Source: Sphingomonas edaphi (lineage in GTDB: Bacteria; Pseudomonadota; Alphaproteobacteria; Sphingomonadales; Sphingomonadaceae). From it: DNA of 64,000 bases. Numbering within the stretch: position 1 is the first letter of the stretch; each line of letters starts with the position of its first letter. The translations under genes and the position numbers were made by a program. The stretch is from assembly GCF_003583725.1 (NCBI RefSeq), contig NZ_QXTF01000001.1:1116001-1180000 (forward strand), written 5' to 3'. This document shows positions 1 to 64,000 of this stretch, piece after piece. A model generated the notes under the pieces. The model made no database searches. It saw only the letters and a program-made list of their open reading frames with translations, and had not been told where the DNA came from.

Positions 1-799
1 CAATGGCTGCGAGGTTTTCGGCAGCGCGTCCGTACCACCGGCTCTTCAGCTCGATCGCCTGCGCGAAGGCGGCCTCCGCCCGCTTCAGCTGTCCGCTGGC
101 CGCCGCGACCACGCCCGCATCGTTGAGCCGCTCGGCGAATTGCTCCTCGCTCTCACCCTGCACCCGCCGGGGCAAGTCTGCCGCCACCGCGGCTCGCGCT
201 AGCTCTATGTTGTTGAAGAGGTGCGGCACCTTGGGGTCAATCGCCGCCGCCCGCTCGAAAAGGACGAGCGCATCGGCCCATTGCCCGCGAAGCATCAGTG
301 ACCAGCCTTGATTGTTCGGGACTTCGGCCCGAAGCGGATCGAGCGCCGCTGCTTTTTCGTATGCGGCATCGGCTTCGTCCCAGCGTCCATGCCGGTCGGC
401 GGCCACCCCACGCGCGTTCCAGCTTCGCCAGCCGGCTCCCGGGGCCTGCGTCGCCCGGTCTAGCAGCGCGGTCGCTTCAGCCACACGCCCCACGCGAAGC
501 GCCGCAATGCCCGCGCGTTCGAGCAACAGGACCTCCTGCGGATGCGCCACCAGCAGGGCGCGATAGAGGTTGAGCGCCTGATCATGATCCCCGCGCGCCA
601 AGGCTAGGTCGGCAAGCAGCCGGTCCACCGGCTCGCCCCTCGCGCCCGCGGCCACCGCGACTCCGAGCATTTCCTTAGCTTGATCCAAGCGGCCGCCGGC
701 AATTGCCCGGCCCGCCTCGGCTAGCGAAACGCCATTTGAAGCCACCGGTGCCGGAACAGGATCGGCCAGCGCTATCGCCAGCGCCGCCACCAAAATCAT
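1..799 (-). CDS. TPR-repeat protein of the tad locus (3' end cut by window edge)
   Basis: The reading frame starts with ATG at 799 and is still open at base 1, so the C-terminus lies outside the window (at least 266 residues). The first residues form a hydrophobic segment like a signal peptide (Met-Ile-Leu-Val-Ala-Ala-Leu-Ala). The rest consists of helix-turn-helix repeats rich in Ala and Leu, with TPR-type spacing such as 'RAEVPNNQGWSLMLRGQW'. It overlaps the stop of the preceding lipoprotein gene by an ATGA, so it is the last visible member of the tad operon. TadD-type TPR proteins occupy this position in other tad loci and help pilus assembly or localisation. That role is inferred from repeats and context only. 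Confidence 0.75.
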   Translation of the reverse strand, partial: MILVAALAIALADPVPAPVASNGVSLAEAGRAIAGGRLDQAKEMLGVAVAAGARGEPVDRLLADLALARGDHDQALNLYRALLVAHPQEVLLLERAGIAALRVGRVAEATALLDRATQAPGAGWRSWNARGVAADRHGRWDEADAAYEKAAALDPLRAEVPNNQGWSLMLRGQWADALVLFERAAAIDPKVPHLFNNIELARAAVAADLPRRVQGESEEQFAERLNDAGVVAAASGQLKRAEAAFAQAIELKSRWYGRAAENLAAI

Positions 800-1752
800 G
801 CGGTCAGCCGCAAGCTGCGGTCGCGCGCCGCATCGCGGCCAAGCAGGATGACGACCCCTTCTTTCGCGCTGTCCTGCCGCTGGAGCGCGAAGCCGAATTG
901 CGCTGCGATGCGCTCGGCTCGCGGCTGGTCGGCGAGTGCAAACAGGATCACGCTCTGCCCGCGCACGGTCGGCGCGTCGCCGATCACCGTGCCCTTGAAC
1001 CCGCGCGCCGCAAGGTAGCTGCGGGTGCGCGCGGCAAGGCCCTGCACCCGTGCCGCGTTGAGCAGTTTCACGGGGCTAGCGGCCTTCCGCTCAAAGCGTA
1101 TCGTTGTGCTGCTTGCGGTGCGCGTCACCATGCTCGCTTCCCAGCGCGGCGCGGCATTCGTGACGAGCGCGACCTCGCCCATCGACAGGCGTTCAAGGCG
1201 CAGTCTGGCTAGTGGTTTCTCAACCGCCACCGGCGCAGAGCGCGGCGGCGCGAGGGCGACCGTCACGCTTTGCGCCGGTGGCGGCGGCAACACGGGAACC
1301 GAACCCGGCGCTTCGCGCACCGCCTCGGGGGCGACGACACGCGCCGCCAGTTCGGACTTCACGCGTGCAGCCTCGTCGCGCCGCCCCTGCTGGTCTAGGG
1401 ACGCGGCGAATAAGGAAAAAAGTTCGGAGTTACCGGGCGCCGCGGCCAGCGCCATTTCGAAATTGTGTCGCGAGAGATCGTACCTGCCCATGCGGTCGTA
1501 ACAGGTCGCCATGCCGACCAACGCCTCGACGCTGTCCGGCTTGTCGCGCCAGGCCTTGCGATAGGCTTCCAGTGCAAGCCCGACGTTGCCCAGTGCGAGC
1601 TGCGAATTTCCTTCCGCGACGCGGAAATCCACCGGCTGCTGTCCACTCGCAAGCGGCTGCTTGATCGCGCGCACGTCGATCCCGCCGGTCGAACAGGAAA
1701 CCGCGCTAAATGCCGCTGCGATGGCTAATACGGAAATTCGCTTCTTCATCAT
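796..1752 (-). CDS. TadD-like lipoprotein with TPRs and LytR_C-type C-terminus
   Basis: The protein begins MMKKRISV and has a lipoprotein signal with lipobox 'SAVSC', so it should be anchored by its N-terminal Cys. Residues about 30-140 form TPR-like repeats ('NVGLALEAYRKAWRDKPDS', 'MGRYDLSRHNFEMALAAAP'). A Pro-rich linker follows. The last 90 residues ('VKLLNAARVQGLAARTRSYL' and onwards) resemble the LytR C-terminal domain, which has a beta-alpha-beta fold. The start at 1752 is chosen because an in-frame start at 1782 would lie well inside tadC and would put ten extra residues ahead of the signal peptide. It is followed by the next TPR gene with an ATGA overlap. The likely role is an outer-membrane-associated accessory factor of the Tad machine. 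Confidence 0.8.
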   Translation of the reverse strand: MMKKRISVLAIAAAFSAVSCSTGGIDVRAIKQPLASGQQPVDFRVAEGNSQLALGNVGLALEAYRKAWRDKPDSVEALVGMATCYDRMGRYDLSRHNFEMALAAAPGNSELFSLFAASLDQQGRRDEAARVKSELAARVVAPEAVREAPGSVPVLPPPPAQSVTVALAPPRSAPVAVEKPLARLRLERLSMGEVALVTNAAPRWEASMVTRTASSTTIRFERKAASPVKLLNAARVQGLAARTRSYLAARGFKGTVIGDAPTVRGQSVILFALADQPRAERIAAQFGFALQRQDSAKEGVVILLGRDAARDRSLRLTA

Positions 1753-1753
1753 G

Positions 1754-2728
1754 TCACCCCGCCATGGCTGGAATAACGACACGCAAGGTACGAATGACCG
1801 CCGGCAGCATCAGCACGCCGATCATCACAGGCAGCATGCAGGTTACCAGTGGAATGGACAGCAGCACCGGCAACCGGTGCGCCTTTTCCTCGGCCCGCAT
1901 CCGACGCCGCTCGCGCATCTCGGCGGCGTAGATGCGCAGCGTCTGCGCTACAGAAGAGCCAAGCTTGTGCGACTGTATCAGCAAGGTCGCGAAAGCCTGG
2001 ATTTCGTCCGCGCCGGCCCGGTCCGCCATCCGTCGCAGTGCATCTTCCTGGCTGCGACCGGCGCGCAGCTCTAACACCACCGCGCCAAGCTGCTCGGCCA
2101 GCAGCGGGTGCGACCGCGTCATCTCCATTCCCACCCGACTAAACGCCGCTTCTAGACCCAGCCCTGCTTCGACGCAGACCAGCATCAGGTCGAGTGCGTC
2201 GGGAAAACCGTTGATGATCTCGCGCTGACGCCGTGCGGCACGGGCGCGGATCCATAGGCTGGGGAAATAAAGTCCCGCCAGCGCGGCGACCATGCCGATG
2301 AAATAGAGCTTCGTGAGTGACGGACGGCTGCCCGTCATCCACATCAGCGCAAAAATGCCAAGCGGGAGAACGACTACCAAGATCAGACGAAGCAGTGAAT
2401 AGACGCGCGGCGCATGTTCCTGGCGATAGCCCGCGGCAACCAGCCGGCTGCGCAACGTCGCATCCTTAGTATCGACCAGCGGAATGCCTGCTTTCTCGAT
2501 CGCGGTGACCATCGAGATCCACGCGCCGCGCGCGTCATAGGCGCGCAGCCCAACGGCTCGCCCACCGGAATCAGCTTCCTCGGCCGGTCCAGCAGCAGTC
2601 AGGCGGCCCCGAAGCTCGCGCCGCTCGCCCAAAAGGACAATGGCGCCATATGCAACTGCAACCACCGCCACGAATAGCAGCAGCAGTATGGCGATCTGGG
2701 CGGCATCATTCGCAAGGAAATCGTTCAT
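1754..2728 (-). CDS. tadC: Tad inner-membrane platform protein TadC
   Basis: This is a 324-residue type II secretion F-family (T2SSF) membrane protein. It has an N-terminal membrane helix (residues about 12-32), two central hydrophobic helices near 110-160, and a C-terminal pair. The cytoplasmic part carries the family sequence 'FPDALDLMLVCVEAGLGLEA', and a C-terminal stretch 'RMRAEEKAHRLPVLLSIPL' precedes the last helices. TadB and TadC form the inner-membrane platform that the ATPase drives during Flp pilus polymerisation. The gene follows tadB after a six-base gap, the usual order. The length is normal for the family. Confidence 0.93.
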   Translation of the reverse strand: MNDFLANDAAQIAILLLLFVAVVAVAYGAIVLLGERRELRGRLTAAGPAEEADSGGRAVGLRAYDARGAWISMVTAIEKAGIPLVDTKDATLRSRLVAAGYRQEHAPRVYSLLRLILVVVLPLGIFALMWMTGSRPSLTKLYFIGMVAALAGLYFPSLWIRARAARRQREIINGFPDALDLMLVCVEAGLGLEAAFSRVGMEMTRSHPLLAEQLGAVVLELRAGRSQEDALRRMADRAGADEIQAFATLLIQSHKLGSSVAQTLRIYAAEMRERRRMRAEEKAHRLPVLLSIPLVTCMLPVMIGVLMLPAVIRTLRVVIPAMAG

Positions 2729-2734
2729 CGCCAG

Positions 2735-3736
2735 CTATACCTTTAGGTCGATCATTCGCCGGATGGCGTAGAATCCGACCGCGTACATGATGAGGAGAAT
2801 CGCGTAGCCCGGCACGAAGAGCGGGTCGTCGGCAACGTCGAGGTAAAAGGCGGGATTGCCTAGGAAGAGCATGACAAAGGCCACGACCGGGAGGCCAGTG
2901 AGCATCGTTGCCGTCATCCGTCCTTCGCTCGACAACGCCCGAACCTTCAGCATCATTGATGCGCGCTCGCGGATCACTTTGCTGAGGTTTTCCAGTATCT
3001 CGGCTAGGTTGCCGCCCGTCTCATTCTGCACCGACAGGCTGACGACGAACATCCGCATGTCGTCGAGGTCCCAGCGGTCAGCCATGGCGGTTAATGCATC
3101 ACGCAAATCGGCGCCATAGGTCACCTCGTCAACGACGATCCCGAACTGGCTGCCGATGGGGTCGGGCATTTCGACCGTGAGCAGGTCAAGCGCCGCGGCG
3201 ATCGGGTGACCGGCACGAAGGCCCCGTACAAAAACGTCGAGTGCGACCGGAAATTGGTCTTGCATCTTCTTGCGCATCCGGGCGGCCTTCGCCTGGAAGA
3301 AGAGCATCGGGATGCCTGCGCCAATGACGAAGGCAAAGGTAAGAATCAAAAGAACCCGGCCGGTGCCGATCGGCACGCCCGTCACCGCCATGAACAGCAG
3401 GATTGCCAGGAAGATGGCGACCGGTGCGACTAGGAGCGCCAGCATTAGCTTGGCGGTCTCCATCTGCACACCCGCCGCCATCAGCGTCTTTTCCCAACCA
3501 CGCGCAGGCCCCTTCAGGATCTCGGGCAGACCTTCGGGGAGGTTCGACGAGCGGCGGCGAAGAATTGCCATTGCCTCGCCACGCGTCGCGCCACGGCCGA
3601 TCAAGTCCAATCGCTGGTTGATTGCCCGACCGTCGGCCCGGCGGGCGACAATTACCGACACAATTCGCTCTACCGCAAACACGACGGCGGCAAAGACCAG
3701 GATGAGGACGATCGCGCGGAGCCAGGTGTCGCTCAT
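2735..3736 (-). CDS. tadB: Tad inner-membrane platform protein TadB
   Basis: The 333-residue protein belongs to the T2SSF family and is the TadB partner of the platform pair. An N-terminal helix (residues about 8-28) is followed by a cytoplasmic segment. Two central helices ('LMLALLVAPVAIFLAILLF' and the following one) come next, then the signature 'FPVALDVFVRGLRAGHPIAA', then 'ETGGNLAEILENLSKVIRER', and C-terminal helices. It starts within the stop codon of cpaF (ATGA), which implies translational coupling. It should sit in the inner membrane and contact the ATPase CpaF/TadA. Confidence 0.94.
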   Translation of the reverse strand: MSDTWLRAIVLILVFAAVVFAVERIVSVIVARRADGRAINQRLDLIGRGATRGEAMAILRRRSSNLPEGLPEILKGPARGWEKTLMAAGVQMETAKLMLALLVAPVAIFLAILLFMAVTGVPIGTGRVLLILTFAFVIGAGIPMLFFQAKAARMRKKMQDQFPVALDVFVRGLRAGHPIAAALDLLTVEMPDPIGSQFGIVVDEVTYGADLRDALTAMADRWDLDDMRMFVVSLSVQNETGGNLAEILENLSKVIRERASMMLKVRALSSEGRMTATMLTGLPVVAFVMLFLGNPAFYLDVADDPLFVPGYAILLIMYAVGFYAIRRMIDLKV

Positions 3737-5121
3737 GCTTCGAAATTCCTGTCTGGACGGAAGAGGTCGGGCGACAGCGAAACGCCGTGCGAGATGACCT
3801 GTTCAAGGAAGCGAGGCCGGATACCTGTCGCTTCGAACCGGCCCTGGACCATCCCGTCGGACGACACGCCGGTCTGACGGAAGCGAAAGATCTCCTGCAT
3901 GGTGATGACGTCGCCTTCCATGCCGCTCAACTCTGACAGGCTCATTAGGCGGCGGCGGCCGTCGCTAAGCCGCGCGACCTGCACGACGACATTGATCGCC
4001 GACGCGATCTGCGCGCGGGCGGAGCGCGCCGGAATGTCGACGCCACTCATGCCGATCATTTGCTCGACACGGCTCAGCGCGTCGCGAGGGCTGTTTGCGT
4101 GGACGGTCGTCATCGACCCGTCGTGGCCCGTATTCATCGCCTGTAACATGTCGAACGCCTCGCCGGCGCGGACTTCGCCGACGATGATGCGATCGGGCCG
4201 CATGCGCAGGCTGTTTTTCACTAAGTCGCGCTGCGCGATCTCGCCCTTGCCCTCGATATTAGCCGGACGAGTTTCCAGCCGGACAGTATGTTTCTGCTGC
4301 AGTTGCAGTTCTGCCGAGTCCTCGATCGTCACGATGCGTTCGCGATTGTCGATGAAGGCCGACATGGCGTTCAGCATCGTCGTCTTACCAGAGCCCGTGC
4401 CGCCCGAAATAAGCACGTTGAGGCGCGCCGACACGACCGCTTTCAGCACTTCCGCGACTTGCGCCGGGACCGATCCGATTTCGATAAGGCGCGCCATGCT
4501 GATCGGCACCTTGGCGAATTTGCGGATAGACAGTAGCGATCCGTCGAGCGCCAGCGGCGGGACGACTGCATTCACCCGGCTTCCGTCTGCAAGCCGCGCA
4601 TCCACCATTGGGGAACTCTCGTCGACCCGGCGGCCTACCGCCGACACAATTTTCTGAATGATGCGGATAAGGTGCTTCTCGTCCTTAAATCGCACCGCGG
4701 ACGGCTCCAATACGCCGTAGCGTTCTACAAACACACTATCATGGCCGTTAACGAGGATATCGGTAATGGTCGCATCTTTCAGCAGCGGCTCGAGCGGCCC
4801 TAATCCAAGAAGCTCGTCGAGCACGTCGTCGACCAGCTGGCGCCGCTCGGCATGGTTGAGAGCGTGGCGCTGCTTGTCGAGTTCCTCGAGGACGATGTCG
4901 CCGACTTCCTCGGCGATCTGGGCCCGCGACATCTTCTCCAGCGCGCTGAGGTTGATCAGGCCTAGAAGCCGCTGATGCAGCTCGACCTTAAGGTCGGTGT
5001 GGAGGTCTTGGGTGGCGAACGCGCCGGCATCGCCGACCGTCATTAGCCGCCGTTCTTCTTCGGTGCGCTCGGCCGCCTCTTCGGGCGCCGCCTCGTCACT
5101 GGGCTTGCGAATTTGCCACAT
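3733..5121 (-). CDS. cpaF: Tad secretion ATPase CpaF/TadA
   Basis: This 462-residue hexameric secretion ATPase powers Flp pilus assembly. Visible motifs are Walker A 'GGTGSGKTT' near residue 240, the acidic box 'RIVTIEDSAELQL', and a Walker B / His-box region 'RMRPDRIIVGEVRAGEAFDM' followed by 'MNTGHDGSMTTVHANS'. The N-terminal 90 residues are charged and helical, as in other CpaF proteins. The start at 5121 (MWQIRKPS) is preferred over an in-frame ORF start at 5151 because cpaE ends at 5123. Stop and start are therefore nearly adjacent, and tadB follows with an ATGA overlap. Confidence 0.96.
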   Translation of the reverse strand: MWQIRKPSDEAAPEEAAERTEEERRLMTVGDAGAFATQDLHTDLKVELHQRLLGLINLSALEKMSRAQIAEEVGDIVLEELDKQRHALNHAERRQLVDDVLDELLGLGPLEPLLKDATITDILVNGHDSVFVERYGVLEPSAVRFKDEKHLIRIIQKIVSAVGRRVDESSPMVDARLADGSRVNAVVPPLALDGSLLSIRKFAKVPISMARLIEIGSVPAQVAEVLKAVVSARLNVLISGGTGSGKTTMLNAMSAFIDNRERIVTIEDSAELQLQQKHTVRLETRPANIEGKGEIAQRDLVKNSLRMRPDRIIVGEVRAGEAFDMLQAMNTGHDGSMTTVHANSPRDALSRVEQMIGMSGVDIPARSARAQIASAINVVVQVARLSDGRRRLMSLSELSGMEGDVITMQEIFRFRQTGVSSDGMVQGRFEATGIRPRFLEQVISHGVSLSPDLFRPDRNFEA

Positions 5122-5122
5122 G

Positions 5123-6319
5123 CTAGCGCTCCAGTCCCAGGGCGGCAGCAATACCGGCCTGCATAATCTCGATATCTTTGCCCAGCGCTGACTTGCGGCG
5201 AACCTCGCCGATCGTCACGCCACGATCGATCGCCTGCGTCATGATTTCATGGTCGTTGGCGATCGTGAACGTCACCGGCTTGCGCAGCACGCGCTCCGCA
5301 TCGTCGGTGCTGACGGCCTTGAACAGGCCCTTTTCGGTCCGGTTGAGGACGATGCGTACGTCAACATTGCGCATGTCCTGCGAATCCAGCAGGTCCAGCT
5401 GTCGACGCGCGCGGCTCAAGCTCGAAACGCGAAGCTCGGTGACCATTAAAACCAAGTCAGACCGAGCGAGCAGCGACAGCGACCAGTTCGTCCAGTTCAT
5501 CGGCAGGTCGACGAAAACTGTCCCATATTCTGCGGTGGCGAGGTCGATAATCGACAGGACTTGGTCGCTGGTCATCGATTCTAGCGGCAGGATTTCGCTC
5601 GGCGCCGCAACAACCGCCAAGCCACTAGAGTGCTGGACCGCGATCGAACGAAGCAGTTCGCCGTCCAGCCGCTTACCAGCGGCCAGGAGATCGCTGAGCG
5701 ACAAATTCGGCTGGAGTCCGAGCTGGAACGCTGCGTCGCCGAACTGCACGTCGAGGTCGATTAGGCAGGTCTCGCGGCCCGCCAGCCGCTCCACTCCTGC
5801 GAACCGCGCCGCCGTCTGGCCGAGCAGCGATGTGGCGCCGACCCCGCCCTCGCTCTTGATGATCGTGATGATCTTTTGGTGACCCGCACGGGCCCGCGGC
5901 CCTTTAGCAGCCGATATCCGTCTGATCGGATCGAGCGCGGTTTCCAGTTCCTTGGGATCCAGCGGCAGCGGCACGACATCGTGCGCACCAGCCCGGACTA
6001 ACGCCCGGACGAATGCCATCGGCGGCTCGTACGCTGCAGCGATCAGGGGGACGTCTCCTCGCGCCAGTTCCTCAAACCGCGCGACCGATTGTGGGTCGTC
6101 GCAATTGACTTGGACAACTGCCGCCGACGCTCCCGCCAGCATAGATGGATCGATCGTGCTGGCGGGGTCGGCGATTAGCAGCTCAAGCGGGAACCCGGCC
6201 GCCTTCGCGCCCACTAACGCACTCGTCTCACCCTCCACCCCCGATAACAGGAGTCGCACGGGAGCCGGGCCGGTATCGGCCCTCCATCCGCTGGGTTTGT
6301 CAGTGTTGTGAACGCTCAT
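5123..6319 (-). CDS. cpaE: Pilus localisation/assembly protein CpaE (TadZ)
   Basis: The roughly 398-residue protein has a receiver-like N-terminal half (residues 20-130) and a MinD/ParA-like ATPase half. The nucleotide loop reads 'SEGGVGATSL', the degenerate Walker A with Ala-Thr that is typical of CpaE rather than the GKT of ParA. Later motifs are 'TCLIDLDVQFGDAAFQLGL' and 'TVFVDLPMNWTNW'. TadZ/CpaE proteins mark the pole and recruit the Tad machine. The ATG at 6319 is preceded by GGAG seven bases upstream, which decides against the TTG at 6334. It lies between a TadE-like gene and cpaF, as expected. Confidence 0.93.
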   Translation of the reverse strand: MSVHNTDKPSGWRADTGPAPVRLLLSGVEGETSALVGAKAAGFPLELLIADPASTIDPSMLAGASAAVVQVNCDDPQSVARFEELARGDVPLIAAAYEPPMAFVRALVRAGAHDVVPLPLDPKELETALDPIRRISAAKGPRARAGHQKIITIIKSEGGVGATSLLGQTAARFAGVERLAGRETCLIDLDVQFGDAAFQLGLQPNLSLSDLLAAGKRLDGELLRSIAVQHSSGLAVVAAPSEILPLESMTSDQVLSIIDLATAEYGTVFVDLPMNWTNWSLSLLARSDLVLMVTELRVSSLSRARRQLDLLDSQDMRNVDVRIVLNRTEKGLFKAVSTDDAERVLRKPVTFTIANDHEIMTQAIDRGVTIGEVRRKSALGKDIEIMQAGIAAALGLER

Positions 6320-6330
6320 CGATCTCCGCC

Positions 6331-6942
6331 TCAATTCGAGAAGCTGCCGGCGCTATCTTCCGCCGTCAGTGTAGCCCTGGCCGGCGGCAAGGTGATGTCC
6401 GCCAACCCGAGCAGGGAGATGAAGTTGAAGGTCTCGTTCTGAACGCTGACCGTTACGAGCGGCTGCACATCCATCGTTCCGTCCGCCGGTCCGGCATAGC
6501 CGAGGCCCGAACCTGAGTATTCGATGACGACGTTATCCGCACCGATCCTCGGACTAATCTGCGCCATGCGGCTTACGATCACATTGAATGCGGTGGAATT
6601 AACGCTGCCGTTCGCCACGGGGCAAGGCGGCGTCGGACAAGTACAGCCAGTATTGGTGCACCGGAATATGCCCAGCGCAGAGGCAGGAATTAGGTCGCCG
6701 GCTTTGGTCACCGTTCCGTTCACATAGCTCTTGCTAACAAGGTCCGGGGAAACCGGCGTTGTGACGATCGCCATTCGGGCACCGATCTGAGTGGCCTTTT
6801 CTGATGTATTCAGCGTCCAGAAGAAACGTCCCATATCGATAATGCCGAAAAGCAGCAGCAAGAGGAGGGGTAGCACCAACCCGAACTCGGCAGCGCTGGC
6901 AGCCCGGCAGTCGCCTAGAACTGTGCGCAGAAGCCGATTCAT
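6331..6942 (-). CDS. TadE-like minor pseudopilin
   Basis: This 203-residue protein starts MNRLLRTVLGDCRAASAAEF. A hydrophobic helix rich in Leu (residues about 22-45) directly follows a pseudopilin-type processing site of the kind (G/A)xxxxE[YF]. The remainder is an exported domain with several Cys ('FRCTNTGCTCPTPPCP'), possibly disulfide-bonded. It belongs to the TadE family (PF07811). TadE-like proteins are processed by the prepilin peptidase and prime or modulate Flp fibre assembly. The gene overlaps its upstream neighbour by ATGA. Confidence 0.88.
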   Translation of the reverse strand: MNRLLRTVLGDCRAASAAEFGLVLPLLLLLLFGIIDMGRFFWTLNTSEKATQIGARMAIVTTPVSPDLVSKSYVNGTVTKAGDLIPASALGIFRCTNTGCTCPTPPCPVANGSVNSTAFNVIVSRMAQISPRIGADNVVIEYSGSGLGYAGPADGTMDVQPLVTVSVQNETFNFISLLGLADITLPPARATLTAEDSAGSFSN

Positions 6943-7463
6943 GACCCAATCACCGGCGCTTCGGATTCCGCTCGGATACAGGCATTTGCGGTAGGTAGAC
7001 CGAGCGAACCCAGCAACGATCGATAGCCAACCGCCGCACTGACCTTCACCACAGGTATGTCACCCGGAAGCGACTGGTAGATGCCGTCGTAATCATCTTT
7101 CGAGACGCAGCGAATCGTTATCGTAACCGTCTGACTTGCGCCGCCGCAGCTGCGTGCCCAATAGCTCGCATTTAATCGGCCTGCGCCCGTCCCGGTGACT
7201 GTGCCGGTCTGGGTGACGTTCGTGATCAGGGATTGTGCAGCCGGGCTAACCGTGCCAGGGCAGGTGTAGTTGGTCTCCAGCGGAATCCGCGCCGCATATC
7301 GCGCACCGTCGCGCACCTGTTTGACCAGACCATGCTCATCCAGGAAATAGTTGCCCAGCTCCGCGCTTCCGAACAGCAGGGCGAGCAGGAAGGGAAGAAC
7401 CATCGCCATCTCTGCGGCTGCTGCCCCGCCCGTGTGGCGTAATGTTTTGCCACCATATCGCAT
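6939..7463 (-). CDS. TadF-like minor pseudopilin
   Basis: The 174-residue protein has a short basic leader, the processing motif 'GGAAAAEMAMVLPFLLALLF', a single membrane helix, and an exported domain with four Cys. It is a second TadE-family protein, conventionally called TadF. Its start overlaps the stop of the TadG-like gene by one base (TGATG), and its stop overlaps the next gene by ATGA, so the three pseudopilin-type genes appear translationally coupled. TadE or TadF naming is by position, because the two are hard to separate by sequence alone. Confidence 0.86.
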   Translation of the reverse strand: MRYGGKTLRHTGGAAAAEMAMVLPFLLALLFGSAELGNYFLDEHGLVKQVRDGARYAARIPLETNYTCPGTVSPAAQSLITNVTQTGTVTGTGAGRLNASYWARSCGGASQTVTITIRCVSKDDYDGIYQSLPGDIPVVKVSAAVGYRSLLGSLGLPTANACIRAESEAPVIGS

Positions 7464-9109
7464 CAGCGCACCAGGTAGGGCCGACTGCGGCTGTAATACT
7501 GGAAACCCCCGCCACCGCCGACCGGCTGCGCGGGGCCAATGACTTCGCCGTAGATTTCCTTGTCATCGGTTGCCTCAGTGGCACCGGCAACGCCTGTTTG
7601 CGCGGCAGAACGCTGGAGTGAAGGCTCGGGGAGAAACGCGTCGAAGACCCGCAGGATCACGTAGTCCTCGAAAGCAGCCCCCTTACCCTTTAGGTTATCG
7701 CAGTTCGCGGCGACTATTGGAAGGATGCGGCGATCCTTGACCGTCACGGCGGCTGCGTTTGCAAATCGAGGTTGGTTGAAGGCACATTTTTTCTTAATCG
7801 TCCAAGTCGGATTTCCACCACCCGAAGAGGTGACTACCTCGGCGCCAATTTGCTGGGGATCCAGCTTGCCGGTAGCCTGATTGTCGATTTCCCACTTGTA
7901 GACTTGATACCGCGTAAGCGTCGAAGCCGTCACACCGCCGCCGATTGACGCTGCAATCGACGCAGCGGTCTGACCTGGATGATTTGCTGCGATGTAGCCA
8001 TCGCGATTCCAGTTGCCATCGCCGAAATTTCTCGCTCCGCCGGCCAATGGACAAGTCCCATTGTAATGACAAAGATCCCGGCCGAACTGCTTCGCAGCAG
8101 GGGTTTGTGCCCAGTCCGCGTAAGAAACCTTGCCCGACTGGTTAGCATTTCCGCCTGCTGCCGCCCCGCACGCGGGCGCAATCGGTTGCGCGGATTGGCG
8201 CTTTTCGAACGTCATCTCAAGCGTCATGTCCTTGCGCGTATTTTGCGCGGGACACGCGACGCCAGTTGATGGAACGCAGTTGTTCGCGTCATTCTTGTTG
8301 CTGCCTGCGTACACGTCCATCCGCGTGTTGATGGCGTCAGTGGCGTTTTTATTACCGGGTTCAGTTTGGTTGTCGTCTTGGCTCTGGCAGCCGTTCAGCC
8401 CATTGCCGAGCAAGGCAGCAAGCACTGCCTGATTGCCATTGCCGAAATCGAGATAGCCGTAGTTTCCAGGCGCCCAGCTATTGCCCCCCGCCGTCTTCAT
8501 GACGATGCCTTTGCCAATGTCACTGTCCGTTGGGAAATCATCCGAGGCTACGCAGACCAACAGTGGGGCGACATTACAAATTGAGGATTCGACGCCAGCA
8601 ACCGCGGTTGCCGATATGTCACCCGACAATGCTCCGACAATCGGCGTTAGCGCATAGCGCGCAGTCCGGACTCGGGTCGTGACAACAACAAAGCGTGCAT
8701 TCTGGTCGCCGGTCGACGATGCGTCAGCCACGACGTCGCACGCGGTGGCCGTATCTGCCACGTCATCGTCGAAGTCACTGCAGAAGGTGATCGCCTCGAT
8801 CTCGACATTGAGCCCATCGGCATTGGAATCGTTAGCGAAGCGAGTGAGGTTCTCAACTAGGCGGTCCTTGTCGTCCGCCGTTATGGCATCCCGGGCGCGT
8901 TCCCGGGCCCCGTCCGATCGATCAAGTTGCGTGGCGGCCGCTAGAGCGGCTTGATCGGCAGCCTGTTGCAGCTCGGTGTCAAGCGTGGCGAGCCGGGCAT
9001 AGTCAAAAGCAATGCCGCCAGCGCCGATTAACGCAAACATGGAAAGGGCAACGGTCGGTGCAACCGTCCCGCTATTGTTGCTCCATTGCCTCCAGTTCCA
9101 GCCCTTCAT
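7463..9109 (-). CDS. TadG-like pilus assembly protein
   Basis: This 548-residue protein has an N-terminal helix and the TadE/G-like signature (PF13400): 'TVAPTVALSMFALIGAGGIA' followed by 'FDYARLATLDTELQQAADQA', with Ala-rich continuation. The long exported part is rich in Asn, Gly and Asp and includes several Cys, and it ends with a Gly-rich strand near 'GGGGGFQYYSRSRP'. Such proteins are anchored in the inner membrane and reach into the periplasm as part of the Tad system. No obvious von Willebrand MIDAS motif was seen, unlike some longer TadG proteins. It lies between the small lipoprotein gene and tadF. Confidence 0.85.
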   Translation of the reverse strand: MKGWNWRQWSNNSGTVAPTVALSMFALIGAGGIAFDYARLATLDTELQQAADQAALAAATQLDRSDGARERARDAITADDKDRLVENLTRFANDSNADGLNVEIEAITFCSDFDDDVADTATACDVVADASSTGDQNARFVVVTTRVRTARYALTPIVGALSGDISATAVAGVESSICNVAPLLVCVASDDFPTDSDIGKGIVMKTAGGNSWAPGNYGYLDFGNGNQAVLAALLGNGLNGCQSQDDNQTEPGNKNATDAINTRMDVYAGSNKNDANNCVPSTGVACPAQNTRKDMTLEMTFEKRQSAQPIAPACGAAAGGNANQSGKVSYADWAQTPAAKQFGRDLCHYNGTCPLAGGARNFGDGNWNRDGYIAANHPGQTAASIAASIGGGVTASTLTRYQVYKWEIDNQATGKLDPQQIGAEVVTSSGGGNPTWTIKKKCAFNQPRFANAAAVTVKDRRILPIVAANCDNLKGKGAAFEDYVILRVFDAFLPEPSLQRSAAQTGVAGATEATDDKEIYGEVIGPAQPVGGGGGFQYYSRSRPYLVR

Positions 9110-9121
9110 CCCTCGCCATCC

Positions 9122-9412
9122 TTATTGGCCGTTGCCGCCGCTTGAACTGCTGCCTGATCCGCTGCTGATTGAATCACGCTGGACCGGCTTGGTTTGACCT
9201 TTGCGATAGCGCTCGGTCGCTTTGGCCGCCTTTTCGCCATGGTCGCCGGGCTTGGCCCCGTCCGCCGGATAGACCGGGTCGGGGTTGATGGTCTGGATCG
9301 CCATATCGTAGCGATAGGCCTCGCCGAAGCCGGCATCGACGGGCGTACAGGCGGAAAGGGCCGTGGCCGATACGCCGGCCAGAAGCAGTTTCAGCTCAGA
9401 GCGCATGGCCAT
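9122..9412 (-). CDS. Small tad-locus lipoprotein of unknown function
   Basis: The 96-residue product starts MAMRSELKLLLAGVSA and has a lipobox 'ALSAC' near residue 22, so it is a predicted lipoprotein. The mature part contains 'YDMAIQTINPDPVYP' and 'KPGDHGEKAAKATERYRKG', then ends in a Ser/Gly-rich tail. It occupies the place between cpaC and tadG where CpaD is found in other loci, but it is much shorter than CpaD and lacks its recognisable core. The start at 9412 overlaps the end of cpaC by 17 bases. A role as secretin pilotin or periplasmic linker is only a guess from position. Confidence 0.75.
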   Translation of the reverse strand: MAMRSELKLLLAGVSATALSACTPVDAGFGEAYRYDMAIQTINPDPVYPADGAKPGDHGEKAAKATERYRKGQTKPVQRDSISSGSGSSSSGGNGQ

Positions 9413-10964
9413 AATCCTTTTCCAGCTTTGACGGGTCGAGCGCGGCCATACCACCGGGCGCACCGGCGTTCGGCTGCGGCAGTTCGCCGATGGGCCGGTC
9501 AACCGGGGACGGCTGCGTCGGAGCCAGCGGATTGACGCCCACCCCGCTATCGGTCCGCCCTAGCAGGAACAGATCCGCTTCGTCCGGGGCGGTCACTCGG
9601 TCAGTTGGCAGGCGCATCGACGCGGCGCGCACCGGCCGGACCAGTCGCGGGGTCACTATGATGACCAGCTCAGTCTCTTCCTTCTGGAAATTGGTTGAGC
9701 GGAACAGCGCGCCGATAATCGGGATCGAGCCCAAGATCGGGAACTGGCGCACGGTGTCCTGGAAGTCGCGCCGCAGGAGCCCAGCCATCGCGAAGCTTTC
9801 ACCGTCGCGTAGTTCGACCGTAGTCTTGGCGCGGCGGGTCTGCAGGCCCGGTACGCGAAGGTTATTGATTACGACGGACGCGCTCGGGTCGATTGAACTG
9901 ACTTCGGGCGCAACCTCCATGTTGATCACGCCGTCGGCCAGCACCGTCGGCGTGAAGGCTAGGCTCACGCCGAACGACTTGAACTGGACGGAAATGGCGT
10001 TGCCGTCCGTTCCGCCATTGCCTTGCGCCACCGGGATCGGGAATTCGCCGCCAGCCAAGAAGCTGGCGGTTTCTCCCGACAGCGCGACCAAAGTCGGTTC
10101 GGCCAATGTCGTTACCACGCCCTTGCGCTCCAGCGCGTTGAGGGTCGCGTCAATATTGAGGCCGCCAATGCGGAACATGCGCGACAGGATGCCGAAACTG
10201 TCGACGATCGCGCCCAGCGCCAGTTGCGGCGGATTGGGCGTCTGCGTCGAGGTGACGGCACCGGTCACAGGATCGGTGACGGTCGTTGTAGTCGTGCCGG
10301 TGGAGCTCGTCAGACTTGCCCCGCCGCCGAATGCGCCCTGGAAGCCGTTGTTGCCGCTGCCGCTGAGGAAGCCGCTGATCCCGAGATCTTTCAGCGCACC
10401 GCGCTTGATTTCGGAGAAGCGGACCTCGAGCATTACCTGCTGCGCGGACCCGATCGAAAGCAGGTTTATCACCTTGCCGGGCGCATAGGTTTCCGCGACC
10501 TGCACCGCTCGGTCGGCTGCCGGGCCGCTGCTAACGATGCCTTCGAGGATGATCGAGTCGTTCGCCATGCGCGCGCCGACTTGGTCGCTGGGCATGAGTT
10601 CGGACAGCTGCCGCTTCAGGCTGTTGACGTCCGGCCCGACCGCGACATCCACCACCGCGATCAGCATGTTACGCCGGTCGTACAGTGTCAGGCTGGTCGT
10701 GCCCATTTTCTTCCCCAGCACGTAAAGCGACTGGTCGCTTAGTGGCAGGACGTCCGCGATCTCCGGATTGCCGATTAAGGCCTTGGCGAACGGCCGGTCG
10801 GACCGCAGCACCTGGCTCTTGTTGAGCGGCACGTTGAGTTCGCCCGCACGAATCTCGGTCGCCTCGCTGACCGTCACTTGGGCGACGGCCGACAGCGGCG
10901 CGGCAATCACGCAAGTGACGGCGATGGCGGCGCCGAGCGCTGCCCCTTTAAGCCTAGCGGTCAT
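9396..10964 (-). CDS. cpaC: Outer-membrane secretin CpaC (RcpA)
   Basis: This is a protein of about 522 residues with a signal peptide (cleavage near 'PLSAVAQ'). An N-terminal pilus-formation domain ('LNVPLNKSQVLRSDRPFAKA') and a BON-like repeat around residues 110-190 follow. The C-terminal secretin core includes 'ATLNALERKGVVTTLAEPTL', 'ETASFLAGGEFPIPV' and 'ELVIIVTPRLVRP'. A Gly/Thr-rich insert separates the two halves. Secretins form the outer-membrane channel for the Flp fibre. A GGGGGAG ribosome-binding site immediately before the ATG at 10964 decides the start against the ATG at 10979. Confidence 0.95.
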   Translation of the reverse strand: MTARLKGAALGAAIAVTCVIAAPLSAVAQVTVSEATEIRAGELNVPLNKSQVLRSDRPFAKALIGNPEIADVLPLSDQSLYVLGKKMGTTSLTLYDRRNMLIAVVDVAVGPDVNSLKRQLSELMPSDQVGARMANDSIILEGIVSSGPAADRAVQVAETYAPGKVINLLSIGSAQQVMLEVRFSEIKRGALKDLGISGFLSGSGNNGFQGAFGGGASLTSSTGTTTTTVTDPVTGAVTSTQTPNPPQLALGAIVDSFGILSRMFRIGGLNIDATLNALERKGVVTTLAEPTLVALSGETASFLAGGEFPIPVAQGNGGTDGNAISVQFKSFGVSLAFTPTVLADGVINMEVAPEVSSIDPSASVVINNLRVPGLQTRRAKTTVELRDGESFAMAGLLRRDFQDTVRQFPILGSIPIIGALFRSTNFQKEETELVIIVTPRLVRPVRAASMRLPTDRVTAPDEADLFLLGRTDSGVGVNPLAPTQPSPVDRPIGELPQPNAGAPGGMAALDPSKLEKDYGHAL

Positions 10965-11904
10965 ACTCCCCCACCTCATAACTGCTGTTTTGTGTGCCCC
11001 GCGTAACGACGACAGTGCTGGTCGAGCGCTGCGGAACTACGACCGCCGCCGGGCGCGGCGACGGCCGGCGCTGCTGCACGATGCGAGCGATGCGCGCGGG
11101 ACGAGCGGCAGGCGGCGCCGCGGCCGCACTCGGCGGTTGCGCGCCGGCCTTCGGTGGCAGCGAACCATAATAGCTGTAGCGAAGGTCATCGAGGCTAACC
11201 GTCTCGACGTTCGGGATGTTCTGTTCGGCGCCAGGCTTGCGTAGCACCAGGCTCAGCTGGCCAAGCTGCTGGCCAAGCGCCACTTTCTGCGCATCGAGCG
11301 GCGTAAGTTCGAGTGTCGCGGTGCGCGACACGACAGGCTGGCCGTTCGATGCGGCTGCCTGATCCATCGCGATGACTCGGATGTTCTGCAGCAGCACGTC
11401 GGTCACCTGCTGGCCCTGCGCGGCGCCATCGGCGCCGATCGGCTGGCGAGTAATCAGCACATCGACCGTGTCGTTGGGCTTCACGAAGCCGGCCACGCCG
11501 GACACGTCGTTTATGCTGACCGTAGCGGCGCGCATGCCGTCGGGCAGCAGTGCCGCGATAGAGGCGTTCTGCCCCTCGCCCGAAAGGTCGGCTGCAAGTA
11601 GCGGCTGGTTCGGAAGGATCGGGCGGAGCGCCACGCGCTTTTTGCCCTCGGGAAGCAGCTCGGCTAGCGTCTTAAACGTTCCGGGCGGAAGGCTTGTCGC
11701 GGGATAATTGACGAACCTCACCTTGTCGGGCGTGACCTCGGCGCCGAAGCTCAGCGGCAGCGCTGCAACCGCAACGCGCGTCATGCCTTCGGGCGAATTG
11801 GCGAGCTGCCGTTCGCGGCCGGTCAAATAGCTGTTGGCCAGGAGGACTGCGAACAGTCCAAGAATGATCGCGACACCGACTGCGATCAGCGTTTGACGTC
11901 TCAT
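10954..11904 (-). CDS. cpaB: Flp pilus assembly protein CpaB (RcpC)
   Basis: The 316-residue protein has one N-terminal membrane helix (residues 6-26) and an SAF-type domain ('MTRVAVAALPLSFGAEVTPD'). A RcpC/CpaB C-terminal domain contains 'VSINDVSGVAGFVKPNDTVD'. The tail is Pro/Ala-rich and basic (residues 255-300) and could bind peptidoglycan or other Tad parts. It is the first gene after the pilin and overlaps the start of cpaC. CpaB is a periplasmic stabiliser of the secretin. The length is typical. Confidence 0.93.
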   Translation of the reverse strand: MRRQTLIAVGVAIILGLFAVLLANSYLTGRERQLANSPEGMTRVAVAALPLSFGAEVTPDKVRFVNYPATSLPPGTFKTLAELLPEGKKRVALRPILPNQPLLAADLSGEGQNASIAALLPDGMRAATVSINDVSGVAGFVKPNDTVDVLITRQPIGADGAAQGQQVTDVLLQNIRVIAMDQAAASNGQPVVSRTATLELTPLDAQKVALGQQLGQLSLVLRKPGAEQNIPNVETVSLDDLRYSYYGSLPPKAGAQPPSAAAAPPAARPARIARIVQQRRPSPRPAAVVVPQRSTSTVVVTRGTQNSSYEVGEYDR

Positions 11905-12002
11905 GTCGCACCCCCGGCGATTTTGCGGTCTTCTTCGACTTCCGCCACAACGCGGCTATACGCGAATGCCGGGGCCAGTCCGAAGACTGACCCCGGGCTC
12001 GA

Positions 12003-12194
12003 TTAGCAGGTGCCGCCTGAAGTGGTTGGCGGATTGTCGATACAACCACGGGCTTGATCCATTGCATTGGCAATCGAGCCGCCCAGCAGCACGGCTGCCA
12101 AGGCGATCGCCGCACCGACAATGGCTAGGATAAGAGCATATTCGGCCGCGGCCGCGCCGCGATCGTCACGAAGCATGTTGATGAAAGTCGTCAT
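12003..12194 (-). CDS. flp: Flp-type major pilin
   Basis: The 63-residue prepilin has a 13-residue basic leader ending in Gly13, followed by AAAAEY with Glu18 at mature position +5. This is the G/xxxxEY signature of Flp pilins. A single hydrophobic helix follows, and a short tail carries two Cys (near positions 50 and 63) that could form a disulfide. The mature peptide would be 50 residues. A strong Shine-Dalgarno (AAGGGGA) precedes the ATG. It is the first gene of the tad operon, with the only long upstream non-coding region of the cluster. Its processing needs a prepilin peptidase that is not in this window. Confidence 0.95.
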   Translation of the reverse strand: MTTFINMLRDDRGAAAAEYALILAIVGAAIALAAVLLGGSIANAMDQARGCIDNPPTTSGGTC

Positions 12195-12221
12195 AGTCCG
12201 TCCCCTTAATCATTACCTGCC

Positions 12222-12238
12222 CCGTCCCCACGGGACGG
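12222..12238 (-). promoter_or_regulatory. Perfect hairpin in the flp 5' leader
   Basis: Arms CCGTCCC and GGGACGG (7 bp, perfect) flank a three-base loop about 28 bases upstream of the flp start codon and just before its ribosome-binding site. In the leader RNA it could stabilise the highly expressed pilin mRNA or modulate translation. Only the pairing is seen; the function is inferred. Confidence 0.5.
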
Positions 12239-12629
12239 TTCCGATAGTCGTACGCCGGGGAGGCGAACTCGATCGATGAATGGGGAAATGGCGCACACGC
12301 CACACGCCCCCGCAGTCATTTTTTTACACGGCCCCCCAGCCGTTTGACCCAGAAAGGCTGTTCCTTCCTTAACTTTTTGTCAAGCATGACTATTTAACGC
12401 TAGTTAACTACAGATGGCCATCAATCGCGCAAAAATGGCAGTTTTCACCTGCTTTTGAATTTTGCCTGGTGCCCAAAGTCGACCCAAAGTCGATCTGACC
12501 GTATCAATTGTAGACAGATTCCGGGGGCAGGTTGCTGTCTGACAACGCCGGTCGGCGTAAGTGCTTGGAGTCTTTCGCCCATCTTGCGCGGAACTTGAGC
12601 CGAGTCGCAACCCGAGTCGCATTGCTGTG
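12239..12629. other. Long intergenic region upstream of the tad operon
   Basis: About 390 bases carry no convincing gene. The region is locally AT-richer (about 12310-12410) and must hold the flp promoter. It contains the dyad-like TTAACGCTAGTTAAC at 12394-12408, which resembles a CtrA box (TTAA-N7-TTAA) but has N6 spacing. It also holds an 11-bp tandem repeat at 12472-12493 and GAGTC (GANTC, the CcrM methylation sequence) near 12565, 12601 and 12612. A 72-codon minus-strand frame here has no ribosome-binding site or recognisable product and is not called. Confidence 0.5.
12472..12493. repeat. Tandem 11-bp direct repeat
   Basis: CCCAAAGTCGA occurs twice back to back with no gap (12472-12482 and 12483-12493). 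It lies in the flp upstream region. It could be a pair of binding sites for a regulator on the same face of the helix, or a chance duplication. Confidence 0.6.
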
Positions 12630-12632
12630 GCG

Positions 12633-13430
12633 TCAGGCCTCGACGCGATGCCGGAAGGTGACGTTAACTCGTTTCGACAGTAGTAAATAGGGCAGCCACA
12701 GGCCGATGCTGATCAGCACCTTCTTCACATTGCCGTCGAGAAGCGTGTGCAGCGCGTCGCCAACTTGCCCCGGCAGGCCATCCGTACTGGCGACAGCCCC
12801 GGCAATGGCGAGTTGCATGACAAGGTCCACCGCCCAGATCGCAGCCAGCAGGCGTGGAAATAGCGGCACGCGGCGAAGTGCGGCAACGAAAGCGATGGTA
12901 TAGAGACTGGACAGGAGGACGACGTCCAGCGTCAGGCCAAAGCGAAGCACCGATAGCCATTGCGGCACGTCACCAGCGAACGCCGGCATCGAAGCCAGAT
13001 ATTCCAGCGCCCGAACCGGCACATTCAACAGCATGCCGATCATCAAGCTGACCATGATGCCGGTCGTTCCATAAAGCGGATGCGCCCGCGCCTCGTTAGC
13101 GTCGACATTGCGCCAGCGGCCGACAAATGCCAGCCGGGACGAGGGTTGGGCTAACCGGTCACCGTCCTGGAACCAGCGCAGCGCTAGTGTCATCGACAGC
13201 AACGGCGCGCTGACTAGCAGGACATAAGGTAGCAACGTCTCCAACCCCAGCCCACCATCGATCGGACTTATTGCGATCCGCGCCGCCGACGCTAGCATTG
13301 CTGCAACGAACCACCAGATCATGATGCGGGGGAGCGACCCTTCCAGCGACACCAACATTGCCGCCGATTTGACGTGCAGCCGGCTGCTCAAGTCGTTGAC
13401 TGTCGAAATGAGGAAGCGTTCGTTGCTCAT
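12633..13430 (-). CDS. Polytopic membrane protein, DUF2569-like C-terminus
   Basis: The 265-residue protein has about six hydrophobic segments. The C-terminal end 'SIGLWLPYLLLSKRVNVTF' matches the style of DUF2569 proteins, which end with a Pro-Tyr and a Ser-Lys/Arg-Arg-Val segment after the last helix. The N-terminal 30 residues are polar and cytoplasmic-looking. The ATG at 13430, with AAGG four bases before it, is preferred to a TTG at 13448. It stands alone on the minus strand between the tad promoter region and a divergent membrane protein gene. Function unknown. Confidence 0.65.
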   Translation of the reverse strand: MSNERFLISTVNDLSSRLHVKSAAMLVSLEGSLPRIMIWWFVAAMLASAARIAISPIDGGLGLETLLPYVLLVSAPLLSMTLALRWFQDGDRLAQPSSRLAFVGRWRNVDANEARAHPLYGTTGIMVSLMIGMLLNVPVRALEYLASMPAFAGDVPQWLSVLRFGLTLDVVLLSSLYTIAFVAALRRVPLFPRLLAAIWAVDLVMQLAIAGAVASTDGLPGQVGDALHTLLDGNVKKVLISIGLWLPYLLLSKRVNVTFRHRVEA

Positions 13431-13559
13431 GAGCCTTGTAGTAAGCAATTAACCTTACTCCTTGGTAAAAGGCCTCGCGCCCTTCTAGTTCCGTTGCAGC
13501 GGCGAACGGGTTGAATTGGGCGGCGGTCGATGGCACCCCTTGTCGCGGGGGAGGCAGGG

Positions 13560-15140
13560 ATGAGGCACGCCGACTGGTGGGAAAGGCGCTGGTTTTGCGC
13601 TTTTCTGATTATCGTGTCGGCGACGCCGCTGCTGTGGCCGCAGACACCCCCGCTGGTCGATGTGCCCGGGCATATGGGCCGCTTCCGGGTCCAACTTGAC
13701 CTAGATCATTCGGAGCATCTTCAGCGCTATTTCGAATTTAACTGGGCCTTGATTGGCAATCTCGGCGTCGACCTTCTTGTCGAATTTCTCGGCCCGCTCA
13801 TAGGCGTTGAACTGGCAGTAAAGCTCATCGTCATCGCTATTCCGCCGCTTACGGTCGTCGGCCTCATGTGGATCGCCCGGGAAATCCACGGCCGCGTCCC
13901 ACCGACCATCATGTTTGCTGTCCCTTTTATCTACGGCTACCCGTTCAACTTCGGTTTCATCAACTTTTCCCTATCGTTGGCATTCGCTCTGATTGCCTTT
14001 GGATACTGGCTACGCCTAGCCAACTCGGCAAAGCTCGGCCTGCGGGCAGCCCTTTTCCTTCCAATCTCTTGCCTGCTCTGGATAACCCACGCGTTCGGGT
14101 GGGGGGTACTCGGACTGCTCGCCTTTTCGTCTGAGCTAGTCAGACAGCGCGACGAAGGCTCCGATTGGCGTTCCTCCTTGCTTCGGTCGGTTTTGGCGAT
14201 GTCATCGCTGGGACTGCCCTTGCTATTGATGCTGCTCTGGCGAACCGGCGCCGTTGCGGGCGAAACGGATCAATTCTTCCATATTCTCGCAAAGCTATTT
14301 GCCCTTGTGGCGACGTTGCGAGATCGTTGGCTGATCTGGGACAGTTTCGGCGTTGGTGCGGCCGTTGTGCTGATCGGTGCGTCAATTTTTGACAAACGCC
14401 TCGAACGCTCACGTAAGTTGACAATTCCCACAGTCATATTGGCCGTGACATTTTTCATCATGCCTGCGCGTGTATTCGGTTCAGCCTATGCTGACATGCG
14501 TTTGGCACCGTTGATGTTCATGACCGCGGTGCTCGCAATCCGGGTCCGTTGCGATGGGCTGACAGGCGACCGCTGGCTGGCCTGGCTCGGACTCGCTTTT
14601 ATGCTGTTGAGGCTGGGGGGGAATACGATCAGCTTTGCCATTGCGGACCTTGACGCGCGACGCTGGCTAACGGCGCTCGCCCATATCCCGAAGGGATCCG
14701 CCGTCGCCACACTGACCGGCGATTATTGCAGCGAACGTTGGGCTATGCCGCGCCACACTCATCTAGGATCGTTCGTCGTCATTCGGCGCGAAGGATTTTC
14801 AAACGACCAGTGGCAGGCTGCTGGCGCACAACTCCTTCGCATCAATTATCCAAAGGCACGCTACTTTGTCGACGATCGCTCTACGTTCATTTATTCCGAC
14901 GCTTGCATCGCCCACACCGAGGAAATCTCCGAGCGCCCGTTGGAGTATGATCATAGCCCAAAGGCTGCCTTGCGAGCCATCCCTCGCGACGCCTTCGACT
15001 TTATCTGGATGATCGATCCGCCGGACTATAAAATGCGCGCGCGTCCCGGGCTCGTACCAGTATGGCGTACACACGACGCAATTCTATACCGGATAGACAA
15101 AACTTTCGTTGCTCCAGTTCGATCACCTATCACAGACTAG
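13560..15140 (+). CDS. Large polytopic membrane protein, possible GT-C glycosyltransferase
   Basis: The 526-residue product has ten or more hydrophobic segments up to about residue 370. A soluble C-terminal domain of roughly 150 residues contains 'SAVATLTGDYCSERWAMPRH' and 'NYPKARYFVDDRSTFIYSD'. The first extracytoplasmic loop has 'PPLVDVPGHMGRF', which recalls the Asp-x-Pro-x-His loop of GT-C enzymes that use lipid-linked sugars. That assignment is tentative. The start at 13560 has GGGAGG just upstream. Base composition is somewhat AT-richer than the neighbours. It converges with, and overlaps by 11 bases, the PAP2 gene. Confidence 0.6.
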   Translation: MRHADWWERRWFCAFLIIVSATPLLWPQTPPLVDVPGHMGRFRVQLDLDHSEHLQRYFEFNWALIGNLGVDLLVEFLGPLIGVELAVKLIVIAIPPLTVVGLMWIAREIHGRVPPTIMFAVPFIYGYPFNFGFINFSLSLAFALIAFGYWLRLANSAKLGLRAALFLPISCLLWITHAFGWGVLGLLAFSSELVRQRDEGSDWRSSLLRSVLAMSSLGLPLLLMLLWRTGAVAGETDQFFHILAKLFALVATLRDRWLIWDSFGVGAAVVLIGASIFDKRLERSRKLTIPTVILAVTFFIMPARVFGSAYADMRLAPLMFMTAVLAIRVRCDGLTGDRWLAWLGLAFMLLRLGGNTISFAIADLDARRWLTALAHIPKGSAVATLTGDYCSERWAMPRHTHLGSFVVIRREGFSNDQWQAAGAQLLRINYPKARYFVDDRSTFIYSDACIAHTEEISERPLEYDHSPKAALRAIPRDAFDFIWMIDPPDYKMRARPGLVPVWRTHDAILYRIDKTFVAPVRSPITD

Positions 15141-16134
15141 TTGGCGTCCATCTCTCAGCCAGCTGCCATGACGCATAGGCGATAATGGCCGCTACCGGCG
15201 CATCGATGGCATAGTGATAGCCACTATGGATGGAGCCCACCACGATCGCCGCTGCAAAGACGCAAGACGGAATGAACCACGCCGTTCGGCGCGCCGCCAA
15301 GACGAAGATTGTGACAGCAGCAACGTGCATCGATGGCATGGCCGAAATTCCCCCGCCATAATATGCCTGAGGGGAACTGACACCTTCCAACAAATATTGT
15401 GGTCCTTTAAGAAATGGCGCCTCGGCATCAAGTAGATTTGCAAGCCGATCCTTCAACGGCTCAAACCGACTTCCGAGTTTCGCATCAATCAAGTGGGAAA
15501 ATATGGGACCTGCGGCGGACAAGAGATAGGCTGTAACAAATCCACCCGCAAACCAGGTTAAAAGCATAGCGGTGTAAAAGACGCCAATGGTACGAATAGT
15601 CCCAAAAAAAGTGATGAGAGACTGAGAATAAGCTAAAGCAGCAACCCAAATAGGAACGTAAATCGCTTGAATAACCCCTGTTGACAGCGGCCCAAACATT
15701 GAGTGAGTTATTCTCCACGGATCTGTGGCAAATACCGCCTTATCTAGATTCGCGAAGGTATGGTCGAACCTAAAGCCGACCAGCGGCAATATGGCTGATT
15801 TCGTTGCCGTAAAGGACGCTAGAAATACTGGAAAAACGATAAGCGGAAGAACTTGCATCGGCAGTTTAGTTTTTAGCTCTGTCCAAAGCGAGCGCGTGGG
15901 TTCCAGCTCTCTCGCATAGGCAAGTTGCAACGTTCGATAGAACACCCAAATCATCAGTGCAGTCAACGTGACTACCATTGAACCACGGAAGTAGTCGTCT
16001 AGTAGATCGAACGGGCTTGGACCGCCTAATGCATGGGTGGAAATGCCAGCGCCAAGCATTAAGAGGCAGATGAAGATTGGCGCGGCAAGCCAGCGATGAT
16101 TGCCAACGCGGCCGGATAATGAAGTGGATTTCAC
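15130..16134 (-). CDS. PAP2-superfamily phosphatase/transferase (Aur1/Ipt1-like)
   Basis: The 334-residue membrane protein has about six helices and two PAP2 motifs. One is 'GGGISAMPSMHVAAV' (Ser-Met-His, near residue 255) and the other is 'GSIHSGYHYAIDAPVA' (His...Asp, near 310). This arrangement resembles the inositol-phosphotransferase branch (PF14378), which acts on lipid head groups, rather than short undecaprenyl-PP phosphatases. Sphingomonads make sphingolipids, so a lipid or glycan phosphotransfer role is plausible but unproven. The middle of the gene is strikingly AT-rich for this genome (40-48 % GC in 15541-15660), a sign of transfer. Confidence 0.78.
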   Translation of the reverse strand: MKSTSLSGRVGNHRWLAAPIFICLLMLGAGISTHALGGPSPFDLLDDYFRGSMVVTLTALMIWVFYRTLQLAYARELEPTRSLWTELKTKLPMQVLPLIVFPVFLASFTATKSAILPLVGFRFDHTFANLDKAVFATDPWRITHSMFGPLSTGVIQAIYVPIWVAALAYSQSLITFFGTIRTIGVFYTAMLLTWFAGGFVTAYLLSAAGPIFSHLIDAKLGSRFEPLKDRLANLLDAEAPFLKGPQYLLEGVSSPQAYYGGGISAMPSMHVAAVTIFVLAARRTAWFIPSCVFAAAIVVGSIHSGYHYAIDAPVAAIIAYASWQLAERWTPTSL

Positions 16135-16473
16135 TGCGAGCCCCGAACTTTATGCAGGCGGTAACATGAAAAGTTTTACTGTCCTACAGCAACCGTGTTC
16201 GCGCGAGCGCCGAAGGGTTAACTCTTCATTTCGTGGGTCTTGCGTGTGCGAGCGCGGTCATTTCTGCCGCAGTCATCTACGTCGAAGTTGGCGCCGCCCC
16301 AACGTATACTTCGTACCGGTTTCGTGGTCACTTTCCTTTCATGCAGTATGGTGCCCACCGACCGACGCCGCGACGTTACGAGGGGAGTGACCCTCGATAG
16401 CGACTTTCAACCAGGAACCGCGCCCGCCTTGGTTTTGTCGCGTTTTTCCGGCTAGCGTCCGGCCAAACGCCTT
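16135..16473. other. Intergenic region between PAP2 gene and TauE gene
   Basis: Some 340 bases hold the divergent promoters of both flanking genes. No RNA gene, repeat or convincing small ORF was recognised. Two short Arg/Cys-rich plus-strand frames inside it have no family resemblance. The TauE ATG at 16474 has no clear Shine-Dalgarno, so a leaderless or weakly initiated start is possible. Confidence 0.4.
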
Positions 16474-17382
16474 ATGGATATTTATCTTCCCATTGCCGGT
16501 CAGTCGGTCAACGCCCTGTTGATCATATTGCTTGGCGGGCTGGTTGGCCTCTTGTCCGGAATGTTCGGCGTCGGCGGCGGGTTCCTGACCACGCCGCTAC
16601 TCATCTTCTACGGCATCCCGCCCACCGTCGCCGTCGCCTCGGCGACGACGCAGATTACGGGCGCTTCCGTGTCGGGCGTCTACGCGCATATGCGACGGGG
16701 CGGCGTCGATCTGAAAATGGGCGGGGTGATGATCGTCGGCGGCGCGTTCGGAAGCCTGGTCGGCGCTGGCTTGTTCCGATTGTTGCAATCGTCGGGCCAG
16801 ATCGACCTCGTAATCGGTTTTCTTTACGTCATTCTTCTCGGCGGCATCGGTGCGTTGATGCTCAAGGACGCGATGGTCGCGCTGGGCTGGATCAAGCTGG
16901 AAGCGCCGAAGGACCGACCGCGTCACAACCGCTGGGTTGCCGGCCTGCCGGGCCGCTGGCGCTTCTACGCGTCCGGACTCTATTTGTCGCCTCTCGCTCC
17001 GCTAGCGCTCGGCTTCCTCGCCGGAATCATGACAGTCCTGCTCGGCGTCGGCGGCGGTTTTATTCTCGTCCCCGCGATGATTTACATCCTCGGCATGGCT
17101 GCGCGCGTTGTCGTCGGGACCAGCTTGGTCATGATCCTGGCGGTGAGCGCCGTAACAACCATGATTCACGCCATGACCACCCAGTCGGTCGACATCGTCC
17201 TCGCCGCACTGCTGCTGGTCGGCGGCGTGATCGGTGCGCAATATGGCGCAGTCCTCGCGACACGGCTGAAGCCTGACTACCTGCGCCTCGCCCTCGCTAG
17301 CATTATCCTACTCGTCGCCATTCGCATGCTGCTCGGCCTTGCGTGGCGGCCCGACGAAATCTTCACGGTCGAATATCTGTGA
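16474..17382 (+). CDS. Sulfite/organosulfur exporter TauE/SafE family
   Basis: The 302-residue membrane protein has the internal duplication of TauE/SafE proteins: 'GLLSGMFGVGGGFLTTPLLI' near residue 25 and 'GIMTVLLGVGGGFILVPAMI' near residue 190. About eight membrane helices are expected. Family members move sulfite, sulfoacetate or related anions across the inner membrane. It is translationally coupled (GTGA) to a TIGR02186 protein, a pairing known in alphaproteobacteria. Sulfate-activation genes lie 11 kb away on the other strand, so a sulfur link is possible but not shown. Confidence 0.88.
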   Translation: MDIYLPIAGQSVNALLIILLGGLVGLLSGMFGVGGGFLTTPLLIFYGIPPTVAVASATTQITGASVSGVYAHMRRGGVDLKMGGVMIVGGAFGSLVGAGLFRLLQSSGQIDLVIGFLYVILLGGIGALMLKDAMVALGWIKLEAPKDRPRHNRWVAGLPGRWRFYASGLYLSPLAPLALGFLAGIMTVLLGVGGGFILVPAMIYILGMAARVVVGTSLVMILAVSAVTTMIHAMTTQSVDIVLAALLLVGGVIGAQYGAVLATRLKPDYLRLALASIILLVAIRMLLGLAWRPDEIFTVEYL

Positions 17383-18137
17383 GGCGCGCGCTGCTCCTCT
17401 TCGGCCTAGCGCCGCTGCTGATGGCGCAGAGCCAGCCCAGGTTGGTGCCCGACATTTCTGCACGGTCGATCGAGATCCGCTACAGCTTTACCGGAGCCCA
17501 GCTGCTGCTGTTTGGCGCAATTCTCTATCCCGGCGGGCGAGTGCCCAGCCGGCCGGCCGACGTCATCGTCGTCTTGAAGGGTCCGGTGCAGCCCATCCTG
17601 TTACGCGAAAAGCAAAAGATCGCCGGCATCTGGATGAATGCGGACAGCAACCGCTTCAGCTCCGCGCCCAGCTTCTACGCGGTCGCCTCTTCGGAACCGG
17701 TGCGCAATCTGGTCGATGAACGCACGGCGGCTATCTACGAACTAGGCCTGCAGGACCTTCAGCTCTCCACCGGTGGCGGCGCGCTTCCGGAAAAAGAACG
17801 GCGCTTCGAGGCGGGGTTGCTCGACCTTCGCAAGCGTGAGGGGCTGTTCGCCGAATATCCGACCGGCGTCGAAATTAGCGAGGGCGTGCTTTACCGGGCA
17901 CGGATCTCAATCCCCAGCCAGGTTCCCGTCGGCACCTACACCGCCGAAACCTTTCTCGTTGCCGACGGCAAGGTAATCGCCGCTGCCACGCGCGAGATCG
18001 AGATCGGCAAGTCCGGCTTTGAGCGCTTCATTGCGCTGGCCGCCACGCGCCACAGTTTCCTTTACGGCTTGGCCGCCGTCATCCTGTCGCTCGGTCTCGG
18101 CTGGGCGGCCGCCATGGCCTTCCGCCGGCGCTCCTAA
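17379..18137 (+). CDS. TIGR02186 family membrane-anchored protein
   Basis: The 252-residue protein starts with GTG overlapping the TauE stop (GTGA) and has a signal peptide (cleavage near 'LLMAQSQP'). A beta-rich exported domain follows with 'IEIRYSFTGAQLLLFGAILY' and 'DVIVVLKGPVQPILLREKQK'. A C-terminal membrane helix ends in basic 'AFRRRS'. These match the alphaproteobacterial family PF09608/TIGR02186. The coupling suggests that it assists the TauE exporter from the periplasmic side. A longer frame with GTG at 17343 is rejected because the 12 added residues precede the signal peptide. Confidence 0.88.
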   Translation: MRRALLLFGLAPLLMAQSQPRLVPDISARSIEIRYSFTGAQLLLFGAILYPGGRVPSRPADVIVVLKGPVQPILLREKQKIAGIWMNADSNRFSSAPSFYAVASSEPVRNLVDERTAAIYELGLQDLQLSTGGGALPEKERRFEAGLLDLRKREGLFAEYPTGVEISEGVLYRARISIPSQVPVGTYTAETFLVADGKVIAAATREIEIGKSGFERFIALAATRHSFLYGLAAVILSLGLGWAAAMAFRRRS

Positions 18138-18205
18138 AGCCAATTTTAACCGAATTCGCTTATTCCGCCCCTGAAGACATTCACCGTCAAGGGGTGGCGT
18201 AAGCA

Positions 18206-19891
18206 ATGACCGATCAACCGAGCCTGAAGCAGTTTCTTGATGAACTGAACAATTATGCCGACACGGATGCACCGGCCGGCAATTCAGCGTCGGGTGCTGC
18301 GCTTCCGCCGATTGGCCAGGTGCTAGAAATCGCCGGTTCCGGTTCGCGCGTCGTTATGGATGCCGCACGCCTCCTCGAAATGCAGTCGAGTAGCGACCAT
18401 AGCGTTGCCATGTCCGGCCAGGTCGGTAGCCAGGTGAAGGTAAAGGTCGGCGACAACTGGCTCGTCGCCAACGTCCGCACGCTTCGCGCCGGCGACGAGG
18501 CCGGAACGGTCATCGCCAACGTCGACTTCCTTGGCGAAGGCAGCCAGCGGGGCGACGGCGGCCTGTCCAGCTTCCGCCGCGGTGTCACCCGTTATCCGAT
18601 CCCCGGCGCGACCGTCATGCCCGTCACCACCGACGACATGCGCGCCATCTTCGCCGCCAGCGATGAACCGCACGTCGAGATCGGCACCGTCTACCCGACC
18701 GAGGATATCCGCGGCACGCTCTACGTTGACCCGATGCTGTCGAAGCATTTTGCTATCCTGGGTTCGACCGGTACCGGTAAGTCGACCTCGGTCGCGCTGA
18801 TCCTGCACCGAATTTCGCAGCTGTCGCCCGAAGGTCATATCGTCATGATCGACCCGCACGGCGAATATTCGGCCGCGTTCAAAAGCTGCGGCGAGCTTTT
18901 CAACGTCGACAATCTCCAGCTGCCCTATTGGCTGCTGAACTTCGAAGAACATTGCGAAGTGATGCTGACCACCGATGGCGCGGAAAGGCAACGCGACGCT
19001 GACATCCTGGCCAAGTGCCTGCTCGCCGCGCGGACCAAGTCCAAGTCGTCGGAACAGTATGGCAAGGTGACGGTGGATTCGCCGATCCCCTACCTGCTGA
19101 CCGACCTCAACCAGATCCTGGTCGCGGAGATGGGCAAGCTGGACCGGGCCGGCGACACCACACCCTACCAGCGGCTGAAGAACAAGCTGGACGAGCTTCG
19201 CGCCGATCCGCGCTACACCTTCATGTTCTCCGGCATGCTTGTCAGTGACTCGATGGGCAGCTTTATCTCGAAGCTGTTTCGCCTGCCGAGCCACGGCCGC
19301 CCCATCTCGATTGTCGACGTGTCGGGCGTTCCGTCCGAAGTCACTAGCGTCGTCGTGTCGGTGCTCGCCCGGATGGTATTCGACTATGCTATCTGGTCGC
19401 GGACCGAGGCGCAGCGCCCGCTGCTGCTCGTCTGCGAAGAAGCGCACCGCTACGTCCCCAAAGATGAAAACAGCGGCGGCCAGGCCGTGCGCAAGATCTT
19501 GGAACGTATCGCCAAGGAAGGTCGTAAATACGGCGTGTCGCTGGGCCTCATTACGCAGCGCCCGTCCGACCTTGCCGAAGGCGTTCTGTCGCAGTGCGGT
19601 ACCATCATCTCGATGCGCTTGAACAACGACCGCGACCAAGCGTGCGTCCGTGCCGCCATGCCGGAAGGCGCGCGCGGCTTCCTCGACGCCATTCCGGCGC
19701 TTCGCAACCGCGAGTGCATCGTCTGCGGCGAAGGCGTTGCTATTCCGATTCGCGTCCGCTTCGACGACCTGGAGCCTGAAAAACGTCCGGCCTCGTCTGA
19801 TCCCAGCTTCGCCGCCGCCTGGCGGGAAACCGGTGATGAAGAGGGAATCATCTCGCGGACTGTGAAGCGGTGGCGCGGACACGGCAGATAG
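18206..19891 (+). CDS. HerA-like ATPase (DUF87 family)
   Basis: The 561-residue protein has an N-terminal beta-barrel-like region (residues 35-130, HAS-barrel style). A RecA/FtsK-type ATPase follows, with Walker A 'GSTGTGKST' at about 186-194, 'HIVMIDPHGEYS' shortly after, Walker B 'LLLVCEEAHRYVP' near 410, and the arginine-finger-like stretch 'GLITQRPSDLAEGVLSQCGT'. HerA ATPases form hexameric DNA translocases, usually with a NurA nuclease. No NurA gene is next to it. It stands alone on the plus strand with a hairpin after its stop. Confidence 0.88.
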   Translation: MTDQPSLKQFLDELNNYADTDAPAGNSASGAALPPIGQVLEIAGSGSRVVMDAARLLEMQSSSDHSVAMSGQVGSQVKVKVGDNWLVANVRTLRAGDEAGTVIANVDFLGEGSQRGDGGLSSFRRGVTRYPIPGATVMPVTTDDMRAIFAASDEPHVEIGTVYPTEDIRGTLYVDPMLSKHFAILGSTGTGKSTSVALILHRISQLSPEGHIVMIDPHGEYSAAFKSCGELFNVDNLQLPYWLLNFEEHCEVMLTTDGAERQRDADILAKCLLAARTKSKSSEQYGKVTVDSPIPYLLTDLNQILVAEMGKLDRAGDTTPYQRLKNKLDELRADPRYTFMFSGMLVSDSMGSFISKLFRLPSHGRPISIVDVSGVPSEVTSVVVSVLARMVFDYAIWSRTEAQRPLLLVCEEAHRYVPKDENSGGQAVRKILERIAKEGRKYGVSLGLITQRPSDLAEGVLSQCGTIISMRLNNDRDQACVRAAMPEGARGFLDAIPALRNRECIVCGEGVAIPIRVRFDDLEPEKRPASSDPSFAAAWRETGDEEGIISRTVKRWRGHGR

Positions 19892-19910
19892 TTTGTCTGT
19901 GACGTAAAGT

Positions 19911-19944
19911 AAGGGCCTCGCTCCCGCGTGGGGGCGACGCCCTT
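19911..19944. terminator. Bidirectional hairpin terminator between convergent genes
   Basis: AAGGGC and GCCCTT flank an inner stem CGCTCCC / GGGGGCG (one wobble) with a GCGT loop. It lies 20 bases after the HerA stop and 14 bases after the stop of the convergent response regulator. There is no long T-run on either side, so the strength of termination is uncertain. Confidence 0.6.
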
Positions 19945-19958
19945 GCAACTGATCGCCG

Positions 19959-20330
19959 CTAAATCCGCGCCAAAATGTTCCGAAGGTCCTGCGAGGTCAG
20001 CGGCTTCTGGAAGCAGCCGACGCAGTCGAGCCCGTGATGCTTGGCCAACACGCCGGACGCTTCGACCACCGGCGCATCGCAGCCGGACACGATCATCAGT
20101 TTCCCGTCGTATTTTCGCGCTTTCAAATAACGCAACATCTCCACGCCGTCGCACCCGGGCATTGCAAGGTCGAGCGCGATGGCATCGGGGTGATGGTGAT
20201 CCAGTGCCCGCTCAAATTCTTCGGGAGTGGTGACGGACACAGCTTTCCAGCCGGCATCCTCCGCGACGGTCGTCATGAACTCGGCAAGCAGAGGCTGATC
20301 TTCGACTACCAGCAAAGTGTCACCGCGCAT
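19959..20330 (-). CDS. Single-domain response regulator
   Basis: The 123-residue protein is a bare CheY-like receiver. The acidic pair is Glu10-Asp11, the phospho-acceptor is Asp54 ('IALDLAMPG'), the switch Ser is Ser82, and the conserved Lys is Lys109 ('FQKPLT'). No output domain is present, so it must act by protein contact or as a phosphorelay intermediate. Three Cys in the C-terminal third ('SGC', 'LDCVGC') are unusual. The start at 20330 has GGAG nine bases before it; ATG at 20345 is an alternative. No histidine kinase is nearby. Confidence 0.85.
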   Translation of the reverse strand: MRGDTLLVVEDQPLLAEFMTTVAEDAGWKAVSVTTPEEFERALDHHHPDAIALDLAMPGCDGVEMLRYLKARKYDGKLMIVSGCDAPVVEASGVLAKHHGLDCVGCFQKPLTSQDLRNILARI

Positions 20331-20456
20331 CGGCAACCGCTCCATCACGTTTCGCGATGGAGACAATGAGTGGTCGAGCGATTTCGTTCCCGCACTTATC
20401 GCTACGGGCTTGTTTCGGCACAGGATAGTTGCACGCCCGCTACAGGAAGCCGCGCG

Positions 20457-20771
20457 CTATTCAGAGTGCGTCGGATTGCACAAATTGCCAGGGAACGGCC
20501 CTTGACGGGCGTCCGGATTGCTCGGGCTATCGAACCAATCATACTGCGCAAAGAACGACCTGTAAGACTGGGTCCGGCCACCCGGGTCGATCTGGACAAA
20601 GACGTCCGGCGCGACCTCGATCCAGAAACCGTCGGGCGTATCGTTATAGCCGGAGAACGAGCATTCCGACTGTCCCCGGTTGTTCACTTCCCTGCAGTTG
20701 CCTGTGATTTCGCCAGCAGGCGCGGGAAACGCCAGCGTCGCGGCTAGCAGGCATCCGATGAAGACTCGCAT
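20457..20771 (-). CDS. Small secreted protein of unknown function
   Basis: The 104-residue product has a signal peptide (MRVFIGCLLAATLAF, cleavage after 'APAG') and an exported domain with three Cys ('GNCREV', 'SECSFSG', 'NLCNP') and many aromatics. The ATG has AGGAG four bases upstream. It is divergent from the winged-helix membrane regulator, so it is a possible target of it. No family was recognised. Confidence 0.7.
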   Translation of the reverse strand: MRVFIGCLLAATLAFPAPAGEITGNCREVNNRGQSECSFSGYNDTPDGFWIEVAPDVFVQIDPGGRTQSYRSFFAQYDWFDSPSNPDARQGPFPGNLCNPTHSE

Positions 20772-20938
20772 ATTCTCCTACTTGATCTTGACTGTCAGCA
20801 AACGCTTCCTGCCCGCTGGAGTCGCCGATCTGGCCAATATCATGGGTAGAGACCCGGGTTGAGCTAACGAAGGTTACGCCAAGCCTTGAATTGCCCGGCC
20901 TACCCGTCATTCTGCACCTCTCCGAGAGGCGTGGGAAT

Positions 20939-22000
20939 TTGGCGTTGCAGCAATACCGGTTTGAAGCCTTCACGCTGGACACGGCCAACCGAGAATTGGC
21001 TCGCGACGGCCGACGGGTCGAATTAAGTGCCCGTTATTTCGACGCGCTGGCTCTGATGGTCAGCCAGCCGCAGACACTGATGACCAAGGCCCGCCTCCTG
21101 GACGAAGTCTGGAACGGCGTACCTGTCACGGACGAAGCGCTGACCCAGTGCATCCGCACACTGCGCCGCGCCCTCGGCGATAGCGCCACGTCGCCGCGTT
21201 TCATCGAAACAGTTCCGAAGCATGGCTATCGCTTCATCGGGCAGGTCGACGGAACGGAAAGCCCGGTTCCGCTTGCCCTCTCGGCGCACCGCGGCCTGCC
21301 ACGACCTATGCTGGTCGGCGCCGCAGGAACCATCGGCGGGGGCCTGGCGGGCGTACTCGGCGGAATTATCTACGGCTTCCTCGCGGCGTCCCAGCCGCTG
21401 CAAGCGGGGCTTGGCGGGGCGTCGGTCCTCCTCGTACTCATTGCACTGACAACCTTGGTTGGGCTGATCGGCGGGGCGGGCGTGTCCTTCGGCATCGCCG
21501 CCGCGGACTCTCTGCGTAGTTCTGCCCCTGCCAGCATTGCGGGCGGCGCGGTCGGCGGCTTGCTGGTCGGCGCCATCGTTAAGCTGCTCGGGCTGGACGC
21601 GTTCAGCCTTCTCCTTGGCCAGTCACCCGGGAATATCACCGGCGCATACGAAGGCGCGTTGCTCGGCGCAGCCGCAGGGATCGGGGCATGGCTGGCGGGT
21701 CGCTGGCGAGCACAGCGCCTGCGTCGCAGCGTCGCTGCGTCAGCCGCCGTCGGCGCGACAACCGGCCTTCTCATCATCCTGACCGGCGGACGGCTAATGG
21801 CCGGGAGTCTCGATCTCTTGTCGGGCCAGTTTCCTGCATCGCGTTTGCGCTTCGATCATCTCGGCCGGCTGCTTGGCGATGATGGTTTCGGCCCATGGGT
21901 ACACGCCATCAGCGGCGCGCTGGAAGGCATGTTGTTCATTGCGTTCGTCGCCGCCGCCATCGGACTCGCGCGGCGACAGCTGTCGGACGGTTCGTCTTAG
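20939..22000 (+). CDS. Winged-helix regulator fused to polytopic membrane domain
   Basis: Residues about 5-100 form an OmpR/CadC-type winged helix, with 'DTANRELARDGRRVELSARY', 'LMTKARLLDEVW', 'DEALTQCIRTLRRALGD' and 'FIETVPKHGYRFIGQV'. The remaining 250 residues contain roughly six or seven Gly/Ala-rich hydrophobic helices with several GGxxGG patterns and a short C-terminal tail. CadC-like proteins normally have one membrane helix and a periplasmic sensor, so a polytopic sensor is unusual. No ATG fits the N-terminus. TTG at 20939, eight bases after GAGAGG, is the best start, while TTG at 20891 is the longest possible. It overlaps the convergent M23 gene by four bases. Confidence 0.75.
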   Translation: MALQQYRFEAFTLDTANRELARDGRRVELSARYFDALALMVSQPQTLMTKARLLDEVWNGVPVTDEALTQCIRTLRRALGDSATSPRFIETVPKHGYRFIGQVDGTESPVPLALSAHRGLPRPMLVGAAGTIGGGLAGVLGGIIYGFLAASQPLQAGLGGASVLLVLIALTTLVGLIGGAGVSFGIAAADSLRSSAPASIAGGAVGGLLVGAIVKLLGLDAFSLLLGQSPGNITGAYEGALLGAAAGIGAWLAGRWRAQRLRRSVAASAAVGATTGLLIILTGGRLMAGSLDLLSGQFPASRLRFDHLGRLLGDDGFGPWVHAISGALEGMLFIAFVAAAIGLARRQLSDGSS

Positions 22001-23481
22001 CTTCTCCCGCCAATCGCCATCAGCTGAGCCAGCCGCGCTTTGAACTTGCCCAGCTCTGCTCCGCCGAGCGCAGTCTGGCTAGCGAACTTCACGCCCATCG
22101 GATTGATCGCGACACCATTGCGATGCACCTCGTAATGAAGGTGCGGACCGGTCGACAGGCCGCTTGACCCGACATAGCCGATGACCTGTCCCTGCCGAAT
22201 AATGCTGCCTGGTTCGACGATGATCCGGCTCATGTGGCTATAGCTTGTCGCCAATCCGCCACCATGCGCCAACCGGACCTGCCGACCATAGCCGCCTGCC
22301 CAGCCAGCGCGGCTGACCTGCCCGTCGGCGGCGGCCACGATTGGCTGGCCATAATGGGCGCCGAAATCAATTCCGCGATGCATTCTGGCGAAGCGCAGGA
22401 TTGGGTGGACCCGAAGACCGAAGCTTGACGTGATCCGCGCCGCGACCGGCCAGGCCATGGTCGCGACCTGCCGCCCGGCGCCGTTGACGTCCATCCAGTC
22501 TGTTCGGCCGTTCAACGTCCACTTTATCAGCCTGACCGGCTTTCCGGCCGCCCGGTCGATCGCGGCGTAGAGCAGCGGCCCCGCCTGACTTTCGCCCGTT
22601 GCAGCCCGGCGGTTAGCGATAATCAGGTCGAACTGGTCGTTCGGCGCGACCTCGCTGCCGACATCGATCTGCGTCGCGAGTGCACGAAGATATTCGCTTG
22701 CCGAGGCCGACGGAACGCCCGCCGCCCGCAGCGCCCAGTAGAGTCCGTCACCAACGCGCCCTCTAACCCGCAGAGGTGTCGAATCCACCGCGATCCGGCT
22801 GGCGGAAATCGTCAATGCGTCTCCCGAGCGGCTGACGAAAAGGTTAAGATCGAGTCCGGCCCGAAGCGCGATGCGCTCGATCGGGCGGACGCCGTTAGGG
22901 CTCCGTCTTCCTAGCCGGATCGAGAGGCTTGTACCGGGCGAGACCTTGCCCCCTGCGGCGGACATGATCATCCGCGCCGCCTGTCCCGCTTCGACGTAGC
23001 TTGCGCCCGCGCGCGCCAGCAGCTGGTCGACCGTGTCGCCACTACCCAGTCGGGCAAACAAGTCGATACTCGGCCGGTCCGGCGCTACCGCCAGCGGTTC
23101 CACCAGGGAGTTGGCGGCCATGCGCCCTCCTGTCCCCGATCCAGCACTCGTCGGTTCAATGGCCAGTTCGCGAAACTGATCCGCCTCAGCGCCGCCTACG
23201 AAACTAGTCCCGGTGGCAGGCAGGGGTTCGAATGGTGCGGGCGCAAGCACCGCGACGAGGGCGCACAGGAAACTAAGCGTCGCGACGCCGCCCCACCAGC
23301 GTTTGGACAGCGGCTCTTCGGCCAGGTCGACGACAAGGTCGATATCGCGCAGCTTCTTCCGGCGGCGGCCGAACCTTGCGACATGCGGCCCGGCAACGGC
23401 CGTTGCCTCGGCGTTTCGCCACTGTGCGCGCATGTCGAGCAAGAAAAGCCGTCCTTCGTTCCCGGTCTCTCCCGCCATCAT
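21997..23481 (-). CDS. M23-family murein endopeptidase, membrane-anchored
   Basis: The 494-residue protein has a cytoplasmic N-terminus (about 65 residues), one membrane helix ('VATLSFLCALVAVLA'), a linker, and a periplasmic LysM/OapA-like middle. The C-terminal M23 (LytM) domain follows. Catalytic residues are visible: His and Asp in 'RMHRGIDFGAHYG', and the HxH motif in 'GPHLHYEVHRNG'. All zinc ligands look intact, so the enzyme is probably active against peptidoglycan cross-links. The gene has no operon partner and is divergent from the helicase gene. Confidence 0.9.
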   Translation of the reverse strand: MMAGETGNEGRLFLLDMRAQWRNAEATAVAGPHVARFGRRRKKLRDIDLVVDLAEEPLSKRWWGGVATLSFLCALVAVLAPAPFEPLPATGTSFVGGAEADQFRELAIEPTSAGSGTGGRMAANSLVEPLAVAPDRPSIDLFARLGSGDTVDQLLARAGASYVEAGQAARMIMSAAGGKVSPGTSLSIRLGRRSPNGVRPIERIALRAGLDLNLFVSRSGDALTISASRIAVDSTPLRVRGRVGDGLYWALRAAGVPSASASEYLRALATQIDVGSEVAPNDQFDLIIANRRAATGESQAGPLLYAAIDRAAGKPVRLIKWTLNGRTDWMDVNGAGRQVATMAWPVAARITSSFGLRVHPILRFARMHRGIDFGAHYGQPIVAAADGQVSRAGWAGGYGRQVRLAHGGGLATSYSHMSRIIVEPGSIIRQGQVIGYVGSSGLSTGPHLHYEVHRNGVAINPMGVKFASQTALGGAELGKFKARLAQLMAIGGRS

Positions 23482-23561
23482 GGTTAAAAAGGGTTAAAGT
23501 CCCCTAAACATCGGACACTTAAGCGCTTGCGCTTCCGCGCGCGCGTGCCAAGATTGCTGTT

Positions 23562-26081
23562 ATGCCCGCCCCTGGTGACGGCCTTCTCCGGGCCATTCTC
23601 GGCCCGACCAATACCGGCAAGACCTACTTGGCGATTGAGCGGATGTGCGCCCATTCGTCTGGCGTCATCGGGTTTCCGCTCCGGCTGCTCGCCCGCGAAG
23701 TCTATGATCGCGTGGTCCAGATCAAGGGCGCCAACCAAGTCGCGCTGATCACTGGGGAGGAGCGCATCGTCCCGCAGGGCGCGCGCTATTTCCTGACGAC
23801 CGCCGAATCCATGCCAATCAAGGGCTGGGCCGAACATCCCGACGATAGTGGCCGCGACTTCGCCTTCGCGGCGATCGATGAGGCTCAGCTCGGCATCGAT
23901 CCGGAGCGCGGTCATGTCTTTACCGACCGCATGTTGCGCGCGCGGGGCCGGGAGGAAACGCTGATCCTCGGCTCCGACACGCTGAGGCCACTCATTCGCA
24001 AATTGCTGCCCGACGCGGAAATCGTCAGCCGGCCCCGCTTTTCAACACTACGCTACGCCGGCGCGACCAAGCTGTCCCGCCTGCCACCACGCTCCGCCAT
24101 CGTCGCGTTCAGCGCGGAGCAGGTCTATGCACTTGCCGAGATGCTGCGCCGCTTCAAGGGCGGGGCCGCCGTTGTCATGGGTGCTCTGTCCCCGGCCACC
24201 CGCAACGCTCAGGTCGCAATGTTCCAGCGCGGCGAGGTGGATCATCTCGTTGCTACCGACGCGATCGGCATGGGCCTCAACATGGACGTGACGCACGTTG
24301 CTTTCGCTGGCCTCGAAAAGTTCGACGGCCGGCGCGACCGACGCCTGACCATTTCCGAGATGGCGCAGATTGCGGGGCGCGCCGGCCGCCACCAGCGCGA
24401 CGGCAGCTTCGGCACGCTCGGCCTCGGCGGCGACAGCGCGCCGGAGTTTAGCGAAGAAGAAATCAACGCGATCGAAGAGCATCGCTTCCGCCCGCTCGAT
24501 TCACTCTATTGGCGAAACTCCGACCTTGATTTCACCTCCGTAGCCGACCTCATTCGCAGCCTCGAAATTCGGAGCGAAGACCCCCTCCTGCGAAGCGCGC
24601 CGCTGGCAATCGATCTCGCGGTGTTGAAGCTGATCGCGGAGGATCCCGCGATCGCCGCCACGCGCGGCGTCAAGGCGCGGCGGCTTTGGGCGGTCTGTGG
24701 TCTTCCCGACTTCCGCAAGGTCGGGCCGATGCACCACGCGCGCATGGTTCGCCGCCTCTACGGCTACATCAGCGAGGGAGGCCATATCCCGCACGAGTGG
24801 TTCGCGGCCGAAGTCACGCGCCTCGACCGGGTGGAGGGCGATATCGAGGCGCTAGCCGACCGGCTCGCTGGTATCCGCAGTTGGGCCTATATCGCGCAGC
24901 GCGCAGACTGGCTCGCCGATCCCGCCAAATGGGCCGCTCGTACCCGCGCAGTAGAGGGCCGGCTGAGCGATGCACTTCACGAACGGCTGACCCAACGCTT
25001 TGTCGACCGGCGTACTGCAGTCCTGGTCCGAGACATTGGCGCGCGCGGTGCGGACGCCCTGCCCGTCACCGTCGCGGCCGACGGCGAGGTCAGCGTGGGA
25101 CCGGAGCCGATTGGCCATTTGGCAGGCTTTGAATTTCGCGTCGATCCCTCAGCTCGCCACGCCGACAAGCGCCTGCTGCTCGCTGCCGCCGAGCGGCGCC
25201 TCGGTGACGAATTGGACCGCCGCGCCGCTGCCCTGTGCGATGCGCCTGACACCGATTTCCAGTTGGTCGAGGAGGCCGGCAGCCTCGGCATCGGCTGGAA
25301 CGAGCATGTCCTTGCCCGGCTGGCGCCCGGACGGTCCTTGATGGAGCCGGCGGTTCGCACTGCACGGCCGCTCGATCGGCTGTCCGCGACGCGCCGCGCC
25401 ACACTGCGGGCGCGGCTCGAGCGCTGGATCGAAAGCCAGGTCGCTCGCCATTTGCCTGCCCTTAAGACTTTGGCGGTCACGGCCATCGATCCGGCCGCCA
25501 GCCCTGGCGTCCGCGCGCTCGCTGCCATGCTAGTCGACGCCGGCGGAATCCTTCCGCGCCGGACCATGGCGGCGCAATTGGCGGCTCTCGACAAGGTCGA
25601 CCGACACACGCTGCACCGTCTTCGCGTCCGGCTCGGCGCGCTTGATATTTATGTCCAGTCGCTGCTCAAGCCCGCAGCCCAGCAGTGGCGTGGCGCGTTG
25701 CTCGCGGTTCGCGCCGGGGCCGCAATGCCGCGCCTGCCCGAGGCGTCCGCCGCCACGCTAGACGGATCGGCGGACCCGCGTGGCGCGGCACTCGCTTTCC
25801 GCCGATTGGGCGCGACCTGGCTCCGCATCGACCTTGCCGATCGGCTGGCGTCGCATGCGCACCAGGTGCGTCAACATGGCGGCAGCGACCCTGTCGATGC
25901 GGCGCTTGCGACCAGCCTGGGTCTCGACGAGCCGACCATCCGCCACCTGATGGCCGAAATTGGCTTCGTTCCATCGGGCGAGGCCTGGACTTGGCGCGGC
26001 CAGCGCCGGCCGCGCCGCCGCGCGCCACAGGGACCAAAACCAGGCAACGCTTTTGCAGCATTGGCAGGTCTCAAGCGTTAA
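23562..26081 (+). CDS. Suv3-like superfamily 2 RNA helicase
   Basis: The 839-residue protein begins with a SUV3-type motor. Walker A is 'GPTNTGKT' (residues 14-21), motif II is 'AIDEAQLGID', and motif III and later elements include 'IVAFSAEQVYALAE', 'ATDAIGMGLNMDVTHVAFAG' and 'MAQIAGRAGRHQRDG'. The long C-terminal half is Arg/Ala-rich. Mitochondrial Suv3 works with an RNA-degradation partner, and the alphaproteobacterial homologue is thought to be its ancestor. The adjacent S4 RNA-binding gene and fdxA form a gene order known in alphaproteobacteria. The downstream gene starts seven bases after the stop. Confidence 0.88.
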   Translation: MPAPGDGLLRAILGPTNTGKTYLAIERMCAHSSGVIGFPLRLLAREVYDRVVQIKGANQVALITGEERIVPQGARYFLTTAESMPIKGWAEHPDDSGRDFAFAAIDEAQLGIDPERGHVFTDRMLRARGREETLILGSDTLRPLIRKLLPDAEIVSRPRFSTLRYAGATKLSRLPPRSAIVAFSAEQVYALAEMLRRFKGGAAVVMGALSPATRNAQVAMFQRGEVDHLVATDAIGMGLNMDVTHVAFAGLEKFDGRRDRRLTISEMAQIAGRAGRHQRDGSFGTLGLGGDSAPEFSEEEINAIEEHRFRPLDSLYWRNSDLDFTSVADLIRSLEIRSEDPLLRSAPLAIDLAVLKLIAEDPAIAATRGVKARRLWAVCGLPDFRKVGPMHHARMVRRLYGYISEGGHIPHEWFAAEVTRLDRVEGDIEALADRLAGIRSWAYIAQRADWLADPAKWAARTRAVEGRLSDALHERLTQRFVDRRTAVLVRDIGARGADALPVTVAADGEVSVGPEPIGHLAGFEFRVDPSARHADKRLLLAAAERRLGDELDRRAAALCDAPDTDFQLVEEAGSLGIGWNEHVLARLAPGRSLMEPAVRTARPLDRLSATRRATLRARLERWIESQVARHLPALKTLAVTAIDPAASPGVRALAAMLVDAGGILPRRTMAAQLAALDKVDRHTLHRLRVRLGALDIYVQSLLKPAAQQWRGALLAVRAGAAMPRLPEASAATLDGSADPRGAALAFRRLGATWLRIDLADRLASHAHQVRQHGGSDPVDAALATSLGLDEPTIRHLMAEIGFVPSGEAWTWRGQRRPRRRAPQGPKPGNAFAALAGLKR

Positions 26082-26087
26082 TCGCCG

Positions 26088-26354
26088 GTGCGTCTCGACC
26101 GCTACCTATTCTTCATTCGGCTGTTGAAAAGCCGCAGCCTCGCCCAAGCGCTGATCGACGAGGGGCATGTGAGGCTGGACGGGCGGCGCGTCGCCAAGAC
26201 GGCCGAGGATGTGCGTGTCGGCAACATCATTGCCATGCCTCTTCACGGTACGGTTCGCGTCATTCGAGTGCTGGCCATTCCGGCCCGTCGGGGTCCGCCG
26301 GCTGAAGCGCGCGCTCATTATGAGGAGATTGACGCGGGCAGCGCCGCGACTTAG
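26088..26354 (+). CDS. S4-domain RNA-binding protein (Hsp15-like)
   Basis: The 88-residue protein starts with GTG and is almost entirely an S4 domain: '[20 protein letters not shown]', then '[20 protein letters not shown]' and a basic end. Hsp15-like S4 proteins bind stalled 50S subunits or structured RNA. It follows the Suv3-like helicase by six bases, so the two are probably co-transcribed and may act on the same RNAs. The length is typical for the short form. Confidence 0.9.
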
Positions 26355-26386
26355 CGACTGCTCAAGTTCAAGGGAGCCAATACGCC

Positions 26387-26728
26387 ATGACCTACGTCGT
26401 CACCGACGCCTGCATCCGTTGCAAATATATGGACTGCGTCGAAGTGTGTCCGGTGGATTGCTTCTACGAGGGTGAGAATATGCTCGCCATCAATCCCAAC
26501 GAATGCATCGACTGCGGGGTGTGCGAACCGGAATGCCCGGCCGAGGCGATCTTACCCGACACCGAAAGCGGCCAGGAAAAGTGGCTGGAGCTGAACGCGA
26601 CCTTCTCGGCACAGTGGCCCAACGTCACGCGCAAGAACAACCAGACGCCGGAAGACGCCGACGAGCACAAGGGCGAAGAAGGCAAGTATGAGAAGTATTT
26701 CTCGCCAGAGCCCGGGCAGGGGGACTGA
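26387..26728 (+). CDS. fdxA: Seven-iron ferredoxin FdxA
   Basis: The 113-residue ferredoxin carries the Cys pattern '[17 protein letters not shown]' for the 3Fe-4S plus 4Fe-4S arrangement and a second set '[16 protein letters not shown]'. The C-terminal 50 residues are an acidic and basic helix typical of FdxA ('[20 protein letters not shown]'). It is a low-potential electron carrier in the cytoplasm. It sits 32 bases after the S4 gene. The carD gene that often follows fdxA in alphaproteobacteria is not here. Confidence 0.96.
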
Positions 26729-26789
26729 CGCTCGGGAACAATGGGGCTTTCCGAGCGCTAGCCGCCCGATAATAGGGGAAGGCTTGTTC

Positions 26790-27626
26790 ATGTTAAAATC
26801 CATTGCCGCCACGGCGGCCCTGCTGTTCGCGATGCCGGCGCTAGCCCAGTCCGGCGATTCCGCGTTGCCCGATCCCAACGACCAGAGCGATACCGTCACC
26901 ATCGGTGCGGGCGCCGCCTATATCCCCGATTACGAAGGGTCCGACGATTACCGGATCATCCCGGCGGGAGCGATCCGCGGCCGCGTCAGCGGCATCAGCT
27001 TCTTCACCCGCGCAACCTACCTTTATGTCGATGTCGTCGGGCGCGGCGACGATGCGCTGGAATTCGACGTCGGCCCCATTGTCGGCGCGCGCCTCAACCG
27101 CACCGGCAAGATCAAGGATGATTTTGTCGACGCGCTTCCTGAGCGGGAAACAGCGTTCGAGGTCGGCGGCTTCGCCGGCGTCACCTACCACGGCCTGACA
27201 AACCCTTATGACTCGCTCAGTTTCCGCGTCGATGTGGTGAAGGATGTCGGCAATGCGCATGAATCGACGGTTGTCACACCGACAATCGATTTTGGGACGC
27301 CTCTGTCGCGCCACACCTATGTTGGAGCATCCCTTAGCGCCGAATGGGCCGGCGGCGGATATGCCGACTATTATTATTCGATCTCACCCACGGACTCGAT
27401 TGCTAGCACCCTGCCGGTTTACGACGCCGACGGCGGCTTCAAGAGCTGGCGGCTGGGCCTTCTCGTCAACCAGTCGCTCTCCGGCGACCTGACAAGCGGT
27501 CTGTCACTCTTCGGCACCGGCAGCTATTCACGACTGGCGGGCGACTTCAAGGATTCGCCGATCGTCGATCTTCGCGGTAGCGCCAGCCAATGGCTCGCCG
27601 CAGTGGGCCTCGCCTATACCTTCTAG
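26790..27626 (+). CDS. MipA/OmpV-family outer-membrane protein
   Basis: The 278-residue protein has a signal peptide (MLKSIAATAALLFAMPALAQ) and a beta-barrel pattern of alternating hydrophobic residues ending in 'WLAAVGLAYTF', with a C-terminal Phe. It has the MipA/OmpV N-terminal style 'TIGAGAAYIPDYEGSDDYRI'. The ATG at 26790 is preceded by AGGGGAAGG, which removes 34 residues from the longest frame that overlaps fdxA. Family members are scaffold or porin-like outer-membrane proteins. Confidence 0.88.
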   Translation: MLKSIAATAALLFAMPALAQSGDSALPDPNDQSDTVTIGAGAAYIPDYEGSDDYRIIPAGAIRGRVSGISFFTRATYLYVDVVGRGDDALEFDVGPIVGARLNRTGKIKDDFVDALPERETAFEVGGFAGVTYHGLTNPYDSLSFRVDVVKDVGNAHESTVVTPTIDFGTPLSRHTYVGASLSAEWAGGGYADYYYSISPTDSIASTLPVYDADGGFKSWRLGLLVNQSLSGDLTSGLSLFGTGSYSRLAGDFKDSPIVDLRGSASQWLAAVGLAYTF

Positions 27627-27659
27627 CCAGCATCCACCCGCACTTGGTATCAGCTTGCC

Positions 27660-28121
27660 ATGCGCTGGATTCACACTGCAATGATCTTGATGCTCGGAGG
27701 GGCTGCCATTGCTCAAACCGGATCAATCAGCCGCGCCCGCTTCACTGCTGACATGGACGCCCAGTTTCGGGCGATCGATACCGACCGCAACGGCCAGCTA
27801 AGCACCGTCGAGATCGAGGCGTCGCAACGCGCCGAGGCCTCGACCGCCGCCAGCCGGCGCAACACGACACTGTTCGCGCAGCTCGATACCGACAAGGATG
27901 GCAAGCTCACTCCACAGGAGTTCGACAAGCTCAACAATCCGCCGCCAAACACCGCCAATGCCGCGCTGATGTTGGGACGAATGGACGGCAACCGGGACCG
28001 GCAGGTCAGCATGGCGGAGCATCGCGCCGCCATGCTCGCCAATTTCGACCGGCTCGACACCAATCGCGATGGCGTCGTCAGCGCGGCCGAAATGAAAGCG
28101 GGTGGCGCGCAGCCACGCTAG
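27660..28121 (+). CDS. Secreted EF-hand protein (four hands)
   Basis: The 153-residue protein has a signal peptide (cleavage near 'GAAIAQ') and four EF-hand-type loops: '[12 protein letters not shown]', '[12 protein letters not shown]', '[12 protein letters not shown]' and '[12 protein letters not shown]'. The third lacks the usual Gly at position 6, and the others look competent to bind calcium. It should act in the periplasm. It converges with cysNC (four-base overlap). A second EF-hand protein flanks the other side of the cys genes. Confidence 0.88.
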
Positions 28122-30040
28122 CGGCGCCGCTCGATCAGGTCGATCACCGCATCGGCCGCCTGCTCAGCCGTCATCTTCACCGTGTCGATCCAAAGTTCGG
28201 GCTGTTCGGGCGGTTCGTAGGGACTGTCTATGCCGGTGAAGTTGGGCAGCTCGCCTGCACGCGCCTTGGCATAGAGTCCCTTCACGTCGCGGGCCTCGGC
28301 GTCGGCGAGCGGCGTGTCGACAAACACCTCGATGAATTCGCCGTCTGGCAGCATCCGACGCACCATCTCCCGCTCTGCCCGGAACGGCGAGATGAAAGCG
28401 GTCAGGACAATCAGGCCCGCATCGGCCATCAGCTTAGCGACCTCGCCGACGCGGCGGATATTCTCGATGCGGTCAGCCTCGGTAAAGCCGAGATCCTTGT
28501 TGAGCCCGTGCCGCACATTGTCGCCATCCAGGAGAAAGGTGTGACGGCCAAGGGCCACCAGCTTCTTCTCGACGAGGTTGGCGATCGTCGACTTGCCGGC
28601 GCCACTTAAACCCGTGAACCAAAGCACTGCCGGCTTCTGCCCTTTTAGCCGGGCGTGGGTTTCACGGCTGACGTCCAAAGCCTGCCAGTGGATGTTTTCT
28701 GCCCGGCGAAGCGCAAAATGCAGCATGCCTGCCGCGACCGTCGCATTGGTCAGCTTGTCGATCAGGATGAAGCCGCCTAGCGCCCGATTGGGCCCACCGT
28801 CGTGCTGGTCCCGATAGGGTTCGAAAACGATAGGCCGGTCGACGGTCAGGTCGGCGACGCCGATGGCATTGAGGTCCAGCGTCTTAGCTGCAAGCTCATC
28901 CAGCGTGTTGACGTTGAGCTGATATTTGGGGTGGGCCACCGTCGCCGTCGCAGACTGGGTGCCCAGCTTCAGCCAATAGCCTTTGCCCGGCACCATCTCT
29001 TCATCCGCCATCCAGACGATCGTCGCTTCGAACTGGTCGGCTGCGTGGGGCGCTTGGCTGGCGGCGGCAATGACGTCCCCGCGCGAACAGTCAACTTCGT
29101 CCTCCAGGGTCAGCGTCACCGACTGCCCGGCAACCGCTTCATCAAGATCGCCACCCATGGTCACGATGCGCGCGACGGTGGATGTCCGTCCCGACGGCAG
29201 GATGCGCACCTCGTCGCCCGGCGCTATGCGACCGCTCGCTACCTGCCCGGCAAAACCCCGGAACGACGGGTCTGGCCGGCTGACCCATTGCACCGGCATG
29301 CGAAACGGCTTGGCCTCATCCGATTCACTGTCGATTGGCACCGTTTCTAAGTGCTCGACCAGCGTCGGTCCGTCGTACCAGTCCATCGCCTCGCTGCGCG
29401 CCGCGATGTTGTCGCCATTGAGGCCTGACACGGGAATGGCGATCCACTGGTCGATACCGATGCGGTCGGCGAACGCCCGGTAGTCGGCGACGATGGCGGC
29501 GAACAAGTCGGCGTCGTGGTCGACTAGGTCCATCTTGTTGATCGCCAGCACGAAGCGCCGGATTCCCACCATCTGCGCCAGGATGGAGTGTCGCCGCGTC
29601 TGTTCCAGAACGCCCTTGCGCGCATCGACTAGCAGCACCGCCAGCTCGGCGGTCGAGGCGCCGGTGACCATGTTGCGCGTATATTGCTCGTGGCCCGGCG
29701 TGTCGGCGACGATGAACTTGCGCTTGTCCGTCGCGAAGAAGCGATAGGCAACATCGATAGTGATGCCCTGTTCGCGCTCCGCTGTAAGGCCGTCGACCAG
29801 CAGAGCGAAATCGATGTTCGACCCTTGCGTCCCGACCCGCCGGCTGTCGCTTTCCAGCGCCGCCATCTGGTCCTCGAAAATCTGCTTCGAATCGTGCAGC
29901 AGCCGGCCGATTAAAGTGGACTTACCGTCATCGACGCTGCCGCAGGTGATGAAGCGCAGCAGCTCCTTCGCCTTCTGCCGCTCAAGGTAGGCGCCGATGT
30001 CGGCGGCGATGAGGTCGCGCTCGTCTGCACGGAAGGCCAT
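28118..30040 (-). CDS. cysNC: Bifunctional sulfate adenylyltransferase subunit 1 / APS kinase
   Basis: The 640-residue fusion has a CysN GTPase part with P-loop 'GSVDDGKST' (residues 34-42), 'DTPGHEQY' and 'NKMD', followed by EF-Tu-like barrels. A CysC APS kinase forms the C-terminal 190 residues, with Walker A 'GLSGAGKST' near 475 and '[18 protein letters not shown]'. Together with CysD it converts sulfate to APS and then to PAPS in the cytoplasm. The CysD stop lies directly before its ATG, so the genes are one operon. Both active-site sets look complete. Confidence 0.96.
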
Positions 30041-30943
30041 CTAAAAATAGCCCTCCTGCTTCTTCTTCTCCATGGACCCGTCGCCCGCGTCGCGGTCGAT
30101 AATTCGGCCCTGCCGCTCGCTCGTCGTCGCCAGCAGCATTTCTTGAACAACCTTCTCGATCGTGTCGGCGTCGCTCTCGACCGCGCCTGACAAGGGATAG
30201 CAGCCTAGAGTCCGGAAGCGCACCGACCGGGTTTCGACCCGCTCGCCGTCGCGCAGCCGGAACCGCGCGTCGTCGACCATCAGAAGCAGGCCGTCCCGTT
30301 CCACCACCGGCCGGGGCGCGGCCAGGTACAAAGGAACGATCTCGATCCCTTCGGCCATGATGTATTGCCACACGTCGAGCTCGGTCCAATTCGACAGCGG
30401 GAATACCCGCATCGATTCCCCGGGTGACTTCCGCACATTGTAGAGCGACCACAACTCCGGCCGCTGTCGCTTTGGGTCCCACCGATGGCTGGCCGAGCGG
30501 AACGAGAAAATCCGCTCCTTCGCGCGGCTCTTCTCCTCGTCGCGCCGGGCGCCGCCGAACGCCGCGTCGAACCCGTACATGTCGAGCGCCTGCCGAAGAC
30601 CTTCGGTCTTCCACATGTCGGTATGCCGCGGCCCATGGTCGAACGGGTTGATACCCTTCGCCTCCGCCTCCGGGTTCTTGTAGGTGATGAGCTCGATGCC
30701 CGCCTCGCCGCTGACCTTGTCGCGCGAGGAATACATGTCGCGAAACTTCCAGGTCGTATCGACGTGCAGCAGCGGGAAGGGCAGCGGCGCGGGATAGAAG
30801 GCCTTGCGCGCGAGATGCAGCATCACGGCGCTGTCCTTGCCAATCGAGTACAGCATTACCGGGCGCGCCGCCTCCGCGACCGTTTCACGCATGATGTGGA
30901 TGCTCTCGGCCTCCAGCCGGTCGAGATGGGAAAGTCTGGACAT
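30041..30943 (-). CDS. cysD: Sulfate adenylyltransferase subunit 2
   Basis: The 300-residue PP-loop ATP-pyrophosphatase has '[18 protein letters not shown]' near residue 35 and the family C-terminus '[16 protein letters not shown]'. It also has '[15 protein letters not shown]'. It adenylates sulfate in complex with the GTPase CysN. The ATG at 30943 ([14 protein letters not shown]) is chosen over the 66-base longer frame, because CysD homologues start with this segment. It is the first gene of the cysD-cysNC operon. Confidence 0.96.
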
Positions 30944-31011
30944 TCGCTGCCTGTGAAGCCCGCGCTCGCTGCAAAGGTCAAGCCGCTCCTTGCCCCATCC
31001 CCGGTTCATAT

Positions 31012-31033
31012 TGCCGCAAGGCGCCTTGCGGCA
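31012..31033. promoter_or_regulatory. Perfect 22-bp palindrome between cysD and EF-hand gene
   Basis: The sequence is a perfect self-complementary palindrome of 22 bases centred on GGCGCC (half-site TGCCGCAAGGC). It lies in the 141-base divergent intergenic region, 69 bases upstream of cysD and 52 bases upstream of the EF-hand gene. This position fits a dimeric repressor or activator site controlling one or both genes. A transcribed hairpin is the alternative. Confidence 0.55.
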
Positions 31034-31084
31034 CTCGGCGCGTAAGGGCCATTATGAGGCCAAAGCATTTCGAAAGGACAATCC

Positions 31085-31618
31085 ATGTTCGCACGCCTGA
31101 CCGCCGCCCTGACTCTGGCGGCGATCCCCGCCTTGGCCTTGGCGCAAGCTCCTGCAGAGGAAGACAAGCCGATCACCAAGGCCGAGTTATCGGCCAAGCT
31201 CGACGCCGACTACGCCAATCTCGATGCCGACAAGGACGGCAAGGTCACCGCGGCCGAAATCAACTCCCGCCTGAAAATCAGTGCCGAGGCCGAGCTGGAG
31301 GTCATTAAAAAGGAGCGCGACGCCGCCTTCGCCAAGTTCGATACGGACGGCAATGGTACCATCACTCGCGCCGAGTTCGACGCGCGCGCTAAGTTGCCGA
31401 CTATCAAGGATCCGGACGCCAAGCCGTTCCTCGCCCGCTTCGACGGCAATAAGGACGGCACGATCAGCAAGGACGAGTTCCGCGCTCCGACCCTCGCCAA
31501 CTTCACCAAGCTGGACGCCAACAAGGATGGCACGATCAGCATCGCCGAGCAGAATGCCGCCGCCTCCGCGCTGGCGAAGAAGCCGGCGGCCAAGACGACC
31601 CCGCCGATCGGCCGCTAG
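31085..31618 (+). CDS. Secreted EF-hand protein (four hands)
   Basis: The 177-residue protein has a signal peptide (cleavage near 'ALALAQ') and four EF-hand loops: 'DADKDGKVTAAE', 'DTDGNGTITRAE', 'DGNKDGTISKDE' and 'DANKDGTISIAE'. A Lys/Ala/Pro-rich tail follows. All four loops keep the Asp and Gly positions needed for calcium. AAAGGA precedes the ATG. It resembles the EF-hand protein at 27.7 kb, and the two enclose the sulfate-activation operon. A periplasmic calcium-binding role is likely. Confidence 0.9.
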   Translation: MFARLTAALTLAAIPALALAQAPAEEDKPITKAELSAKLDADYANLDADKDGKVTAAEINSRLKISAEAELEVIKKERDAAFAKFDTDGNGTITRAEFDARAKLPTIKDPDAKPFLARFDGNKDGTISKDEFRAPTLANFTKLDANKDGTISIAEQNAAASALAKKPAAKTTPPIGR

Positions 31619-31650
31619 ACGCGGGCGGCCGGCAGGCCTAAACGCCTACG

Positions 31651-33657
<2,007 letters not shown>

Positions 33658-33727
33658 GCACGCGACACTGGCCCCATTTACCCGCGCGGCGCGTTGGACC
33701 CGCTCTTCCCAAACGCAAAGGATCGCC

Positions 33728-34030
33728 ATGCCCCGCCGCAAGCCCGCGTCACCTGCCGACTCCTCCGCTTGGGCGCGCATGGCAGCCGACGCCTCGCTGC
33801 TATGGGCCGACGCGGGGACGGTTATGATGCTTCGCGGCTGGAGGATGATGGCGGGCGGCCCGGGCGCCCAGCGCGAAGTGGAGCGGATGGTCGCCGAGAA
33901 GGTCGAGGCGGCTTTCGAATTAGCCGGCGCCCTCGTCAGCGGCCGCATTGCAACGCCCGAGGCCGCCGCTAGGCGCGCCGTTTCAGTTTACGGGAAGCGG
34001 GTGCGAGCGAATCGGACCAGGCTAGGCTAG
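33728..34030 (+). CDS. Conserved hypothetical protein, Ala/Met/Arg-rich
   Basis: The 100-residue basic protein has a central amphipathic helix ('SLLWADAGTVMMLRGWRMMA') and no signal peptide. It is helical throughout, with 'EVERMVAEKVEAAFELAGAL' near the middle. This resembles proteins annotated as antifreeze or phasin-like in sphingomonads, but no motif was certain. It overlaps the convergent YaiI gene by four bases. Function unknown. Confidence 0.6.
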   Translation: MPRRKPASPADSSAWARMAADASLLWADAGTVMMLRGWRMMAGGPGAQREVERMVAEKVEAAFELAGALVSGRIATPEAAARRAVSVYGKRVRANRTRLG

Positions 34031-34485
34031 CCTCTCGTCAGCCGAGCCAGTGCCTCGTCCAGCGCCTGCAGGAAACGCGAGCGGTCGGCTTTCGTGAAGG
34101 GCGGCGGGCCGCCCATTATCCCATCGAACCCGGCGCGCAGGTCGGCCATGATCGCGCGCGTCGCGATCGCCGCGCCGATGCTGGCGGGGGTAAAGGGTTT
34201 GCCCGTCGGCGCAATCACTACCGCCTCCTTTTTCAGGCAGCGATCGGCCAGCAGTATGTCATTCGTGATCACGACGGCCGCGCCGTTGGCGGCCCCGGCG
34301 ATCCAGTCGTCGGCCGCGTCGAAGCCGTCTCCAACCACCACGCGCTCAATGAGGAGATGTTCAGGCACACGCAGATAGCTGTTGCTGACCACCGTCACGG
34401 GCACGCCGCGCCGCCAGGCGACCTTGTACACCTCGTCCTTGACGGGACAGGCGTCGGCATCGACCAGTATGCGAAGGCCGCTCAT
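34027..34485 (-). CDS. YaiI/YqxD family protein (DUF188/UPF0178)
   Basis: The 152-residue protein shows the family start 'RILVDADACPVKDEVYKVA' and later 'DDWIAGAANGAAVVITNDIL', followed by 'GGPPPFTKADRSRFLQALD'. This is a PIN-like fold with conserved Asp residues (DADACP, TND), so a nuclease activity has been suggested for the family without proof. The length equals the family norm. Confidence 0.93.
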   Translation of the reverse strand: MSGLRILVDADACPVKDEVYKVAWRRGVPVTVVSNSYLRVPEHLLIERVVVGDGFDAADDWIAGAANGAAVVITNDILLADRCLKKEAVVIAPTGKPFTPASIGAAIATRAIMADLRAGFDGIMGGPPPFTKADRSRFLQALDEALARLTRG

Positions 34486-34495
34486 CGGTGCAGGG

Positions 34496-34627
34496 CTAAT
34501 ACTTCATATTGTCGAGGCCCCGAACGACCCCTTCCTTCTGAGAAGGATTGGAGGCGTTTTGCTTCTTGGGCTTTTCCGCCTTGGGTTTGCGGATTTCCTT
34601 GTTCGACTTTTTCTGGCCCTTGGCCAT
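34496..34627 (-). CDS. Short Lys-rich conserved peptide
   Basis: A 43-codon frame has GGAG seven bases before its ATG at 34627. It begins MAKGQKKSNKEIRKPKA and ends 'RGLDNMKY'. The peptide is strongly basic (about one third Lys/Arg) and likely disordered, suited to nucleic-acid or ribosome contact. It lies 10 bases upstream of the yaiI start codon on the same strand, so the two may be co-transcribed. It resembles small basic proteins seen in sphingomonad genomes; no function is known. Confidence 0.7.
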   Translation of the reverse strand: MAKGQKKSNKEIRKPKAEKPKKQNASNPSQKEGVVRGLDNMKY

Positions 34628-34957
34628 GACGGGCTCCGATCTATGGGCTGGATGCCCTATTAGCGGGTGTAGGCGGGTTGAGGGGGAATAGCGAGCGACC
34701 GACTGCGAGTTCCATTGGTGGAGTGTCCCAACATGGCGGCTTCAAGGTCCATGAAAGTCTACTCCGCATTTTCATTGCCATACCGTGAAGTCCGTTATCC
34801 CGCCCCCGCGGTCCCTTACCCAAGTCCGTGCTTGTCTCGGCCTACTGCGAAGATGCGACCAAAAAGCTGGCTGTTGCGCAGCCGCACGACCTTGGTCGAA
34901 TTTCGCTTGCCGCCCCGTCATCAACGGGCAGATAATGGCGGCCTTGGGAGGCCTGTA
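34628..34957. other. Intergenic region with divergent promoters
   Basis: Some 330 bases hold no gene that could be supported. The plus-strand frame running through it into the next gene lacks a signal peptide at its start, and a 60-codon minus-strand frame is low in plausibility. No repeat or RNA structure was recognised. Confidence 0.4.
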
Positions 34958-35839
34958 ATGTCGAAGCCGTTGACGACCCTGTTGCTGACCGGTGCGCTGG
35001 CAAGCCCTGCCGTGGCCCAGCCCGCGCCCGTCGACGACCAGTCCAGTCCCATCGTGGTTCAGGGCGTCCGCATCCAAGACAAGGAGATTGACCGCTTCGT
35101 TGACGCGCTGACCGATGCGCCGACGTTCGGGCAGATCAGCCGCTTCGACTGGGCGGTGTGTCCCGCCGCCGTCGGCCTTGGCGACGTCAGCAGCGCTGCG
35201 ATCGTCCGGCGAATGACCGAGGTTGCGCGCGCCGCAGCCATTCCGGTGGCGAAGGCCGGGTGCAAGCCCAACGTCCTGGTCATCGTCACGCGCGGCAAGT
35301 CGAAAATGATCGAGCGGCTGTCGGTCAAATATCCCGCTTATTTCGAAGGGATGTACCCGCCCGAGATTCGCCGCTTGATCCGCGACAAGTCGCCTGCCTC
35401 CGCCTGGCAGGCGCGAGGGCGGACCGATGCAGACGGTCAGCCGCTGCAGCGGGACATCGACGGCAGGCTTATCAACGAGCGCACCGATACCGCCTCTAGG
35501 CTCAGTACCGCGTCGCGGCCGCACTTCCTGGCGGCCGTGGTGGTGACGGAACTGGATGCGCTGGCAGGCCTGAGCGTGACGCAGTTCGCCGATTATGCCG
35601 CTATGCGCGCCTTCGCCCGAACCGATCCGCGCCGCGTCGCCGCCGCGTCGAGCGCGCCGACCATTCTGTCGGCGATCGAGGCTCCGATGAACAGCCCGGT
35701 GCCGCTGACCCTGACCAGCTGGGACATGGCGTTCCTGAAGTCGCTTTATAGCAGCGATCCCAACCGGACCGCCGCCGGGCAGCGTGGCGAGATGAAGCAG
35801 ATCGTCGAACGCGACCTGACCGACGGGAAAGACGAATAG
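34958..35839 (+). CDS. Secreted hypothetical protein
   Basis: The 293-residue protein has a signal peptide (MSKPLTTLLLTGALASPAVAQ). The mature part has 'VQGVRIQDKEIDRFVDALTD', 'SRFDWAVCPAAVGL' and 'AGCKPNVLVIVTRGKSKMIE', with two Cys that may pair. GGGAGG before the ATG at 34958 fixes the start and excludes an 81-residue upstream extension. Proteins of this kind are common in sphingomonads without known function. It converges with the Mpo1-like gene. Confidence 0.75.
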   Translation: MSKPLTTLLLTGALASPAVAQPAPVDDQSSPIVVQGVRIQDKEIDRFVDALTDAPTFGQISRFDWAVCPAAVGLGDVSSAAIVRRMTEVARAAAIPVAKAGCKPNVLVIVTRGKSKMIERLSVKYPAYFEGMYPPEIRRLIRDKSPASAWQARGRTDADGQPLQRDIDGRLINERTDTASRLSTASRPHFLAAVVVTELDALAGLSVTQFADYAAMRAFARTDPRRVAAASSAPTILSAIEAPMNSPVPLTLTSWDMAFLKSLYSSDPNRTAAGQRGEMKQIVERDLTDGKDE

Positions 35840-35846
35840 CGCAGGC

Positions 35847-36179
35847 TTAGGAAGGTACGCCGGCCCTCTCAAGTTCCGGGGCGAGGCGACCGGTTAGCCA
35901 GAGCCACCACATCTTGAAGTCCGCGGTTAGGGACCAGAGCGGGTATGTGAAGGTCGCGGGCCGGTTCTGCTCCACCCGGAAATGGGCGACCCACGCAAAG
36001 CCATAGCCCGCCAGCGGAATGGCGAGCAGCCAAGCCCAGCGGCCGGTCAGCAATGCGAACAGGGCGATGGCGACGACCAGGGTGGTCCCGACATAATGGA
36101 GCGCTCGGGTTCGCGGCTTGGAATGCTCGCGAAGGTAAAAAGGCCAGAATTCGGCGAAGCTTTGGTAGGCGCGGGCCAT
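35847..36179 (-). CDS. Mpo1-like DUF962 membrane protein
   Basis: The 110-residue protein has two hydrophobic helices between residues 30 and 65 and conserved His residues at 19, 28 and 66 ('REHSKPRTRALHYVG', 'WVAHFRVEQNRPATF'). Yeast Mpo1 is an iron-dependent dioxygenase in 2-hydroxy fatty acid (phytosphingosine) breakdown and uses such His. Sphingomonads contain sphingolipids, so a lipid alpha-oxidation role is reasonable but inferred. Confidence 0.85.
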   Translation of the reverse strand: MARAYQSFAEFWPFYLREHSKPRTRALHYVGTTLVVAIALFALLTGRWAWLLAIPLAGYGFAWVAHFRVEQNRPATFTYPLWSLTADFKMWWLWLTGRLAPELERAGVPS

Positions 36180-36265
36180 GGATTGAAGGGTGCCATCGCG
36201 CGTCCGCTCTGTCCATCGGGGCCGGCCATTGGGGGTTCATCGCGGCGGGCGCAGCTTTGACCGCC

Positions 36266-36297
36266 TAACGGGAAACCGCCTTCACGGTGATCCGTTA
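36266..36297. promoter_or_regulatory. 32-bp imperfect dyad between divergent genes
   Basis: TAACGG (36266-36271) and ACCG (36275-36278) are mirrored exactly by CGGT (36285-36288) and CCGTTA (36292-36297), all around one centre. The dyad lies in the 156-base divergent region between the Mpo1-like gene and a secreted-protein gene, 39 bases before the latter's ATG. A dimeric regulator site is plausible. Confidence 0.4.
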
Positions 36298-36335
36298 CGG
36301 CCCCCGACACAGGGGTGAATGGAAGGAGTATTGCC

Positions 36336-36743
36336 ATGAACCGCGTTACCCTGATTGCCACCGCGCTCGCTGCAACTGCCGGCGCCGCCGTGGTCACTAC
36401 TCCGGCCGCCGCCCAACGTTGGAATGATGCCGGTTGGCGGACCATCGGTTATAAAACGGTCAATGGCCGCGATACCGACACGATCAACCTGCCGGGGCGC
36501 ACCCGCCAGACCGCAGTCCGGCTATGCACGATCAATGCGCCAGTCCACATTCGGGATTTCGACATACGCTTTGAAAACGGGCGAACGCAGGACGTGAATA
36601 CCCGCGCCCGGCTTGGCACCGGTCGGTGTACGCGGGCCATCGACCTGCGCGGCAATCGGCGCGATATCGACCGGATCCGCCTTAAATATGAACCCATCGC
36701 GCGCGGATGGCGCCGCCCGCTGATCCGTGTCCAGGTGCGCTAA
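36336..36743 (+). CDS. Secreted conserved protein (DUF2541-like)
   Basis: The 135-residue protein has a signal peptide (cleavage near 'TPAAAQ') and a beta-rich domain: 'RTIGYKTVNGRDTDTINLPG', 'AVRLCTINAPVHIRDFDIRF', and 'GTGRCTRAIDLRGNRRDIDR'. Two Cys may pair. The pattern resembles DUF2541 proteins, but this is by eye only. AAGGAG precedes the ATG at 36336. It overlaps the DUF1810 gene tail to tail by four bases. Confidence 0.72.
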   Translation: MNRVTLIATALAATAGAAVVTTPAAAQRWNDAGWRTIGYKTVNGRDTDTINLPGRTRQTAVRLCTINAPVHIRDFDIRFENGRTQDVNTRARLGTGRCTRAIDLRGNRRDIDRIRLKYEPIARGWRRPLIRVQVR

Positions 36744-37132
36744 AGATGGGACAGGACCTCGGCGAACAAGTCTTCGCCGAGGTCCGCCCGGCTAAAGATT
36801 TCCATCGATGATTTCAGCTTCATGGCATCCACCTGACCCATGATTCCGCCTGCAGTTCCGCCCGCTTCCAGGTGCGTCAGGATCGCTTCGCAACATTGGC
36901 GCAACCGGGGGCCGAGCAACGGATCGCGGATATAGGCCCGAGCCTCGTCCACGCCGCTGAGGCCGTAGAATTTCGCGATTGCCGACCGGCCAATGTCGCG
37001 GTCTTGGGGGAAGATGAACCACATCCAGTGGCTTTGCTTCCGCCCCGCCGCCAGTTCCGCCAGCGCGCGGTCGAAAATGCCGCCGGACTGTGCCTTAACG
37101 AAACGGTCGAGATTATAGGGGTCGTCGGCCAT
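36740..37132 (-). CDS. DUF1810 family protein
   Basis: The 130-residue protein begins MADDPYNLDRFVKAQ and has the DUF1810 features 'GRKQSHWMWFIFPQ' and 'YIRDPLLGPRLRQCCEAIL', plus 'DAMKLKSSMEIF'. DUF1810 proteins are related to NADAR-type N-glycosidase-like folds and their substrates are uncertain. The start at 37132 follows the family N-terminus, and the longer frame from 37180 adds a non-homologous basic stretch that overlaps a hairpin. Confidence 0.9.
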   Translation of the reverse strand: MADDPYNLDRFVKAQSGGIFDRALAELAAGRKQSHWMWFIFPQDRDIGRSAIAKFYGLSGVDEARAYIRDPLLGPRLRQCCEAILTHLEAGGTAGGIMGQVDAMKLKSSMEIFSRADLGEDLFAEVLSHL

Positions 37133-37150
37133 GCCACGATCATAGCGAAA

Positions 37151-37178
37151 GCGCCGCCGCCCGTCAGGGCAGCGGCGC
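37151..37178 (-). terminator. Rho-independent terminator candidate
   Basis: On the minus strand GCGCCGC-TGCCC, a TGAC loop, and GGGCG-GCGGCGC form a strong GC stem followed by TTTCGCT. It lies 22 bases after the stop of the Ala/Pro-rich membrane protein (37200) and ahead of the DUF1810 start, where a terminator would be expected. Confidence 0.6.
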
Positions 37179-37199
37179 AACGCCCTAGGTGATAATGTC

Positions 37200-38174
37200 T
37201 TAACCCTGATAGGCGGGCTTTAGCTTAAAGGCCGGTTGAACGGCAGGCCGAAGCATAAACTCGGTATTGTTCGGCTGGCGATTTTCCCGAGCTGGCTTTT
37301 CAGCCGATGGCTTGGGAGCTTGACCCGTCGCTTGCGCGGCGCGGCGTTCCTGCTGGTCGAAGAAGCTTGCCCGACGCAGGCGGTTCTTGAGTGACAGCGA
37401 GGGGTTGTCCGGCGTTGGCCCGCGATAGGCGGCGTGAACGTGGCGCCCGTAGCGCGACAGGTCGAAGCCGGCCGGAAGCGCGGTCACGGGTGCTCCGTGG
37501 ATCACCGCGGCAGGCGAAGGCTCAGGAGCACGAGCGAAGGCGGGTTCAGGGGAGGAAACAGGGTCGCTGTAAGCGACCGGTTGGTCGCCTACCCATTCGT
37601 CATCGCCATAGATTCCCTCATCTTCGGCGCGACGCTTGCGGCGACGCACCGCCATTCCGGCACCGGCAAGGGCGAGGATGCCGAGACCGGCAGCACCGGC
37701 AATCGGCAGCGCGTTCTCGAGAGCGTCGTTGGCGGCAACTCCCGCCGGTTCCGTCGGTGTCGGTGCAATGGGCTCGGCGACGGGAATCGCGGCCTCAACC
37801 GGCAGAGGAGCCTCGATCGCAGCGCCGGCCGCGGGCGCCGGCGCAGCGGCGGTCGGCGCAGCCGCTACCGGCGCAGTGGGGGCGCTGGACGTTGGTCGAT
37901 TTGCCGTCGAACGAACGGGTTTCGCGGCAACTTTGCGGACGGGCTTTTCAGCAGGGGCAGCGGGGCTGGCTTCGGTTGTCGCCGATTCGACTGCAGACAT
38001 GGGCGCCGTTGCCGGTTGCGCGGCGAGCGGATCGGTGGTCGTCACCGGTTCCGGCGCGGTTTCTACGACCGGTTCGGTCGTCGTAACTTCCTGCGCTAGG
38101 GCCGGGGTTGAAGTTGCGGCCAGGACTGCGGCAATCGCCGTCATCGCCGTACGAGCTTGGTTATTCCGTGTCAT
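37200..38174 (-). CDS. Ala/Pro-rich membrane protein with one helix
   Basis: The 324-residue protein has a signal-like N-terminus and a low-complexity Ala/Pro/Thr/Val segment (residues 30-150). One membrane helix ('LPIAGAAGLGILALAGAG') is followed by a basic stop-transfer 'AVRRRKRRAEDEG' and a polar cytoplasmic-looking tail with 'RYGRHVHAAYRGPTPDNPSL'. The architecture is a periplasmic spacer attached to a membrane anchor. The low-complexity part makes family assignment impossible. The start at 38174 is the first ATG near a reasonable signal sequence. Confidence 0.68.
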   Translation of the reverse strand: MTRNNQARTAMTAIAAVLAATSTPALAQEVTTTEPVVETAPEPVTTTDPLAAQPATAPMSAVESATTEASPAAPAEKPVRKVAAKPVRSTANRPTSSAPTAPVAAAPTAAAPAPAAGAAIEAPLPVEAAIPVAEPIAPTPTEPAGVAANDALENALPIAGAAGLGILALAGAGMAVRRRKRRAEDEGIYGDDEWVGDQPVAYSDPVSSPEPAFARAPEPSPAAVIHGAPVTALPAGFDLSRYGRHVHAAYRGPTPDNPSLSLKNRLRRASFFDQQERRAAQATGQAPKPSAEKPARENRQPNNTEFMLRPAVQPAFKLKPAYQG

Positions 38175-38282
38175 GGCAAACCAAACCCGCACAATTCCCA
38201 AACGGGTTCATGGTTTCCGACCAGCGGTGCCATGACAGGGACGAAATGACCAAACTCAGCCGGTCGCTAACTTACTGAATTA

Positions 38283-38305
38283 GGCGCGTTTTCCTCTTAC
38301 GCGCC
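38283..38305 (-). terminator. Hairpin after the BTLCP-like gene
   Basis: GGCGCG and CGCGCC (6 bp, perfect) flank an 11-base loop about 27 bases past the stop of the minus-strand gene ending at 38332. No clear T-run follows, so it may be a weak terminator or an mRNA-stabilising hairpin. Confidence 0.4.
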
Positions 38306-38331
38306 GCTGGTGGAGACCTGCAGCGGCTTGG

Positions 38332-39081
38332 TTAGCGCGCCTGTTTGGTGACCGATGCCGATGCAACCTTGCCGCCGACGCGGCGGCCGTGAATCCAGCT
38401 CATTCCTTGGCCAAGCGTCATGATTGGCGTGAAGCGCGCATTCTGGCTCGCGGGAATGACATCCTTCGCCTGGTCGTCGAGCGCGAAGAACCCGGACGCG
38501 GTTCGAGCCAGCAGTAGGATATGAGCGCCACGCTTATTGTCGCGTCCGACGCTTAGGTAGAGATCTTTGGGGTTAAATCCGGCTGCTTTGAGAACCTGCA
38601 TCTTCACGATGGCGATATCCTCGGCGTCGCCGGTACCACGCCTTAAAGTTTCGCCCGCATTGGCCCAGAAGTCGGCGACGCCCATATTATCGAGATCATG
38701 AGCCCAATGAACGCTCTGATTCACGGCAGCCTGGATCATCCGCAGCTTCGACACGGGATCGAGGCCGGCGGCCCCCGCCGCCAGCCTCTGGACCAGCGGG
38801 TCCCTCGCGTCCGTAGACGATACCCGCCGGAACCGCGCATCGTAGAAGGTGACGCCGGCATTGAGCGCTACCGTGCCGAAGACGTTGGGATTTTCCGGCC
38901 TCGACAGGATCAGCGGATGCGATACTCGCTGCGCCGGGCGTGCGGATCGATCGATAATGAGCGGATGGGAAGATTTGGAAATGGTGGGGCTGGCCGCGGC
39001 CTCGCCTGCCCCCGCAAGTGCGGGAGCCGCGGCCATCGTACAGGCGCCGGCAATCACCGTCTTGATCAGCATTTTGGCCAT
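38332..39081 (-). CDS. Transglutaminase-like (BTLCP) protein lacking catalytic Cys
   Basis: The 249-residue protein has a signal peptide and the bacterial transglutaminase-like Cys peptidase (PF06035) domain, seen in 'IQAAVNQSVHWAHDLDNMG' and 'DFWANAGETLRRGTGDAED'. Active family members have GDCED at the last site; here it is GDAED, with Ala153 coded by GCC. The His (His187, 'RGAHILLL') and Asp (Asp202) positions remain. It is therefore likely an inactive pseudo-enzyme, perhaps a binding protein. In related species such proteins act on adhesins such as LapA through c-di-GMP signalling, but none is nearby. Confidence 0.82.
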   Translation of the reverse strand: MAKMLIKTVIAGACTMAAAPALAGAGEAAASPTISKSSHPLIIDRSARPAQRVSHPLILSRPENPNVFGTVALNAGVTFYDARFRRVSSTDARDPLVQRLAAGAAGLDPVSKLRMIQAAVNQSVHWAHDLDNMGVADFWANAGETLRRGTGDAEDIAIVKMQVLKAAGFNPKDLYLSVGRDNKRGAHILLLARTASGFFALDDQAKDVIPASQNARFTPIMTLGQGMSWIHGRRVGGKVASASVTKQAR

Positions 39082-39207
39082 GGATTCACCCCTTCCCTGC
39101 CGTGCAGCAGAAAGAGTGACTCCAACTTCCCGTTAACGGAAGAGGTTAACGCTAGCTCATAAAATTAACCCGTTAAATGTGTCGGGTAGGCAACGTAACG
39201 AATACTG

Positions 39208-39735
39208 CTAACGCTTGAGCGCCTTCACTGCGGAAAGCGTTTTGGCCACATGGTCCTTCCAATTGAGGTCGGAATGAACCATTATGATTCGGCCGTCCGC
39301 GGCGATTACATAGCTAGTCCGATCGCTGAGTTCGGGCTTCGCCTTCAGGGCCACATCGTAAGCACGAATCGTCGCCGCGGTGGCCGTGGCGACGGGAAAA
39401 GCGCTTCGGCATCCCTCGGTCGAAAAGCGTTTCAATGTTGCTAAGTCGTCGGCGCTCATGCCGATCACGCGCGCGCCAGCCGCGCGAAATTGGGGCATCG
39501 CGTCAGCAAAGGCCTTGGCTTCCAAAGTACAACCTTCTGTGAAGGCCTTGGGATAGAAATACAGCACGACTGGTCCGTGGCGAAGCTGTTCGGCCAAGTG
39601 CAGCTTGAACGGCTTTCCGCCCAGTGCGCCCATCGTCCGGAAGTCGGGCGCTTTGGCGCCGACCGGCAAGGCTGCGGCCAAAGGCTGGGTGAACACAGCA
39701 GCCGCGAAAGCGACAAGGAAATGGGCGTGGCGCAT
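39208..39735 (-). CDS. Exported PrxQ/BCP-type peroxiredoxin
   Basis: The 175-residue protein has a signal peptide (cleavage near 'PLAAALP'), so it probably works in the periplasm. The peroxidatic motif is 'YPKAFTEGC' with Cys69 (PxxxTxxC), and a possible resolving Cys is Cys109 in 'STEGCRSAFP'. PrxQ enzymes with the resolving Cys five residues later are different, so this is an atypical spacing. It reduces peroxides at the expense of thiols. Confidence 0.86.
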   Translation of the reverse strand: MRHAHFLVAFAAAVFTQPLAAALPVGAKAPDFRTMGALGGKPFKLHLAEQLRHGPVVLYFYPKAFTEGCTLEAKAFADAMPQFRAAGARVIGMSADDLATLKRFSTEGCRSAFPVATATAATIRAYDVALKAKPELSDRTSYVIAADGRIIMVHSDLNWKDHVAKTLSAVKALKR

Positions 39736-39785
39736 CGGTTCGACTCCCGCGAAAGCCTGATGCTAATCGCGCCCTTGCGGCTTGG

Positions 39786-40259
39786 CTAGCACTCGTCGGG
39801 GAAGCTGGCGCGCTCGGGGTGGCGTGGGTGGAGCGTCCGGAAGAAGGCGAAGGCAGGCTTGAGGTCGGCCTCCACGTCTCCTGTCGGGTGAATAACAGGC
39901 CCGATCACCCCTCGCTTTAATAGATAATCGGGTCCTGCACAGACTATCGGCACATTGGCCTTCAGCGCGATCTGATAGAAGCCTGTGCGCCACTTGGTCG
40001 TTGCCGACCGCGTCCCTTCCGGCGCGATGACCAAGACGAAATCGTCATGCGAGGTGAATTGGGCGACGATCTGGCTGACCATGTCCTGTGGCGAGCTTCG
40101 GTTGACGGGCACCCCGCCTAGCGCGCGCATGAATCCGCCCATCGGCCATTTGAACAGGCTGTGCTTACCGATGAATCGCACTTGCCGCCCCAGAGCGGCG
40201 ACGGTGCCGAGAAAAACGAGGAAATCCCAGTTGGAGGTATGGGACGCGCCCATGATCAC
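39786..40259 (-). CDS. Lysophospholipid acyltransferase family protein, start unclear
   Basis: The translated frame contains the acyltransferase motif 'SHTSNWDF' (HxxxxD) and 'VIAPEGTRS' (the EGTR block), 'GVPVNRSS', and 'FYQIALKANVPIVCAG'. It transfers acyl groups to lysophospholipids. The GTG at 40259 is the first canonical start, yet the homologous region continues upstream in frame ('FLERVIRGLLIAWYDWQGW', 'PPYPKFVIMGASH') to near 40367 with no ATG, GTG or TTG. Initiation from CTG (40349) or ATC (40367), or a sequence error, is possible. It probably belongs to the PspC operon. Confidence 0.8.
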   Translation of the reverse strand: MIMGASHTSNWDFLVFLGTVAALGRQVRFIGKHSLFKWPMGGFMRALGGVPVNRSSPQDMVSQIVAQFTSHDDFVLVIAPEGTRSATTKWRTGFYQIALKANVPIVCAGPDYLLKRGVIGPVIHPTGDVEADLKPAFAFFRTLHPRHPERASFPDEC

Positions 40260-40377
40260 AAATTTCGGATAGGGCGGGAATTCGCCCGCGGGCTTCCATC
40301 CCTGCCAATCATACCAAGCGATCAGCAGGCCCCGAATGACGCGCTCCAGGAAATTGAGTCGCTCGATCCGGATCCGC

Positions 40378-40530
40378 CTAACGAAGGACCGAGCCGATGA
40401 TCCAAACCGCGGACATGGCGATCACGATCAGGAGGAGGGAGAAGCCGAGCACGTAGCGCACCCCCTGCGCTTTCACGCCGCCGGTGGCTTCGGTTTCGTT
40501 GAGATGAACTTCGTCGCCTTGCCGTTCCAT
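40378..40530 (-). CDS. 50-residue single-pass membrane peptide
   Basis: A 50-codon frame begins MERQGDEVHLNETEATGG and has one hydrophobic helix ('VLGFSLLLIVIAMSAVWIIG') near the end. It is not in an overlapping frame of any larger gene. It follows pspC in the same operon and ends in the region where the acyltransferase homology starts (the coding region of the acyltransferase extends into its stop). It is a small membrane protein of unknown function. Confidence 0.7.
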   Translation of the reverse strand: MERQGDEVHLNETEATGGVKAQGVRYVLGFSLLLIVIAMSAVWIIGSVLR

Positions 40531-40623
40531 CGCCGTTCTCCCGCGTCGATGGAAGGAATCTTGCCACAGGCGGCGGCCGAAAAACAGTCGTTATCCGGCC
40601 GGGGGCAGTCTGGCCGCCCCGCC

Positions 40624-40812
40624 TTAGCGGTCGTCGGCGGCCAGCCAGCCAGTCAGGATGTAGAAAAGAATCGCAATCGGGCCGGTCATCAGCGTGAGCG
40701 CTATAACGCCCAAGCGGACGATGAGAACATCGAGGCCTAGCCAATCCGAGAGGCCGGCACACACGCCCATGACCTTGGCCTTGGCGGGGTTAAGAACGAA
40801 GCGACCATTCAT
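40624..40812 (-). CDS. pspC: PspC-domain membrane protein
   Basis: The 62-residue protein is almost entirely a PspC domain: 'NPAKAKVMGVCAGLSDWLGL' and two hydrophobic stretches 'VLIVRLGVIALTLM' and 'IAILFYILTGWLA'. PspC acts in phage-shock responses to inner-membrane damage. The ATG at 40812 has AAGGGA upstream. It is shorter than typical PspC proteins. It follows a 35-residue peptide gene and a sigma-54-type promoter, and no pspA or pspB gene lies next to it. Confidence 0.88.
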   Translation of the reverse strand: MNGRFVLNPAKAKVMGVCAGLSDWLGLDVLIVRLGVIALTLMTGPIAILFYILTGWLAADDR

Positions 40813-40840
40813 GGTCTTGTTTCCCTTGACGCGAGTTGGT

Positions 40841-40948
40841 TCAGGCGATCGGCAGCGAAGCAGCGGCCGAAACGAACAGAAGCGAAGTGATGAAGGCACC
40901 GGCGAGGCTGGCTGCGAGCTGGCGGCTGTCAACGAACGAGAAGGTCAT
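40841..40948 (-). CDS. 35-residue hydrophobic peptide
   Basis: The ATG at 40948 has AAGGGAG 7-10 bases upstream, and the frame reads MTFSFVDSRQLAASLAGAF then 'ITSLLFVSAAASLPIA' and stop. It forms one hydrophobic helix. It is the first gene of the operon driven by the sigma-54-like promoter, with a hairpin at the 5' end of its leader. Small hydrophobic peptides are often stress effectors, but its function is unknown. Confidence 0.7.
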   Translation of the reverse strand: MTFSFVDSRQLAASLAGAFITSLLFVSAAASLPIA

Positions 40949-40965
40949 TTTTAATCTCCCTTTTT

Positions 40966-40983
40966 GAGCCCGTCATTGGGCTC
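40966..40983 (-). promoter_or_regulatory. Hairpin at predicted 5' end of the PspC operon mRNA
   Basis: GAGCCC-AATGAC-GGGCTC (6-bp perfect stem) would begin one base after the predicted start of transcription (about 40984). It is immediately followed by the A-rich leader and the AAGGGAG ribosome-binding site. A stem at the extreme 5' end commonly protects mRNA. Its position is calculated from the -12 element. Confidence 0.55.
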
Positions 40984-40994
40984 GAAACATACTT

Positions 40995-41010
40995 TGCAGG
41001 GAGCGTGCCA
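40995..41010 (-). promoter_or_regulatory. Sigma-54 (RpoN) -24/-12 promoter
   Basis: On the minus strand the sequence TGGCACGCTCCCTGCA matches the consensus TGGCACG-N4-TTGCW at every position except one T. The GG and GC elements are ten bases apart, as required. It lies 47 bases upstream of the first ATG of the PspC operon. Phage-shock operons are classically sigma-54 dependent, so sequence and content agree. Confidence 0.8.
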
Positions 41011-41011
41011 A

Positions 41012-41096
41012 TTGAAAAAATGCATTGTTTTTCAACGCGCCAGGCTTCGGCGTGGGAAATTCCGCGTGATTTTATGCCGAAGTGTTGGGAATTTCC
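41012..41096. promoter_or_regulatory. Inverted repeats upstream of the sigma-54 promoter
   Basis: Three dyads lie upstream of the -24 box. TTGAAAAA/TTTTTCAA (41012-41035, perfect, 8-base spacer) abuts the promoter. CTTCGGC (41045-41051) pairs with GCCGAAG (41076-41082). GGAAATTCC (41055-41063) pairs with GGAATTTCC (41088-41096). Relative to the start at 40984 the last two fall between about -61 and -112, a normal place for an enhancer-binding activator such as PspF. Confidence 0.55.
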
Positions 41097-41102
41097 GCCA
41101 AC

Positions 41103-41960
41103 CTATCCGTTGACGATGATGCCGCCGTTGGGATGGAGCACCTGCCCGGTCATGTAGCTGGCATCCTCACACGCGAGGAAAAGGAAGGCGGGGGCGACTT
41201 CGTTGGGCTGGCCGGGCCGACCCATCGGCGTATCCTTGCCGAAATCCGGGATTTCTTTCGCAGGTTTTCCGCCAAAGGGATTGAGCGGGGTCCAGATCGG
41301 CCCGGGAGCGACCGCATTTACGCGAATGCCGTCACCAACGAGATTGGCCGAGAGGGAGCGTGTGAATGCCGTGATTGCGCCCTTAGTTGCGGAATAGTCG
41401 AGTAGCTTCTCGCTGCCCTTGTACATGGTGACCGACGTGCAATTGATGATCGCCGCCCCCTTGTTCAGGTGCGGTCGGGCGGCCTGCACTAAGTAAAACA
41501 TGGAAAAAATGTTCGACTGAAAGGTCCGGCGAAGCTGGTCGTCGGTAATGTCGCGAATATCCTCGTCCGGATGCTGCTCGCCCGCATTGTTCACGACGAT
41601 GTCGAGACGCCCGAACGTGTCGATCACCTTCTGAACCGCCTTCGGCGCGAAGTCCGGATTGCCCAGATCGCCGGGAACCAGAATCGCCCGGCGCCCCTCG
41701 GCCTCGACGATCTTCTTCGTATTTTCCGCGTCTTCATGCTCACAGAGGTAGAATATGGCGATGTCGGCACCCTCGCGCGCATAGAGTGCGGCGACGGCAC
41801 GGCCGATGCCGCTGTCAGCGCCGGTGATGATCGCAACCTTGTCCTTCAGCCGGGCGGACCCGGCGTAGCGCGGTTGCCAGTCGGGCTTCGGATCCAGCTT
41901 GCCCTCCTCGCCGGGCAGAGCATCTTCGTGGATCATCGGCTCAACGTCGGTTTTTGCCAT
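41103..41960 (-). CDS. SDR-family oxidoreductase (glucose/YghA type)
   Basis: The 285-residue protein has the NAD(P) motif 'ITGADSGIGRAVA' (TGxxxGIG), 'VVNNAGEQHPDEDI', and the catalytic 'YSATKGAITAFT' (YxxxK). The N-terminal 40 residues ('LPGEEGKLDPKPDWQPRY') are of the type found in YghA/general stress SDRs. The substrate is not evident. Its stop lies just before the upstream region of the PspC operon, on the same strand. Confidence 0.92.
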   Translation of the reverse strand: MAKTDVEPMIHEDALPGEEGKLDPKPDWQPRYAGSARLKDKVAIITGADSGIGRAVAALYAREGADIAIFYLCEHEDAENTKKIVEAEGRRAILVPGDLGNPDFAPKAVQKVIDTFGRLDIVVNNAGEQHPDEDIRDITDDQLRRTFQSNIFSMFYLVQAARPHLNKGAAIINCTSVTMYKGSEKLLDYSATKGAITAFTRSLSANLVGDGIRVNAVAPGPIWTPLNPFGGKPAKEIPDFGKDTPMGRPGQPNEVAPAFLFLACEDASYMTGQVLHPNGGIIVNG

Positions 41961-41964
41961 GGGT

Positions 41965-42213
41965 TTAGCCCTGGCGGGTGTTGGCGGGCACCTTTATCCG
42001 CGGGGCGCGCTCGGCCGACGGCGCCTTGGCCGGACGGCATTCGGCGAGCAGCGTCGGGAAGTCGAAGTCGCTGTTGGCGGCAAGGGTCGACGTCGTCGCG
42101 GCCGCACAGGCCTGGCGACTTTCATAGCGCGTCGACATCGTAGCAACCGGCGTGCAGCCAGCCGACCCGTCGGCGCAGCCCATGATGGCAATGACGTAGA
42201 AACCCGGACCCAT
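41965..42213 (-). CDS. Small hypothetical protein with Cys
   Basis: The 82-residue product starts MGPGFYVIAIMGCADGSAGC (GGAGAG before the ATG at 42213) and carries four Cys in total, two in the motif 'GCADGSAGC', plus a C-terminal Pro/Arg-rich tail. The start is hydrophobic but lacks a classical signal peptide. It precedes the SDR gene by four bases, so they are probably co-transcribed. Function unknown. Confidence 0.65.
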   Translation of the reverse strand: MGPGFYVIAIMGCADGSAGCTPVATMSTRYESRQACAAATTSTLAANSDFDFPTLLAECRPAKAPSAERAPRIKVPANTRQG

Positions 42214-42242
42214 GTTCACTCTCCGCTAGGAACAGGGATCAT

Positions 42243-42300
42243 AACCGCCGGGAAATCCCGACGGTTCCAAACGGTTCGTCGTGAAACGGCATTTGTGCCG
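42243..42300 (-). terminator. Two hairpins following the sulfotransferase gene
   Basis: CGGCA/TGCCG (42287-42300) starts right after the stop codon, followed by TTTC on the minus strand. AACCG-CGGG / CCCG-CGGTT (42243-42266, with one mismatched base) forms a second stem before the next gene. One or both may terminate transcription or protect the mRNA. Confidence 0.45.
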
Positions 42301-42301
42301 C

Positions 42302-44083
42302 TCAGCCTTTGCCAGTTGATCTGTAGCCCAGTTGCCGCGCCCAGGAGTCAAGGGTCGGCAACACGGGGGCAAGTTGGTCCGCGTAGCGCTTCCACCGGCC
42401 GGAGGCGCGCTGGTGGATCGGCTGCATGACCTGGTCGTAGCTGGGGGTCGCAATCAGGTCGCGGCGGGCCGCCGTTCGCCGATGGTCGAGCAGTTCAGGC
42501 TGCCAGGACAATCCCAGCCAGTCGACGAGGGGCCGAAGCGTACCCTCAGTGTCGGCAACTAGGTCCTCATAAGCGATGTCATACACGTCAAGTTTGAGCT
42601 TGCGCCGGGCGCGGAACCACAGGGACAGGGCGACATCGTAAAAAGCCGCTGCGTCCCCGATATCCAGAAAGTTGGCCATCGCGTCGTTCAGTTGAAACGA
42701 TTGCAGATAGTTACTCAGAACCGCATCCGCGGGATGTCTCCGCGCAAAGATGAACTTTGCATCGGGGAAAAGGCGGTGAATGACCGGCGCTCCGGTCATG
42801 GCCAACGGAAGCTTGTCGACGACCAGCTTGTCGCCGCCGTCAGGCACGTGACGGCTCAATTCCTTGAAATAGGCCTGCCGGGCACGATCGATCCGTTCGG
42901 GGCTTTCGCGGTTAAGGTTTTCGAGGTCGCCGAGTTCCCTCGTCGCCGCGTCAAGCATCGGCTCTTCCTCCACCACCTCGACATCGGGATGGCCACGCAG
43001 GAATGTATCGAGCAGCGTGGTGCCGGACCTGGGGAAAGCCACCAGGAAGACGGGCGAGCGCCGCGACGACGGGGGCCCCTCCGTCCAGGCGGCTACCCAG
43101 TCGTCGGTTAGGGCGGCCTCGATCGCCTGCATCTTCGCGCGATGGTCGGCGGCGCGTCGGCGCCAGCCGTCCCGATCCTCCACGGACATAGAAGCTTCAG
43201 TCGCCGCAACGAACGCTCGCTGCGCATCGCCGGCCCGATCCGCCAGCGTGGCGACCAGCGTCGCGCGCCGGGCAGGATCGGCGGGGATGATGCTGGCTTC
43301 TGCAAGTTCGAGGGCCCTGTCCGTATCGCCCTTTCGCTTGGCGATGAGCGCCCGCGGATAATCGAGTTCCCGCTCGTCGAACCTGGCCATCTCTCCGTGC
43401 GCTATCAGCCGTTCAAGCTCTGGAGCGTCATTTTGCCGTTCCGCAAGGTCGACGAGTGAGAGCCATGAAGAGCGATCGCTGGGATCCGACTGAAGTAGCT
43501 CGCGGTTAATCGCCGCTCCTTCCTCGATGCGTCGATCGAGAAGCATCGCCGATGCACGCGCCCGATCACGATTCGGCGATGGCGGCAACTGGTCAAGGTG
43601 GAACAGCGCTCGCCGGGACTGATCGAGGGAGAAGAGCAAGGATATGATCTTCTCGCGCGCGGGCTGGTTGCCCTCGTCAAGCAGCAGCACCCTCTCCAAG
43701 GCTTCGGCTTCCTCACGAGCGTTTCCGGCCCGATGCGCCGCCTCGGCCCGCGTACGCCAGAGCAGCAGCAGCGCCTCCGGAGGAAGATTGTCTCCGCCAA
43801 ACGGCAACTCCAATGCCTCGGCCGCGCGATCGGCATCGATCAGGGCGCGCATCAAAGTCACGAGAACCGCCGGCTCGGCCGGACGAAGGGTGGCTGCGCG
43901 TTGAAGATAGTCGATCCCGCCGGTCAGGTCGCCCTGACGGCAACATGCGACACCCGCGATGTGCAGCAGCGAAAACTCTTCGCCGTCCGCCAGCGCCGCC
44001 TCCGCTACCTGCCGAGCAGAGGCGATGTCGCCCTTCTGGAACAGCATGGCGGCCTGGGCGGCGGGGTTGGGAACGCGGGTCAT
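42302..44083 (-). CDS. TPR-sulfotransferase fusion protein
   Basis: The 593-residue protein has an N-terminal TPR-rich half (residues 1-300, for example 'EFSLLHIAGVACCRQGDLTG') and a C-terminal sulfotransferase domain. The PAPS-binding loop reads 'FLVAFPRSGTTLLDTFLRGH' near residue 345, and later 'KFIFARRHPADAVLSNYLQS' supplies the 3'-phosphate site. It likely uses PAPS as donor; the acceptor is unknown. The start at 44083 is chosen because the longer frame crosses the divergent ABC gene. It lies next to the Atm1-type exporter on the opposite strand. Confidence 0.85.
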   Translation of the reverse strand: MTRVPNPAAQAAMLFQKGDIASARQVAEAALADGEEFSLLHIAGVACCRQGDLTGGIDYLQRAATLRPAEPAVLVTLMRALIDADRAAEALELPFGGDNLPPEALLLLWRTRAEAAHRAGNAREEAEALERVLLLDEGNQPAREKIISLLFSLDQSRRALFHLDQLPPSPNRDRARASAMLLDRRIEEGAAINRELLQSDPSDRSSWLSLVDLAERQNDAPELERLIAHGEMARFDERELDYPRALIAKRKGDTDRALELAEASIIPADPARRATLVATLADRAGDAQRAFVAATEASMSVEDRDGWRRRAADHRAKMQAIEAALTDDWVAAWTEGPPSSRRSPVFLVAFPRSGTTLLDTFLRGHPDVEVVEEEPMLDAATRELGDLENLNRESPERIDRARQAYFKELSRHVPDGGDKLVVDKLPLAMTGAPVIHRLFPDAKFIFARRHPADAVLSNYLQSFQLNDAMANFLDIGDAAAFYDVALSLWFRARRKLKLDVYDIAYEDLVADTEGTLRPLVDWLGLSWQPELLDHRRTAARRDLIATPSYDQVMQPIHQRASGRWKRYADQLAPVLPTLDSWARQLGYRSTGKG

Positions 44084-44157
44084 GGCTGGCTCTTCCCCTC
44101 CCTGCCCCGGAAGGTCAACATTGCACGAGCGCGCTTCGACACCTACCTCCTGAGCCC

Positions 44158-45966
44158 ATGAGCACTGCCCCGACCGACGAAAAGACCAAGGGCAACTTCG
44201 CGGTGCTTTGGCGCTTCCTGCCGATGCTTTGGCCAAAGAACGACCTAGAATTGAGGCTTCGCGTCGTCGTGGCGGTGGTCCTTGTGTTGGTCGGCAAGGC
44301 GATCACGCTAGCCATGCCTTTCGCCTACAAGGCCGTCGTCGACGCGATGAGCGGCGAGGCGGCGGCGTGGACCGCGGCTCTGATGCTGGTCCTGGCCTAC
44401 GCCGGGGCAAGGTTCGGTGGGGTTTTGGCCGACAATCTGCGCAATGCGATCTTCGAGAAGGTCGGGCAGTCGGCGGCACGGCGATTGTCGGCACGGGTGT
44501 TCCGCCACGTGCATTCGCTCAGCCTGCGGTTCCATTTGGAACGCCGCACGGGGAGCCTTACGAAGGTGGTCGAGCGCGGAACCAAGAGCATCGACATGAT
44601 GCTCTATTTCCTGTTGTTCAACATAGCGCCGACGGTGATCGAGCTCACCGCCATCTGCGTCATTTTCTACCTGAAATTTGGGCCCGGGCTGGTCGCAGCG
44701 ACGCTAGTGATGGTCGCGGCTTACATCGCCTTCACCCGCAAGGTGACCGACTGGCGTGCTCATTTGCAGCGCGAGATGAACGAGGTCGACAACAAGGCCA
44801 TCGGCCGCGCTGTCGACAGCCTACTCAATTATGAAACCGTCAAATATTTCGGTGCGGAGGAGCGGGAGGCCAAACGCTACGATCAAGCAATCGCTGGCTT
44901 CACCCGCGCCGCGGTGCGCAACGAGACAAGCCTCGCCTGGCTCAACATCGGGCAGAGCCTGATCACCAATCTGATGATGGCAGGGGCGATGGGTTTCACC
45001 GTCTGGGGATGGAGCCAGGGCCGCTTCACGCCGGGCGACGTAGTGCTGGTCAACAGCTTGCTAATGCAGCTGTTCCGCCCGCTCGACATGCTTGGCTGGG
45101 TCTATCGGTCGATCCGTCAGGGCTTGATCGACATGGAAGCAATGTTCGATCTGACCGATACCGCTGCCGAAGTAGTAGATGCGCCGGGAGCGAAGCCTCT
45201 CCAAGTGAGCAAAGGCCATGTCCGGTTTGAGGATGTGGCGTTCGGTTACGAACCCGAGCGGATCATCCTGAAGGGTGTAACTCTGGATGTTCCGGCGGGC
45301 AGCAGCTTGGCGGTCGTCGGACCTTCGGGCGCGGGCAAGTCGACGCTCGCGCGGCTTCTCTATCGATTCTACGATACGACCGCTGGCCGCATTACCATCG
45401 ACGGACAGGATATCGCCAAAGTCCAGCAGTCTTCGCTGCGCGCCGCGATTGGTATTGTCCCGCAGGACACGGTGCTCTTCAACGACACCATCGGCTACAA
45501 TATCGCCTATGGCCGCGAAGGCGCAGGCCAGGCCGAGGTCGAAGAAGCAGCCAAAGGGGCGGCGATCGACGGGTTCATCGCTGCGTTGCCGCAGGGCTAT
45601 GAATCAACGGTCGGCGAGCGGGGATTGAAGCTGTCCGGCGGCGAGAAGCAGCGAGTGGCGATTGCCCGAACTCTGCTGAAAGACCCGCCGATTCTAATCC
45701 TTGACGAGGCGACGAGTGCGCTGGACAGCCGCACCGAGGAAGCGATCCAGGCGACGCTCGACGGCGCCGCGCAGGGGCGCACGACGATTATCATCGCCCA
45801 CCGCCTGTCGACTATCGTTGGCGCGGACCAGATCGTGGTGCTGGACGCTGGCAAGGTCGCCGAGCGCGGGACGCATGGCGAATTACTGGCGAAGGGCAGC
45901 CTCTATGCCGAGCTATGGATGAGGCAGGCCGCCGAGCGGGAGCTGGAAGAGGTAACAGAGCGCTAG
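44158..45966 (+). CDS. Atm1/ABCB7-type ABC exporter
   Basis: The 602-residue half-transporter has a six-helix membrane domain (about residues 30-330) and an ATPase domain. Walker A is 'GPSGAGKST', the signature is 'LSGGEKQRVAIARTLL', and Walker B is 'ILILDEATSALD'. The family start 'FAVLWRFLPMLWPKNDLELR' and 'VKYFGAEEREAKRYDQAIAG' match Atm1-like proteins. These export glutathione-linked sulfur/iron or metal species. The start at 44158 excludes a long N-terminal extension that would overlap the sulfotransferase. It overlaps the DUF87 gene tail to tail by four bases. Confidence 0.92.
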   Translation: MSTAPTDEKTKGNFAVLWRFLPMLWPKNDLELRLRVVVAVVLVLVGKAITLAMPFAYKAVVDAMSGEAAAWTAALMLVLAYAGARFGGVLADNLRNAIFEKVGQSAARRLSARVFRHVHSLSLRFHLERRTGSLTKVVERGTKSIDMMLYFLLFNIAPTVIELTAICVIFYLKFGPGLVAATLVMVAAYIAFTRKVTDWRAHLQREMNEVDNKAIGRAVDSLLNYETVKYFGAEEREAKRYDQAIAGFTRAAVRNETSLAWLNIGQSLITNLMMAGAMGFTVWGWSQGRFTPGDVVLVNSLLMQLFRPLDMLGWVYRSIRQGLIDMEAMFDLTDTAAEVVDAPGAKPLQVSKGHVRFEDVAFGYEPERIILKGVTLDVPAGSSLAVVGPSGAGKSTLARLLYRFYDTTAGRITIDGQDIAKVQQSSLRAAIGIVPQDTVLFNDTIGYNIAYGREGAGQAEVEEAAKGAAIDGFIAALPQGYESTVGERGLKLSGGEKQRVAIARTLLKDPPILILDEATSALDSRTEEAIQATLDGAAQGRTTIIIAHRLSTIVGADQIVVLDAGKVAERGTHGELLAKGSLYAELWMRQAAERELEEVTER

Positions 45967-47390
45967 GCCGCAGCCGTGCTCCATCCCAGACGCGGTATGG
46001 CGATCGAGCGCTTGCCACTGAGGTCGACGCGGCTGACTATCAGTTCACGGCTTTCGATGTACTGGAGCAGTCGCCGCGCCCGCCCGAGGCTGGCGGTGCC
46101 ATAGCTCGCAGCAATGGCTTCGTCCGACGGGCAAGGCGCGCCTTCGCGGGCGGCGCGGGCGACCAGCAGAAAGGGGCCGAGCATGTCGTCGGGCAGCGAG
46201 CGGGCGGCGTCGAGCGCGGGCGTCCAGCTGTCGTCCGTCACGTCGTAAATGCCGGCGCGGGCCATCGACAGGCGGCGGGTGAATTCGGCAAGGTCGAGCG
46301 GCGGCCGGGGAACGCCGGCCATTCGGCAGCGCACCGTGAAATCTTGGAACAGGACCGAGGCGGAGCGCGTCGTGCTGTCCCCGTCGGCGACAATCGCCTC
46401 GAGCACGTCGGCGATGACACCAGCCACTTCATAGTCGCTCTTGGCTTCGACCGAGGTCCTCGCCGGCACTGAAGAGGCCATCGCCTGAAGCAGCGCTTCG
46501 GAGGGTAGCGGACGGGGCGGCGGCGGGGCGAGCGGGAGCACGGGTTCGGGATCGTTGCCCTTGGCGAACAGCAGTTCCTGCATGTCGCCAGCTGGTGCGT
46601 CGGGCAGCGGCATCAACTTCGGGCTGGTCGAGCGCGCTTGCGTCTCCACCTCCCCGATCGCCACAGCAAGGGGGCGGCGTGTGATAGCGGGCCCGAGCGC
46701 GAGGAAGGTGCCGCGTGGCAGGTCACGGATCGCCTCGGCCTGGCGCCGTTCCATGCCGAGCAGGTCAGCGGCGCGGGCCATGTCGATATCGAGGAAGGTG
46801 CGGCCCATCAGGAAATTGGACGCTTCGGCGGCGACATTCTTGGCGAGCTTGGCCAGCCGCTGCGTCGCGATCACGCCGGCAAGTCCGCGCTTGCGGCCCC
46901 GGCACATCAGGTTGGTCATCGCTGACAGCGAGGAGCGGCGCACTTCCTCCGCCACTTCGCCGCCGCCGGCCGGGGCGAACAGCTGGGCTTCGTCAACCAC
47001 CACCAGCGCCGGATACCAATGATCACGGGGGGCATCGAACAACGCCGACAGGAAGGCGGCGGCGCAGCGCATCTGTCCTTCCGCCTCCAGCCCTTCGAGG
47101 CTGAGCACGACTGAGGCGCGGTGCTCGCGGATGCGGCCCGCCAGTCGGGCGATGTCCTTTTCGCTATGATCTGCCGCCTCGACCGGGACATGGCCGTAGC
47201 GGTCGGCGAGCGTGACGAAATCGCCTTCCGGGTCAATCACGACCTGCTGAACCTGTCCCGCGCTCTTTTCGAGCAGGCGGCGGAGTAGGTGCGACTTGCC
47301 ACTGCCCGAATTCCCCTGGACGAGCAGGCGAGTGGCGAGCAGTTCTTCCAGATCGATGGAGATAGCGTCGCCCCTGCCGTCGACGCCCAT
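45963..47390 (-). CDS. HerA/DUF87-type ATPase
   Basis: The 475-residue protein has Walker A 'GNSGSGKSHLLRRLLEKS', Walker B 'ALVVVDEAQLFAP', and 'LAGVIATQRLAKLAKNVAAE'. A Pro-rich linker leads to a C-terminal helical domain ending 'KRSIAIPRLGWSTAAA'. It is a second DUF87 ATPase in the window but distinct from the one at 18.2 kb, lacking the barrel. The start at 47390 (MGVDGRGDAIS) fits the motor N-terminus; upstream GTG starts at 47402 and 47408 are alternatives. It is divergent from recQ. Confidence 0.8.
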   Translation of the reverse strand: MGVDGRGDAISIDLEELLATRLLVQGNSGSGKSHLLRRLLEKSAGQVQQVVIDPEGDFVTLADRYGHVPVEAADHSEKDIARLAGRIREHRASVVLSLEGLEAEGQMRCAAAFLSALFDAPRDHWYPALVVVDEAQLFAPAGGGEVAEEVRRSSLSAMTNLMCRGRKRGLAGVIATQRLAKLAKNVAAEASNFLMGRTFLDIDMARAADLLGMERRQAEAIRDLPRGTFLALGPAITRRPLAVAIGEVETQARSTSPKLMPLPDAPAGDMQELLFAKGNDPEPVLPLAPPPPRPLPSEALLQAMASSVPARTSVEAKSDYEVAGVIADVLEAIVADGDSTTRSASVLFQDFTVRCRMAGVPRPPLDLAEFTRRLSMARAGIYDVTDDSWTPALDAARSLPDDMLGPFLLVARAAREGAPCPSDEAIAASYGTASLGRARRLLQYIESRELIVSRVDLSGKRSIAIPRLGWSTAAA

Positions 47391-47482
47391 GTTCACGCTT
47401 ACCGTCACAAACCGTCTTTGGCAGCCGAGGGAGTCGGTGCGCAAGGTTGCGCCAACCGATTTGTGCATCGATAGGGACGGCT

Positions 47483-49267
47483 GTGACCAGCGTGCATCAA
47501 ATCCTCCATGATCGTTTCGGTTTTTCGCATTTCCGCGGCGTGCAGGAAGAAGTCGTCGGCCGGACGATGGCGGGCCAACACGCCTTGGCGGTAATGCCAA
47601 CCGGGTCGGGCAAGTCGCTCTGCTACCAACTACCCGCGCTCGCGCGGAGGGGAACCGGCATCGTCATCTCCCCACTGATAGCGCTTATGCACGACCAGGT
47701 ACGCAGCGCCGAGAGCTTCGGTATTCGCGCCGCGGCACTGACCAGTGTAAGCGAGGATCCGCGGAGCATTCGCGATGCGCTTCGCGATGGGCAGCTTGAC
47801 CTGCTTTACGTCGCGCCGGAGCGGGCGACGACGGACGGGTTTTCGCGCCTGCTACAGGAAGCCGAGATCGCGCTGTTCGCGATCGACGAGGCGCATTGCG
47901 TTTCGGAATGGGGCCATGATTTCCGGCCGGATTACCGATTGCTACGGCCGTTGCTCGACCAGCATCGCGACGTGCCGCGCCTGGCGCTGACCGCGACCGC
48001 CGACCGGCGCACGCGGGCAGATATATTAGTTCAGCTTGGCATAAGCGAAGATGGGCTGGTGGTCGCCGGGTTTGATCGCCCGAATATCCGTTATCATGTC
48101 CGACCCCGCGACGGCCTGCCTGGGCAGTTGAAGGCGCTGCTTGCCGGACAGTCGGGCGCGGGCATCGTCTATGCTCCCAGCCGCGACAAGACCGAGCGGA
48201 TTGCCGAGCAGCTGAGCGGATTCCGTAAGGCTTTGCCCTATCACGCCGGGCTCGACGCGTCGGTCCGCGCGCGCAACCAGCAGGCCTTCGTCGCGAGCGA
48301 GGATATGGTGATGGCCGCGACCATCGCTTTCGGTATGGGAATCGACAAGCCCGACGTGCGCTTCGTCGCCCATGCAGGCATCCCCAAGTCAATCGAGGCC
48401 TATTATCAGGAAACCGGCCGCGCGGGCCGAGACGGCGACCCGGCAGAGGCGTGGCTGTTCTGGGGCGCGGAGGATTTCGCGCGGGCGCGTCGGCGAATCG
48501 AAACTGAGGTCGAAGCGGAACGCCGACCACAGGAGCGGGACCGACTGAATGCTCTTGCCGCATTTGTCGAGGCCGCGACCTGCCGCCGTGCGATCCTGCT
48601 GCGTCATTTCGGCGAGGAGCCGCCTGAAAGCTGCGGCAATTGCGACAACTGCATCGACCCGCCGGCGACGATCGACGTGACGACGGTCGCGCAGAAGCTG
48701 CTGTCCGCGGTGTTTCGGACGGAAATGCGATTCGGTGTCGCGCATCTGGCGGCGGTGCTGGCCGGCGACGACAATGAGAAGGTACGACAATTTGGCCACC
48801 ACAATCTGTCGGTGTTCGGGATTATGGACCCCGACGAGTTAGCACTGGTCCGGCCGGTGGCGCGATCGCTGCTTGCTCGCGATGCACTGCGGGCCGACGA
48901 CTATGGCGGGCTGAGCTTCGGGCCGGGCGCGAAAGCCATTTTGAAGGACGGTGAGCGGCTGGTCATTGCCGTGCCGCCTAAACGCGCGCGCAGGGGGCGG
49001 ACCCGCGGGGGCCAAGAGTTTCCCCACGATCCGCTCTTCGAGGCGCTTCGCGAGTGGCGGCGCGAGCGGGCGAAGGAACAGGGCGTCCCGCCCTATGTGA
49101 TTTTCCATGATTCGACGCTGCGTGAGGTAGCTGCGGTGAAACCATCGACGATGTCGGCGCTTTCCGACATTGAAGGGATCGGCGATACCAAGCTGCAACG
49201 CCACGGCGAGTCGCTGCTTGAAGCGCTGGCGACGGCGATGGAGAGGGACGATGCAACGGCAGCTTGA
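47483..49267 (+). CDS. recQ: ATP-dependent DNA helicase RecQ
   Basis: The 594-residue helicase starts with GTG (AGGGA before it). Motif I is 'MPTGSGKSLCYQLPA', motif II is 'AIDEAHCVSEWGHDFRPDY', and 'ETGRAGRDGDPAEAW' marks motif VI. The zinc-binding Cys set is 'CRRAILLRHF...CGNCDNC'. The C-terminal HRDC-like domain contains 'FHDSTLREVAAVKPS'. RecQ unwinds recombination and replication intermediates. The gene ends over the start of the DUF442 gene by 17 bases, which implies coupling. Confidence 0.96.
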   Translation: MTSVHQILHDRFGFSHFRGVQEEVVGRTMAGQHALAVMPTGSGKSLCYQLPALARRGTGIVISPLIALMHDQVRSAESFGIRAAALTSVSEDPRSIRDALRDGQLDLLYVAPERATTDGFSRLLQEAEIALFAIDEAHCVSEWGHDFRPDYRLLRPLLDQHRDVPRLALTATADRRTRADILVQLGISEDGLVVAGFDRPNIRYHVRPRDGLPGQLKALLAGQSGAGIVYAPSRDKTERIAEQLSGFRKALPYHAGLDASVRARNQQAFVASEDMVMAATIAFGMGIDKPDVRFVAHAGIPKSIEAYYQETGRAGRDGDPAEAWLFWGAEDFARARRRIETEVEAERRPQERDRLNALAAFVEAATCRRAILLRHFGEEPPESCGNCDNCIDPPATIDVTTVAQKLLSAVFRTEMRFGVAHLAAVLAGDDNEKVRQFGHHNLSVFGIMDPDELALVRPVARSLLARDALRADDYGGLSFGPGAKAILKDGERLVIAVPPKRARRGRTRGGQEFPHDPLFEALREWRRERAKEQGVPPYVIFHDSTLREVAAVKPSTMSALSDIEGIGDTKLQRHGESLLEALATAMERDDATAA

Positions 49268-49664
49268 CGATAATACACTGGTCAATGGCCAGATCCGGCC
49301 AGACGATGTACCCGCGCTCAAGGAGTTGGGCGTCACGATGATCGTCAACAATCGGCCTGACGGCGAAGACACCGACCAACCCAGAAGCGCCGATATCGAG
49401 GCGGCAGCTCGGGCGGCGGGGGTCGAATATCGCCATGTCCCGATCGTGCGCGGCATGGGTCCATCGGACGTCGAAGCGATGCGCGAGGCGATCCATGCCA
49501 CGGGCGACGGAAAGATGTTCGCCTTTTGCCGCACGGGAAATCGCTCGACGCTGGCCTGGGCGGTGGCGAAGAGCGAGGACGGCGTTTCGCGCGAAGAGCT
49601 GAACCGCTGTGCGGATCAGGCCGGGTTCGACTTGGGCCCAGTCGCACATTTGCTGCGGACTTAG
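49251..49664 (+). CDS. DUF442/TIGR01244 sulfur-transferase-like phosphatase-fold protein
   Basis: The 137-residue protein has the dual-specificity-phosphatase-like fold ('LVNGQIRPDDVPALKELGV') and a Cys loop C93-R-T-G-N-R98 ('AFCRTGNRST'), the TIGR01244 signature. Such proteins are linked to sulfur metabolism as transferase or beta-lactamase-hydrolase-fused domains. GAGAGGG before the ATG at 49251 decides the start, inside the end of recQ. The link to recQ is positional. Confidence 0.85.
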   Translation: MQRQLDDNTLVNGQIRPDDVPALKELGVTMIVNNRPDGEDTDQPRSADIEAAARAAGVEYRHVPIVRGMGPSDVEAMREAIHATGDGKMFAFCRTGNRSTLAWAVAKSEDGVSREELNRCADQAGFDLGPVAHLLRT

Positions 49665-49873
49665 ACTGGACGATCATCCGCGATTAGCGTGGCGGCTTCG
49701 TCGAGATCGTCGTCGAGCACCATCAATCTCGCGGCCGTCGCCATGCCGCCGCCCTCCGCGCAGTTGAGCCCGGAATCGAACACGACCGCATCGATTCCGT
49801 GGGACTCGAGGACGGTTCGGGCAAGTTCTGCTTCTATCGAAGTAAAGTAGCGCTTGAGCTCGACGAGGCTCAC
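49661..49873 (-). CDS. DUF2007-type small protein
   Basis: The 70-residue protein starts with GTG overlapping the tldD stop (GTGA). It has the family profile 'ELARTVLESHGIDAVVFDSG' and 'ATAARLMVLDDDLDEAATLI', a fold related to PII-like signal domains. DUF2007 proteins are annotated as putative signal transducers without proof. It is the last gene of the TldD operon. Confidence 0.82.
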   Translation of the reverse strand: MSLVELKRYFTSIEAELARTVLESHGIDAVVFDSGLNCAEGGGMATAARLMVLDDDLDEAATLIADDRPV

Positions 49874-51291
49874 GCCGCCGTGCCTCCAACAGTCAAACCG
49901 TCGATCAGCAGGGTGGGCTGGCCAACGCCAGCCGGGACCGACTGCCCCGCCTTGCCGCAAATACCGACGCCTTCGTCGAGCGCCATGTCGTTGCCGATGC
50001 CCTCGACCCGGGTGAGAACCGTCGGGCCATCGCCAATCAACGTGGCCCCCTTGATAGGCGCGCCGATCTTGCCGCCCTCGATCCGGTATGCCTCGGTGCA
50101 GGAAAAGACGAACTTGCCGCTGGTGATGTCGACTTGGCCGCCGCCGAAGCTCTTCGCGTAGATTCCGTTCGGCACGCGCGTGATCAGTTCTGCGGGATCG
50201 TCCTGTCCGCCCAACATGAAGGTGTTGGTCATGCGCGGCATCGGCGCGTGCGCGAAGCTTTCGCGGCGGCCGTTGCCAGTCGGTTCCATGCCCATCAGCC
50301 GGGCGTTCAGCCGATCCTGCATATAGCCTTTGAGAAAGCCGTCCTCGATCAGCACTGTGCGGCCTGTCGGCGTCCCCTCGTCATCGATGCTGAGGCTGCC
50401 GCGTCGGTTTTCGATCGCGCCTTCATCGATGACCGTCACGCCCGGGGCGGCGACCCGCTCTCCCAACCGGCCGGAGAAGGCCGAAGTGCCCTTGCGGTTG
50501 AAGTCGCCTTCGAGACCATGCCCGACGGCCTCGTGCAGCAAGACGCCGCACCAACCGGGGCCGAGTACGACCGGCATCTCCCCGGCGGGCGCGGGGACGC
50601 TGTCGAGGTTAACCAAGGCCTGGGCCAGTGCCTCGTCGATCGCACGGTTCCAGGTCGCCGGCTCGAACAACCGGTCGTAGAGATAGCGGCCACCCAGCCC
50701 GAAGCTGCCGGTTTCTCGGCGGTCACCCTGCTTGGCGACGATGGAAACGTTGAGGCGGATGAGCGGGCGGACGTCGGTCGCGATGAAGCCGTCGGCGCGG
50801 AGGATTTCCACCACCGACCAGCTGCCCGACAGCATAACACTAACTTGCGCCACGCGCGGGTCGCGAGCCCGGGCGGCAGCGTCGATTGCCTGGCACAGTT
50901 CGACCTTACGGGCGAAGGGGATCGCGGCCAGCGGATCGTCGGAGCCGTACATGGCGCGGTTGGTGCGCGCCGGCGAGGCGGCCGCGGCGCGTTTCGCGGG
51001 ATCGAGGAGCTTCAGCGTCTGCGCCGCGCGGTCGATGGCGGCGGCGCTGATTTCGTTGGCATGGGCGAACGCCGTCATCTCTCCGGTGACGCCGCGAAGG
51101 CCGAAGCCCGATCCGGTGTGATAGTCGGCGGTCTTCAGCCGGCCGTCATCAAAACCGAACGCTTCGGACACCCGATACTGAAGATAAAGCTCGCCATCGT
51201 CATGAGCGGCGAGATGCTTTTTAGCCAGCGCGGCGGCTTCGGTCGGGTCAAGCCCGTCGCGATAGAGGAAATCGCGTGGGGATCCGGTCAC
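49870..51291 (-). CDS. tldD: Metalloprotease TldD
   Basis: The 473-residue protein carries the zinc site 'VLLHEAVGHGLEGDF' (HExxxH) near residue 260 and the family C-terminus. TldD works with TldE (PmbA) to process peptides such as microcin B17 and to degrade unfolded peptides. GTG starts in the stop of the zinc-finger gene (GTGA). No tldE is adjacent; it is normally encoded elsewhere. The length is typical. Confidence 0.96.
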   Translation of the reverse strand: MTGSPRDFLYRDGLDPTEAAALAKKHLAAHDDGELYLQYRVSEAFGFDDGRLKTADYHTGSGFGLRGVTGEMTAFAHANEISAAAIDRAAQTLKLLDPAKRAAAASPARTNRAMYGSDDPLAAIPFARKVELCQAIDAAARARDPRVAQVSVMLSGSWSVVEILRADGFIATDVRPLIRLNVSIVAKQGDRRETGSFGLGGRYLYDRLFEPATWNRAIDEALAQALVNLDSVPAPAGEMPVVLGPGWCGVLLHEAVGHGLEGDFNRKGTSAFSGRLGERVAAPGVTVIDEGAIENRRGSLSIDDEGTPTGRTVLIEDGFLKGYMQDRLNARLMGMEPTGNGRRESFAHAPMPRMTNTFMLGGQDDPAELITRVPNGIYAKSFGGGQVDITSGKFVFSCTEAYRIEGGKIGAPIKGATLIGDGPTVLTRVEGIGNDMALDEGVGICGKAGQSVPAGVGQPTLLIDGLTVGGTAA

Positions 51292-51485
51292 GAGGCGGCC
51301 GAGTCCGCCGGCCCTCCTTCAAGCACGAAGCGGCGATCGCAATAGCCGCAGTCGACGAAGCCGACCGCATCGTCGATCTGGTAATAGACGCGCGGATGGC
51401 CGAGCGCGGCATCGACCTGGCCGGAGCCATCGCAATGAACGCGGTGATGCTTGGTTCGGACGGTTTCGGGCGGCGGAAGGTTCAT
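51288..51485 (-). CDS. NDUFS6-like zinc-finger (zf-CHCC) protein
   Basis: The 65-residue protein begins MNLPPPETVRTKHHRVHCDG and has the zf-CHCC pattern (PF10276): 'VHCDGSG', 'LGHPRVYYQID' and 'GFVDCGYCDRRFVLEGG'. The Cys/His set looks complete. In mitochondria the same domain is the NDUFS6 subunit of complex I; in bacteria it is a small stand-alone protein. Its stop overlaps the GTG of tldD, so the two are coupled. No complex I genes are nearby. Confidence 0.88.
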   Translation of the reverse strand: MNLPPPETVRTKHHRVHCDGSGQVDAALGHPRVYYQIDDAVGFVDCGYCDRRFVLEGGPADSAAS

Positions 51486-51527
51486 GCCTGCCGCACTAGC
51501 AATGCCGCCGCCGCGGTTCAATCGGCC

Positions 51528-52046
51528 TTAAAGATAGCTGGCAGTGACGTCGAACTCGGCCTCGTACACGCCCTCGGGCTGGTTGGCATTGACCAGCAGA
51601 ACGCCGCCCACGTTGAAAAAGAACGCCCGCGTCGGATCGATCGTCCGGACCGGCGCACCATCGAGGGTGAGGGCGAGCACCGTCACGGTGTCACCGAGAC
51701 CGTTTGCAAGCGACACTGGGTTGGTCGCCGTGACGATCACCTGCTGGCCCGCAGACCCAGCGCCTGCGAAGCGCGCGCGGAAGGCGGGGTCGGAGCTTAC
51801 CAGCGTCACGCCGCCGCTGGCGAACGGTGCAGTCCCATCGGCGGGCACGGTGACGACGCCCGACAGGTTCGACGGGATGATGGTGCCGAAGTAGAGGTCT
51901 TCCAGCTTGCTGAGCGTCAGCGGGATGAGGATCAGGCCGCGCGCTTGCGCTTCGGGCGTCGCCCCGACCGGTGCGGCCATGGCCGGCGTCGACAGGAAGA
52001 CGCTCGCAGATGCGGCGATCAGGGTCAGGAGTTTCTTCACGGGCAT
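51528..52046 (-). CDS. Secreted DUF4402 protein
   Basis: The 172-residue protein has a signal peptide (MPVKKLLTLIAASASVFLS, cleavage near 'AMAAPVG') and a beta-rich domain: 'PLTLSKLEDLYFGTIIPSNL', 'GVVTVPADGTAPFASGGVTL' and a terminal strand. These match DUF4402 proteins, which resemble fimbrial adhesin subunits. AAGGA before the ATG at 52046 supports this start over 52061. A paralogue lies 120 bases upstream on the same strand. Confidence 0.85.
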   Translation of the reverse strand: MPVKKLLTLIAASASVFLSTPAMAAPVGATPEAQARGLILIPLTLSKLEDLYFGTIIPSNLSGVVTVPADGTAPFASGGVTLVSSDPAFRARFAGAGSAGQQVIVTATNPVSLANGLGDTVTVLALTLDGAPVRTIDPTRAFFFNVGGVLLVNANQPEGVYEAEFDVTASYL

Positions 52047-52165
52047 CCGGTCCTTGTTCATTCCCGCCGTCACTGCGCGGTCGCAGCCATTATCGGACAC
52101 AGGGGTGACCGGCGGTTCAACGCATGTCGTTGCCGCGGAATTTACCGTGAATAGAAAGCAACGCG

Positions 52166-52684
52166 TCAGGGATATTGGATCGTGACGTCGATTTCGCCGG
52201 TGTAGATGCCTTCGACTGTACCGGCCGGAACGGTGATTTGCGCCCCCACAGCGAAGGTGAAGCTTTGCGCTTGAGCGAGGGATCGCTTATCCTGGCCGTC
52301 GAGCGTGAAGTTGCTGACGCTGAGCGTTTCGGTGCCGCCAACGCGGCGGATCAGAACCGGCTGTTTTGGAACCCGGATGTTGACCACCGTCTGCTTTGTC
52401 GCCGCACCGGAATAACGCGCCGGTGACGGCGTTCCTCCGATGTGCACCAGGCCACCCGAGACGGTCATTGCGTTGGTCACCGGATCGATGGTGGCCGTCC
52501 CTCCGGTCGTGATTCCCAGCGTCGCGAAATCGAGGTCGGCGTTGCGCTGCAGGGTAAGGGGCGTGACCAGCGACACCTGACCACTTGCCTTCGGATTCGC
52601 GCGCACGGGCGCGGCGACCGCCGTCGCGGTTAGCGACAGGCAGGCAAGGCAAGCCGGGGCCAGGATTCGGACCGCGCGAAACAT
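52166..52684 (-). CDS. Secreted DUF4402 protein (paralogue)
   Basis: The 172-residue protein has a signal peptide (cleavage near 'ATAVAAPV') and the same domain as its neighbour: 'PLTLQRNADLDFATLGITTG', 'TATIDPVTNAMTVSGGLVHI', and terminal 'IDVTIQYP'. Both have the 'PLTL' start and are 172 residues long, which suggests a tandem duplication. Surface or pilus-like assembly is a guess from the domain. Confidence 0.85.
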   Translation of the reverse strand: MFRAVRILAPACLACLSLTATAVAAPVRANPKASGQVSLVTPLTLQRNADLDFATLGITTGGTATIDPVTNAMTVSGGLVHIGGTPSPARYSGAATKQTVVNIRVPKQPVLIRRVGGTETLSVSNFTLDGQDKRSLAQAQSFTFAVGAQITVPAGTVEGIYTGEIDVTIQYP

Positions 52685-52781
52685 GCCGCCCAGATAGTAG
52701 GGTTAATTGTAAGGATAGGATGATGAGTAAGGTAAACGACGCGTTTACTACCCCGGCTTTCGCCGAAGGTCCGGCACCGCT

Positions 52782-53726
52782 ATGCGATTCCCCATGAGCG
52801 TATCATCCGATCCCGCTATCCGCATCACGGACCTGTGCAAAACCTATGCGGGCGGCAAGCGGGCGCTTGACGGCGTAACCTTCGACGTCCCACGCGGCCA
52901 GATCTTCGGTCTACTGGGTCCCAATGGGGCAGGCAAATCAACCCTGATCAACATTCTGGCCGGGTTGGTGGTGAAGAGCGGCGGCAGTGCGACCATCTGG
53001 GGCTTCGACATCGACCAGCACCCGCGCAATGCGAAGCGGTCGATCGGCATCGTCCCGCAAGAGATACTGTTCGACCCCTTCTTCACTCCGAAGGAAGCGC
53101 TGGAAATCCAGGCGGGCCTTTATGGCGTGCCCAAGGCGGAGCGGATCACCAACGCGCTGCTGGCTGCGGTCCGGTTGACCGACAAGGCCGACGCCTACGC
53201 CCGGACGCTGTCAGGCGGGATGAAGCGGCGGCTGCTGGTCGCGAAGGCAATGGTGCACAGCCCGCCGATCCTGGTGCTGGACGAGCCAACGGCGGGCGTC
53301 GATATCGAGCTTCGACAACAATTGTGGGACTACGTCCGCGGCCTCAACAAACAGGGCGTAACGGTGGTACTGACTACCCATTACCTGGAAGAAGCCGAGC
53401 AACTGTGCGACCGGATCGCCATCATCAACCACGGCAAGCTGATTGCCAATGAGCCGACACGGCAGCTGATCGCCAAGGCACAGGACAAGGCGGTGGTGGT
53501 AGAGGTCGACCGCGATATATCGGGGCCGCTCGATGCGCCTTGCTTCGAGCGGATCGAGATGACGGGCCCGCGCACCATCGAAATCACCTATCGAAAGGAC
53601 AAGGTGAATGCTGGCGACGTGCTGGCGGCCTTGCAGAAGGAAGGCTTGGGCATCGTCGACGTGTCGACCCGCGACCCCGACCTGGAGGATGTGTTCCTGA
53701 GCCTGACGCGCGAGGCGGCGGCTTGA
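52782..53726 (+). CDS. ABC transporter ATP-binding protein without permease
   Basis: The roughly 314-residue ATPase has Walker A 'GPNGAGKST', signature 'LSGGMKRRLLVAKAM' and Walker B 'ILVLDEPTAGVD', with the DrrA/YhaQ-like C-terminus. It should drive an ABC-2 type exporter. No permease gene follows; instead nadB starts in its stop codon (TTGA). The start is uncertain: 52782 or 52794, neither with a strong ribosome-binding site. Confidence 0.85.
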   Translation: MRFPMSVSSDPAIRITDLCKTYAGGKRALDGVTFDVPRGQIFGLLGPNGAGKSTLINILAGLVVKSGGSATIWGFDIDQHPRNAKRSIGIVPQEILFDPFFTPKEALEIQAGLYGVPKAERITNALLAAVRLTDKADAYARTLSGGMKRRLLVAKAMVHSPPILVLDEPTAGVDIELRQQLWDYVRGLNKQGVTVVLTTHYLEEAEQLCDRIAIINHGKLIANEPTRQLIAKAQDKAVVVEVDRDISGPLDAPCFERIEMTGPRTIEITYRKDKVNAGDVLAALQKEGLGIVDVSTRDPDLEDVFLSLTREAAA

Positions 53727-55312
53727 GCCGGCGCGACTTCGACGTCCTCGTCATCGGCTCCGGTGCGGCGGGACTGACCGCGGCCTTGAACCTGGCGCCC
53801 GATCGCAAGGTCGGCGTGATTGCCAAAGGCAAGCTCAGCGAAGGCGCGACCGGCTGGGCGCAGGGCGGCGTCGCGGCCGTGCTGGAAAAGGGCGACAGCT
53901 TCGAAGCGCATGTTCGCGACACGATGATTGCCGGTGCCGGGCTCAACAACCAGGCGGTGGTCGAGCATGTCGTCAGCGAGGCGCCCGCCGCCATCGCCCG
54001 GTTGGCCGCGCTTGGCGTGCCGTTCAACATCGACGACGATGGGGAAGGCTGGCACCTGACGCGCGAGGGCGGGCACAGCCATCGGCGCATCGTCCATGTC
54101 GCCGACGCGACCGGCTGGGCAATCCAGCAGGCCTTGGAAAAGGCAGCGGCGGAGCATCCCAACGTCACGCTGATCCCCGACATGGTTGCAATCGACTTTG
54201 TAACCGGACGGCACGCTACCGAATTTTCGACCAGTGGCGCGGTGCACGGCCTCTACGCCTACAACCGAACCAGCGGGGAAGTGGATACGATCGCCGCCCG
54301 GGCAACCGTCCTTGCGACCGGCGGGGCGGGGCGAACCTATCTTTATTCGACCGCACCGCGCGGTGCGACAGGCGACGGCATCGCGATGGCGTGGCGCGCG
54401 GGATGCCGCGTCAGCAACATGGAATTCATGCAGTTCCACCCGACCTGCCTTTACAATCTGGAGGTCAAGAACTTCCTGATTACCGAAGCGGTGCGTGGCG
54501 AAGGCGGCTTGCTGAAACATCCCGAAACCGGCCACCGCTTCATGCCCGACTATGACGAACGGGCTGAACTTGCGCCGCGAGACATCGTCGCCCGGGCGAT
54601 CGACAGCGAGATCAAGCGGGACGGCTTGGACTATGTCTACCTGGACATCAGCCACCGCGAGCCACAGTTCGTGAAGGCGCACTTCCCCAACATTTATGAA
54701 AAGCTGATGGGGCTCGGCATCGATATCACGAAAGAGCCAATCCCAGTGGTGCCTGCGCAGCATTACACCTGCGGCGGCGTCTTGGTGGACATTGACGGGC
54801 GGACCGACGCGCTCGGCCTTTACGCTGCGGGCGAGGTCACGCAGTCCGGCCTGCATGGCGCCAATCGGTTGGCCTCGAACAGCCTGCTCGAATGTTTCGT
54901 GTTTGGCGAAGGCGCGGCGAAGCACATCGACGCGCATTGGAACGATCTGCCCGAGGTCCCCGCAATTCGCCCTTGGGACGAGAGCAGGGTGACCGACAGC
55001 GACGAGGAAGTCGTGATCCAGCAATGCTGGGGCGAAATCCGCCGCTTCATGTGGAATTTCGTGGGCATCGTCCGCACGACCAAGCGGCTGGAGCGCGCCC
55101 AGCACCGCATCGACCTGCTGCGGCAGGAAGTGAATGATTATTACAAGCATTTCCGGGTGACGCCGGACCTGATCGAACTTCGCAACCTGGTCGAGGTCGC
55201 GGACCTCATCGTCCGCTCCGCTCTCTCGCGCCACGAAAGCCGGGGACTTCACTACACGCTCGACTATCCGGCGACGTCGGATCAAGCGACCGACACCGTC
55301 CTCGTCCCCTGA
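53723..55312 (+). CDS. nadB: L-aspartate oxidase NadB
   Basis: The 529-residue flavoprotein starts with TTG overlapping the previous stop (TTGA). FAD motifs are 'VIGSGAAGLTAALNL' and 'GLHGANRLASNSLLECFVFG'; catalytic-region motifs include 'SNMEFMQFHPT' and 'FLITEAVRGEGG'. It converts aspartate to iminoaspartate in NAD biosynthesis and feeds electrons to oxygen or fumarate. NadA and NadC are not nearby. The C-terminus has the fumarate-reductase-like helical extension. Confidence 0.93.
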   Translation: MSRRDFDVLVIGSGAAGLTAALNLAPDRKVGVIAKGKLSEGATGWAQGGVAAVLEKGDSFEAHVRDTMIAGAGLNNQAVVEHVVSEAPAAIARLAALGVPFNIDDDGEGWHLTREGGHSHRRIVHVADATGWAIQQALEKAAAEHPNVTLIPDMVAIDFVTGRHATEFSTSGAVHGLYAYNRTSGEVDTIAARATVLATGGAGRTYLYSTAPRGATGDGIAMAWRAGCRVSNMEFMQFHPTCLYNLEVKNFLITEAVRGEGGLLKHPETGHRFMPDYDERAELAPRDIVARAIDSEIKRDGLDYVYLDISHREPQFVKAHFPNIYEKLMGLGIDITKEPIPVVPAQHYTCGGVLVDIDGRTDALGLYAAGEVTQSGLHGANRLASNSLLECFVFGEGAAKHIDAHWNDLPEVPAIRPWDESRVTDSDEEVVIQQCWGEIRRFMWNFVGIVRTTKRLERAQHRIDLLRQEVNDYYKHFRVTPDLIELRNLVEVADLIVRSALSRHESRGLHYTLDYPATSDQATDTVLVP

Positions 55313-55352
55313 CGCATTGCCGCGCGGCGATTAGCCGCTAGGCTCCGGTGCG

Positions 55353-57098
55353 ATGCCGATCTTCAAGTCCCTAGCCCCGCTGATGCTACTGCTTGCGACA
55401 GCCGCCGCGCCGCCGGCGGAAAACGCCGCCGACCGGCGATTACGTGCCCTCTACGAAAGCTATTCCGACTGGACGCAGAAGGAATATGGCTATTTCGAAG
55501 ACGCAAAAGGCGAGAATCAGCAGGCCGCCTATTTGCCCAAGGTCGACCCGGCGACCCAGCAGGAACGCGCCGACTATTTGACGGTTGTACTGGCGCAGCT
55601 CGACGCGATTCCGGCGGGACAGCTATCCGCGAGCGAGCGTGTGAATGCGTTTGTGCTTCGCACGATCCTCGATGCCTCCATTTCCGACGCGCGATTCCGC
55701 GAATGGGAGATGCCGGTCAATAGCGACACCAATTTCTGGACCAACCTCGACGAGCGCAACCCGCTGGATGATGCTGACGCCTATCAGCGCTACATCGCTC
55801 GGCTGCGCGATATTCCGCGCTATTTTGACGAGCAGATTGCCAACATGCGCGCGGGCCAAAAGCGCGGCTTCACCCCGCCGCAGGTTACGCTGGTCGGCCG
55901 CGAGGGATCGATTGCCAGCTTTATTAAGACCGCCGCGAGGGACAGCGCTTTCTACGCCGCGTTCAACCAGATGCCGTCGACGATAGGAAGCGCGGAGGCA
56001 GCCAGGCTTCGGGCGGAAGCAGCGGCCGCAATCGACAGCGCGGTGACGCCGGCTTACCGCAAGCTGCTCAGCTTCTGGCTGAGCGAATATATTCCGGGCG
56101 CTAGGCAGGGTGTGTCGGCGCGCGACCTGCCACAGGGCGATGCCTATTATCGCGCCGAAATCCGCGAATATACGACGACCGGCCTGTCGCCCGAGGAAAT
56201 CCACGAGGTCGGCCTGAAGGAAGTCGCGCGGATCGAGGCGGACATGCGCCGCACTATGGCGGAAAGCGGATTCAAGGGCAGCTTCGCCGAGTTCCTAGCG
56301 TTCCTGCGCACCGACCCGCAGTTCATCGCCCGCAATCCGGACGACCTGCTGGGCGTGTCCGCTTATGCCGCCAAGCGGGTAGACGGGAAATTGGGCGATT
56401 ATTTCGACCTGCTGCCGCGCCGCCGCTTCACGATAATTCCGGTACCCGAGGCGCTGGCGCCTTTCTACACCGCGGGGCGCGGCGGCCTTGAGAGCTGCCA
56501 GATGAACACGCACAACCTCGCGAGCCGACCGCTGTACAATATCCCTGCGCTGACTCTTCACGAATGCGCGCCGGGGCATAGCTTCCAGGCGGCGCTGGCA
56601 GAGGAGGGAAAGTCGCTGCCGCGATTCCGCCGCAACATCTATTTCTCCGGCTATGGCGAGGGTTGGGGCCTTTATACCGAGTGGCTGGGGATCGAGATGG
56701 GCATTTACCGAACGCCCTACGAACGGTTCGGCCAGCAAAGCTACGAAATGTGGCGGGCGGCGCGGCTGGTGATCGATACCGGCATCCACCGCTATGGCTG
56801 GTCGCGCAAACAAGCGATCGACTATCTCGCCCGCCACACGGCGCTATCGACTCACGAGGTTGCGACTGAGGTCGACCGCTACATCAGCTGGCCGGGGCAG
56901 GCGCTGGCCTACAAGCTGGGCGAGCTGACCATCCGGAGGGTGCGGGCAGAGGCAGAGAAGGAGCTTGGCACCCGGTTCGACATCAAGAAGTTCCATACGA
57001 TGATCCTGAGCCTGGGCGCGGTGCCGCTGCCCGAGCTGGAGGCGGAGGTGCGCGCCTTCATCGCGGCTAGCAAGGCAGGGCAGTCGACGGGTAAATGA
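55353..57098 (+). CDS. Exported DUF885 metallopeptidase
   Basis: The 581-residue protein has a signal peptide and the zinc motif 'TLHECAPGHSFQ', with the later 'GYGEGWGLYTEWLGIEMGIY' Glu ligand and 'IHRYGWSRKQAIDYLARHTA'. DUF885 enzymes are periplasmic or secreted metallopeptidases of the gluzincin type. The start follows 'GATTAGCCGCTAGG' without strong ribosome-binding site, but the signal peptide fits. No partner was seen. Confidence 0.9.
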   Translation: MPIFKSLAPLMLLLATAAAPPAENAADRRLRALYESYSDWTQKEYGYFEDAKGENQQAAYLPKVDPATQQERADYLTVVLAQLDAIPAGQLSASERVNAFVLRTILDASISDARFREWEMPVNSDTNFWTNLDERNPLDDADAYQRYIARLRDIPRYFDEQIANMRAGQKRGFTPPQVTLVGREGSIASFIKTAARDSAFYAAFNQMPSTIGSAEAARLRAEAAAAIDSAVTPAYRKLLSFWLSEYIPGARQGVSARDLPQGDAYYRAEIREYTTTGLSPEEIHEVGLKEVARIEADMRRTMAESGFKGSFAEFLAFLRTDPQFIARNPDDLLGVSAYAAKRVDGKLGDYFDLLPRRRFTIIPVPEALAPFYTAGRGGLESCQMNTHNLASRPLYNIPALTLHECAPGHSFQAALAEEGKSLPRFRRNIYFSGYGEGWGLYTEWLGIEMGIYRTPYERFGQQSYEMWRAARLVIDTGIHRYGWSRKQAIDYLARHTALSTHEVATEVDRYISWPGQALAYKLGELTIRRVRAEAEKELGTRFDIKKFHTMILSLGAVPLPELEAEVRAFIAASKAGQSTGK

Positions 57099-57218
57099 CG
57101 CCAGCCAGGGGCGCGGGGCGCGGGCCGTCGTAGCCCGATTTACTGAAGGAAGGGCCGAAAACTAGAACGAGATGAGAAGCTTAGCGATGGCCGAGTGGGG
57201 TGGAAGTGGACATCCCGC

Positions 57219-57656
57219 TCAGCTTTGAGTTGCGGCGCGAACCCGCGTCAAAAGCGAGGTCTCGCTTAGTTCTACAACAGGGATCTCCCAAGGGTGCGCT
57301 GCCAGAAGCGCTCCTATAGCGTTATCCACTGCCTGGCGGGACGCATCAATGGGTACGTAAATTATGAGGATGGCGGTCGGAGACCTAGTCGTGGAGCCAA
57401 CTTCACCAAGCGTCGGTTCAGCATCGTCCGCCGGACTGAAGAGTTCCCACCCTGGAGCGATTTCAACAACCGACTTGTAGATGCCGAAATCACCAAGGGG
57501 AGAGGCGCTACGAACAACGTTCAGCAGCCTGGAGAGCGTGGGGTCCCGCTCCATGGCAGAGGCATCGCCACTGAGCATGGCGCGGAGCGTATAAGCTTCG
57601 ATGGGGCAGAACACTCTCAGGGCTTTGACAGCCCTCACGCAGTATGCGGCAGACAT
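57219..57656 (-). CDS. Divergent YqfO/Nif3-like protein
   Basis: The 145-residue product shows, in order, the pattern of YqfO domains: 'RVFCPIEA', 'GDFGIYKSV', 'GWELFSPADDAEPTLGEVGS', 'AILIIYVPIDASRQAVDNAI' and 'AAHPWEIPVVELS'. YqfO/Nif3 domains have this GxYxxcsF - GxExFxP - iG - VP - aHPYExP layout. The N-terminal helix and Ser-rich insert differ from typical members. GAAGG before the ATG at 57656 supports the start. The match is by eye and moderate. Confidence 0.55.
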   Translation of the reverse strand: MSAAYCVRAVKALRVFCPIEAYTLRAMLSGDASAMERDPTLSRLLNVVRSASPLGDFGIYKSVVEIAPGWELFSPADDAEPTLGEVGSTTRSPTAILIIYVPIDASRQAVDNAIGALLAAHPWEIPVVELSETSLLTRVRAATQS

Positions 57657-57746
57657 GTACCTTCGGTAACGGAGCTTAATCGAGAAAACCACGGTTCAAA
57701 TGGATGCATCGATGTCCGCAGTGGTGCGAAATCCAACACCTGCCCC

Positions 57747-57926
57747 TCAGCGTAATTTGCTGACCTTCAACCCGTCTTGCTTAGCACGCGCCTGGATCGA
57801 CTCCTCCGTTCGCGTCAGGGCCTTTGAGATGGCTTTGAGGCTCATTCCCTTGGCGGCCAAACGGTGAAGCTTCTGGATCTCGTCACTAGTCCATGGCTGT
57901 TTATGGCGCTGGAATTTGTCGGTCAT
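57747..57926 (-). CDS. Small Myb/SANT-like helix-turn-helix protein
   Basis: The 59-residue basic product starts MTDKFQRHKQPWTSDEIQKL and has the pattern of a SANT/Myb-like helix-turn-helix: 'LHRLAAKGMSLKAISKALT', then 'TEESIQARAKQDGLKVSKL'. GAGGAG 9 bases before the ATG at 57926 fixes the start. It lies directly divergent from polA with only 59 bases between the starts. A DNA-binding role is likely; its target is unknown. Confidence 0.7.
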   Translation of the reverse strand: MTDKFQRHKQPWTSDEIQKLHRLAAKGMSLKAISKALTRTEESIQARAKQDGLKVSKLR

Positions 57927-57985
57927 CGTCGGCTTCTCCTCACAGGCTGGCATCATGCGCTTACCCTGCTAGAGCGGATGCGCAT

Positions 57986-60769
57986 ATGGCGACGCAAAAC
58001 CATCTCTATCTCGTCGACGGGTCGAGCTACATCTTCCGTGCCTATCACCGCCTACCGCCGCTGACGAACCGTCACGGTGTGCCTGCCGGGGCGGTCTATG
58101 GGTATACCGCCATGCTTTGGAAGCTGGCGGACGGGCTGCACAAGGCTGACGGGCCGACCCACATGGCGGTGATCCTGGATGCGTCGAGCCAGACGTTTCG
58201 CAACGAAATGTACGACCAGTACAAGGCGCACCGGCCGCCGCCGCCCGAGGACCTGATTCCGCAATTCCCGCTGATCCGCACCGCGACGCGTGCCTTCTCT
58301 ATCCCCTGCATCGAGGAAGAGGGGCTGGAGGCCGACGACATCATCGCCTGTTACTGCCACGCCGCCGTGCGCGCGGGGTGGAAGGTTACGATCGTCAGCA
58401 GCGACAAGGACCTGATGCAGCTCATCGACGACGGCCGCATCGACATGCTGGACACGATGAACGATCGGCGGATCGACCGCGCCTATGTCGAGAACAAGTT
58501 CGGCGTCGGGCCCGACAAGTTAGGCGACGTCTTGGCCCTGATGGGCGACAGCGTCGACAATGTGCCGGGCGTACCGGGGATCGGGCCCAAGACCGCCAGC
58601 CAGCTGATTAACCAGTTCGGATCGCTCGACGCGGTATTGGCTGGGACCGACATGATCACCAAGCCCAAGCTGAGGCAGTCGCTAATCGACCATGCCGACA
58701 ATGCCCGCCTGTCGCGCGAGCTGGTGCGGCTGGTGTGCGACAGCCCGCTGCCCGAGCCGCTCAACGACCTGTCGCTGAAAGGCATCCCATCCGAGCCGCT
58801 CAAGGCGTTCCTTGAGGATATGGGCTTCAAATCGCTGCTGAACCGCGTCGGCGGTCCGGCATCGGCGTCGGCAGGCCATGTTGCCGCCATGACGTCAACT
58901 TCAACGCCAGCAGCGAACCCGGCCGAACCCGAGAAAATCGTCGTCGACCGCACGCAATATGAAACCGTGACGAGCGAGGCGGCGCTCGACCGCTGGATCG
59001 CCGACGCCCGCGCGCAGGGCTTTGTCGCGGTCGATACGGAAACCGACTGCATCGACTGCATCGTCGCCCGACTAGTCGGCGTCAGCTTGGCGACCCAGCC
59101 GAACAAGGCGTGCTACATTCCCGTCGGCCACGTCGGCGCGGACCTACTGTCCGACGCACCGTCGCAGCTTCCCGCGCTACTGGTGCTCGGCAAGCTGAAG
59201 GCCCTGCTGGAAGACCCCGCGGTGCTGAAGATCGGCCACAACCTTAAATATGACTGGGTGATATTCGACAAGGCGAGCATCAATGTTGCGCCCTATGACG
59301 ACACGTTGGTGATGAGCTTCGACCTTGACGCCGGCCGTTCAAGCCACGGCATGGACGAACTGGCTAGGCAGCATTTCGATCATGAGTGCATTGCCTTCAA
59401 ATCGGTTTGCGGCGTGGGCGCGAAGCAGATCACCTTCGACAAGGTACCGCTGGACGCCGCGACTGAATATGCCGCCGAAGACGCCGACATCACTCTGCGC
59501 CTGTGGCAACGACTAAAGCCGAGGCTGGCAGCCGAGGGATCGACGCAAGTCTATGAAATGGTCGACCGGCCATTGGTCGCGACGATCGGGCGGATGGAGC
59601 GTCGGGGGGTTAAGGTCGACCGCGATTACCTCGCCAATCTCAGCCGGAGGTTCGCGACCGAAATCGCGGCGCTGGAGGAAAAGGTCTACGAGGCGGCGAG
59701 AGGCCCCTTCACCATCGGCAGCCCGCAACAGCTTGGCGCAGTGCTGTACGACCGGCTGGGCCTGAAAGGCGGGCGCAAGGGCAAGAGCGGTCAATATTCG
59801 ACCGACGTCAACGAGTTGGAGCGGCTGGCTGGAGAAGGAGTCGAGGTCGCCAGCCGCGTGCTGGAATGGCGGCAGCTGACCAAGCTAAAGTCTACCTACA
59901 CCGACGCCCTTCAGGCGCAGATCAACCCGGACACAAAACGGGTACATACCAGCTTCAGCCTGTCGGGCGCGCAAACGGGGCGCCTGTCTTCAACCGAGCC
60001 GAACCTGCAGAACATCCCGATCCGCACCGAAATCGGCCGGCAGATCCGCGATGCCTTCGTCGCCGAGCCGGGCCATGTGCTCATGAGCGCCGATTACAGC
60101 CAGATCGAGTTGCGACTGGCGGCGCACATGGCCGACGTGCCGCAACTTAAGGAAGCGTTCGGAGCGGGCGAGGACATCCATGCGATGACTGCCGAAGAAT
60201 TGTTCGGCACGGTGGACCGCGACACGCGCGGCAAGGCGAAAACGGTCAACTTCGCCATTCTCTACGGCATTTCCAGTTGGGGCCTGGCCGGGCGGCTGGG
60301 CGTGCCGAAAGAGGAAGGAAAGGCGATCATCGACCGCTATTTCCAGCGCTTCCCCGGCATCCGCACCTATATCGACGACACGCTGGCCTTCGCACGAGAA
60401 AATGGTTTCACGCGCACCTTGTTCGGCCGCAAGACGCATTTTCCCAACATCCGCGCGTCCAACCCCAATTTCCGCGCAGGCGCCGAACGCGCGGCAATCA
60501 ACGCGCCGATCCAGGGCACCAGCGCCGACCTCATCAAGCGTGCCATGAACCGCATGGACGCAGCACTCGGCGATGCCGGCCTGACGGACGTTCGTATGCT
60601 GCTGCAGGTGCATGACGAACTGGTGTTCGAGGTTCCCGCAGGCCGCGAAGAGGAGGCGGCGGTGATCATCCGCCAAGTGATGACCAAGGCGGCCGAGCCG
60701 GCGCTCACCCTCGACGTGCCGCTCGATGTCGAAGTGGGCTGGGGCGCCAACTGGGGCGCCGCGCATTGA
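57986..60769 (+). CDS. polA: DNA polymerase I
   Basis: The 927-residue enzyme has the 5'-3' exonuclease ('DGSSYIFRAYH', 'GDSVDNVPGVPGIGPKTA'), the 3'-5' exonuclease with an intact first motif ('VAVDTETD'), and the polymerase with motif A 'SADYSQIELRLAAHM', motif B 'GKAKTVNFAILYGISSWGLA', and motif C 'LLQVHDELVFEVP'. Proofreading residues look present. It works in Okazaki fragment processing and repair. The ATG at 57986 starts MATQNHLYLVDGSSY. Its stop overlaps the flippase start (TTGA). Confidence 0.97.
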   Translation: MATQNHLYLVDGSSYIFRAYHRLPPLTNRHGVPAGAVYGYTAMLWKLADGLHKADGPTHMAVILDASSQTFRNEMYDQYKAHRPPPPEDLIPQFPLIRTATRAFSIPCIEEEGLEADDIIACYCHAAVRAGWKVTIVSSDKDLMQLIDDGRIDMLDTMNDRRIDRAYVENKFGVGPDKLGDVLALMGDSVDNVPGVPGIGPKTASQLINQFGSLDAVLAGTDMITKPKLRQSLIDHADNARLSRELVRLVCDSPLPEPLNDLSLKGIPSEPLKAFLEDMGFKSLLNRVGGPASASAGHVAAMTSTSTPAANPAEPEKIVVDRTQYETVTSEAALDRWIADARAQGFVAVDTETDCIDCIVARLVGVSLATQPNKACYIPVGHVGADLLSDAPSQLPALLVLGKLKALLEDPAVLKIGHNLKYDWVIFDKASINVAPYDDTLVMSFDLDAGRSSHGMDELARQHFDHECIAFKSVCGVGAKQITFDKVPLDAATEYAAEDADITLRLWQRLKPRLAAEGSTQVYEMVDRPLVATIGRMERRGVKVDRDYLANLSRRFATEIAALEEKVYEAARGPFTIGSPQQLGAVLYDRLGLKGGRKGKSGQYSTDVNELERLAGEGVEVASRVLEWRQLTKLKSTYTDALQAQINPDTKRVHTSFSLSGAQTGRLSSTEPNLQNIPIRTEIGRQIRDAFVAEPGHVLMSADYSQIELRLAAHMADVPQLKEAFGAGEDIHAMTAEELFGTVDRDTRGKAKTVNFAILYGISSWGLAGRLGVPKEEGKAIIDRYFQRFPGIRTYIDDTLAFARENGFTRTLFGRKTHFPNIRASNPNFRAGAERAAINAPIQGTSADLIKRAMNRMDAALGDAGLTDVRMLLQVHDELVFEVPAGREEEAAVIIRQVMTKAAEPALTLDVPLDVEVGWGANWGAAH

Positions 60770-62304
60770 GTTCGACCGAAACGCCCGCCGCGCCGTCGGC
60801 GGACCTTGCTGCGCTGGCGCGGGGCGGCCGGATCAACTTTTTCGGCTTTGTTTTGCGCCTCATCGCGCGCCTGCCCTTCCTGTTCATCGCCGGTCGCATC
60901 TACGGCGCGGAAGAGCTTGGGCGCTTCGCCTATGCCGTACTGATCGTTGAGTTCGCGGCGCAGCTGGCGACGCTGGGCCTGAAACGCGGGCTTGCCCAGC
61001 AGCTGGCGAAGACCGACAAACCGCACGTCTGCGTGGTTGCCGACGCGCTACTCGTTGCCGCGATCGGATCGTCGGTCGCCATCTTCATCCTCGTCATGTT
61101 TCCTCAGGCGATGTTCCCCAACTCGGAGATTAACGGGCTGGAGTGGCTGCTCCCGGTGACGGTCTTCGCGCTCGCCTGGTCGGACATTTGCCTCGCGGCA
61201 CTGGCTTACCGTCATGACGTCGGCTCCACCGTGCGCGCCAGGGCAGTTATCGAACCCTGGACCATCTCGATCGCGGCCTTTGCCTGGTCGTTCATCTCGA
61301 CCCGCGACGGTCTGATTATCGCTTATGCGCTCTCGATGATCGCGGCGCTGATCGCTTCGATCATCCCCTTTGTCCGCAGCTACGGCCTGCCGCACGGCTG
61401 GAATCCTGAGCCCGGCACGCTCTGGGCGCTGGCGCGCCGCAACTTGCCGGTCGCGGCGGCGGACGCGGTCGAATGGGGATCGCGGCGCATCGACATTGCC
61501 GTGTTGGGCTTGTTCTTCGCGCCCAAGATCGTCGGCATCTATTACGTCGCGCAGCAGGTCGCGTCGCTCCCGTCGAAGCTGAAGACCAGCTTCGACCCAA
61601 TTCTGGGCCCGGTCATCAGCCGCAACTTGGCGGAAGGAGACAACAAGGCCGTGGCCAGGCAGGTCCGCCAGGTCGGCTTCTGGGTTATCGCCGCGCAGGG
61701 CGGGATTGCGCTCGCGCTCGGCATACCGGGCGAAGCGGTTATGGGACTGGTTGGTGCGGGCTTCGTCGCCGGAACGGCTGCGCTCGGTTTCCTTCTGGCG
61801 GCCGAAGTGGTGGCGGCCACCGCAGCGGTCAGCGAAGCGGCGCTGATCTACACCGCACGGCATCGCAACATGATGATCAGCCTGGCGATGATTGTACTGG
61901 AGGCCGGACTTGCTGCGGGCCTGATCCTGCTGATGCGTAGCTGGGACTGGCCGATCATGTGGCAGGCGACCGGCCCAGCCATCGCGCTAGCGCTAGCGCT
62001 GGGTTTCGCGGCCATAGTAAAGTCGCGGCTATTGCACCGCATCCTTGGCCATCCCGTCTCTGGCTGGCGCTGGCCCCTCATCTGGGCGGCCGCGGCCGCG
62101 ATGGCCATCGGCCAGCTGGTCATCATGCTCCCTGAATGGGCGGAACTTGTGATCGGGATCCCCGCCATTCTCGCGGCCTTCGGCGCGGTTATGTGGGTCA
62201 AGGGATTCGGTCCGCAGGACCGCGAGCTGTTCAAGATGCGCAAAGCTGACATCGACGAACTGTCGCTGCCCGACCCCAGCACGGGCGGGGACGCGCCGAG
62301 GTAG
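60766..62304 (+). CDS. Polysaccharide/oligosaccharide flippase
   Basis: The 512-residue protein has about 12-14 hydrophobic segments of MATE/Wzx-type and starts with TTG in the polA stop (TTGA). Family-like parts are 'INFFGFVLRLIARLPFLFIA', 'GRIYGAEELGRFAYAVLIVE', and 'AARNLPVAAADAVEWGSR'-like segment near 230 ('ARRNLPVAAADAVEWGS'). It would move lipid-linked saccharides across the inner membrane. No glycosyltransferase gene is adjacent. The C-terminal 35 residues are cytoplasmic and acidic. Confidence 0.85.
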   Translation: MSSTETPAAPSADLAALARGGRINFFGFVLRLIARLPFLFIAGRIYGAEELGRFAYAVLIVEFAAQLATLGLKRGLAQQLAKTDKPHVCVVADALLVAAIGSSVAIFILVMFPQAMFPNSEINGLEWLLPVTVFALAWSDICLAALAYRHDVGSTVRARAVIEPWTISIAAFAWSFISTRDGLIIAYALSMIAALIASIIPFVRSYGLPHGWNPEPGTLWALARRNLPVAAADAVEWGSRRIDIAVLGLFFAPKIVGIYYVAQQVASLPSKLKTSFDPILGPVISRNLAEGDNKAVARQVRQVGFWVIAAQGGIALALGIPGEAVMGLVGAGFVAGTAALGFLLAAEVVAATAAVSEAALIYTARHRNMMISLAMIVLEAGLAAGLILLMRSWDWPIMWQATGPAIALALALGFAAIVKSRLLHRILGHPVSGWRWPLIWAAAAAMAIGQLVIMLPEWAELVIGIPAILAAFGAVMWVKGFGPQDRELFKMRKADIDELSLPDPSTGGDAPR

Positions 62305-62322
62305 GTTCGCCTCACCTGCCAG

Positions 62323-63912
62323 CTAGTGGCGGAAGTGGCGCATCCCGGTGAAGACCATCGCCAGCCCCGCCTCATCGGCGGCGGCGATCACCTCGTCGTC
62401 ACGGATCGAGCCGCCCGGCTGGATGACCGCCGTGGCGCCTGCCTCGACCGTGGCGAGCAGACCGTCGGCAAAGGGGAAAAATGCGTCGGATGCGACGGCC
62501 GATCCTAGCGTCCGCGGATTGGCCCAGCCATATTTCTCTGCTGCCTCTCGCGCCTTGATCGCGGCGATCCGTGCGGAATCGCGCCGGTTCATCTGGCCGG
62601 CACCGATGCCGGCGGTGATACCATTCTTGGCATAAACGATGGCGTTCGACTTCACATGTTTGGCGACGGTCCAAGCGAAAAGGCAATCTTCGAATTCTTG
62701 TTCGGTCGGGGCTCGCCTTGTGACGACCTTCAGCATGTCGCGGGTGACATGACCATTGTCACGGTCCTGGACCAAGATGCCGCCGGCGATGACGGCAATC
62801 GACTGGCCCGGCCGCTTGGGATCGGGCAAGCCGTCGGTAAGTAGCAGACGCAGATTCTTCTTGCGCGCAAACACGGCCTTCGCGCCGTCGCTGGCACCCG
62901 GGGCGACCACCACCTCGGTGAAGATGTCAGCGATCGCCTCAGCGGTTTCCTCGTCAAGCGGCCGGTTAACGGCGACGATCCCGCCGAAGGCCGAAACACT
63001 GTCGCATTCCAGCGCACCCCGCCATGCATCGATCAGGCTGTCGCCGCTCGCCACACCGCACGGGTTGGCGTGCTTGACGATAACCACGGTCGGCGGGCCG
63101 TCCCGGAACTCCGCCGCCAGTTCCAGCGCAGCGCTAGCATCGTTAAGGTTGTTGTAGCTGAGCTCCTTGCCCTGCACTTGCTCGGCCTGCGCGATGCCTG
63201 CCGAGTGCGGCCCCGCCGGAATGTAGAGCGCGGCCTGCTGATGCGGGTTTTCGCCGTAGCGAAGCGGCATGACAAGCTTGCTGGAGCTGGCCCACAGCTT
63301 CGGCCAGCGCTCGCCCTGGTCGGCATAGGCGAACCATTGCGAAATCATGGCGTCATAAGCGGCGGTCAGCGCATAGGCCTTGGCCGCCAGTTTCCGGCGG
63401 AAATCAAGGCTGGTTCCGCCCCGACCGTTCACTTCCTCGATCAATTCGGCATAGTCACTAGGATCGGTAACGATCGCGACATGGGCATGGTTCTTGGCGG
63501 CGGAGCGGACCATCGACGGGCCGCCGATGTCGATATTCTCGATGATCTCGTCACGCGGCGCGCCCTTCGCCACGGTGGATTCGAACGGGTAAAGATTGAC
63601 CACGACCAGATCGATGGCGGCGATGGCATGCTCTTCCATCGCGGCGACATGCTCGGCATTGTCGCGCACCGCCAGCAGGCCGCCGTGGACCTTGGGGTGG
63701 AGTGTCTTCACCCGCCCGTCCATCATCTCCGGAAAGCCGGTGAGGTCGCTGATATCGCGAACCTCAACGCCGAGTTCGCGCAGCTTCGCCGCCGTTCCGC
63801 CGGTAGAGACGATTTCTACCCCAGCCCGGCCGAGGGCCGCGGCCAGTTCATCCAGCCCAGATTTGTCGGAAAGCGAAATAAGAGCCCGGCGGATGGGCAC
63901 GATCGCGGTCAT
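62323..63912 (-). CDS. purH: Bifunctional AICAR formyltransferase / IMP cyclohydrolase
   Basis: The 529-residue enzyme catalyses the last two steps of IMP synthesis. The N-terminal MGS-like IMP cyclohydrolase part has '[16 protein letters not shown]' and '[17 protein letters not shown]'. The C-terminal AICAR transformylase part has '[16 protein letters not shown]' and ends '[14 protein letters not shown]'. The ATG at 63912 ([14 protein letters not shown]) is preferred over a longer frame. It converges with the flippase gene, and an upstream gene ends 13 bases before its start. Confidence 0.97.
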
Positions 63913-63925
63913 TGGAATAGTCCTT

Positions 63926-64000
63926 TTAGCTGGAGCGGCGGAACTGCCAGGCGATTTCCCCGCCGACGCCGGAGATCTCCCCGACAACGACAAGCTGAAG
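63926..64000 (-). CDS. C-terminus of an unidentified protein (cut by window edge)
   Basis: Only 24 residues plus stop are visible: the frame reads [20 protein letters not shown] then RRSS and TAA at 63926-63928. In related genomes a heparinase II/III-like gene often sits upstream of purH, and this end would suit it, but 24 residues cannot prove this. The gap to purH is 13 bases, so co-transcription is likely. Confidence 0.5.

Follow-up and report, generated by a model that had tools for sequence, protein, structure and literature searches.

The window analyzed here, a 64,000-nucleotide stretch of the Sphingomonas edaphi genome, carries a gene for a PspC-domain protein behind a sigma-54-like promoter, at a locus without pspA or pspB. 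This raises the question of what operon the promoter drives, which activator may control it and what its products may do in the cell. A sequence-only reading of the same DNA had proposed a four-gene membrane-stress operon that joins PspC to phospholipid repair. We consider it quite probable that the locus forms a second operon within the sphingomonad PspF/sigma-54 (phage-shock) regulon, with products that are probable membrane effectors. The conserved operon, as delineated by sequence comparison, is the 35-aa peptide plus PspC.

The locus as a whole spans positions 39786-41101, and all of its features lie on the minus strand. In order of transcription they are an 18-bp dyad, the promoter, a hairpin, the 35-aa peptide, PspC, a 50-aa peptide and an acyltransferase. 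The predicted sigma-54 (RpoN) -24/-12 promoter, TGGCACGCTCCCTGCA at 40995..41010, agrees with the consensus at 12 of the 12 scored positions, with C accepted for the first T of TTGC, which bears out the earlier claim of a near-perfect RpoN promoter. The usual distance of 12 nt after the GC element would place the transcription start at about 40984. RpoN itself is encoded in the window's genome (PF04552, 212 bits). This genome contains two exact matches to TGGCACGNNNNYTGC, one being the window's promoter and the other sitting within an activator gene. With one mismatch allowed, there were 128 sigma-54-like sites compared with 163 for a reversed control pattern, so a near match alone carries no weight and the weight comes from conservation. 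A sigma-70 consensus scan of 38000-43000 found none, a weakly informative result because only 1.2 were expected from shuffles.

Conservation was examined by searching the 62-aa PspC in 61 genomes (the window's own and 60 relatives; 37 of one genus), 55 of which matched. The best 30 of the 55 matching loci were read, one per genome, all from the same genus and with the window's included. The promoter scored 12 in 22 and 11 in 8 of these loci and lay 186-223 nt upstream of pspC in all 30, and a hydrophobic frame of 33-37 aa was present between promoter and pspC in each of them. The sequence-only reading had made its case depend on conservation of promoter and gene order in sphingomonads; the promoter and the core gene order are kept in 30 of 30 same-genus loci. 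Since they recur in relatives, the promoter, the upstream 18-bp dyad, the 5′ hairpin, the 35-aa peptide and PspC in the window are real.

A second, named collection comprised the best 80 of 321 relatives, from Sphingomonas, Sphingomicrobium, Sphingobium, Parasphingopyxis and others. pspA and pspB were neighbours in 10 of the 80. Among the remaining 70 loci, 13 of which repeat the 30 same-genus loci, a promoter of at least 11/12 was present within 330 nt in 65, the peptide filter was passed by 66, and 62 had both. The five loci without a near site were one at an assembly gap, one at a contig edge and three from Parasphingopyxis in which the peptide is duplicated; in these three, sites of 11, 11 and 12 lie before the duplicated peptide at -418, -375 and -384. 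Four loci failed the peptide filter: L124, in which the peptide is present all the same, L158, a contig end, L120, in which the frame is broken, and L145, which has a promoter and PspC but no peptide.

The pspC gene of the window (40624..40812) begins with an ATG behind AGGGA and encodes a 62-aa PspC-domain protein without the C-terminal half of PspC. Its match to PF04024 was 45.2 bits against a cut-off of 25 when scanned as a 102-aa frame, and 45.9 bits in the genome search. Against TIGR02978 it aligned at positions 7-59 of 121 only, with 44.3 bits against a cut-off of 104, and we thus regard it as a PspC-domain module and not as PspC itself. Its AlphaFold2 model, of moderate confidence (pLDDT 76.7, pTM 0.45), has helices at residues 15-25 and 29-59. 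On alignment, the protein corresponds to the E. coli PspC1-68 fragment, which likewise holds the cytoplasmic and transmembrane PspC domain without the C-terminal region; that fragment is a laboratory construct, whereas here we see a natural gene product co-encoded with a peptide. Induction of psp by secretin is reported to need full-length E. coli PspC, and PspC1-68 cannot induce psp but lowers the proton-motive force when overproduced without PspB (PMC3068692). E. coli PspC needs its C-terminal half for signaling, and since this half is missing from the window PspC, an effector role for the latter and the peptide would, by analogy, be likelier than a sensor role.

Alternatively, by competing within the PspB-PspC-PspA sensor complex, the module could serve as a decoy or regulator and tune signaling without acting on the membrane. 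It keeps the transmembrane region and shares 42% identity over 57 residues with the genome's own PspC, and E. coli PspB has been reported to meet PspC via inner-membrane regions (PMC3068692). However, the leucine-zipper/C-terminal region described as needed for PspA signaling in E. coli (PMC3068692) is missing from the module, and we consider a decoy unlikely.

The 35-aa single-pass membrane peptide, MTFSFVDSRQLAASLAGAFITSLLFVSAAASLPIA, is encoded at 40841..40948 behind the ribosome site GGGAG. Searches of Pfam, NCBIfam and PHROGs gave no match to it, their sensitivity being limited by the 35-aa query. The frame could be a regulatory or translation-coupling leader, with PspC as the sole functional product. 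This would suit its location downstream of the promoter and a short 11-44 nt ahead of pspC (29 loci measured), and also its poorly conserved N terminus. Variability at the three codon positions was 1.04, 0.59 and 1.09 bits, which is weakly coding-like because variation at the third position barely exceeds that at the first (1.09 vs 1.04 bits), as a leader would also allow. The amino acids are nonetheless under constraint, since pN/pS among 29 peptides was 0.47 over 14 disjoint closest pairs and 0.57 over 105 pairs of at least 60% identity. The tandem duplication of the peptide in the three Parasphingopyxis loci likewise speaks against a mere leader.

The distribution of the peptide bears on the same point. 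A profile built from 30 peptides, including both copies of the window genome, was searched in 296 genomes of the order. Matches at E≤0.01 were found in 68 genomes, and 208 genomes without a match were not itemised. The 68 consist of 22 from the same genus, with at least two matches each, 45 others from the same family and a single weak one outside the family; some weak matches in long open frames may be due to chance. The two matches in the window genome head the window operon and the pspA2 operon. In the 30 best profile loci, which overlap partly with the loci behind the profile, a sigma-54-like site of at least 11/12 (last C relaxed) was found in all 30 and PspC or PspA downstream in 26. The other four all came from another genus of the family, designated g23, of which 21 of the 24 matching genomes were examined (all but G083, G242 and G254). 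A sigma-54 promoter precedes the peptide in 21 of 21 g23 loci. In one of them (L320 of genome G226) the peptide leads a pspA operon. At the other 20, tblastn with the window PspC and the genome's PspA found neither in the downstream flank, which measured 1.5 kb in 4 loci and about 0.6 kb in 16; a strongly diverged PspC might escape such a search. In 12 of these 20 loci the peptide is followed by another hydrophobic one, 28-37 aa long, as judged by eye and in four cases from printed DNA. Both the sigma-54-driven peptides of g23, with neither PspC nor PspA found beside them in 20 of the 21 loci, and the place of the peptide at the head of pspA2 operons speak against a mere leader of pspC, and we hold the leader explanation to be quite improbable. 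Instead, the comparison suggests that the peptide is the constant partner and PspC the exchangeable one, and the micropeptide family is apparently undescribed.

Two further genes follow pspC in the window. A 50-aa single-pass peptide is encoded at 40378..40530, and an acyltransferase extends from 39786 to about 40349. The latter matches PF01553 with 62.7 bits on the part up to 40259, where a GTG provides the first in-frame ATG, GTG or TTG. According to the sequence-only reading, these genes form a four-gene unit with the peptide and PspC, so that PspC, the 50-aa peptide and the acyltransferase would jointly repair phospholipids under stress. The four genes share one strand and are tightly spaced in the window, the order PspC / 50-aa peptide / acyltransferase is kept in L053, L054 and L055, and no consistent terminator was seen after pspC. 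However, among the 30 same-genus loci, 5 have an adjacent 50-aa peptide and 4 an acyltransferase directly downstream. Each was found elsewhere in two more loci, and neither in the remaining flanks, which were read over about 1.5 kb (shorter in L066 and L055). The core of peptide and PspC thus stands, and both downstream genes fall outside it. On this synteny we reject the link between PspC and phospholipid repair, and a joint lipid-repair operon is very unlikely.

A 5′-terminal mRNA hairpin, GAGCCC-AATGAC-GGGCTC, is predicted at 40966..40983, from about +2. Because the MAFFT leader alignment placed the stems in different registers, fold stability relative to shuffles was chosen over covariation for its analysis. 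Over the first 28 nt after the predicted start, 25 of 30 loci folded more stably (p≤0.05) than their mononucleotide shuffles, with a mean z of -3.0, compared with 3/30 (z -0.18) and 0/30 (z -0.12) in control windows. The sequence of the stem varies between loci and the stem itself is kept. No Rfam match was found over 38000-43000, hairpin region included, at gathering thresholds. A terminator role was considered and rejected: the hairpin comes ahead of the first gene, its structure is found again in relatives, and in the window it is not followed by a T run.

As to what controls the operon, the absence of pspA and pspB remarked on by the sequence-only reading holds at the locus and does not hold for the genome, which encodes pspF/pspA-pspB-pspC and pspA2-pspC2. 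PspF (TIGR02974, 484 bits, cut-off 443.6) adjoins PspA, PspB and PspC, each over its own cut-off. Next to a second PspA, just over the cut-off, is a PspC that falls short of its own cut-off. The window operon is unlinked to pspF, an orthologue of which (74-100% identity) was found in 37 of 37 same-genus genomes. The genome has four PspC-domain genes in total, and a sigma-54-like site lies upstream of all four, namely TGGCACAAGCCCTGC before pspA, TGGCACGGCTCTTGT before pspA2, TGGCACAGCACTTGC before the fourth pspC and the window's own. The three sites other than the window's contain one mismatch; since this class is no commoner than in the control, they lean on the enhancer and on the relatives.

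The probable PspF enhancer (UAS) is the 18-bp dyad TTGGCGGAAATTCCCAAC at 41084..41101, with a leave-one-out matrix score of 22.8. Its center lies 83 bp ahead of the GG in the -24 element and about 108 bp ahead of the start. In pattern searches of the genome, TTGGGAAATTTCCCCAA with up to 3 mismatches gave two matches, the window's included, versus one for the reversed control, and the gapped pattern TTCCCNAC-N22..52-TGGCAC gave one versus two for the control, the true spacing being larger. A matrix trained on the 29 peptide-PspC upstream regions only (L067, too short, was left out) has the consensus GTTGGGAAATTTtaCCAA. The best site was centered at -83 to -85 before the GG in 24 of the 29 training loci. 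Outside the training set, the matrix matched the pspF-pspA intergenic regions at p≤0.05 in 29 of 30 (60 dinucleotide shuffles each, several of the 29 values being at the 0.05 limit), with the center at -83 to -85 in 25 of 30. Many of these matches were GGTGGCAAATCCCACCA-type elements, and TTGT or TTGA replaces TTGC in 9 of the 30 pspA promoters. All 22 pspA2 loci of the genus had a sigma-54 site (last C relaxed), a UAS and a leader peptide; here the UAS scored 16.7-25.8 at variable distance, with best matches at -49 to -85. The sequence-only reading had assigned an enhancer to this region, where an activator would dock, and a dyad common to the pspF-pspA intergenic regions does lie there.

The specificity of this element was assessed in a census of the 128 sigma-54-like sites of the genome, of which 100 distinct ones listed were scored, one having just 83 nt upstream. 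Scores of at least 14 occurred at the four PspC loci only, and the runner-up was 10.7 at -14. Among 57 further loci outside the 30, of which 55 were scorable, the enhancer scored at least 14 in 40 and below 10 in 12, the latter including Parasphingopyxis L138 at 2.5; the center was at -82 to -86 in 43 of the 55. In g23, scores ranged from 3.9 to 19.2 across 16 loci. Between the dyad and the promoter, a second inverted repeat, CTTCGGC...GCCGAAG, encloses GGAATTTCCC at 41045..41082, with arms at 41082-41076 and 41051-41045. With a matrix score of 4.0 at -50, it is a possible weaker second PspF site. The sequence-only reading had proposed to look for conservation of the upstream dyads in relatives; conservation was seen for the 18-bp dyad.

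Since the pspF-pspA intergenic regions contain this very dyad, there is a good probability that the activator of the operon is PspF. As the dyad is also confined, among the 100 sites scored, to the four before PspC genes, the locus is very probably a second PspF/sigma-54 operon. Control by a different sigma-54 activator is most improbable: PspF dependence of the operon is a prediction and, with six genomic matches to the activator domain, four of them strong and one of the four being PspF, three further strong candidates are encoded, but the pspF-pspA intergenic regions conserve this same upstream motif, usually at equal distance, and it occurs at only four of the 100 scored sites, all before PspC genes.

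In E. coli, envelope damage draws PspA away from PspF. We propose, by extension, that envelope damage would pull PspA off PspF here as well and that freed PspF would bind the 18-bp dyad and open the RpoN promoter. The resulting short mRNA, which its 5′ hairpin may protect, would be translated into the 35-aa single-pass peptide and the 62-aa PspC transmembrane module. These two products would then probably limit or adjust the leak of protons across the inner membrane, an effector role of the kind proposed for E. coli PspG. Promoter, shared enhancer, conservation and peptide constraint are observations, and PspF binding, stress induction and membrane action are what we infer.

This proposed arrangement most invites comparison with pspG. 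E. coli PspF binds two enhancers at pspA and one at pspG (PMC3709507), and a survey names the pspA operon and pspG as its only known targets (PMC9239133). Like pspG, the window operon is a separate sigma-54 operon under predicted PspF control, located outside the pspA operon, with a small inner-membrane protein as a product; for PspG, the literature describes an effector role at the inner membrane (PMC2763126, PMC3709507, PMC9239133). The control region and the location outside pspABC would fit a PspG-like effector, whose function here is putative. The window operon differs in consisting of a peptide and a PspC module, and the peptide, lacking a Pfam or NCBIfam match, is set apart from the PspG family by family searches alone. 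With the canonical pspF/pspABC operon it has the activator-site motif, spacing, sigma factor and PspC domain in common; unlike that operon, it is without pspA and pspB and the C-terminal half of PspC, has a leader micropeptide and is unlinked to pspF. E. coli YohP, compared by description, is also a very short membrane protein linked to stress, reported to lower the membrane potential and to induce Psp (PMC12719787), but its genetic context is unlike that of the window operon.

A more speculative reading, which we rate as rather unlikely when taken as a whole, makes the micropeptide the founding member of an undescribed PspF/sigma-54-induced family of membrane peptides, one that would be a hallmark of the Psp response in Sphingomonadaceae. 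Its interchangeable partners would be the PspC module, PspA-PspC, its own copy or a second micropeptide. Together with the PspC module it would be a self-contained system to adjust the proton-motive force, with a natural PspC1-68 making the membrane leaky or less energised and the peptide, in place of PspB, checking the PspC module.

In a Zymomonas transcriptome, pspABC is reported to go up under ethanol (PMC3495753), and the term phage shock occurs once in a Novosphingobium genomics paper (PMC5443232). The roles of several small Psp proteins are described as unclear (PMC9239133). A term search found neither 'Sphingomon' nor 'Sphingo' in the main texts of two Psp surveys (PMC9239133, PMC11237479), and the operon or peptide is not reported in the titles or abstract starts among the open-access matches listed. 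The locus is apparently a variant phage-shock arm with a truncated PspC and a micropeptide family new to the literature.

Taken with its relatives, the locus points to a phage-shock regulon of four operons in one genome, in which an apparently undescribed micropeptide is used repeatedly and PspC occurs in a naturally truncated form. Such a system offers a direct way to test which part of PspC is active at the membrane and which one only signals.

The genome of S. edaphi carries a second pspA-pspC operon on contig C2 (L015:2795-4382), which has its own sigma-54 site and a leader peptide from the same family as the 35-aa peptide of the window. A 76-aa frame lies behind this operon and, judged by eye, looks PspB-like. 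At the fourth PspC gene of this genome (locus L016, around C1:45599), a sigma-54 site is accompanied by two strong matches to the candidate PspF enhancer, 23 bp apart; no leader peptide was seen there.

Three Parasphingopyxis loci (L135, L149 and L154) carry two tandem copies of the leader peptide 5' of the PspC module, and a sigma-54 site and candidate enhancer lie upstream of the pair. Sigma-54-driven leader peptides were also found at 20 loci of g23, another genus of the same bacterial family (L303, L314, L315, L316 and L322-L337), where tblastn of the downstream flank (1.5 or ~0.6 kb) detected neither PspC nor PspA. In 12 of these, the leader peptide is followed by another hydrophobic peptide, 28-37 aa long and frequently with an AFATTALL-like core.

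For the acyltransferase in the window (minus strand), similarity to relatives reaches ~30 codons upstream of the internal GTG at 40259. The 5' part of the frame (40260-40415) contains no ATG, GTG or TTG; translation may begin at a rare start codon, or the sequence may contain an error.

Across the 30 same-genus loci (L051-L080), a conserved A/T-rich near-palindrome, TGaaaA..aacga.tttttc.AaT, adjoins the sigma-54 site upstream of the -24 element and might serve in DNA bending or as a contact element.
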